Below are positions 1-37,016 of a DNA stretch of 37,016 nucleotides, piece by piece. The stretch is taken from assembly GCA_030833665.1 (NCBI GenBank), contig JAURGT010000015.1, positions 1 through 37,016 on the forward strand, in the 5' to 3' direction. The notes under the pieces are model-generated. The model was not told the origin of the DNA, did not search any database, and saw only the letters and a program-made list of their open reading frames with translations. The translations under genes and the position numbers were made by a program. The DNA is from Miltoncostaeales bacterium (GTDB lineage Bacteria; Actinomycetota; Thermoleophilia; Miltoncostaeales; Miltoncostaeaceae). The first letter of the stretch is position 1; each line of letters begins with the position of its first letter.

Positions 1-461
1 AGCTCCATCACCACGGGGAGGGAACCCACCGCGCGTGCACAGGCCACGGAAAAGGACTCGCGCTCGTCGCGAGCGAGGGTTTCGCTTCGATCAGCCACCA
101 CGCGGACATTAGGGAATGCGGCGGAGGCCCTGCGCAACCAGTCGGCCTTGCTCTTCTCGCTCTCAACGAGAGTCACGGGCACCGCGGGGAGCGCGGCTGC
201 CACAGCCAGGCCGGGGAACCCATTGCCCGATCCGATGTCCACGATGCTGATCGCATCGCGCACGGCCGGCACCCGCAGGCCGCTGAGGGAATCAACGGCA
301 TGCACCCACACTGCCTGGTCGATGTCCCGCACCGACGAGAGGTTCTGCGGCTCGGCCAGCATGGCCTCCAGCACGCCCTCGATCAGCACGGCGGCTGCGC
401 GGTCCACGGGGATACCGGATGCGACAGCGCGCTCGACGATCAGGTCGGCCGGTGTTTTCAC
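1..461 (-). CDS. rsmG: 16S rRNA (guanine-N7) methyltransferase RsmG, C-terminal part cut by window edge
   Basis: RsmG (GidB) uses SAM to methylate N7 of G527 in 16S rRNA. About 153 codons are visible. Residues 74-82 (VDIGSGNGF, followed by PGL) form the SAM-binding motif I, and LVESEKSK (99-106) is the acidic end of strand 2 followed by the family's E-x-x-x-K pattern. VHAVDSL near residue 53 matches the family's H-x-x-DSL segment. I chose the GTG at 461-459, which is the only good start before the upstream noncoding gap. This start codon lies inside a parS-like palindrome. The gene is the last of the minus-strand set here; in actinobacteria parA and parB usually come next, which would be beyond position 1. 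Truncation is only by the window boundary. The family assignment is firm. Confidence 0.93.
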   Translation of the reverse strand, partial: MKTPADLIVERAVASGIPVDRAAAVLIEGVLEAMLAEPQNLSSVRDIDQAVWVHAVDSLSGLRVPAVRDAISIVDIGSGNGFPGLAVAAALPAVPVTLVESEKSKADWLRRASAAFPNVRVVADRSETLARDERESFSVACARAVGSLPVVME

Positions 462-468
462 GTGAAAC
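455..468. promoter_or_regulatory. parS-like site 1 (ParB-binding centromere site)
   Basis: The sequence TTTTCACGTGAAAC matches the 14-bp parS core GTTTCACGTGAAAC at 13 of 14 positions, with the CACGTG centre intact. It overlaps the GTG start codon of rsmG (459-461). ParB bound here would nucleate the segregation complex and could also hinder transcription or translation start of rsmG. That second role is inference. Confidence 0.8.
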
Positions 469-490
469 GGGTGGTCAGCGGCCGCCGGGG

Positions 491-506
491 CGTTTCACGT
501 GAAACG
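491..506. promoter_or_regulatory. parS site 2 (perfect ParB-binding palindrome)
   Basis: CGTTTCACGTGAAACG is a perfect 16-bp palindrome that contains the exact actinobacterial parS core GTTTCACGTGAAAC. It lies in the 50-bp gap between jag and rsmG. Its centre is 37 bp from the centre of site 1, about 3.5 helical turns. parS sites of this sequence cluster near oriC and load ParB for chromosome segregation, and the location fits. Confidence 0.93.
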
Positions 507-511
507 CGGGC

Positions 512-979
512 CTACTCGGCGGCGGGGACCACGACGATCCGGCGGCGGGGATCCTCGCCCTCGCTGCGCGTCTCGATGTCCGTGCGGTCGGCCAGCGCCA
601 TGTGCACCGTTCGCCGATCGAGCGCGCTCATCGGCTCGAGCTCGATCTCCTCACCGAACTCCACGGCCTCGTCGGCTGCCTTGTGCGCGAGCCGGGTGAG
701 CAACTCCGCACGCCGGGCCCGGTAGTCGCCGGCGTCCACCAGCACGCCGCGGCGCTGCCCGCCGGGCTGGCGGCGCACCGCCTGGGCTGCCAGCACCTGA
801 ACCGCATCGAGCACCTCGCCGTCGCGGCCGATGATCGGGTCGAGACCATCGCCCTCGATGCGCGCCACAAGGCCGTTCTCGTCGCCATCCTCGACGACCA
901 CCTCGGCCTCGAGCCCGAGGCCCTCGACCGCCGCCCTCACGACCTCCAACAGGGCCTCGCGGCCGGGATCCTCGCTCAC
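512..979 (-). CDS. jag: Jag/KhpB family KH-R3H RNA-binding protein
   Basis: This 155-residue protein has a KH-like segment around residues 30-70, with the loop IIGRDGEVLDA, and an R3H domain in the last 55 residues (DRRTVHMAL, then RRRIVVVP). That is the Jag (KhpB, SpoIIIJ-associated) architecture. It lacks the long N-terminal Jag_N domain found in Bacillus, as is usual in actinobacteria. Family members bind RNA and affect cell envelope growth and division, often with KhpA. The GTG start at 979 overlaps the yidC stop by 4 nt, so translation is probably coupled to that of the insertase. The downstream neighbours are the parS sites and rsmG. Confidence 0.92.
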   Translation of the reverse strand: MSEDPGREALLEVVRAAVEGLGLEAEVVVEDGDENGLVARIEGDGLDPIIGRDGEVLDAVQVLAAQAVRRQPGGQRRGVLVDAGDYRARRAELLTRLAHKAADEAVEFGEEIELEPMSALDRRTVHMALADRTDIETRSEGEDPRRRIVVVPAAE

Positions 980-2124
980 TTGCGCCTCTTCGGTGGCTTA
1001 CGGCTGGCGGGCCGGCCGGGACCGCCCTTGACCTTGCGCGCCGGGGGCTTGCGCTTCTTCGATCCCCCGCCCTGCTGGGCTTTTCCGCCCGCAGGCGCCG
1101 CCTCTGCGGCGTCGGAGTCCGTATCCCCGATGCCTTCGGTGTCGGCCGACGGGCCGGGTGCGACTTCTCCCGCGGGGCCGCCGTTGGCGATCTCCGGGGG
1201 CGGAGGTGCGTCGGCAGGAGTTGATGCCCCGTTGACCCCCGCGGCCTCGCCCTGCGCCGCCTGGTCCTTCTTGCGTCGCCGGCGCCGCGGAACGGACTTG
1301 GTGCGCACCTCCACGTCCTCCGTCGCGACGGCCGCGACGGCACCGGCGGGAGCGGCCTCGGGAGCCTCGTCCACACCATCCTCCGCCGCATCGCCATCAG
1401 CGTGGGCGTCGTCGGCGTCGGCGTCGTCCTTGGACTTCGGGGTGAGCAGGGTGCCGCCATTGGCCTCGATATCGGCCTCGATGCGCCGCTTCAGGACGAG
1501 CTGCTGGCCTGCCGTCCAGAGGTTCGTGGTGGCCCAGTAGATGACGAGCCCTGCGGGCACGGGGAATTGGAAGATGAAGAACACGATGCCGATGGGCAGC
1601 AGGCGCATGAGCCAGCGCTGGTTCTTGCTCATGTTCGCCGTGGCGGAGAGCTCGGACGAGATGAGCTGTGACACCGCGTAGACGACGATGAGCGGTATGA
1701 CCGCCCAACCGATCTCGGTGAGCAGCTTCGATACGTCGGGGATGACGTACATGAACGACACGTCCGTGCCGTCCGAGAAGTCCTGGCTGCGGAGCGTGTA
1801 GTAGAGCGCGATGAAGACCGGCGCCTGCAGCAGCAGGGGGAGGCAGGAGCCGAAGGGGTTGACGTCGTTCTCCTTGTAGAACGCCATCATCTCTTCCTGC
1901 AGCTTCTTCTTGTTCCCCTTGTACTTGCGCTGCAGCTCCTTCATCTGCGGCGCGACCTCCTGCATGCGGCGCGCAGACTTGTACTGCTTCACGAACAGGG
2001 GCAGCAGGATCAGGCGCACGACCAAGGTGAGCATGACGATCGCCCATCCCCACGTGAAGCCGATCCCGTGGAAGAAGTCCAGGACCGCGCGAAGTGGTGC
2101 CTCGAGGAGATCCAGTGGGTTCAT
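976..2124 (-). CDS. yidC: YidC/Oxa1 family membrane protein insertase
   Basis: YidC inserts and folds inner-membrane proteins, alone or with SecYEG. The first 240 residues hold the conserved core. An N-terminal transmembrane segment (residues 20-45) is followed by the cytoplasmic coiled-coil hairpin rich in K/Q/E (about 47-88). The NPFGSCLPLLLQAPVFIALY segment comes next, with further membrane helices around 140-160 and 175-210. There is no large periplasmic P1 domain, as expected for the Gram-positive type. The last 140 residues are a low-complexity tail, first acidic (DDADADDAHAD) and then Ala/Pro-rich, ending in a strongly basic K/R stretch. Such basic tails contact ribosomes in related proteins. 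ATG start, overlapping the yidD stop by 4 nt. Confidence 0.96.
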   Translation of the reverse strand: MNPLDLLEAPLRAVLDFFHGIGFTWGWAIVMLTLVVRLILLPLFVKQYKSARRMQEVAPQMKELQRKYKGNKKKLQEEMMAFYKENDVNPFGSCLPLLLQAPVFIALYYTLRSQDFSDGTDVSFMYVIPDVSKLLTEIGWAVIPLIVVYAVSQLISSELSATANMSKNQRWLMRLLPIGIVFFIFQFPVPAGLVIYWATTNLWTAGQQLVLKRRIEADIEANGGTLLTPKSKDDADADDAHADGDAAEDGVDEAPEAAPAGAVAAVATEDVEVRTKSVPRRRRRKKDQAAQGEAAGVNGASTPADAPPPPEIANGGPAGEVAPGPSADTEGIGDTDSDAAEAAPAGGKAQQGGGSKKRKPPARKVKGGPGRPASRKPPKRRK

Positions 2125-2354
2125 CGCGCCCCGAAGAGGGTCTGGTCGGCGGGGTAGTCAACCCCGCCCTTGCTCCACGGGTTACAGCGCAGAAGGCGCC
2201 ATCCAGCAAGCACAAAACCCCTGCTCACACCGAACATTTGGATGGATTGCACGGCGTAGTCGGAGCAGGTCGGATAGTACTTGCAGCGCCTCGGGAACAG
2301 CGGCGAGATCGTGCGCTGGTAGGCGCGCACGAGGCTGAGGGCCAGGGCCTTCAC
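2121..2354 (-). CDS. yidD: Membrane protein insertion efficiency factor YidD
   Basis: A 77-residue protein with the whole YidD signature: YQRTISPLFPRRCKYYPTCS near the N-terminus, then SDYA, an amphipathic helix, and RLLRCNPWSKGGVDYP near the end. The three conserved cysteines (two in the CKYYPTC motif, one in RCNPW) are present. YidD is a small membrane-associated protein that helps YidC-dependent insertion. The GTG start overlaps the rnpA stop by 4 nt and the stop overlaps yidC by 4 nt, so the three proteins are made from one message. Confidence 0.95.
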   Translation of the reverse strand: MKALALSLVRAYQRTISPLFPRRCKYYPTCSDYAVQSIQMFGVSRGFVLAGWRLLRCNPWSKGGVDYPADQTLFGAR

Positions 2355-2728
2355 GCGGCCGCCACCGGCGCGGCCTTCTCGGCCAGCTCCTGCAGCCTTT
2401 CGCCGAGGGCCTGCGAGCCCCGCTCCTCGATGTACTCGTGCGCGCCGGGCCTGGCGATGACCACGTAGTCCACGCCCGGGGCGAGACCCGGCGCGATGCG
2501 CGCGAACTCCTCCCTGAGCACCCGCTTCACCCGGTTACGCTCCACTGCACCGCCCACTCGCTTGCCAACCGACAGGCCCAGGCGCGGCGGATCCCCCTCG
2601 CCGCGATTGAACGCGTAGACGACGAGGTGCCGACCCGCCGCTGACGTGCCGCGACGATATACGGAATCGAAGTCGCCGGATCGGGTGATCCGACTGCGCC
2701 TGCCTCGCGGGGCGGCGCCGTCCGGCAC
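2351..2728 (-). CDS. rnpA: Ribonuclease P protein component
   Basis: RnpA is the basic protein subunit that helps the RNase P ribozyme mature tRNA 5' ends. The 125-residue product shows the family order: an N-terminal R-x-x-R-x-x-DF-x-x-VYRRG segment (GDFDSVYRRG), the central strand PRLGLSVGKRVGGAVERNR, and the RNR signature ERNRVKRVLREEF. It continues with DYVVIARPGA. The GTG start at 2728 lies 12 nt after the rpmH stop, with no clear Shine-Dalgarno sequence, so reinitiation from rpmH translation is likely. The C-terminal tail is Ala-rich and unremarkable. Confidence 0.95.
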   Translation of the reverse strand: MPDGAAPRGRRSRITRSGDFDSVYRRGTSAAGRHLVVYAFNRGEGDPPRLGLSVGKRVGGAVERNRVKRVLREEFARIAPGLAPGVDYVVIARPGAHEYIEERGSQALGERLQELAEKAAPVAAA

Positions 2729-2740
2729 GGGGCCAGCGGC

Positions 2741-2875
2741 CTACGCGGAGAGCCGGGCGCGGCCCTTCGCGCGGCGACGCTTGATGATTGCCTGGCCGGC
2801 GCGAGTGGACATGCGCTTGCGGAAGCCATGGGTCTTGCTGCGCTTCCGCGTGTTCGGCTGGTAGGTGCGCTTCAC
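2741..2875 (-). CDS. rpmH: 50S ribosomal protein L34
   Basis: A 44-residue, very basic protein starting (GTG) [20 protein letters not shown], the standard L34 sequence, and ending with [13 protein letters not shown] place the start at 2875 rather than at a longer upstream frame, because L34 always begins directly at this motif. An AGGAG lies 10 nt upstream of the GTG. It is the first gene of the minus-strand operon leading to rnpA, yidD, yidC, jag and rsmG, so its promoter must lie in the origin-proximal gap 2876-3280. Confidence 0.96.
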
Positions 2876-2962
2876 TCGCCTGCTGCTCCTTGGTACACGG
2901 CCTGGGCTCTGCACCGCTCGAACACGGCGCAAGACGCGGGAACACTACCAGAGGGGGCAATT

Positions 2963-2990
2963 CCAGCCCGGCACTGCGCGTCCGGGCTGG
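2963..2990. repeat. Perfect 9-bp inverted repeat with 10-nt loop
   Basis: CCAGCCCGG (2963-2971) and CCGGGCTGG (2982-2990) are exact reverse complements separated by 10 nt. There is no T-run on either side, so a simple intrinsic terminator is unlikely. It lies about 90 bp upstream of rpmH, next to the weak -10 candidate, and could be an operator or a structural element of the origin. Confidence 0.6.
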
Positions 2991-2992
2991 GC

Positions 2993-3021
2993 GGGTCCGC
3001 TCTGGCGCACGTCCCGGACCC
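2993..3021. repeat. Second inverted repeat, 7 bp with 15-nt loop
   Basis: GGGTCCG (2993-2999) pairs with CGGACCC (3015-3021). It begins 2 bp after the first inverted repeat, so the two form a tandem pair of potential hairpins between rpmH and the DnaA-box cluster. A 7-bp match could arise by chance in such GC-rich DNA. Confidence 0.4.
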
Positions 3022-3090
3022 CGGAGGGCCCTTCCGAGTGTGTCGCGGACGTCTTTTCCCGTGCTCTTTTCGCCCCCCGGCGGACAGCGT

Positions 3091-3147
3091 GCGTCCACAG
3101 TTGTGGACACTCCTGTGGATAGCCGCTGTTTTCCCTGCTCATCCACA
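3091..3147. promoter_or_regulatory. Cluster of four DnaA-box-like sites
   Basis: Compared with TTATCCACA/TTGTCCACA, the sites are GCGTCCACA (3091-3099, plus, two mismatches), GTGTCCACA (3110-3102, minus, one), CTATCCACA (3122-3114, minus, one) and TCATCCACA (3147-3139 region, read on plus as 3139-3147, one). The first two face each other, giving the near palindrome TCCACAGTTGTGGA. Four boxes in 57 nt next to dnaA indicate DnaA binding, for origin function, dnaA autoregulation or both. Confidence 0.7.
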
Positions 3148-3217
3148 TTTGCTCATGCACGCTTTCTCGGCTGCTGCGCGGTCGCGCCCCGGTTTTTCCC
3201 GCTCATACGTCCCCCGA

Positions 3218-3226
3218 TTGTCCACA
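3218..3226 (+). promoter_or_regulatory. Perfect DnaA box
   Basis: TTGTCCACA matches the high-GC actinobacterial DnaA box exactly. It lies 38 bp upstream of the putative -10 (3264-3269) of the GHKL-dnaA operon, a position from which DnaA could regulate its own operon. Confidence 0.8.
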
Positions 3227-3263
3227 GGCCGCTCCGTGCCCGTTTCGGGCCATTTGTCATTGG

Positions 3264-3269
3264 TAGCGT
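3264..3269 (+). promoter_or_regulatory. Candidate -10 element of the GHKL ATPase-dnaA operon
   Basis: TAGCGT fits TANNNT and ends 11 nt before the ATG of the ATPase gene, predicting a leader of only a few nucleotides. No ribosome binding site is visible before that ATG and no clear -35 is present. It belongs to a pattern seen at several other operon starts in this window. Confidence 0.45.
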
Positions 3270-3280
3270 CCCGCCCCCGA

Positions 3281-4009
3281 ATGAGCACGGAACTTCCCGA
3301 CAGCCTGGCGGCACTGCATGTACCGGGCACCACGTATGTGGTGCGGGTCGCCGTGCACCGGGCCGCCCTCGAGCCGCCGGGCATCACAGAGGTGCGTGAC
3401 ATCGCGCCCGCGGCCGTGATCGAGGCCACCTTCTCGGTAGTGGCCCGGGAGTCTTCCGTGCCTCCGCTCGCGCTGCGTGAGGTGATCGAGAACCTCATCC
3501 ACGCCGACTTCCGCGACGCCCTCGTCACCGTGCTTGACGGCGGGCGCACCGTGCGTGTGTCGGATCGCGGCCCGGGCATTCCCGACCCGAGGCGGGCCGT
3601 GGAGCCCGGCTACACCAGTGCCGATGAGTCGATTCGCGCCGTCGTGCGCGGCTGTGGCTCAGGGCTCGGGTTGGCGTCGGGGCTGGTGGCCGCAGAGGGG
3701 GGACTCCTCGAGATCGAGGAGAATCTCGGTGGCGGCACGGTGGTGACAATCACCGTCGATGCCCCTCCCGCCCCGGAGCCCGCCGGCGAGCCCGGCCAGC
3801 CCAACGACGTGCAGCGCAGCCTCCTCGCGCTGCTGCTCGAGATGGCGCCGGCGCACCCGGAGACCATGGCCCGCGAGCTCGGGCTTCCACTGGGCGAGGT
3901 CGGGCGCGAGCTGGTGATGCTCGAGCACCGGGGCCTCGTCGTGCGCTTCGCCGATGGCGGGCGGGTCCTCACCGAGCGCGGTGCCGCGATAGTGGCGACC
4001 CTCTTCTAG
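3281..4009 (+). CDS. GHKL-type ATPase fused to a C-terminal winged helix, upstream of dnaA
   Basis: A 242-residue protein with a histidine-kinase-like ATPase fold and no phospho-acceptor domain. The N-box is REVIENLIHADF (E70, N71), the G1 box is SDRGPGI (D95-G99), the G2 box is GCGSGLGLA (124-132), and GGTVVTITV closes the Bergerat fold. A Pro-rich linker (161-175) leads to a region (176-240) that reads as a winged helix: ETMARELGLPLGEVGRELVML, then HRGLV and a wing with GGRVLTERG. The first 55 residues match nothing I recognise. No HisKA domain, PAS domain or membrane segment is visible, so it is soluble and probably binds DNA. It ends 3 nt before dnaA, implying co-translation and a role tied to replication initiation. 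Function is unknown; a SpoIIAB/RsbW-like kinase is an alternative but does not explain the winged helix. Confidence 0.85.
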   Translation: MSTELPDSLAALHVPGTTYVVRVAVHRAALEPPGITEVRDIAPAAVIEATFSVVARESSVPPLALREVIENLIHADFRDALVTVLDGGRTVRVSDRGPGIPDPRRAVEPGYTSADESIRAVVRGCGSGLGLASGLVAAEGGLLEIEENLGGGTVVTITVDAPPAPEPAGEPGQPNDVQRSLLALLLEMAPAHPETMARELGLPLGEVGRELVMLEHRGLVVRFADGGRVLTERGAAIVATLF

Positions 4010-4012
4010 CCG

Positions 4013-5434
4013 ATGAGCTCATCCGTTCCGATCATCCAGGACCAGGAGCGTCTCGGGGCCATCTGGCTCCAGGTGCTGGAGCGCCTGCGCGGTGCTCTCA
4101 ACAGTGCGACCTACAGCCTCACGTTCGAGAGGGCGTGCGCCCTCGGGCTCGAGGGTGGCCGCTTCCGCATCGGGGTCGAGACCGAGTTCGCCCGTGGGTG
4201 GATCGTGCAGCGCTACGACTCCCTCGTGCGCGACGCGTTGTTCGAGGTGCTCGGGCACGATGTCGTCGTGAACGTCGAGGTGGTCGCCCCGGCCGAGGTT
4301 CCCGCGGGCCCCGCCACGCCCGCGACCGCGGTAGCCACACCCCCCAGGCCCGAGCCGGTGATTCCCCCCACCCAGAACGAGATTTCTTCCCGTTTGCAGG
4401 CGCGCTTTACGTTCGACGCCCTGGTGGTGGGGCCAAGCAACCGGTTCGCGCACGCGGCCGCGCTGGCGGTGGCCGAGACGCCCGCGCGCGCCTACAACCC
4501 CCTCTTCATCTATGGCGGCGTGGGGCTGGGAAAGACCCACCTGCTTCATGCGATCGGGCACTTCGTGGCCGAGCATCACCCCGGGCTGTCCGTTCGGTAC
4601 GTCTCGGTGGAGACCTTCACGAACGAGTTCATCAACGCGCTTCGCGACGGTGGCATCAGGTCGTTCAAGGACAGCTACCGCAGTACCGACATCCTCCTGA
4701 TCGACGACATCCAGATGCTGGAGGGCCGCGAGCAGACGCAGGAAGAGTTCTTCCACACATTCAACGCGCTGCACGAGCACGGCAAGCAGATCGTGATCTC
4801 CAGCGACCGTCCGCCGAGCGCGATAAAGACGCTCGAGGACCGGCTGCGCTCGCGCTTCGAGATGGGTCTCATCACCGACGTCCAGCCACCGGACCTCGAG
4901 CTGCGCATCGCCATCCTCCGCAAGCGCGTGCAGACGGACGGCTACCAGATCCGCGACCCCGAGGTGCTGTCGTTCATCGCCGCGCGGGTGTCGACCAACG
5001 TGCGGCAACTCGAAGGCGCGCTGATCCGGGTGGTCGCGCACTCCTCCATCTCCGGACGCCCCGTGACGGTGGACCTCGCCCAGGAGGTCCTCACCGACCT
5101 CTTCCCAGGTGGTGCGGGGGAGCTGCGCATCGACCTGATCCAGGAGGCGGTCGCCCGCCACTACTCGATCAGCATCGATGAGCTGGTGGGGGACAAGCGC
5201 ACCAAGCGCGTGGTGATCCCGCGCCAGGTGGCCATGTACCTCTCGCGGGAGCTCACCGATGCCTCCCTCCCCACGATCGGCAGGGCGTTCGGCGGACGCG
5301 ACCACACCACGGTGATCTACGCGGTGCAGAAGGTGACGAAGCTTCTCGCCGAGGGTGGGGATGTCTATGAGGCCGCCCAGGCCCTCACCCTGTCGCTCAC
5401 GGGCGTCACTCGCGCGTCTTCCCCCGGTAGCTAG
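4013..5434 (+). CDS. dnaA: Chromosomal replication initiator protein DnaA
   Basis: DnaA binds DnaA boxes and opens oriC in its ATP form. The 473-residue product has domain I (1-90) and a short Ala/Pro-rich domain II linker (91-120). AAA+ domain III starts at [20 protein letters not shown], with Walker A GGVGLGKT (168-175) and Walker B LLIDDIQ (228-234). Domain IV carries the DNA-binding signature [12 protein letters not shown] around residues 423-434. The length is close to that of B. subtilis DnaA, shorter than the long-linker Streptomyces protein. ATG start is 3 nt after the GHKL gene stop with no own promoter visible between. DnaA boxes lie on both sides of the two-gene operon. Confidence 0.98.
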
Positions 5435-5588
5435 GCCGCTCGCCCCAGCCTCCGGGCCTGTTTCACGGCCTCGTAAGGTTCGGGCCCAGTCCCTCCCGTC
5501 CACGCCCTCTGCGCATATCCGTGCTCGGAGCGCGTTTCTTGCGTGTGGTCCCACTGTGTGGGAAATGGGTGGGGTGCTGGGGATTACC

Positions 5589-5597
5589 TGTGGACAA
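5589..5597 (-). promoter_or_regulatory. Perfect DnaA box in dnaA-dnaN gap
   Basis: TGTGGACAA on the plus strand is the exact reverse complement of TTGTCCACA. It is the only perfect box in this gap; the others differ at two or more positions. Confidence 0.8.
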
Positions 5598-5794
5598 CCC
5601 GTGCAGGGTGGTGGTGTCCCTCAACACCTGTCCAGCGGCGCTGGGCCAAGCGGTTTAGGCACTGTGGGCGGGTGTTGATGGGTGGTGGGGTTATCCCGTG
5701 TGGCCCACAACTCCTCCACAGGCTGGAAAGGTGCCTTTACGCGGCGATAACAGTGGTTCGTCCACGAATTCCACAGGGCCTACGACTACTGCGG

Positions 5795-5824
5795 TCAATC
5801 TCTCTATAGATACTTCACATCAAC
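5795..5824. other. AT-rich tract, candidate DNA unwinding element
   Basis: This 30-nt stretch is about two-thirds A/T and includes TCTATAGATA, which is striking in a genome this GC-rich. It lies about 200 bp from the perfect DnaA box and about 60 bp before dnaN. No clean DnaA-trio array is visible to me. It could be the first melting site of oriC or part of a dnaN promoter. Confidence 0.5.
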
Positions 5825-5843
5825 GTCACTGTGTGGAGCCAGG

Positions 5844-5871
5844 CACCCCGGGCACATCGATCGCCGGGGTG
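5844..5871. repeat. 8-bp perfect inverted repeat just before dnaN
   Basis: CACCCCGG (5844-5851) and CCGGGGTG (5864-5871) flank a 12-nt loop. The right arm ends 2 nt before the candidate dnaN -10 (5874-5879), so a bound dimeric protein would cover the -35 region. There is no T-run, so it does not look like a dnaA terminator. Confidence 0.5.
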
Positions 5872-5873
5872 GG

Positions 5874-5879
5874 TACGCT
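5874..5879 (+). promoter_or_regulatory. Candidate -10 of a leaderless dnaN transcript
   Basis: TACGCT ends 6 nt before the GTG start of dnaN, which has no Shine-Dalgarno sequence. The spacing would put the transcription start at or beside the start codon. Confidence 0.5.
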
Positions 5880-5885
5880 CCTGCC

Positions 5886-6989
5886 GTGCGTCTGACGTGT
5901 CCTCGAGATGAACTTGCCTCCCGCCTGGCGCTCGCCTCCCGAGCCGCCTCGAGCAAGGGGACCATCCCCGTCCTCGCCAACGTCCTGCTCCGGGCAGAGG
6001 AAGGAGTCGTCGAGCTGGCGGCCACGGACATGGAGGTGTCCGTGAGGGTTCCTCTCGAGGACGCCGGCGTCGAGGAGCATGGGTCCGTAGTGCTGCCACG
6101 ACTTGCTGCCGACCTCGTCAGGAGCATGGCCCCCGGGCCCGTCTCGCTCGTGCACAACGAGAACGAGGGCCAGGTGCAGGTGTCCGGGGGAGGATCATCC
6201 TTCAGCCTCAACTGCCACCAGGCCGGCGAGTATCCCGAGCTCCCGAGCGACACCGGCGTGGGAGTGGCGATCCCGGCCGAGCGGTTCATCGCCTGCGCCG
6301 ACCGCGTAGTTCGCGCAGCTTCGCGGGATGAGACCCGGCCGGTTCTGACAGGCGTGCTCGTGCGCATCGGACCCGATGGCCTCACCATGGCCGCCACGGA
6401 CAGCTACCGGCTCTCGGTGCGGACGGTGCCTCTCGACTCTCCGCCACCGGAGCTGATGGAGGCGATCCTCCCAGCCCGAGCGGTGGCCGAGGCATCCCGG
6501 TTCGCCGCCCAGGCGAAGGAGGGCGATGTGGAGATCGCCCTCACCGAGTCGCAGGCAACCATCCGTTGCGCCGGGGTGCGCATGACCACCCGCCTCATCG
6601 ATGGCCAGTTCCCCGACTACCGGCAGCTCATTCCAGCCGAGTTCGAGCAGGAGGTGCGGCTCGAGCGTGCGGAGTTTCTCGCTGTGCTCACCCGCATCGG
6701 CGTGCTGGCGCAGCGCACGTCACCACTGCGCCTGTCGTTCGAGCAGGGGCAGCTCACGGTCGCCACGGTGAGTGACCAGGTGGGCGAAGGGCGCGAATCG
6801 ATGCCGGTTCCCTACTCCGGGGAGGCCATGGAGATCGGCTTCAACGCCGACTTCCTCCGTGAGGGAGTGGATGGCTTGGATGGCGACGAAGTGCGACTCG
6901 GCCTCATCAGCCCGCTGCGCCCCGGCCTGCTGCGCGGCGAGGGGGACGACTACCGCTACCTCCTCATGCCGATCCGCCTGCCGGGCTAG
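5886..6989 (+). CDS. dnaN: DNA polymerase III beta subunit (sliding clamp)
   Basis: The clamp encircles DNA and tethers the replicative polymerase. The 367-residue protein has the expected three repeated domains, with LASRAASSKGTIPVLANVLL near the start, TDMEVSV at 48-54, an ATDSYRLSVR segment around 175-184, LIDGQFPDYRQLIP in domain 2-3, and the C-terminal YRYLLMPIRLPG. The GTG at 5886 is the only start that gives the normal N-terminus MRLTCPRDEL. The gene begins the dnaN-recF-dciA set and is preceded by the candidate origin and a short-spaced -10. recF follows after 7 nt. Confidence 0.97.
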   Translation: MRLTCPRDELASRLALASRAASSKGTIPVLANVLLRAEEGVVELAATDMEVSVRVPLEDAGVEEHGSVVLPRLAADLVRSMAPGPVSLVHNENEGQVQVSGGGSSFSLNCHQAGEYPELPSDTGVGVAIPAERFIACADRVVRAASRDETRPVLTGVLVRIGPDGLTMAATDSYRLSVRTVPLDSPPPELMEAILPARAVAEASRFAAQAKEGDVEIALTESQATIRCAGVRMTTRLIDGQFPDYRQLIPAEFEQEVRLERAEFLAVLTRIGVLAQRTSPLRLSFEQGQLTVATVSDQVGEGRESMPVPYSGEAMEIGFNADFLREGVDGLDGDEVRLGLISPLRPGLLRGEGDDYRYLLMPIRLPG

Positions 6990-6996
6990 GTCCCGC

Positions 6997-8127
6997 GTGC
7001 CCGGCGCCTGGGTGGCTACGCGGCTCGACGTCTCCGACGTCCGCTCGTGGTCACGGGCGTCGGTGGACCTGCCCGAAGGGGGCATCGTGCTGTCAGGGCC
7101 CAACGGGGCCGGCAAGACGTCTCTGGTCGAGGCCCTGGTGCTCGCGTGCCTCGGCGTCTCCTGCCGCACGTCGCGCGAGGCGGAGGCCATACGCACAGGC
7201 GCCCCCGCACTGCATGTCGGGCTCGACCTCCGTGGCCCTGGCGGCACGGCACGCCGCGAGATCGGCTTCGCGCCGCGGCAGGGGAGGCGCCTTTCATTGG
7301 ACGGCGAACCGGCGAGGAGTCTCTCCGACTGGCGGGCCGACGGAAGCGTGCTGGTGTTTCTTCCCGAAGAGCTTCGCGCGGTGAAGGGACCACCCGCCGC
7401 TCGACGACGACACCTCGATCGGCTCCTGGAGGCCGCGGAGCACGGCTACGCGGAGGATCTCGCGGCGTACGCCGCCGCACTTGCGCAGAGGAACGCCGCC
7501 CTCCGCCACGCGCGCGCCGGCCGCTCGGGGCTGGGGGGAGTGATTCCCTGGGAGGCGCCCATCGCGCAGCATGGCGCCCGGGTGGTGACCGCACGCCGCG
7601 CTGCCATGGCCGCGCTGCGGGCGCCGTTCGCCAGCTGGCTTGAAGAGCTTGGAGGAGGCCCCGGCGGCGAGATCGCCCTCGAACCCTCACCCTCGTCGCT
7701 GGCCGACGTCCCTGACAGCGACGTCCAGGCCGCGCTTGCCGAGCGCATGGAGTCGTCGCGCGAGCGCGAAGTGGCGGCCGCCATGACACTGGCCGGCCCG
7801 CATCGCGACGACGTCTTCGTGGGCCAGCGACGAGGCGACGACACCGTGGACCTTCGCCGGGTGGGTAGCCAGGGAGAGCAGCGCACGGCCGTGCTCGCAA
7901 TGCTGATGGCCCACCGCGCCCACCTCGGCGCACGCGCCGGCCTGCCGATCCTCGTTCTCGATGACGTGCTCTCGGAGCTCGACCCCCAGCGTCGCGGGCG
8001 CCTCCTCGATGCGGTGGTGGGCGAGGGGCAGTGCATCCTCACCACGGCGGATCCCGCGTCGGCGCAGGCGGCCGCCGATCGCGGGGCACGGGTGCTCGTC
8101 GTGCGGGAGGGCCTGCTTGCGGCGTAG
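6997..8127 (+). CDS. recF: DNA replication and repair protein RecF
   Basis: RecF is an SMC-like ATPase that, with RecO and RecR, loads RecA at gaps. The 376-residue product has Walker A GPNGAGKT (34-41), FLPEELRAVKGPPAARRRHLD in the middle as in the family, GPHRDDV, the ABC signature region GSQGEQRT near 288, and Walker B ILVLDDVLSELD near 318. I chose the GTG at 6997, 7 nt after dnaN. A second in-frame GTG at 7012 would give an N-terminus (VATRLDVSDVRSW) closer to other RecF proteins, so the true start is uncertain by five codons. No SD is clear for either. Confidence 0.95.
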   Translation: MPGAWVATRLDVSDVRSWSRASVDLPEGGIVLSGPNGAGKTSLVEALVLACLGVSCRTSREAEAIRTGAPALHVGLDLRGPGGTARREIGFAPRQGRRLSLDGEPARSLSDWRADGSVLVFLPEELRAVKGPPAARRRHLDRLLEAAEHGYAEDLAAYAAALAQRNAALRHARAGRSGLGGVIPWEAPIAQHGARVVTARRAAMAALRAPFASWLEELGGGPGGEIALEPSPSSLADVPDSDVQAALAERMESSREREVAAAMTLAGPHRDDVFVGQRRGDDTVDLRRVGSQGEQRTAVLAMLMAHRAHLGARAGLPILVLDDVLSELDPQRRGRLLDAVVGEGQCILTTADPASAQAAADRGARVLVVREGLLAA

Positions 8128-8602
8128 GAGGCGCCAGGACCCGGTGGGCGTGGGGGACCTCCTCGGCCGCGCCACCCGCAGGTTCACCCGGCCGGGTGAC
8201 TCGGTGCTGGCCTCGGTGCGCGCGGCCTGGCTCGAGGCCACCGGCTCCGGCACGGTGAACCACGCGTATCCCGTCCGGCGCAGCAGGGCCGGGGTGGTCA
8301 CCGTGGCCTGTGCCGATGCCGTGTGGGCACAGGAACTCGATGCCCGAGGGGAGGAGATCGAGGCCCGACTGGCGGAGATCATCGGCGACCCCGCCGCGGT
8401 CGCGGGGCTGCGGTTCGTGGTGGCCGACCACGCGCTTCCCGCACCCAGCCCCGGCCCGGGCGCGCGGGATCCCCTTCCTCCACCGGACCCCGGGGCCGTG
8501 CAGCGCGCGGAGCAGGCCACACGCGATATCGAGGATCCTGTGCTTCGCGAGCTGGTCACACGTGCTGCAGCACGCGCGCTGGAGCGTGACAACGGGTCCT
8601 GA
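8117..8602 (+). CDS. dciA: DciA-like helicase loader (DUF721)
   Basis: DUF721/DciA proteins help load the DnaB helicase and typically lie between recF and gyrB in actinobacteria, exactly as here. The 161-residue product has a basic start (LRRRRRQDPVG), the central domain LASVRAAWLEATGSGTVNHA, then GVVTVACADAVWAQELDARG, which is the family's conserved VxxxSxxWAQEL pattern. An acidic/Pro-rich tail follows. I used the TTG at 8117, with GGAGG 6 nt upstream and an 11-nt overlap with recF; GTG at 8144 (after AGGAGG) is a good alternative. The C-terminal 50 residues look partly disordered. Confidence 0.85.
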   Translation: MRRRRRQDPVGVGDLLGRATRRFTRPGDSVLASVRAAWLEATGSGTVNHAYPVRRSRAGVVTVACADAVWAQELDARGEEIEARLAEIIGDPAAVAGLRFVVADHALPAPSPGPGARDPLPPPDPGAVQRAEQATRDIEDPVLRELVTRAAARALERDNGS

Positions 8603-8638
8603 GGGGCCCGCCCGGAAATTTTCCGTGGGACCTGCTGG

Positions 8639-11173
<2,535 letters not shown>

Positions 11174-11174
11174 G

Positions 11175-13700
11175 ATGGCGATCGACCGACACGGGAGGAT
11201 CGAGCCGCGGGAGCTGGCCGAGGAGATGCGCTCCTCGTACCTCGACTACGCCATGAGCGTGATCGTGGGTCGTGCGCTGCCGGATGTGCGCGATGGCCTC
11301 AAGCCAGTGCACCGCCGCGTGCTGTTCGCCATGCACGACCGCGGGCTGCAGCCCGACCGCGGCTACGTGAAGAGCGCCAACATCGTCGGAACAGTGATGG
11401 GCGAGTACCACCCTCACGGCGATTCGGCGATCTACGACGCCCTCGTGCGCCTCGCCCAGGACTTCAACAGCCGCTACCCCACGGTGGACGGCCAGGGCAA
11501 CTTCGGCTCGCAGGAGTTCGCCGCCGCGGCCATGCGCTACACCGAGGCCCGCCTCTCGCGCTATGCCACCGAGATGCTGCGGGACATCGACGAGGACACC
11601 GTCGACACCATCGCCACCTACGACGACCGGCGGCGCGAGCCCACGGTGCTGCCGTCGCGGGTGCCAAACCTGCTGGTCAACGGCTCGGCGGGCATCGCGG
11701 TGGGCATGGCCACCAACATCCCACCGCACAACCTCGGCGAGGTGGTGGATGCCTGCCTCGCGATGATCGATGACCCATCGATCGACTCCGATGGGCTCAT
11801 GCAGTTCGTGAAGGCGCCGGACTTCCCCACAGCCGGCCAGATCGTGGGCATCTCGGGCGTGCGCGATGCCTACCGCACCGGCCGCGGTCGCGTGGTGGTG
11901 CGCGGACTCGCGCACAACGAGCCGCTCAAGCACGGGCGCAACGCCATCGTGTTCACGGAGCTGCCGTACCAGGTGAACAAGTCGGAGATGCTCCGCAAGA
12001 TGGCCGAGCTCGCCAACGACGGCGTGCTCAAGGAAATCGCCGACCTGCGCGATGAGAGCGGCCGCGACGGCATCCGCGTGGTCATCGAACTACGCCGCGA
12101 CGCCGTGCCAAAGGTGGTGCTGAACAAGCTCTACAAGCACACCCAGGCGCAGACCACCTTCGGCGTCAATGCCATCGCGCTGGTGGACGGCGTGCCGCGC
12201 ACGCTGTCGCTGCGCGACATGATCCGGTTCTACCTCGACCATCAGCGAGACGTCATCCGACGCCGGTCGAGGTTCCGCCTGGACCGCGCCGAGACCCGCG
12301 CCCACGTGCTCGAGGGGCTGCTCATCGCCCTCAAGGACATCGATGCGGTCATCGCGCTCATCCGTGCTGCGGCCGACCCCGACGAGGCCCGCTCAGGCCT
12401 CATGAGCACGTTCGACCTCAGTGAACTGCAGGCACGGGCCATCCTCGACCTGCGCCTCCAGCGCCTCACCCAGCTCGAGGCCGGCAAGATCGAGGGCGAG
12501 TACGCCGAGCTCCAGGCCGAGATCGCCGAGCTGCGGGCGATTCTCGGCGACGAGGCCCGGGTGTACCAGGTGATCCGCGACGAACTCGCCGAGGTGCGGT
12601 CGAAGTACGCCGATGAGCGGCGCACCGAGGTGATCCCGGCCGAGGGCGAGATCGACCTCGAGGACCTCATCGCGGAGGAGGAGATGGTCATCTCCATCAC
12701 CGCGGGCGGGTACATCAAGCGCCTGCCGGTCACCACCTACCGCGCGCAGCGGCGCGGCGGCAAGGGCCTGCGCGGCGCGAAGCTCAAGGACGAGGACCGG
12801 GTCGACCACCTGTTCATCGCATCCACGCACGACTTCCTGCTCTTCTTCACGAACCAGGGGCGGGTCTACCGCCAGAAGGTGCACGAGATCCCGCAGGCAG
12901 CCCGCGATGCGCGTGGTCGTCACATCGCCAACGTGCTGGCCCTGCTGCCCGACGAGGAGATCCGCCAGGTCTTCAACACGCGTGACTACGGGGAGGGCAA
13001 GTACCTCGTGCTGGCCACGCGCGACGGCATGGTGAAGAAGACCGAGTTCACGGCGTACAACACCGTGCTCAAGGAGGCCGGCATCATCGCGATCCGGCTC
13101 TCCGACGGCGACGAACTGGTGGGGGTGCAGCTCACCGACGGCGGCGCCGATCTTCTCATCGTCTCGGCACGCGGCCAGGCGGCCCGCTTCAGCGAGGAGA
13201 AGGTGCGCGCCACCGGTCGCGGCACCCAGGGCGTGCGCGCGATGAACCTCGACGAGGGCGACCGCGTGCTGGCAGTGGGTGTCGCGGATGACGAGCACGA
13301 CCTGCTGGTGGTCACGGGCAACGGCTACGGCAAGCGCACCGCGCTCACCGAGTATCCGAGCAAGGGCCGTCCCACCAAGGGCGTGCGAACCATCAAGGTG
13401 AGCGACCGGAAGGGCGAGCTCATCACCGCCCGCATCGTCCGCGCCGGCCAGCAGTTGTTGCTCGTGTCCAAGAACGGCCAGGTCATCCGCATCGAGGTCG
13501 ACGCTGTCAAGCGCATGGGCCGTAGCACGGAGGGCGTGCGCCTGATGGACGTCGGCGATGAGGACCAGGTCGTCACGTGTGCCCCGGTGGACGAGCAGGA
13601 GCCCACGGACGATGAGGTGATCGAGGTCGAGTCCACGCCGGATGGCGATGAGGCTGCGACGGACGGCGCAGAGCCGGAGAGCGCAGGGACAGAGGCGTAA
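11175..13700 (+). CDS. gyrA: DNA gyrase subunit A
   Basis: GyrA cuts and rejoins DNA and wraps it with its C-terminal pinwheel. The catalytic tyrosine is Y122 in AAMRYTE. The quinolone-resistance region reads [18 protein letters not shown] with the usual Ser (S84, E. coli S83) and Asp (D88, E. coli D87), so no classical resistance substitution is present. The GyrA-box QRRGGKG lies near residue 525, which marks it as gyrase rather than topoisomerase IV. The loop before the tyrosine, [12 protein letters not shown], is one residue shorter than E. coli and lacks its Gly-Asp. The product (841 residues) ends in a disordered acidic tail. A strong terminator follows 11 nt after the stop. Confidence 0.98.
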
Positions 13701-13711
13701 GACCAGGGTGC

Positions 13712-13740
13712 GTGACAGTCACCCTTCGGGTGACTGTCAC
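13712..13740. terminator. Bidirectional terminator hairpin between gyrA and the methyltransferase gene
   Basis: GTGACAGTCACCC pairs perfectly with GGGTGACTGTCAC (13 bp) around a TTC loop. It lies exactly between the convergent stops of gyrA (13700) and the minus-strand gene (13745). No long U-tract follows on either strand, common in GC-rich actinobacteria. The symmetry lets it serve both genes. Confidence 0.85.
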
Positions 13741-13744
13741 TGCC

Positions 13745-14704
13745 CTATTTGGCCGCCCGTGCCACGGCCAGCAACCCGTCGCCCTGGCCGATGAGCCCGA
13801 GCCCCCACTCCAGGGGGTAGGCGAGCAACCTCACGGGCAGGGCGTCGCCCCAGCCGCGCTGGCGCCCGCCGCCCGCGGTGCGGGCGTCGATGGACCCCGG
13901 CAGCACGCCCATCAGCGGCGTGGTGCGCATGGAGGCGACGCGGAACCCTGCGAGGGCAAGCACCCAGCGCAGCGAGTCGCGGTCGTAGTGCACGAGGTGC
14001 CGCGGCATCTCCAGGCCATCCCATGAGCCGCGCGTGGCACGCGCGATGAGTGAGCGGATGTTGGGCACGCCCACGATGAGGCGCCCACCGGGGGCGAGCA
14101 GGTTGCGAACGGCGCCGAGGGTGGCGAGCGGATCCGGCACGTGCTCGAGGACCTGCGACATTCGGACGATGTCCCACGGACCATCGGGCAGCGATCCATC
14201 GTGCAGCAGGACGTCCAGCGAGCCCTCCAGTACCCACGTGTTGCCCCGCTCGCGCGCCACCTCCACGGCGCGCGCCGATGGCTCCACGCCCCACGCCGCA
14301 TGGCCGGCCTCGCGGAAGGCCATCACGGCGCTCCCGGTGCCTGCGCCGACGTCGAGCACCCTCATGCCCGCCCGCATGGGTCCCCCGGTCTCGGCCTCGG
14401 GAATCGCCACGCCGAGCGCTCGCGCCATGTGATCGCCGGACCTCCCCGCGCGCGCAAGGGCCATGCGCGATGCCCGGGCGGTCACCGACTCACCCCCGGA
14501 GTGCTGCGGGTACTCATCCGGGTACCACGCGGCAGGGTCATCGGGCCATGGATCGGTGCGGCACAGGCGGCACGATGTGCATTCCAGCACCCGGAATTCA
14601 CCGGGCATGCCACGGCGATGATCGCGTGCGCGAAGCACCTCGGCACCACCGGCGGATCCGCAGATGGGGCAGGTCGACGGATGGGTGGCACGCGATCCGG
14701 GCAC
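13745..14704 (-). CDS. SAM-dependent methyltransferase with N-terminal zinc ribbon
   Basis: The 319-residue product starts with a Cys cluster CPICGSAG ... CTSCRLCRT (about residues 11-48), a likely zinc ribbon. A class I methyltransferase domain follows, with motif I VLDVGAGTGSA near 112, GVEPSARAVEVA, SQVLEHVPDPLA and the post-II segment LLAPGGRLIVGVPN. The arrangement resembles methyltransferases that modify sugars or small metabolites in surface-glycan pathways, but the substrate cannot be told. The GTG at 14704 was chosen because TATCCT lies 7 nt upstream, as in other leaderless-looking starts here; an ATG at 14755 is possible but would overlap fabZ. It diverges from fabZ across 43 bp. 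Confidence 0.85.
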   Translation of the reverse strand: MPGSRATHPSTCPICGSAGGAEVLRARDHRRGMPGEFRVLECTSCRLCRTDPWPDDPAAWYPDEYPQHSGGESVTARASRMALARAGRSGDHMARALGVAIPEAETGGPMRAGMRVLDVGAGTGSAVMAFREAGHAAWGVEPSARAVEVARERGNTWVLEGSLDVLLHDGSLPDGPWDIVRMSQVLEHVPDPLATLGAVRNLLAPGGRLIVGVPNIRSLIARATRGSWDGLEMPRHLVHYDRDSLRWVLALAGFRVASMRTTPLMGVLPGSIDARTAGGGRQRGWGDALPVRLLAYPLEWGLGLIGQGDGLLAVARAAK

Positions 14705-14711
14705 GCGGGGG

Positions 14712-14738
14712 AGGATAGGGCCCCGAAACCAGTAGCCT
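14712..14738. promoter_or_regulatory. Divergent -10 candidates for the methyltransferase and fabZ operon
   Basis: Minus strand TATCCT (14717-14712) ends 7 nt before the methyltransferase GTG. Plus strand TAGCCT (14733-14738) ends 9 nt before the fabZ GTG. Neither gene has a ribosome binding site, so both messages may be leaderless. Each -35 would lie in or near the other gene's start, so one regulator could control both. Confidence 0.45.
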
Positions 14739-14747
14739 TGCGAGAAC

Positions 14748-15194
14748 GTGACCATTCTTCCGGACCCCAAGGACGTGCTCCCCCACCGGGATCCGTTCCT
14801 CTTCATCGACGAGGTGCTGGAACTGGTTCCCGGCGAGTCGGCGCGCGCGCGATGGACCCTGCGCCCTGACACGCCGTTCCTCGCCGGCCACTTCCCGGGC
14901 GAGCCCATCATGCCCGGGGTCATCATCGTCGAGGCGCTTGCCCAGACGGGAGCCCTCGCGGCCCTGTCCACCGATGACGGCAAGGGCAAGCTGGCGCTGT
15001 TCGCCGGTGTCGACAAGTGCCGCTTCAAGCGTCCGGTGCGCCCGGGTGACGTGCTCGAGTTCGCCACGCGGGTCACCCGCGTGCGCGGCCCCATCGGCGA
15101 GGCCGAGGCCGTGGCCACTGTGGACGGCCAGGTTGCCTGCCAGGCCACCCTCAAGTTCGCGATCGTCGATCGCGACCAGATGGACCGCCCGTGA
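14748..15194 (+). CDS. fabZ: 3-hydroxyacyl-ACP dehydratase FabZ
   Basis: FabZ removes water from 3-hydroxyacyl-ACP in the fatty-acid elongation cycle. The 148-residue hot-dog protein carries the active-site His48 in AGHFPGEPIMPG and Glu62 in VEALAQTG. It starts with LPHRDPFLFIDEV, the standard FabZ beginning, and ends with QATLKFAIVD. First gene of the fatty-acid operon; the GTG start has no SD but a -10-like hexamer 9 nt upstream. Its stop overlaps the fabH GTG by 4 nt. Size and the HRxPFL motif favour FabZ over FabA. Confidence 0.95.
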   Translation: MTILPDPKDVLPHRDPFLFIDEVLELVPGESARARWTLRPDTPFLAGHFPGEPIMPGVIIVEALAQTGALAALSTDDGKGKLALFAGVDKCRFKRPVRPGDVLEFATRVTRVRGPIGEAEAVATVDGQVACQATLKFAIVDRDQMDRP

Positions 15195-16216
15195 GCCTCG
15201 TTGCCGCCACAGGCCGCACCCGACCGCGAGCCCGGCTCACCGGCGTGGGCACCTACGTTCCCGAACGCGTGCTCACCAACGCCGAACTCGAGGAGATGGT
15301 GGACACCAGCGACGAGTGGATCGTGTCGCGCACGGGAATCCGCCAGCGCCACATCGCCGCCCCTGAGCAGGCCACGACCGACCTCGCCGCAGAAGCCGTG
15401 AACGACCTTCTTGCTCGAACCGGTACCAACCCGACCGACGTCGATCTGCTCATCGTCGCCACCACCACGCCCGATTACGTGTTTCCCCCATGTGCGCCGA
15501 TCGTGGGAACCAAGTGCGGCATGGACCACGTGGCGGCGTACGACACCAACGCCGTGTGCTCGGGCTTCATGTACGGCATCGCGCAGGCCACCGGCATGAT
15601 CGAGAGTGGCATCGCCCGTCGCGCGGTGGTGGTGGGTGCAGAGACCCTGTCGCGCATCATCGACTGGACCGACCGCGCCACATGCGTGCTGTTCGCCGAT
15701 GGCGCCGGCGCCGTGATGCTCGAGGCTGATGACGGGGAGCAGGGCAGCGGCGTGATGGGCGTGGAGCTGGGATCGGACGGCAGCAGCCCGGCCGATCTCT
15801 GGGTTCCCGCCGGTGGCACGCGCACTCCGCGGTCGGAAGACACCCCGCTCGCCGACACCTGCATCCAGATGAACGGCCGCGAGGTGTTCCGGTTCGCAAC
15901 CCGCATCCTGGTGGAAAGCAGCCAGCGCCTGCTCGACGAGGCCGGCATGACCATGGACGATGTCGACCTGCTGGTGGCCCATCAGGCCAACGAGCGCATC
16001 CTCGACCACGCGTCCGAGCGCATGGGCATCGCCCGCGAGAAGGTGGTGATGAACCTCGACCGGGTGGGCAACACCTCGTCGGCGAGCATCCCCCTGGCCA
16101 TGGCCGATGCCCGCGACCGGGGCCTGCTGGACGCCGGCGCCGTGGTGCTGATGGTCGGGTTCGGCGCGGGCCTCACATGGGGAAGCGTGCTGGTGCGCTG
16201 GGAGCCGCGCGCATGA
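15191..16216 (+). CDS. fabH: 3-oxoacyl-ACP synthase III (KAS III)
   Basis: FabH condenses an acyl-CoA primer with malonyl-ACP and starts each fatty acid. The 341-residue protein has SDEWIVSRTGIRQRHIA near the N-terminus, catalytic Cys123 in TNAVCSGF, the His of VAHQAN and the Asn of GNTSSASIP, completing the Cys-His-Asn triad. The extra N-terminal 15 residues are basic. The primer preference (acetyl or branched) cannot be read from sequence alone. It overlaps fabZ and fabD by 4 nt each, so the proteins are made in a coupled way. Confidence 0.96.
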   Translation: MSLVAATGRTRPRARLTGVGTYVPERVLTNAELEEMVDTSDEWIVSRTGIRQRHIAAPEQATTDLAAEAVNDLLARTGTNPTDVDLLIVATTTPDYVFPPCAPIVGTKCGMDHVAAYDTNAVCSGFMYGIAQATGMIESGIARRAVVVGAETLSRIIDWTDRATCVLFADGAGAVMLEADDGEQGSGVMGVELGSDGSSPADLWVPAGGTRTPRSEDTPLADTCIQMNGREVFRFATRILVESSQRLLDEAGMTMDDVDLLVAHQANERILDHASERMGIAREKVVMNLDRVGNTSSASIPLAMADARDRGLLDAGAVVLMVGFGAGLTWGSVLVRWEPRA

Positions 16217-17124
16217 TCGCGCTGCTCTTCCCGGGCCAGGGCGCCCAGCAGGTGGGAATGGGGCGCGACCTCGCCGCGGCCTTCCCCGCCGCCGCCGCCG
16301 CCTTCGCCGAGGCCAATGAGGCCTTGGGCTACGACATCACGAAGATCATCTTCGAGGGCCCGGAGAACGACCTCGTGCGCACCGACGTGTGCCAGCCGGC
16401 GATCCTGGCGATGAGCGTGGCATGCCTGCGCGTGGCCACCGACCACGGCCTGCGCGCCGACCTCGCGATGGGCCACTCGCTGGGCGAGTTCTCAGCGCTC
16501 GTGGCCTGCGGGTCGATCGGCTTCGGCGATGCGCTGCGCCTGGTGGGCGAGCGCGGCGCCGCCATGCAGGCCGCCGGCGAGGCCCGCCCGGGCACGATGG
16601 CGGCGATCCTCGGGCTCTCCGACGGCGAGGCCGAGTCGCTCTGCGCCGAGGCCGGCGACGTGTGGCCCGCCAACTACAACTGCCCAGGCCAGGTGGTGGC
16701 ATCGGGATCGGTGGACGGCATCGGGCGCCTTCTGGCCATCACGGCCGAGCGCGGCATCAAGGCCACGCAGCTGAAGGTGGGCGGCGCCTTCCACAGTCCG
16801 CTGATGGAGCCGGCGTCCGAGCGCCTGGCGCCGGCGCTCGAGGCCTGGGACCCCCAGCCGCCCTCACCGCAGTTCCTGTCCACCACCACGGCGCAGGTGG
16901 AGCCCGCGGATCGCATGCGGCCCGTGCTGCTTGAACAGCTCACATCGCCGGTGCGCTTTGGGCACGCCGTTGAGACCGCGGTGGCGATGGGCGCCGACAC
17001 CTTCGTGGAGCTCGGTCCCGGCCGGGTGCTCTCGGGCCTGGTGAAGCGCATCAAGCGCGATGCCACGCTGCACCAGGTGTCGGGGCCCGAGGGCCTCGAG
17101 GGCCTGGCAGGGGTTCTGGCGTGA
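16213..17124 (+). CDS. fabD: Malonyl-CoA:ACP transacylase
   Basis: FabD moves malonyl from CoA to ACP. The 303-residue product begins MIALLFPGQGAQQVGMG, has the nucleophile Ser89 in MGHSLGEFSALVA, and His194 in GGAFHSPLM. FVELGPGRVLSGLVKRI near the C-terminus is the usual family ending. I set the start at the ATG at 16213, which overlaps the fabH stop (ATGA); a longer upstream frame only adds fabH antisense-frame residues. It overlaps fabG by 4 nt. Confidence 0.96.
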   Translation: MIALLFPGQGAQQVGMGRDLAAAFPAAAAAFAEANEALGYDITKIIFEGPENDLVRTDVCQPAILAMSVACLRVATDHGLRADLAMGHSLGEFSALVACGSIGFGDALRLVGERGAAMQAAGEARPGTMAAILGLSDGEAESLCAEAGDVWPANYNCPGQVVASGSVDGIGRLLAITAERGIKATQLKVGGAFHSPLMEPASERLAPALEAWDPQPPSPQFLSTTTAQVEPADRMRPVLLEQLTSPVRFGHAVETAVAMGADTFVELGPGRVLSGLVKRIKRDATLHQVSGPEGLEGLAGVLA

Positions 17125-17852
17125 GCACGGCCCTCGTGACCGGCGCGAGCCGCGGAATCGGCGCCGCATGCGCGGTGGCCCTCGCGTACGGCGGCCATGA
17201 CGTGGCCGTGGGCTATGTGAACGACCTCGCCGGCGCCGAGGCGACAGCCACCGCCGTGGAGGCCGCCGGCGCGAAGGCGGCCGTGGTGCAGGGTGACATC
17301 GCCGATTCCGCAGCCGCCGAGGCAGTGGTGACCGGAGCCGAGGATGCCCTCGGCCCGCTCAGCGCGCTGGTGCTCAACGCCGGCATCACCCGCGACGGGC
17401 TGATGATGCGCATGAGCGACGACGACTGGCGCGCGGTGATCGACACCAACCTGTCGGGTTCCTTCTACTGCGCCCGCGCGGCCCTGCGCGGCATGATGAA
17501 GCGTCGCGAGGGCTCGATCGTGGCGGTGTCGTCGGTGGTGGGTCTCATGGGCAATGCGGGGCAGGTGAATTACGCTGCTGCGAAGGCCGGACTTATCGGC
17601 ATGACGAAATCGCTCGCGAAGGAAGCGGGATCCCGCGGAGTGAGGGCCAACGCCATCGCGCCGGGGTACATCAGCACCGACATGACCGATGTGCTGTCGG
17701 ATGACATCAAGGAGCAGTTGATCGGCCATACCCCGCTCGGGAGATTGGGAACACCGGAGGATGTCGCGGGTCTCGTGGCGTTCCTCTGCTCGGACGCCGC
17801 GTCGTTCATCACCGGGACCGTCATCCCGGTGGACGGCGGGCTGGGGATGTAG
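17121..17852 (+). CDS. fabG: 3-oxoacyl-ACP reductase
   Basis: An NADPH-dependent short-chain reductase that reduces 3-oxoacyl-ACP. The 243-residue protein has the Rossmann motif TGASRGIG (7-14), NAG at 86-88, and the catalytic set S138, Y151, K155 at the same numbers as E. coli FabG. It ends GTVIPVDGGLGM. The GTG start overlaps fabD by 4 nt. FabF starts only 12 nt after the stop, leaving no room for an acyl carrier protein gene, which often sits here. Confidence 0.95.
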   Translation: MSTALVTGASRGIGAACAVALAYGGHDVAVGYVNDLAGAEATATAVEAAGAKAAVVQGDIADSAAAEAVVTGAEDALGPLSALVLNAGITRDGLMMRMSDDDWRAVIDTNLSGSFYCARAALRGMMKRREGSIVAVSSVVGLMGNAGQVNYAAAKAGLIGMTKSLAKEAGSRGVRANAIAPGYISTDMTDVLSDDIKEQLIGHTPLGRLGTPEDVAGLVAFLCSDAASFITGTVIPVDGGLGM

Positions 17853-17864
17853 GCAGGAGTCGCG

Positions 17865-19139
17865 ATGGGTACCACGCTGATAGACGGGAAGGGCCTGCGC
17901 CGCGTGGTGATCACCGGTCTGGGGCTGGTGTCGCCGCTGGGAATCGGCGCGAAGGATTCCTGGGACGCCGCCAAGGCCGGCACCTCCACCGCGGCGGTGA
18001 TCCGCCAGTTCGATCCCACGGAGTGCGACACGCACTTCGCATGCGAAGTGCCCGAGGGCTTCGACATCGAGCAGTTCCTCGACCGCAAGACCGCCCGCCG
18101 CATGGACCGCTTCTCGCACCTGGGCGTTGCGGCGGCGATGCTCGGCTACGAGGACTCAGGGATCAAGGGCACGGTCACGCCGGACCGCATGGGCGTGATC
18201 ATCGGGTCTGGCATCGGCGGCATCCAGACCTGGCACGAGCAGACCGTGCGCCTGCGCGACCTCGGCCCCACGCGCCTGAGCCCGCTGTTCATCCCCACGA
18301 TCATCGCCAACATGGGCGCTGCCCAGGCGTCGATGGAGATCGGCCTGCAGGGCCCGCTGTCGTGCTCCACCACCGCGTGCGCGTCGGCCAACCACGCCAT
18401 CGGGGATGCCTTCGACCACATCCGGCTCGGCCGTGCCGATGCCATGCTGGCCGGGGGCACCGAGGGCGCCGTGGCCCTGGTGGGCATCGCGGGCTTCAAC
18501 GCCATGAAGGCGCTCTCCACGCGCAACGACGACCCCGGCACCGCCAGCCGCCCCTTCGACATCGGGCGTGATGGGTTCGTGATGGGGGAGGCCGGCGCGG
18601 TGCTGGTGCTCGAGGAGCTCGGCCACGCACTCGACCGCGGTGCCGACATCATCTGCGAGCTCGCGGGCTACGGCCTGTCGGGCGACGCCCACCACATCAC
18701 CGAGCCCGACCCCACCGCGGTGGGACCGGCGCTGGCGATGACCATGGCCCTCGCCGACGCCGGGCTGGAATCGTCCGAGGTGGACTACGTGAATGCACAC
18801 GGCACGTCCACGCCGGTGGGTGACCCGTCGGAGATCCGCGTCATCCGGCGCGCGCTCGGCGAGGAGAAGGCCGCAGCCACCATGGTGAGCAGCACCAAGT
18901 CGATGCACGGCCATACGCTCGGCGCCGCGGGTGGACTCGAGGCGGCCCTCACGGCCCTTGCCGTGCGCGATGGCATCGTGCCGCCCACCATCAACGTCAC
19001 GGAGCTCGACCCGGAGTGCGCGGGCGTTGACCACGTGCTCGACGTCGCACGCGAGGCCGATGTGCGCGTGGCGCTGTCGAACGTGTTCGGCTTCGGCGGT
19101 CACAACGCCACGCTGGCGTTCCGCCGCATGGAGGACTGA
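17865..19139 (+). CDS. fabF: 3-oxoacyl-ACP synthase II (KAS II)
   Basis: FabF extends acyl-ACP with malonyl-ACP. The 424-residue protein shows the thiolase-fold triad: Cys172 in STTACASANHAIG, His312 in NAHGTSTPVGD, and Lys345/His350 in STKSMHGHTLGAAG. NVFGFGGHNATL closes the active site near the C-terminus. The N-terminus has about ten extra residues before RRVVITGLGLVSPLG. AGGCAGGAG before the ATG is a usable SD. Its TGA overlaps the ATG of the next gene by one base. Confidence 0.96.
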   Translation: MGTTLIDGKGLRRVVITGLGLVSPLGIGAKDSWDAAKAGTSTAAVIRQFDPTECDTHFACEVPEGFDIEQFLDRKTARRMDRFSHLGVAAAMLGYEDSGIKGTVTPDRMGVIIGSGIGGIQTWHEQTVRLRDLGPTRLSPLFIPTIIANMGAAQASMEIGLQGPLSCSTTACASANHAIGDAFDHIRLGRADAMLAGGTEGAVALVGIAGFNAMKALSTRNDDPGTASRPFDIGRDGFVMGEAGAVLVLEELGHALDRGADIICELAGYGLSGDAHHITEPDPTAVGPALAMTMALADAGLESSEVDYVNAHGTSTPVGDPSEIRVIRRALGEEKAAATMVSSTKSMHGHTLGAAGGLEAALTALAVRDGIVPPTINVTELDPECAGVDHVLDVAREADVRVALSNVFGFGGHNATLAFRRMED

Positions 19140-19759
19140 TGGCGAAGGCGGGGCACGCCGGAGGCCACTATCCCGGCAGGCTGCGCGTGGCCCTCACGCC
19201 CATCCGCGACGCGTGGTTTCGCTTGGCGACCAAGGTCTACGGACCGGGCACGCGCACTCGGCCCTGGACCTGGATCGGCGATGAGCGCATCGCCATCGGC
19301 AGCGTCCCCACGCCTGAGAGCCTGCAGTTGCTGGCCCGGGATGGCGTGACCCACGTGGTCAACTGCCGAGCGCGCCTGCAGACGCACTTCAGTCAGGACC
19401 TCTCGGCAGAGCGCCAGGTGTTCGGCGATCGCAACGTGGCCGTGGCCCCCATGTGGGACCATGGGCGCCACCAGCCGCCCGAGAAGTGGGCACGCGCGGC
19501 CGAGATCGCGGCCGGATGGCTCGATGATGACCCCGACGCGCGCGTGCTGATCCACTGCCAGAGAGGCCGTCGCCGCTCGCTGTTCGTCGCATACGCGGTG
19601 CTGCGCCTGCGCGGGCGCTCGCCCGAGGTGGCGGCCCGCGACCTGCTGGAGTTCCGACACGAGGCGCGCCTGGTGCCCACGTACCGGAAGGCCGTTGAGG
19701 ACTGGCTCGCCTCCGGTGTGAAGCCCATTCACCAAACCGACATGGGCGCCGTGCGATGA
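19139..19759 (+). CDS. Dual-specificity-type protein phosphatase in the fatty-acid operon
   Basis: A 206-residue soluble protein with the cysteine phosphatase signature C-x5-R: HCQRGRRRS, giving nucleophile C140 and phosphate-binding R146. Upstream are WIGDERIAIGSVP (residues 45-57) and GVTHVVNCRA, as in dual-specificity phosphatases, and D108 in PMWDHG could be the general acid. The helix after the loop (SLFVAYAVLRLRGRS) fits the family. It removes phosphate from proteins or possibly from other phosphate esters; the substrate is unknown. It is translationally linked to fabF (TGATG) and 10 nt ahead of accD, so it is an integral member of the fatty-acid operon. I know of no standard fatty-acid gene of this type. 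Confidence 0.85.
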   Translation: MAKAGHAGGHYPGRLRVALTPIRDAWFRLATKVYGPGTRTRPWTWIGDERIAIGSVPTPESLQLLARDGVTHVVNCRARLQTHFSQDLSAERQVFGDRNVAVAPMWDHGRHQPPEKWARAAEIAAGWLDDDPDARVLIHCQRGRRRSLFVAYAVLRLRGRSPEVAARDLLEFRHEARLVPTYRKAVEDWLASGVKPIHQTDMGAVR

Positions 19760-19769
19760 TGGGAGCCCC

Positions 19770-20801
19770 ATGAGCCGCGTCGGACGCAACATCCACGTGT
19801 CGGTCGATCGCCTGCGCCAGCTCGCCCAACGCGAGGGGCGCCCCGGGCGCATCAAGGCCGACGCCGGCACCTGCCCCAAGTGCGACAGCCACTACTCGGC
19901 GGATGAGATGCGCCGCAACCTGCGGGTGTGCCCCGCATGCGGCCACCACTTCCCCGTGACCGCCCGCGAGCGCATGGAGCAGCTGGGCGAGCCCGGCGGC
20001 TACGTGGAGCTCTGGCCCGAGCTCCGCGCCAGCGACCCGCTGCAGTTCACGGACCTCAAGCCCTACACCGAGCGCATCGCCGAAGCCGAGAAGTCCACGG
20101 GCATGGGTGAGGCCATCGTGTGCGCCGAGCTCGAGGTGCGCCACCAGCCGGCCGTGGCCGCGGTGATGGACTTCACGTTCATGGGCGGCAGCATGGGCGC
20201 GGTGGTGGGCGAGAAGTTCGCGCGCGCCTGCGACCACGCCGCGCAGAAGGGCCTGCCGCTCATCATCGTGTCGGCATCCGGTGGCGCCCGCATGCAGGAG
20301 GGCACGCTCGCGCTGATGCAGATGGCCAAGACGGTCATCGCGCTGGACGCCCTCGCCGAGGCTCGCGTGCCGGTGGTTGTGGTGCTGGCGCACCCCACCA
20401 CGGGGGGCGTGTGGGCGTCGTTCGCGTCCCTGGGTGACGTCACCTACGCCGAGCCCGGCGCCCTCATCGCCTTCAGCGGACCGCGCGTGATCGAGGAGAC
20501 CACGCGCGAGGTGCTGCCCGCCGACTTCGGCCGCGCCGAGGCGCAGCTCAAGAACGGCCAGGTGGACGCCGTGGTCGATCGTCGCGAGCTGGCCGAGCGC
20601 ATCGGACGCGTGCTGCACATCCTCGCCCGGCCCGCCGGTGGCGACGCCAGCACGGCCGCGCCCGCGCTGCAGTGGGCGCAGGGGGGCGCGCAGAGGGTGG
20701 GTGAGGCCGTGCAGGCCCTGCCGTCGCTGCCGCGCAAGATGATGGACCGCATGCGCCCGGGCTCCACCGACGGCGAGGACCCGGGGGAGGCTCCCTCGTG
20801 A
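19770..20801 (+). CDS. accD: Acetyl-CoA carboxylase carboxyltransferase subunit beta
   Basis: AccD with AccA transfers carboxyl from carboxybiotin to acetyl-CoA, making malonyl-CoA. The 343-residue product has the N-terminal zinc ribbon C35-P-K-C38 ... C54-P-A-C57 and the crotonase-fold core with DFTFMGGSMGAVVGEK, SGGARMQEG, and HPTTGGVWASFASLGD. This is the E. coli/Firmicutes type with a separate alpha subunit. GGGAG lies before the ATG. The last 50 residues are a variable tail. It overlaps accA by 4 nt. accB and accC are not in the window. Confidence 0.96.
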   Translation: MSRVGRNIHVSVDRLRQLAQREGRPGRIKADAGTCPKCDSHYSADEMRRNLRVCPACGHHFPVTARERMEQLGEPGGYVELWPELRASDPLQFTDLKPYTERIAEAEKSTGMGEAIVCAELEVRHQPAVAAVMDFTFMGGSMGAVVGEKFARACDHAAQKGLPLIIVSASGGARMQEGTLALMQMAKTVIALDALAEARVPVVVVLAHPTTGGVWASFASLGDVTYAEPGALIAFSGPRVIEETTREVLPADFGRAEAQLKNGQVDAVVDRRELAERIGRVLHILARPAGGDASTAAPALQWAQGGAQRVGEAVQALPSLPRKMMDRMRPGSTDGEDPGEAPS

Positions 20802-21718
20802 GCGACCGCAAGCAGGGCGGGCGCTTCCGCAAGGTCACCGACAAGGTGCGCCGCGCCCCGGAGCCGCAGGAGGACGACCTCTGGGAGCGCGTGCAGCTTG
20901 CGCGCCATGCCCAGCGCCCCTACACGCTCGACTACATCAACCGGCTCTGCACCGACTTCGAGGAGCTCCACGGCGATCGCTATTTCGCCGACGATGCCGC
21001 GCTGGTGGCGGGCTTCGGCCGATACCACGACACCCCCGTGGCCTTCATCGGGCAGCAGAAGGGCCGCGACACCAACGAGCGCACCTATCGCAACTTCGGT
21101 ATGGCGGGGCCCGAGGGCTACCGCAAGGCCATGCGCGTGATGGAGATCGCCAACCGCCTGGGCATGCCGGTGGTCACGCTCATCGACACCCCCGGGGCAT
21201 TCCCCGGCGCGAGCGCCGAGGAGCGCGGCCAGGGCGGGGCCATCAGCCGCAGCATCCAGATGATGTGGCGGCTCGACGTGCCCACGGTCGCGGTGGTGAT
21301 CGGCGAGGGGTCGTCGGGCGGCGCGCTGGGCCTGGGCGTGGCTGACCGCGTGCTCATGCTCGAGAACAGCACCTACTCGGTGATCAGCCCCGAGGGTGCC
21401 TCGGCGATCCTCTGGCGCGATGCCAGCAAGGCGAAGCTCGCCGCGCAGGCGTTCAAGCCCACCGCGGCCAACTGCTACCGCTGGGGCGTGGTGGACGCCG
21501 TGGTGCCCGAGCCCGAGGGCGGTGCGCACACCGACCACGAGCAGGCCGCGGAGATCCTCGACCAGTACCTCTCGCGCACGCTCGCCGACTTGGGCGCCAT
21601 GCCGGCGGCCGAGCGCCGCCGCGCCCGCCGCGAGCGCTTCCGCAAGCTCGGTCCGCTGCGCGACCCTGAGGGCGGCATGGGCATGGCCACGGGCCGCGAG
21701 ACCCCGCCGCCCGGCTGA
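20798..21718 (+). CDS. accA: Acetyl-CoA carboxylase carboxyltransferase subunit alpha
   Basis: AccA, the partner of AccD. The 306-residue protein has VQLARHAQRPYTLDYINRL near the start, ELHGDRYFADDAALVAG, QKGRDTNERTYRNFGM, the oxyanion-hole region TLIDTPGAFPGASAEERGQG, and GEGSSGGALGLGVADRVLMLE. SPEGASAILWRD is the usual continuation. It lacks the long N-terminal helix region of plant or cyanobacterial forms. The GTG start overlaps the accD stop (GTGA), ensuring equal subunit production. Confidence 0.96.
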   Translation: MSDRKQGGRFRKVTDKVRRAPEPQEDDLWERVQLARHAQRPYTLDYINRLCTDFEELHGDRYFADDAALVAGFGRYHDTPVAFIGQQKGRDTNERTYRNFGMAGPEGYRKAMRVMEIANRLGMPVVTLIDTPGAFPGASAEERGQGGAISRSIQMMWRLDVPTVAVVIGEGSSGGALGLGVADRVLMLENSTYSVISPEGASAILWRDASKAKLAAQAFKPTAANCYRWGVVDAVVPEPEGGAHTDHEQAAEILDQYLSRTLADLGAMPAAERRRARRERFRKLGPLRDPEGGMGMATGRETPPPG

Positions 21719-21720
21719 GC

Positions 21721-22146
21721 ATGTCGTCTGAGGGCGATTCCGAGGAGCGTCGCATGGACGCCAGTCGCCTGGCGCCCATCGATGACCCGCTCGCCCTTGC
21801 CCGCCAGGTCCCCGATGGCGAGCCATCCGACCCATGGCCGCAAGTGCGCGACATCCTCGACGACGCCCGCGCAGCCCTGCCCAACGCCGAGTTCGAGGCC
21901 GTGGTCGGCGCCACGCGCCGGGTGATCCACCCCCTCATGCAGGGGCGTCCCCCCGAGTGGCCTCCGGCCGGGCCGTCAGACGGCGGCAGCCTGCCGGCGG
22001 GCGCCGCGGCGGCCATGCGCGATGTGCGCGCCACGCTATGCCTCTCGGCGCGGCATGGTGGCCCGGGCAGTGCCCGGGCGCTGGCCATGCTGGGGCGCAG
22101 GATCGACGCACACCTCGACGACCTGGAGACCGGGCAGGAGATCTAG
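21721..22146 (+). CDS. Unrecognised 141-residue protein at the end of the fatty-acid operon
   Basis: Begins 2 nt after the accA stop. I do not recognise a family. The sequence has an acidic N-terminus, a Pro-rich middle, and two predicted helical stretches (PNAEFEAVVGATRRVIHPLM and AAAMRDVRATLCLSARHGG). It ends with a short helix MLGRRIDAHLDDLE. No signal peptide or membrane segment. Codon use looks like its neighbours, supporting it as real. An internal ATG at 21754 could be the start. It ends tail-to-tail with the lipid kinase gene: both stops share the CTAG at 22143-22146. Confidence 0.6.
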   Translation: MSSEGDSEERRMDASRLAPIDDPLALARQVPDGEPSDPWPQVRDILDDARAALPNAEFEAVVGATRRVIHPLMQGRPPEWPPAGPSDGGSLPAGAAAAMRDVRATLCLSARHGGPGSARALAMLGRRIDAHLDDLETGQEI

Positions 22147-23105
22147 GGCTGAGGTGGGGCGTCGCCCCTCAGCACCAACAGCCCCTTGGCGGGGCGCACC
22201 ACGATGCGCCGGTGGCGCCCGAGGGGCTCGCCATCGGCCTGCACGGCAACGCCGTCGGCTGACTCCATCACGATCTCCTCGGCGGCGATGCCGTGGGCGA
22301 TGCGCGGTGAGTCGAGGTGCCAGCCGCCCGTGAAGGCCCCGGCGGCGGCCACTGCCGGCCCGGACATGCCCCGCCCCACGGAGCCCAGCCACCCGAGGGT
22401 GCCGTCGTGTCCGGCGTCGGGGATGAGGTCGAAGGCACGGGTGCGGAAGTAGGCATATGGGCGCGTGCACGCGATGCTCATCGAGGCCATGGCGAACGGG
22501 GTGCCGTGGTCGACGCTCACCTTCATGGGCGTGCGGCGCGCCTGGCGGGCGGCGGCCACGAAGGTGGCCCCCGCGAACCACAGTTGGCCGATGCGGCGCT
22601 TCATGTCGGGGTGGCGTTCCACCATGTCGGCCGCCTCGGCGTCGATGCCCACGCCGGCGTTGACGATGAACGGCCGCTCCTGCCCGCCTGCCACGACCAC
22701 CCCGATGGTCACCGCCTCTGCGCGCTGGCCGCTCTCGAGTACGCGCACGAGGCGGTCGATCGCCTCGCGGGCGTCCATGGGCCACCCGATGGTGCGGGCG
22801 AACACGTTGGTGCTGCCCGTGGGCATGGGTGCGAGCGCGGCGCCAGTGTCCACGAGGGCCCCGGCAGCCTCGGCCGCGGTGCCGTCACCTCCCAGCGTCA
22901 CCACCGTGAGGGCGTCATGCTCCTTCATCGCGAGGCGCGCGAGCTCGGCTGCGTGTCCCCGCTGCCGCGTCGTGAGCACGGCCTGCAGCCCGAATGGCTC
23001 GAGGCGCCGCGTGGCGTACTCGGTGATCCCCGGATGCGCCGCTGTGGAGCGGGGGTTGACGAGGATCGCGATCGGATGATCCGCAGCGTGCCGCGGTTCG
23101 GTCAA
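22143..23105 (-). CDS. Diacylglycerol kinase family lipid kinase (YegS/BmrU type)
   Basis: This family phosphorylates diacylglycerol, sphingosine-like or other lipid alcohols using ATP. The 320-residue protein starts PIAILVNPRSTAA, carries the nucleotide motif TLGGDGTAAEAA (GGDGT 72-76) and PMPTGSTNVFAR (GSTN 97-100), followed by NAGVGIDAEA in the second domain. ADGVAVQADGE near the end is also typical. The TTG at 23105 overlaps the TGA of the hydrolase gene upstream (TTGA), a start I infer from that overlap. It lies next to the fatty-acid operon, so a role in membrane lipid turnover is plausible, but the substrate is not defined by sequence. Confidence 0.9.
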   Translation of the reverse strand: MTEPRHAADHPIAILVNPRSTAAHPGITEYATRRLEPFGLQAVLTTRQRGHAAELARLAMKEHDALTVVTLGGDGTAAEAAGALVDTGAALAPMPTGSTNVFARTIGWPMDAREAIDRLVRVLESGQRAEAVTIGVVVAGGQERPFIVNAGVGIDAEAADMVERHPDMKRRIGQLWFAGATFVAAARQARRTPMKVSVDHGTPFAMASMSIACTRPYAYFRTRAFDLIPDAGHDGTLGWLGSVGRGMSGPAVAAAGAFTGGWHLDSPRIAHGIAAEEIVMESADGVAVQADGEPLGRHRRIVVRPAKGLLVLRGDAPPQP

Positions 23106-23794
23106 GCGTCCTCCGCCAGCGCCAGCTCTATGCGCGCCAGGAACGCCGCGATGAGGAGGTCGATCATGTCGGGGCGCTCGAGCTGTGGCACGTGGGCGGT
23201 CTCGGCGATGATGGCCAGGGTGGCGCCCGAGAGTTCGTCGGCGAGCTCCTCCGAGAGCCACGTTGGCACGAGCGGGTCGGACTCGCCACTCATCACCATG
23301 GCGGGCACGTCGATTCCGCCGAGCTTTCCCCGCAGGTCGTGGTCGCGTGCCGAGAGGTAGTCGGCGCGAAGCGACTCGGGGCCCATCGAAATGACTGAGT
23401 TCGTGCCGCGCCGGATGAGGTCCGGCTCGTGGTAGAGCCACGACTCCTCCACCATGCGTGCGCACTCGGCCTCGAAGTCGGCATCGATCCGCGCGATGGC
23501 GTCGTCGGGCACCGGAAGGCGCGCACCCGTGGACACCAGGATGAGCCCCGCCACGAGGTCCGGGCGCGCGAGGGCGATCTCGAGGGCCACCGCGCCACCC
23601 AGCGAGTGGCCCACCATCACCATCGGCCCCGGAACCTCCTCCACCTCGGCGATCACCCACTCGGCCATCGCCTGCGTGCCGAGCAGGGGCGCGCCGTCGG
23701 GGTGGCCGGGCAGCGCGACCGCCAGTGCGCCCTCCAAGCGGGCGAGCTGCGGCCCCCACGAGGCGGGCGTGCGGCCGGCTCCGTGGATGAACAC
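23102..23794 (-). CDS. Alpha/beta-fold hydrolase
   Basis: A 230-residue (from GTG 23794) alpha/beta hydrolase with HGAG oxyanion motif at the very start, nucleophile S64 in VGHSLGGAVALE, acid D173 in SGESDPLVP and His201 in ETAHVPQLERP. The substrate is unknown; esterase and lyase activities both occur in the family. The GTG start cuts the first beta strand and has no near SD. A perfect AGGAGGTGA (23825-23817) lies 25 nt upstream and stands 7 nt (from AGGAGG) before an in-frame ATA at 23812, which would add six residues and restore the strand. True initiation may be at that ATA. It is co-translated with the lipid kinase. Confidence 0.87.
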   Translation of the reverse strand: MFIHGAGRTPASWGPQLARLEGALAVALPGHPDGAPLLGTQAMAEWVIAEVEEVPGPMVMVGHSLGGAVALEIALARPDLVAGLILVSTGARLPVPDDAIARIDADFEAECARMVEESWLYHEPDLIRRGTNSVISMGPESLRADYLSARDHDLRGKLGGIDVPAMVMSGESDPLVPTWLSEELADELSGATLAIIAETAHVPQLERPDMIDLLIAAFLARIELALAEDA

Positions 23795-23816
23795 GGGACG
23801 CGGAGCGTCTATGGGG

Positions 23817-23861
23817 TCACCTCCTGCACGCCGATCATGGTAGCGGTGCCGCTGATAGCCT
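23817..23861. promoter_or_regulatory. Divergent promoter region of the hydrolase and HAD phosphatase genes
   Basis: Minus strand: TACCAT (23842-23837) is a -10 candidate followed by the full Shine-Dalgarno AGGAGGTGA (23825-23817). Plus strand: TAGCCT (23856-23861) ends 8 nt before the GTG of the HAD gene, which has no SD. One side thus looks leadered and the other leaderless. Confidence 0.45.
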
Positions 23862-23869
23862 CACCGGCC

Positions 23870-24537
23870 GTGGCCCCGCTCCTTCTGGCCGTGGATTTCG
23901 ACGGCACGATCACCATGCGCGACACCCTGCACGTCATCGTCGACGAGCACGGGTGCGAGGGCGTGTGGGACGACCTCGAGCCCGACCTCCGCGCCGGCCG
24001 CATCACCATCGAGGAGGCCATGTCGCGGCAGTTCGCCGAGGTGAAGGCCCCGCATGACGACATCATGGCGCTGGTGCGCGAGCGCGCCGGAGTGCGCGAC
24101 GGAATCCTCGAGCTCGTGGAGTTCGCCGAGGAGGGGGGCCACCGCGTCATCATCATGTCGGCGGGCTTCCGCACGGTGATCGACATGGTGCTGGACGACA
24201 TCGGCCTCGGTCATCTCGAGGTCGTGGCGAACGAGGCCATCTTCAGCGAGGACGGCTGCACGTTGGTGTTCTCGGACGAGCGCGGTGAGATCTGCGAGCT
24301 CTGCGATCGCCGGTGCAAGCGCCACGCGTTGTCGGTGCGCCACGAGGGCGAGCCCATCGTGTTCGTGGGCGACGGCATCAGCGACCGCTGCGTGTCGGGC
24401 ATGGCCGACCTGGTGTTCGCCCGCGCCCACCTGGCCGAGTGGCTCGACGAGCGCGGCGAGCCGTACGTGCCCTTCGAGGACTTCCACCAGGTGATCGAGC
24501 GCGTGCGCGAGTGGCAGCGCGGGGAGCGGGCGGCCGC

Positions 24538-24541
<4 letters not shown>
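23870..24541 (+). CDS. HAD-superfamily phosphatase (MtnX/phosphoserine phosphatase-like)
   Basis: A 223-residue HAD hydrolase with motif I VDFDGTIT (D9, D11), a cap region with ITIEEAMSRQFAEV, motif II IIMSAGF, and motif IV FVGDGISDRC. The layout is that of subfamily IB enzymes such as MtnX and phosphoserine phosphatase. ELCDRRCKRHAL holds a paired-cysteine segment. The substrate is not determined. I chose GTG 23870 (TAGCCT 8 nt upstream); an ATG at 23837 would add 11 residues. The stop overlaps the ileS GTG by 4 nt, so it is co-expressed with isoleucyl-tRNA synthetase, with no obvious functional link. Confidence 0.87.
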
Positions 24542-27693
<3,152 letters not shown>

Positions 27694-27732
27694 GAATCGG
27701 GGCGATGAGAACCCGTCCATGAGGACCCCTTC

Positions 27733-28449
27733 GTGAGCACCTTCCCGCTTCCCGCACGCACGCCCGCCGTGGTGCATCCGTGGGCCCCGCGCTTCGCGCA
27801 GGCCATCACCGGGCTGCTCTGCCTCGAGGCCGTGCTCTTCCAGACCATCCCCGTGGTGGTGGTGGCCGCGGCGTTCATCGCGCTGGCGCTCATCGGCCCC
27901 CGGTGGTCGCCGGTGGCGTACCTCTTCGCCATGCTGCCCGTGCGCCCCGCCGAGCTCGAGCCGTCGAAGCCCGTGCGCTTTGCGCAGTGGATCGCGCTGG
28001 TCATGCTCGTCGTGGCGATCGTGCTGCTCTACGTCGGCCTCGATCTCGCGGGCTGGATCGTCACCGGCATGGTGGCCGCCGTGGCGTTGTTCTCGGGCAT
28101 CAGCGGAATCTGCATCGGGTGCATCGCGTGGAAGCAGATCGCCCGCCGTGCCGGGTCGGCTCACGACCTGAAGAAGGCATTCGACCTGCAGGGCCAGGGC
28201 CCGTGGCTGCTGGTGGTCACGGCTCCCAACTGCCCGCGCTGCCCGGCCGCCAAGCAGGCCATCCACGATGCGGCCGCCGGTCGCGCCGTGGTGGACATCG
28301 ACCTCGACGAGCACCCCGAGGCGGGTGCCTTGCCCATCTGGAGCGTCCCCGCCGGCATCATCATCGAGTCGTCCGGCGATGTGGGCCTGGTGAAGACCGG
28401 CCGCATCGGCGCCTCCGAGGCCGCCGATCTGGTGGGCGCGCTGGGCTGA
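27733..28449 (+). CDS. DUF4395 membrane domain fused to a thioredoxin-like domain
   Basis: 238 residues in two parts. Residues 1-140 are a DUF4395 membrane domain: HPWAPRFAQAITG, membrane segments near 24-54 and 86-122, RFAQWIALV and the terminal C127-IG-C130. Residues 150-238 look like a small thioredoxin/glutaredoxin fold with C167-PR-C170 after WLLVVTAPN, then VVDIDLDEHPE, and a conserved Pro in WSVPAG. DUF4395 proteins are commonly encoded next to thioredoxins; here they are one chain. A membrane redox relay is likely but unproven. The GTG start has GAGG 8 nt upstream and lies 39 nt after ileS. Confidence 0.85.
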   Translation: MSTFPLPARTPAVVHPWAPRFAQAITGLLCLEAVLFQTIPVVVVAAAFIALALIGPRWSPVAYLFAMLPVRPAELEPSKPVRFAQWIALVMLVVAIVLLYVGLDLAGWIVTGMVAAVALFSGISGICIGCIAWKQIARRAGSAHDLKKAFDLQGQGPWLLVVTAPNCPRCPAAKQAIHDAAAGRAVVDIDLDEHPEAGALPIWSVPAGIIIESSGDVGLVKTGRIGASEAADLVGALG

Positions 28450-28548
28450 GCAGGTTGGGGATGACCCCGGTGTCCGGCGCCCAGTCGAAGGCGTGGCGCC
28501 GCATGGAGGTCATGCGCCTCGCGTTGATAACCCGGCTGGGGTGGCGGG

Positions 28549-28677
28549 CTACCCGGGGACCGACGGCGGGGAGATGCGCACCGCCCCCACGGGCCTGACC
28601 GCGCGGGCCACCACGGCGCCCGCAACCGCGCCCAGCGCCATGGCCGAGGCTCGGCGCGGCGTCCCGGGGGGAAGCAT
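28549..28677 (-). CDS. Possible small hydrophobic protein (42 residues)
   Basis: A short frame starting 8 nt after the stop of the 89-residue gene. It has a basic start (PPGTPRRASA) followed by a possible single membrane segment ALGAVAGAVVARAVRPVGAVRI. No SD is clear. It may be chance; the position directly downstream of a minus-strand operon is the only support. The rest of 28450-28685 shows no gene. Confidence 0.25.
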   Translation of the reverse strand: MLPPGTPRRASAMALGAVAGAVVARAVRPVGAVRISPPSVPG

Positions 28678-28685
28678 GACGCGGG

Positions 28686-28955
28686 TCAGCCGGACTTCGT
28701 CCGGATCTTTATCGAGAGGTCGACATCTCCCTGCACGCGCCGCCAGCACTCGTAGGGGTCGACCCCCGCCTTCTCACAGATCTCCTCGAGGCGCTTGAGC
28801 ATGCGCACGTCAGGCAGCAGCATGCCCACCACCTGGCCGTCGGCGATGGTGAGCTCCACACCCTCCTCGCCCTCCACGGCCCTGAGGGACATGTCCGCGA
28901 ACGGCTGCACCGCGCGGAGGCTGAAGTACATCGCGGGCATGGGCCTGTCGGTCAT
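28686..28955 (-). CDS. Unrecognised 89-residue protein
   Basis: I do not recognise a family. The sequence has alternating strands (AMYFSLRAVQP, GVELTIADGQVVGMLLP) followed by a helix RMLKRLEEICEKAGVDPYECWRRV and a strand DVDLSIKI, a compact alpha/beta shape without signal or membrane segment. GGAG lies 5 nt before the ATG at 28955, a good start. It follows the thioredoxin gene on the minus strand after 38 nt and could be in the same transcript. Confidence 0.72.
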   Translation of the reverse strand: MTDRPMPAMYFSLRAVQPFADMSLRAVEGEEGVELTIADGQVVGMLLPDVRMLKRLEEICEKAGVDPYECWRRVQGDVDLSIKIRTKSG

Positions 28956-28993
28956 GAGGTCTCCGGGTGAGTGACTGGGTCCTCTTATGGTAC

Positions 28994-29311
28994 CTACGTG
29001 AGGTGCTTCTCCAGTGCCCTGCGGATCCTCTTCTCCGACGGCGACCCCGTGAGGCGCTCCACCTCGGCGCCATCGCGGAAGAGGATGACCGTGGGAAGCG
29101 AGAGCACGGCGTGCCGGGCGGGCGCGGCGGGGTGGGCCTCCACGTCGATTGCCGTCACCGTCACCGCGCCGGCGTGCTCGCTGGCAAGGGCCTCGACCGT
29201 GGGGGAGAGCCTGGCGCACGGCTCGCACCACGGGGCCCAGAAGTCCACGAGCACCAGGCCCCGCGCGTCGACGACCCTCGCGTCGAAGTCGGCGTCGGTG
29301 AGCGCCGGCAC
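28994..29311 (-). CDS. Thioredoxin
   Basis: About 105 residues with the thioredoxin fold: LVLVDFWAPWCEPCARLSP with active site WCEPC (Glu replaces the usual Gly), then VTAIDVEAHP, the cis-Pro in LSLPTVILFRDGAEVERLTG and a final helix. No signal peptide is seen, so it is cytoplasmic unless anchored otherwise. GTG 29311 is the conventional start. A CTG at 29329 overlaps the transpeptidase stop (CTGA) and has GGAG 8 nt upstream, so initiation there is possible. Coupled to the L,D-transpeptidase gene. Confidence 0.9.
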   Translation of the reverse strand: MPALTDADFDARVVDARGLVLVDFWAPWCEPCARLSPTVEALASEHAGAVTVTAIDVEAHPAAPARHAVLSLPTVILFRDGAEVERLTGSPSEKRIRRALEKHLT

Positions 29312-29325
29312 CGCGGGGGCGTCAG

Positions 29326-30924
29326 TCAGGGCTTGATCTCCACGGGCATCCCGACCGAGACCTTCTCGTAGAGCTCCTCGACGTCCGGGATGTGCATGCG
29401 CAGGCACCCGTGGCTGGCTGCGGTGCCGATGGAGTAGTCGGCGTACGTGCCGTGGATGCCCACCGCGGGTGCTGAGGTGCCGATCCACCGCGTGCCGAGG
29501 GGGTTCCCCGGACCGGGCGGGATCTCACCGAGTCCCTTGGCCCACGGCGAGTCGGGTGGGATCCACCTCGGGTTCTTCTGCATGGTGACGACCTTGAAGG
29601 TGCCCGTGGGCGTGGGGTACGCCGGCTGGCCGATTGCCACGCGGTAGGTCTTCACCACCTTGCCGTTGCGCTCGAGCGTGAGCGAGAAGGCGGAGAGGTC
29701 GATGGTGATCTTGCCGACGATCGCGCGCAGTGTGCGGGCGTCGACCTTGCCGTTCACCTTCAGCTTGTGCTTTCGCTGGTACTTCTCGACGGCCTTGACC
29801 GTCTTGGCGTCGTACTTGCCGGTGGACCCGCCCTTCCAGAGGCCGATCTCGCCCAGGCGCTCCTGGAGCTGGTCGACATCGGCGCCGACGGCGCCCTCCA
29901 TCAGCTGCTGCGTGCCGAACTCGCTCGAGGTGTCGACGAACGACGTGAACTCCTGGCGGGCCACGTTGCCGCCTGGGTCGCGTACCCACACCGACACCAC
30001 GTTCTTGCCCTCGGCCAGCGTGCCCGGGGCGAGCGCGAACCGGTTGCCGTTGATCGTGAGCGTGGGGCCGTTGCCGTCGCTCGCCGCCTGGGAATCGGAG
30101 GTGGCGGTCCTCCCGCCGACCGCGTCGCGGCCGCGCAGTACCGGGATCTGCTGGCCGTTGATCTTCGCGCCGAAGATGAGATCACGTGGCTTGTCGCCCC
30201 CCACCTTGCCGTAGATCACGGGCTCGGCCGTGGTGGTGAGCTTGATGAGCTTCTTCTGGCCGGCCAGGGTGAGCGTGGGCTGCTGGGTGTCGACGACGAT
30301 GCCCCGCGTCTTGGTGGTGGAGTTGCCGGCCTCGTCGGTGGCGGTGAAGGCAACCTTGGTGCGGCCCTCGGGAAGGGTGGCCTGCGCGCTCCACGAACCG
30401 GTGGACGCATCGGCCTTCACGGCCACGGAGCCACCCTCCCATGTGACCTGCACGATGCTCCCGGGCTGCGTGGTGCCCGCGAAGCGCACGTCGCGGGTGT
30501 TCACCCCCCCGCCAAGGGGAACGTTGAGCTTGAGCGGCGGCGCCTTGCGGTCGACGGTGAAGGTCCATTCCGCCGAGGCGCCGCGCGAGAAGAGGTTGCT
30601 GGCCGAGTACGAAACCGACATCGTGTGCGTGCCGTCGGCGAGGTTGGGGGCCTGCACCACGATGCCGTCGCCGGCGCCCGCGACCTTGTCGCTTACGTCG
30701 GTGCCGTCGATGGTGACGGTGAGGTCGGCCATGGCCGCCGCGGTGGTGCCCACCACCATGGGTCGCTTCGAAGGATTGATCGAGCCGCCGGCGGTGGGCT
30801 GCAGCGGGTTCACCACGGGCCGGGTGGTCCACTCGACCACGAGGAACGCGGCGAGCAGGCCGAACGCCACGATGCCGGTAACGACCACCGTGATCAGCCC
30901 GCTACGTGTCCCGAGTCCCCGCAT
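29326..30924 (-). CDS. L,D-transpeptidase with Ig-like and peptidoglycan-binding domains
   Basis: Cross-links or anchors peptidoglycan outside the membrane. The 532-residue protein has an N-terminal membrane anchor (GLITVVVTGIVAFGLLAAFLV, no cleavage site obvious). About 280 residues of beta-rich Ig-like repeats follow, with signatures such as TATDEAGNSTTKTR and VWVRDPGGNVARQEF. A PG_binding_1 domain (DVDQLQERLGEIGLW to VDARTLRAIVG, about 350-400) precedes a C-terminal YkuD domain with H491-GT and SHGC507LRM. The catalytic Cys and His are intact. ATG start with GGAGG SD and a TATGTT -10 candidate 28 nt upstream. First gene of the minus-strand set with thioredoxin. Confidence 0.93.
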   Translation of the reverse strand: MRGLGTRSGLITVVVTGIVAFGLLAAFLVVEWTTRPVVNPLQPTAGGSINPSKRPMVVGTTAAAMADLTVTIDGTDVSDKVAGAGDGIVVQAPNLADGTHTMSVSYSASNLFSRGASAEWTFTVDRKAPPLKLNVPLGGGVNTRDVRFAGTTQPGSIVQVTWEGGSVAVKADASTGSWSAQATLPEGRTKVAFTATDEAGNSTTKTRGIVVDTQQPTLTLAGQKKLIKLTTTAEPVIYGKVGGDKPRDLIFGAKINGQQIPVLRGRDAVGGRTATSDSQAASDGNGPTLTINGNRFALAPGTLAEGKNVVSVWVRDPGGNVARQEFTSFVDTSSEFGTQQLMEGAVGADVDQLQERLGEIGLWKGGSTGKYDAKTVKAVEKYQRKHKLKVNGKVDARTLRAIVGKITIDLSAFSLTLERNGKVVKTYRVAIGQPAYPTPTGTFKVVTMQKNPRWIPPDSPWAKGLGEIPPGPGNPLGTRWIGTSAPAVGIHGTYADYSIGTAASHGCLRMHIPDVEELYEKVSVGMPVEIKP

Positions 30925-30952
30925 GCCCTCCGACGATCGTCAGCCCGCGAGG

Positions 30953-30958
30953 AACATA
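30953..30958 (-). promoter_or_regulatory. Candidate -10 of the L,D-transpeptidase operon
   Basis: TATGTT on the minus strand (as AACATA on plus) lies 28 nt before the ATG, with the SD GGAGG in between. No good -35 is evident. The 89-bp gap to the otsB stop shows nothing else. Confidence 0.35.
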
Positions 30959-31013
30959 TCAGCGGGCCATGTCGCCGAATGCGCCGCCCGGTGCGACGAC
31001 GACGCCTGTCAGG

Positions 31014-31799
31014 TCAGGCGACGAGGTCGCGCATGAGCCGCAGCACGCCATCCGTGCCGTCCACGGCGCCGTCGGCCTGCGCCCGCACCGTGGCGTCCAC
31101 CTCGGCGCCGTCGGCGAGCACGCACCAGGCCGATGCCAGTCGCCCGCCGGCGACCATCTGCCGCATCGCCCGCCAGGCGTCCGCGTCGGTGTGGTCATCG
31201 CCTACGTAGAGCACCCTCTGCGCCCCCGCGGCAAGCACGATCTCAGCCAGCGCCGTGCCCTTGTCCACGTCGACGTCGGGCAGCAGCTCGAGGATCATCT
31301 TGCCGTCGCGCGTGCGCAGGCCCGCCTCCAGCGCCGCGGGCCGGACCTCGGATCGCAGCCAGGCGCTGGCCGCCACCGGATCGGTGGCCTCGCGGTAGTG
31401 AAGGCTCACCGAGGCGCCCTTGTCCTCCATCCAGGTGTCGTGGGCGGCGAGCACGGCGCCATCCAGACCATCGACGAACCGCCGAAGCCGTGCGACGGCG
31501 GCCTCCGCTCCCGGGACCAGCCGGGGCTCGGCCGCGGGACCTGCCACCTCGAGCCCGTGGTTGCCCCCGCGCGCGATCCCCGGAACGGGAACCATGCGGT
31601 CGACGTCGGCCATGCCGCGGCCGCTGATCACCCCCGCCAGCAGGTAGCCATCGCGCAGGCCGGCGAGCAGGACGAGCGCCTCGTCGGGCACGCGCGCATC
31701 GGCGGCGTTGGCCACGATGGGCGCGAGCACGCCATCGATGTCGAACAGCACTGCGCTTTCGCGCGGGTGACCGCGCAGGTCGTCGAGGAGGTCGCTCAC
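31014..31799 (-). CDS. otsB: Trehalose-6-phosphate phosphatase-like HAD enzyme
   Basis: OtsB removes phosphate from trehalose-6-phosphate. The 261-residue protein shows HAD motif I AVLFDIDGVLAPI (D20, D22), GVISGRGMADVDR, and GNHGLEV with AEPRL as in OtsB. LELLPDVDVDKGTAL corresponds to the family's Lys segment, and motif IV is YVGDDHTDADAWRAM. No otsA lies adjacent. The GTG at 31799 was chosen because TAGCGT ends 8 nt upstream and no SD is present; the longer frame to 31817 has no better support. Monocistronic as far as visible. Confidence 0.88.
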   Translation of the reverse strand: MSDLLDDLRGHPRESAVLFDIDGVLAPIVANAADARVPDEALVLLAGLRDGYLLAGVISGRGMADVDRMVPVPGIARGGNHGLEVAGPAAEPRLVPGAEAAVARLRRFVDGLDGAVLAAHDTWMEDKGASVSLHYREATDPVAASAWLRSEVRPAALEAGLRTRDGKMILELLPDVDVDKGTALAEIVLAAGAQRVLYVGDDHTDADAWRAMRQMVAGGRLASAWCVLADGAEVDATVRAQADGAVDGTDGVLRLMRDLVA

Positions 31800-31807
31800 G
31801 CGATGCC

Positions 31808-31813
31808 ACGCTA
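31808..31813 (-). promoter_or_regulatory. Candidate -10 of a leaderless otsB transcript
   Basis: TAGCGT on the minus strand, 8 nt before the GTG of otsB. The remaining gap to tetR (31814-32028) is noncoding and shows no clear operator palindrome. Confidence 0.45.
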
Positions 31814-32028
31814 ACACCGGGCGCCGGGCGCTCCGTCACGCCCTCCCGTGCGGGCCGAGCGACGCCGTGCGATTCGCCAGAAGCCATCGTGGCCGAGCGT
31901 CTTCGGACCGTCAGGCATGCGTCGCCCGCGTCCGGCGAAGAGTATGTTGCAGGGTCAAGGGAATACATCGTGGCGCTCGCCCTGTCCCCCACAGCACGCA
32001 GGCGCCGCACGAGCACCCTCGGAGAGCC

Positions 32029-32637
32029 ATGGCCACCGCGCCCGCCGATACAGAGACCATGCCCGTTCGCCGTCCGCGTGGCCGCCCTCGCGACCCGCGC
32101 GTGGAGGGCGCCGTGCTGGGCGCCACCCGTGACCTGCTGCTGGAGAAGGGCTACGGGGGCCTCACCATCGCGGCCGCGGCAGACATGGCGGGCGTGGGCA
32201 AGGGCACTATCTACCTGCGCTGGCCCGACAAGGAGTCGCTGGTGGTCGGCGCGCTCGCCGAGGTGTGGGATCCGGTGGCCGACATCGACACCGGCAACCT
32301 GCGTGATGACCTCTTCGGCTTCATGACAAGCGCCATGCGCAGGATGAACGGCCGCGATGGCCGGCTCTTCAGGGAGGTCCTCGCCGAGCTCTCCCGCTCG
32401 GGGCCCCTGAAGACATACTGGGTCAACGAGATCACGCGTCCGTGGGTGGGGGTACTGACCGCGTGCCTGAAGCGCGGAATCGAGCGGGGTGAGATGCGCG
32501 CGGACGCCGACCTCAACGCCACCACCCAGGTGCTCATCAGCCCGCTGCTGGCGGTGCCGATGATGGAGGAGAAGAAGATGACGGCTCGCAATGTGAACGC
32601 CTGGCTCGACGTCGTCCTCGGGGGCATCGCGCCCTAG
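32029..32637 (+). CDS. TetR/AcrR family transcriptional regulator
   Basis: 202 residues. A basic arm RRPRGRPRDPRVEGAVL leads to the TetR helix-turn-helix: ATRDLLLEKGYGGLTIAAAADMAGVGKGTIYLRWPDKESLV (about residues 32-72). The C-terminal ligand/dimer domain has no family I can name with certainty. GGAG lies 4 nt before the ATG. It diverges from otsB across 229 bp and converges on nuoN with only 18 bp between. Its target is unknown; it may regulate itself or otsB. No palindromic operator is obvious. Confidence 0.92.
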   Translation: MATAPADTETMPVRRPRGRPRDPRVEGAVLGATRDLLLEKGYGGLTIAAAADMAGVGKGTIYLRWPDKESLVVGALAEVWDPVADIDTGNLRDDLFGFMTSAMRRMNGRDGRLFREVLAELSRSGPLKTYWVNEITRPWVGVLTACLKRGIERGEMRADADLNATTQVLISPLLAVPMMEEKKMTARNVNAWLDVVLGGIAP

Positions 32638-32655
32638 GGGCCAGTGCCCGGCGAG

Positions 32656-34104
32656 CTAGGGAATCATGAGAGCGCGGGCGGCGTCCGCGCAGAGGTCCAG
32701 CATCGGCTGTGCCCAGATCGCCAGGGCGACGATCGCCACCGCGCCGGCCACGGCCACCGCCGCCACCGACACCGGCACCCGCAGTCGTCGCATGGGCCGC
32801 GCGCCGTCGGGCGCCGGCGACCACATGACGATGACCACGCGCAGGTAGTAGACCACGCTCACCACGCTGGCGAGCGCGGCCACGATGGCCAGCCAGCTCA
32901 TCCCGGCGTCCACGGCCGAGCCGAACAGGAGGAACTTCCCGACGAAGCCCGCCAGCGGCGGGAAGCCCGCGAGCGACACCATGGCGAGCGTCATCACCAC
33001 GCCGGCCCAGGGGCGCGCACGGCCGAAGCCCGTGAAGGCGACGAGCGTGTCACCCGCTTCCACCTCGCGCTCGCGGAGCATGACGATGGCGAACGCCGCG
33101 AGGGTCATCGCCACGTAGGCGAACAGGTAGTAGATGAGCGCCTCGGCCCCGGCGGCCGTGCCGACGGCCACGCCGATGAGGAGGTAGCCCGCCTGCGCGA
33201 TGCTCGACCACGCCAGCATTCGCTTGACGTTCTGCTGCATGAGTGCGCCCACGTTGCCCACCACCATCGTCACCACTGCAAGGGCGCCGATGAGCGCGCG
33301 CCAGTCGCCCGACGCCTGCTGGGTGGAGCCGGTGAACACCAGCAGGAAGGCGCCCATGGCGGCCACCTTGGTGCCTGTGCCCATGAAGGCGGTCACGGGG
33401 GTGGGGGCGCCCTGGTACACGTCTGGTGTCCACATGTGGAACGGCACGGCGCTGGCCTTGAAGCCCAGTGCCACCACGATGAGCACGATGGCCGCCACCA
33501 GCAGCGGCTCGGTGAGCAGGCCGTCCATGGTGTCGAGCTTCAGCGCGATGCCCGTGAGCGACGTCGTGCCGGTGGCTCCGTAGAGCATTGCGAAGCCGTA
33601 GATCAGGATCGCCGTGCCGATCGACCCGGTGATGAGGTACTTGAGGCCGCTCTCGAGCGAGCGCTCGCGCGACACCTCGATGGCGCAGAGGATGTACAGC
33701 GCCACTGAGAGCAGCTCGATGCCGATGAACAGCGTGATGAGGTCGCCGCTCATCACCGTGAGCATCATCCCCGTGGCGGCCGCGAGCACCAGGCCCACGA
33801 ATTCCGGACGGCGCCCGGCCGCCGAGGGCTCGCCCCACGAGAACAGGATCGTCGCCAGCGCCGCGGGCAGGATGATCCATGTGAGCAGCAGGCCGAAGCG
33901 GTCGATGCGCAGCTCGCCCGAGAACGCCGTCTGCCGCTCGCCCCACTGGGCCACGGCGATGGCCAGCGTGGCCACGATGCCGGCGAAGCCCACCCACTCG
34001 GGCAGCCGCCGCCAGGTGGAGGGCAGGGGCACCACGGCGAGCAGGAGCGCCACGACCGTGGCCGCGCTCATCACGTAGAGGGTGAGGGCTGCTCCGGGGT
34101 TCAC
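32656..34104 (-). CDS. nuoN: NADH-quinone oxidoreductase subunit N
   Basis: One of the three antiporter-like proton-pumping subunits of complex I. 482 residues, almost all membrane helix. GIELLSVALYILCA, LKYLITGSIGTAILIYG, FKASAVPFHMWTPDVYQGAPTPVTAFMG and VKRMLAWSSIAQAGYLLIG are the conserved segments, with the Lys residues of the proton channel. The GTG at 34104 overlaps the nuoM stop by 4 nt. It is the last gene of the complex I operon in this direction; TetR converges 18 bp away and no strong terminator is seen between. Confidence 0.96.
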   Translation of the reverse strand: MNPGAALTLYVMSAATVVALLLAVVPLPSTWRRLPEWVGFAGIVATLAIAVAQWGERQTAFSGELRIDRFGLLLTWIILPAALATILFSWGEPSAAGRRPEFVGLVLAAATGMMLTVMSGDLITLFIGIELLSVALYILCAIEVSRERSLESGLKYLITGSIGTAILIYGFAMLYGATGTTSLTGIALKLDTMDGLLTEPLLVAAIVLIVVALGFKASAVPFHMWTPDVYQGAPTPVTAFMGTGTKVAAMGAFLLVFTGSTQQASGDWRALIGALAVVTMVVGNVGALMQQNVKRMLAWSSIAQAGYLLIGVAVGTAAGAEALIYYLFAYVAMTLAAFAIVMLREREVEAGDTLVAFTGFGRARPWAGVVMTLAMVSLAGFPPLAGFVGKFLLFGSAVDAGMSWLAIVAALASVVSVVYYLRVVIVMWSPAPDGARPMRRLRVPVSVAAVAVAGAVAIVALAIWAQPMLDLCADAARALMIP

Positions 34105-35672
34105 GGGATCCACGCCTTCTGGTCGTCCACCCCGAGCTCGGCGGCCGCGCGGTCTGGCAGCACACCGATCTGATCGATCGGCCTGTCGAGCGCGATCTGC
34201 GCGGGCGCCACGGCCAGGTCGGTGCTGGCGCGCGTGGGGGCCACGATGCTGTTGGGCCACACGGCGATCCACACCATCACCAGGATGAGCGGCACGAGCA
34301 CGATGGCGTCACGCCCGGTCATCTCGACCGCGCGGCCGCCGTCCTGCACGCCCCGCGGCGGGCCGTTCATGGTGCCCTGGTACATCCGCAGCATGTACAC
34401 CGCGGCGTAGATCACGCCGATCATGGCGATCACGGCCATCCATGCGTACTGGTCGAACACCCCGCCGAGGATGAAGAACTCGCCCACGAAGGCGTTGGAC
34501 CCCGGCAGCGCGAGCGCGGCCATGGTGACGAACAGGAACGCCACCGCCAGGCGCGGTGCGCCCTTGGCCAGGCCGCCCAGGCGGTCGATGTCCTCGGTGC
34601 CGGTGCCGCGCGCGAGGATCATCACGATCACGAAGGCCGCGGCGGCCACGATGCCGTGGTTGATCATCTGCAGCACCGCGCCCTGCGCGGCCATGCGGTC
34701 GATCACGATGATGCCCAGCACGATGAAGCCCAGGTGCGCCACGCTCGAGTAGCCCACGAGCAGTCGCATCGTGGGCGCCCGCCATGCGAGCAGCGATCCG
34801 TAGGCGATGCCGATGAGCGCCAGGATGGCCACGGGGATGATCAGGTTGCCCACGCCCTCCGGGAAGATCGGCACGCCCACCCGCAGCAGGCCGTAGACGC
34901 CGGCCTTGCTCATGACCGCCGCAAGCAGGATGGTGACCACGATGGGCGCTTGCGAGTACACCCGCGGCAGCCAGCCGTGGAACGGCCAGAGGGGGATCTT
35001 GATGGCGAAGGCCAGCAGGAACCCGGCCAGCAGCACCGTGGCGGTGGCCTCGCCGAAGGGCACGCCCGCGAGGTCGCGCATGAGGAACGAAAGCTCGCCG
35101 GTGTGGTCCATGGCGAGGATTCCCGTGGCCACGATGGCCACGAGCATCAGCAGCGATCCCACCATGGTGTAGACCACGAAGATGAGTCCCGCGCTGCGCC
35201 GCTCGGCGCCGCCCCAGTTCCAGATGAGCAGCGCGAACGGGATGAGCATGAACTCCCAGAACACGTAGAAGAGCACCAGGTCGCCGGCGGTGAACAGCCC
35301 CAGCAGCCCGGCCTGGGCCATCATGATGAGCCCCAGGAACACCGAGGCGCGCTCGCGCGGCAGGTGCTGGCAGGCGGCGATGATGCCCAGCGTGAAGATG
35401 ACGGTGGTCAGCATGACCAGCCAGATCGAGATGCCGTCCACCCCGACGTCCCACGACACCCCGGCCGCGGGGATCCAGTCGAGGTGGTCCACCTGCGACA
35501 GCACCGTGGCCTGGTCATCGAACAGCGACAGCACCACTATCGACACCGCGAGCGTGAGGAACGACGCCACCAGCGCGACGGCGCGCGCCAGGCGGCGCTC
35601 GGTGGCCGGCAGCAGCATCAGCACGACCGACGCCACCAGCGGCACGAGGATGAGGATGCTCACCCAGGGCAT
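34101..35672 (-). CDS. nuoM: NADH-quinone oxidoreductase subunit M
   Basis: Proton-pumping membrane subunit of complex I. 523 residues with about 14 helices: GVDGISIWLVMLTTVIF, FYVFWEFMLIPFALLIW (the conserved Glu of helix 5), AIKIPLWPFHGWLPRVYSQAP and SSVAHLGFIVLGI. ALPGSNAFVGEFFILGG near helix 13 is also conserved. This is NuoM rather than NuoL by the PLWPFHGWLP motif and by length. A polar tail of about 50 residues follows the last helix. ATG at 35672 overlaps the nuoL stop by one base. Confidence 0.97.
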   Translation of the reverse strand: MPWVSILILVPLVASVVLMLLPATERRLARAVALVASFLTLAVSIVVLSLFDDQATVLSQVDHLDWIPAAGVSWDVGVDGISIWLVMLTTVIFTLGIIAACQHLPRERASVFLGLIMMAQAGLLGLFTAGDLVLFYVFWEFMLIPFALLIWNWGGAERRSAGLIFVVYTMVGSLLMLVAIVATGILAMDHTGELSFLMRDLAGVPFGEATATVLLAGFLLAFAIKIPLWPFHGWLPRVYSQAPIVVTILLAAVMSKAGVYGLLRVGVPIFPEGVGNLIIPVAILALIGIAYGSLLAWRAPTMRLLVGYSSVAHLGFIVLGIIVIDRMAAQGAVLQMINHGIVAAAAFVIVMILARGTGTEDIDRLGGLAKGAPRLAVAFLFVTMAALALPGSNAFVGEFFILGGVFDQYAWMAVIAMIGVIYAAVYMLRMYQGTMNGPPRGVQDGGRAVEMTGRDAIVLVPLILVMVWIAVWPNSIVAPTRASTDLAVAPAQIALDRPIDQIGVLPDRAAAELGVDDQKAWIP

Positions 35673-37016
35673 CAGGACGCCCCCGCCACGACGAGCGCCA
35701 GGATGATGCCGGCCACGGCGATGCCCAGCACCATCCAGAACACGTAGGCGCGCACCAGGCCGCTCTGCGATGCGCTCACCACGCGCGCGGTGCCGCGCAC
35801 CAGAGCCGTGGTGCCCGTGATGATTCCCTGCGGGCCGTCGGGCTCGACCTTGTTGATCATCACGTCGGCCAGCTCGCGGCCGGGGTCGACCACGATGTCG
35901 TCATAGGCCTCGTCGAATCGCCAGGCGTCGCGCATGACCCCTCGCGGGCCGGCGGCCACCTGGGCCAGGCGGATGCGCCTCTGCGGGTCGGCACCGAACA
36001 GCCACCAGGCCAGGCCGATGCCCCCGAGGGCCATCACGACCGCCGTGATCATGGTGACGACCTCGGTGGTGTGGGTGGGCTCCACGATCTCGGGGCCGCT
36101 GCCCAGCACCGGGTCGAGCCAGTTGCTGATCTCGGTCCACCCGAAGGGAATCTGCACCCAGCCGCCGACGATGCTGAGGATGCCCAGGATGATCACCGGC
36201 ACGGACATCCACCACCGCGACGGGTGGGGCTTCGGGGTGTAGCCGCCCTGGGGCTCTGGGCCGAAGAAGGCGCGGAAGAGCAGGCGGAACATGTAGAGCG
36301 CGGTGAGGAAGGCCCCGACGATGCCCACCACCCAGCAGAACACGCCGATTCCGCCGTAGGCCAGCGCGCTGGCCAGCACGTCGTCCTTGGCGAAGAAGCC
36401 CGAGAAACCCGGGATTCCCGCGATGGCCAGGCAGCCCGCGCCCATGCCGAAGTACGCCACGCGCAGGTACTTGCGCAGGCCGCCCATGCGGTCGAGGCTC
36501 TGCTCGTCGGCCAGGGCGTGGATGATGATGCCCGCCGCCAGGAACAGGGCGGCCTTGTAGAAGGCGTGCGCCATCAGCATGAACATGCCGCTGGCGTAGG
36601 CACCCAGGCCCACGGCCATCACCATGTACCCCACCTGGCTCACGGTGCTCCAGGCCAGCACGCGCTTGATGTCCACCTGCTGCAGCGCCACGGTGGCGGC
36701 CATGAGCAGGGTGATCGCGCCCACCACGGCCACCACGTCGCCGGCGATCCACGACAGGTCGAAGAACGCGTGGCAGCGCACGATCAGGTACACGCCGGCG
36801 GTCACCATGGTGGCCGCGTGGATCAGCGCGCTGACGGGCGTGGGGCCCTCCATGGCGTCGGGCAGCCAGGTGTGCAGCGGCACCTGCGCGCTCTTGGCGG
36901 CGGCGCCCACGAACAGCAGAAGGCAGATGGCCAGGGCGGTGCCCGACTGCGCGCCCACCTGGTCGGCCCGCGCGAAGGCCTCGCCGTAGTCGAGCGTGCC
37001 CAGCTGGCGCAGGATC
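35672..37016 (-). CDS. nuoL: NADH-quinone oxidoreductase subunit L, N-terminal part beyond window
   Basis: The last 448 codons of NuoL are visible; the frame is open to the window edge at 37016. AKSAQVPLHTWLPDAMEGPTPVSALIHAATMVTAGVYL is the NuoL antiporter signature. QVDIKRVLAWSTVSQVGYM and AFYKAALFLAAG follow. The C-terminal third carries the polar segment MRDAWRFDEAYDDIVVDPGRELADVM, expected for NuoL's lateral helix and last membrane segment. The protein begins upstream of this window, probably preceded by nuoK. Confidence 0.97.
   Translation of the reverse strand, partial: ILRQLGTLDYGEAFARADQVGAQSGTALAICLLLFVGAAAKSAQVPLHTWLPDAMEGPTPVSALIHAATMVTAGVYLIVRCHAFFDLSWIAGDVVAVVGAITLLMAATVALQQVDIKRVLAWSTVSQVGYMVMAVGLGAYASGMFMLMAHAFYKAALFLAAGIIIHALADEQSLDRMGGLRKYLRVAYFGMGAGCLAIAGIPGFSGFFAKDDVLASALAYGGIGVFCWVVGIVGAFLTALYMFRLLFRAFFGPEPQGGYTPKPHPSRWWMSVPVIILGILSIVGGWVQIPFGWTEISNWLDPVLGSGPEIVEPTHTTEVVTMITAVVMALGGIGLAWWLFGADPQRRIRLAQVAAGPRGVMRDAWRFDEAYDDIVVDPGRELADVMINKVEPDGPQGIITGTTALVRGTARVVSASQSGLVRAYVFWMVLGIAVAGIILALVVAGAS

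Follow-up and report, generated by a model that had tools for sequence, protein, structure and literature searches.

The gene immediately upstream of dnaA in the DNA analysed here (the window, 37,016 nt) encodes a protein that combines a GHKL ATPase domain with a C-terminal winged helix (GHKL-WH), and dnaA is the next gene on the same strand in all 110 distinct homologues from the Actinomycetota and Bacillota in which this can be evaluated. The linkage demonstrates that the pair is under selection and points to shared expression, and does not in itself give the mechanism. We propose that the GHKL-WH protein is inherited vertically and serves as a dedicated control factor of DnaA. Both of its domains are of known kinds, and a search of open-licence papers found no description of the two combined in an obligate dnaA partner.

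The GHKL-WH gene and the organization of the origin region

The window comes from an actinobacterial draft genome (1.62 Mb, 70% GC) and represents its origin region; among the named close relatives of this genome are MAGs of Thermoleophilia and Miltoncostaeales. The GHKL-WH gene (3281-4009, plus strand, 242 aa) heads a unit of two genes, the second being dnaA (4013..5434, plus strand; Bac_DnaA, 239.8 bits). Its TAG stop codon (4007-4009) is separated by the spacer CCG from the dnaA ATG at 4013, and the 3 nt interval described in an earlier reading of the sequence alone is borne out by these coordinates. Upstream lies the divergent rpmH (2741..2875, minus strand), with rnpA, yidC and jag beyond it on the same strand, and the plus-strand order is GHKL-WH gene, dnaA, dnaN (5886), recF, dciA, gyrB and gyrA. 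The dciA gene, coding for the helicase operator DciA, is at 8129-8602 (plus strand; PF05258, 35.3 bits), between recF and gyrB. The description of the two genes as translationally joined holds for the window's genus, where the interval is mostly 3 nt with a 1-nt overlap in one locus (L008), and for some Coriobacteriia with possible 4-nt overlaps; it does not hold elsewhere, where the two genes lie tens to a few hundred nucleotides apart.

A scan of 20 loci for DnaA-box-like sites, allowing one mismatch, counted 0.3-0.4 sites per kb inside the genes, compared with 5.1 in the DNA upstream of the GHKL-WH gene and 7.4 in the dnaA-dnaN interval. These densities on both sides support the proposal of the sequence-only reading that the origin is bipartite, and place the GHKL-WH gene and dnaA between its two halves. 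The upstream cluster, TCCACAnnTGTGGA with CTGTGGATA (3097..3124, no strand assigned), is conserved in the genus and family, and TCCACAnnTGTGGA itself (3097-3112) consists of two DnaA boxes head to head in inverted orientation; it is kept upstream of the gene in almost all loci aligned from the window's family and from the Coriobacteriia. A further box, TTGTCCACA, was found by the scan at 3218..3226 on the plus strand. The second cluster occupies the interval between dnaA and dnaN (5435..5885, no strand assigned) and includes, at 5769-5793, a box followed by GGCC and then the trio-like CTACGACTACTGC. This element varies yet is recognisable across the genus, and its box and trio-like triplets resemble the basal unwinding system (PMC10721633); it is probably the basal unwinding element of oriC. 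GC skew gave no origin position in this 70% GC window.

Domain architecture and conserved residues

Residues 64-162 (3470..3766, plus strand) match Pfam HATPase_c with 37.2 bits (cut-off 26.4), a model that also matches all 34 family members tested, and residues 166-242 (3776..4006, plus strand) form a winged helix according to Pfam, the AlphaFold model and the MarR-like folds matched in VIA-align, with DprA_WH covering residues 166-226 at 28.3 bits (cut-off 22.9). An AlphaFold2 model of the window protein on the family alignment has a mean pLDDT of 80, with the winged helix mostly at about 84-95, and an independent model of a coriobacterial homologue with 38% identity has a mean of 84 and exceeds 90 across most of both domains. 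Each contains the GHKL sandwich, three helices and a beta wing, and the predicted recognition helix lies at approximately residues 204-216 and contains R209. The protein has the N-box ExxxN, DxGxG, glycine-rich lid and alpha/beta sandwich of the GHKL superfamily, and the three-helix HTH with beta wing of a winged helix is found by Pfam, in the two models and among the fold matches. The earlier assignment of a Bergerat ATPase with a C-terminal winged helix is thereby sustained by two Pfam models over their cut-offs and two agreeing structure predictions, the winged helix having high confidence (pLDDT mostly 84-95) in both. In the model of the window protein, strands and one helix, some 60 residues in all, precede the N-box helix, and an extra N-terminal strand is conserved.

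Several domains of related proteins were looked for and not found. There is no HisKA match at E values up to 1 and no DHp hairpin in the model, in agreement with the earlier statement that a histidine phospho-acceptor is absent. The RsbW-type HATPase_c_2 model scores 18.8 bits against a cut-off of 27.4 and spIIAB 19.3 against 135; the window protein matches DprA_WH alone, with no Rossmann-fold DprA core, and profile searches found no AlbA_2 domain in it or in the family. PADLOC returned only weak HTH matches, and a role in anti-phage defence was rejected on this ground. In several genomes of other families a long, low-complexity linker rich in P and Q separates the two domains (L145, 1364-2728, minus strand; L151, 1625-3100, minus strand; L142, 31-1179, plus strand; positions on the minus strand refer to the reverse complement of the locus), and the GHKL and winged-helix domains therefore likely work as separate modules.

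The GHKL motifs are the N-box E67xxEN71xxHA75, D95RGPG99 and the lid G124CGSG128. Across 117 homologues there is no variation at N71, H74, A75, D95, G97, G99, G110, G124, G126, G128 or G141; Glu occupies position 67 in 115 of the 117, and R209 is Arg in 114 of 116. The motifs named in the sequence-only reading (E70/N71, D95-x-G-x-G and GCGSGLGLA) are real and conserved, with one refinement, that the hydrolase-type pair is E67-x-x-x-N71. An E-xxx-N N-box is typical of hydrolases and protein kinases such as MutL, GyrB and SpoIIAB, whereas histidine kinases have N-xxx-N. Because of this box, the missing DHp histidine and the near invariance of the catalytic residues, the protein is not a degenerate kinase, and judging from its residues it likely hydrolyses ATP.

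Distribution of the family and its linkage to dnaA

A scan of named genomes gave 36 loci, 35 of which contain family members; the remaining one (L042) is an ordinary kinase-like match. Profile surveys detected the family in 150 of the 390 good Actinomycetota genomes, in 35 of the 398 from the phylum of a Bacillota carrier, and in none of 200 genomes from a control phylum, that of L042. There is as a rule one copy per genome, with E values of 1e-68 to 1e-116 and the next GHKL match at 1e-10 or weaker, a gap that clearly sets the family apart from histidine kinases. Many Actinomycetota do not have the gene, including sister families of the same class, in which no homologue is present between rpmH and dnaA.

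The downstream DNA was long enough for evaluation in 110 of the 117 distinct homologues; in the other seven the contig or locus ends within 364 nt. A neighbourhood survey had been suggested from the sequence alone, and it found the homologues not to be scattered, each of the 110 preceding dnaA. Because the records of some complete genomes were opened near dnaA, the gene stands right at their start or end. Those members of the genus and family without a match are also without an assembled dnaA locus (G008 has a dnaA fragment only), and gene loss was rejected as an explanation because the dnaA loci are unassembled there. Taxonomic groups cluster in a tree of 55 gene sequences (five changes, the least possible), which is consistent with vertical inheritance. 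Four public MAG records (L009, L011, L015 and L007) are titled Bifidobacterium breve or Acidobacteria; these titles look wrong, since the dnaA loci of all four belong with the window's genus, at 76-94% identity.

An upstream repeat and a candidate promoter

Two copies of the 13-nt direct repeat TTTTYCCYGCTCA are present upstream of the gene in the same orientation and 64 bp apart, at 3129..3141 and 3193..3205 (both plus strand; 152 and 88 nt before the ATG), and these are the only two in the 1.62 Mb assembly; a control search of the whole assembly with the reversed pattern found none. The position of the proximal copy is fixed in the genus, at -87 to -90 in nearly all members, and most other genera in the window's family have variants between -81 and -118. 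The repeat is absent before dnaA in class-mates without the GHKL-WH gene, and it was not seen as an enriched motif in the Coriobacteriia or Bacillota. We consider each copy a candidate operator of the window-family lineage, to which the winged helix might bind, and since TTTTYCCYGCTCA is found in the window's own family only, it may belong to another factor. The TTTTYCCYGCTC repeat was rejected as the operator of the whole protein family because it does not extend beyond the window's family.

Alignment of the genus shows a conserved -10-like hexamer, TAGCGT (3264..3269, plus strand). As it lies just 11 nt before the ATG, it suggests a possible leaderless promoter and message. A scan for consensus sigma-70 promoters found none.

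Mutual exclusion with YabA in the Bacillota

YabA is an inhibitor of DnaA in B. subtilis. Among the 398 genomes sampled from the Bacillota phylum, it is present in none of the 35 family carriers compared with 185 of the 363 others (Fisher p 9e-11, uncorrected for phylogeny), a p-value that overstates the case because the genomes are related; 178 of the 398 have neither YabA nor the family. This pattern fits a shared role in DnaA control, and it may mirror only phylogeny.

Proposed role and alternative explanations

The sequence-only reading proposed a factor that controls initiation, dnaA expression or the structure of the origin, together with three tests by which it could be refuted, concerning the winged helix, the linkage to dnaA and an anti-sigma partner. 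All three were run and none refutes it; with a predicted winged helix, universal dnaA linkage and no anti-sigma partner at the locus, a control factor is the best-supported class. We infer the following course of events, for which the balance tips slightly in favour. The protein would probably be made from the same message as DnaA, and its amount would follow that of DnaA because of this shared message. Its GHKL domain would bind and probably hydrolyse ATP, and nucleotide binding is expected to alter its conformation or dimer state, as in other GHKL proteins. This switch would govern binding of the winged helix to DNA in the origin or dnaA promoter region, where the TTTTYCCYGCTCA repeats and the DnaA boxes clustered upstream are the candidate sites in the window's family. 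Once bound, the protein would repress or gate transcription of the unit that its gene forms with dnaA, or alter DnaA loading on the upstream half of the origin, or both, and initiation would thereby be tied to nucleotide state. The winged helix could instead bind protein rather than DNA. A more far-reaching version, which we regard as somewhat less likely than not, is an ancient initiation switch common to two phyla, one that is made with DnaA, reads nucleotide state, directly gates DnaA at oriC or dnaA transcription, and fills the role that belongs to YabA, Hda or SeqA in other bacteria.

Four other explanations were weighed. It is unlikely that the protein is a SpoIIAB/RsbW-like Ser/Thr kinase that phosphorylates DnaA or another replication protein, with the winged helix tethering it to origin DNA or a partner. 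Its E-xxx-N pair with a conserved general-base Glu is found in GHKL protein kinases such as SpoIIAB too, and there are weak matches to an NCBIfam anti-sigma F model and, in a PDB profile search, to BCKDH kinase; however, it scores below the HATPase_c_2 cut-off and above that of HATPase_c, and the locus offers no substrate or partner gene, dnaA alone being constant. A search of the locus for a STAS anti-anti-sigma or an anti-sigma partner found neither, its genes being rpmH, rnpA, yidC, jag, dnaA, dnaN, recF, dciA and gyrB only. The RsbW-type explanation, which had been considered from the outset, is not supported by this and by the HATPase_c_2 score, and an RsbW-type partner switch was rejected for want of a partner gene and for scores below the model cut-offs. 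The best scores of the GHKL domain are against histidine kinase catalytic domains, as expected of a degenerate remnant of a two-component sensor kinase, but there is no DHp domain, sensor or response regulator, and the catalytic residues are almost invariant over large distances; this highly improbable explanation was rejected on the absent DHp and that near invariance.

A structural role, in which the protein would shape or tether the origin as an ATP-operated clamp or an architectural factor and would not act on dnaA transcription, seems rather unlikely. The N-box E-V-I-E-N-L-I-H-A is nearer to those of MutL and GyrB than to those of kinases, MutL is among the weak matches, the extra N-terminal strand is conserved, and the gene sits between two DnaA-box clusters; against these features, the protein is short, has no transducer domain of the kind found in gyrase and MutL, and there is no direct sign of work on DNA topology. 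We also think it quite improbable that a general metabolic transcription regulator came by chance to precede dnaA and was kept there by a constrained operon start. The winged helix is MarR/TrmB/IclR-like and the neighbouring rpmH, rnpA and yidC are likewise conserved in place, but the linkage has no exception among the evaluable homologues of two phyla, and the sister families with nothing homologous between rpmH and dnaA argue that this slot is not required to be filled.

What is known of DnaA control comes largely from E. coli, Caulobacter and B. subtilis. A protein with an intact ATPase signature and a recognition helix, found tied to dnaA in a large share of the deep-branching Actinomycetota and in some Bacillota, is a concrete and testable candidate for a control factor in other bacteria. 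If it does gate initiation, replication control would include a switch built on a GHKL ATPase, a role for which we know of no precedent, and there is a real chance that the family represents a new kind of initiation control.

Comparison with known systems

The earlier remark that no system of this form had been described agrees with our search of the open-licence literature, in which no description of a GHKL-WH family partnering dnaA was found. Mycobacteria have no identified homologues of known DnaA regulators (PMC5720831).

The top Foldseek match to the model is DIP2311 (PDB 3LMM) of Corynebacterium diphtheriae, an uncharacterized GHKL protein, followed by histidine-kinase catalytic domains. 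The GHKL part of DIP2311 aligns with the model over 149-150 residues (Z 15, rmsd 2.6-2.8), but its chain is 477-556 residues long with 13-18% identity to the GHKL-WH protein. It presumably carries an N-terminal AlbA_2 domain, and we know of no link to dnaA. The best sequence matches of the ATPase domain are histidine kinase CA domains such as those of HK853, EnvZ and WalK, from which the GHKL-WH protein differs in its E-xxx-N box, its attached winged helix and the absence of the DHp histidine and dimer hairpin. SpoIIAB and RsbW have in common with it a small size, the GHKL fold and an N-box with a general-base Glu; in contrast to them the GHKL-WH protein is below the HATPase_c_2 cut-off, has an extra winged helix, is fixed to dnaA and has no SpoIIAA/RsbV partner. 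With DprA it has the winged helix in common (DprA_WH over cut-off), the Rossmann core being DprA's only. MarR-type winged helices match the model with Z 12-14 over 70-78 residues in VIA-align, whose tables are mostly winged helices and in which the absence of other GHKL folds carries no meaning; the MarR dimer helices are missing from the GHKL-WH protein. To our knowledge, none of YabA, SirA, Soj, Hda, SeqA and DiaA of B. subtilis and E. coli is a GHKL protein or is encoded directly before dnaA, and the likeness of the GHKL-WH protein to them is its proposed dedication to the control of DnaA.
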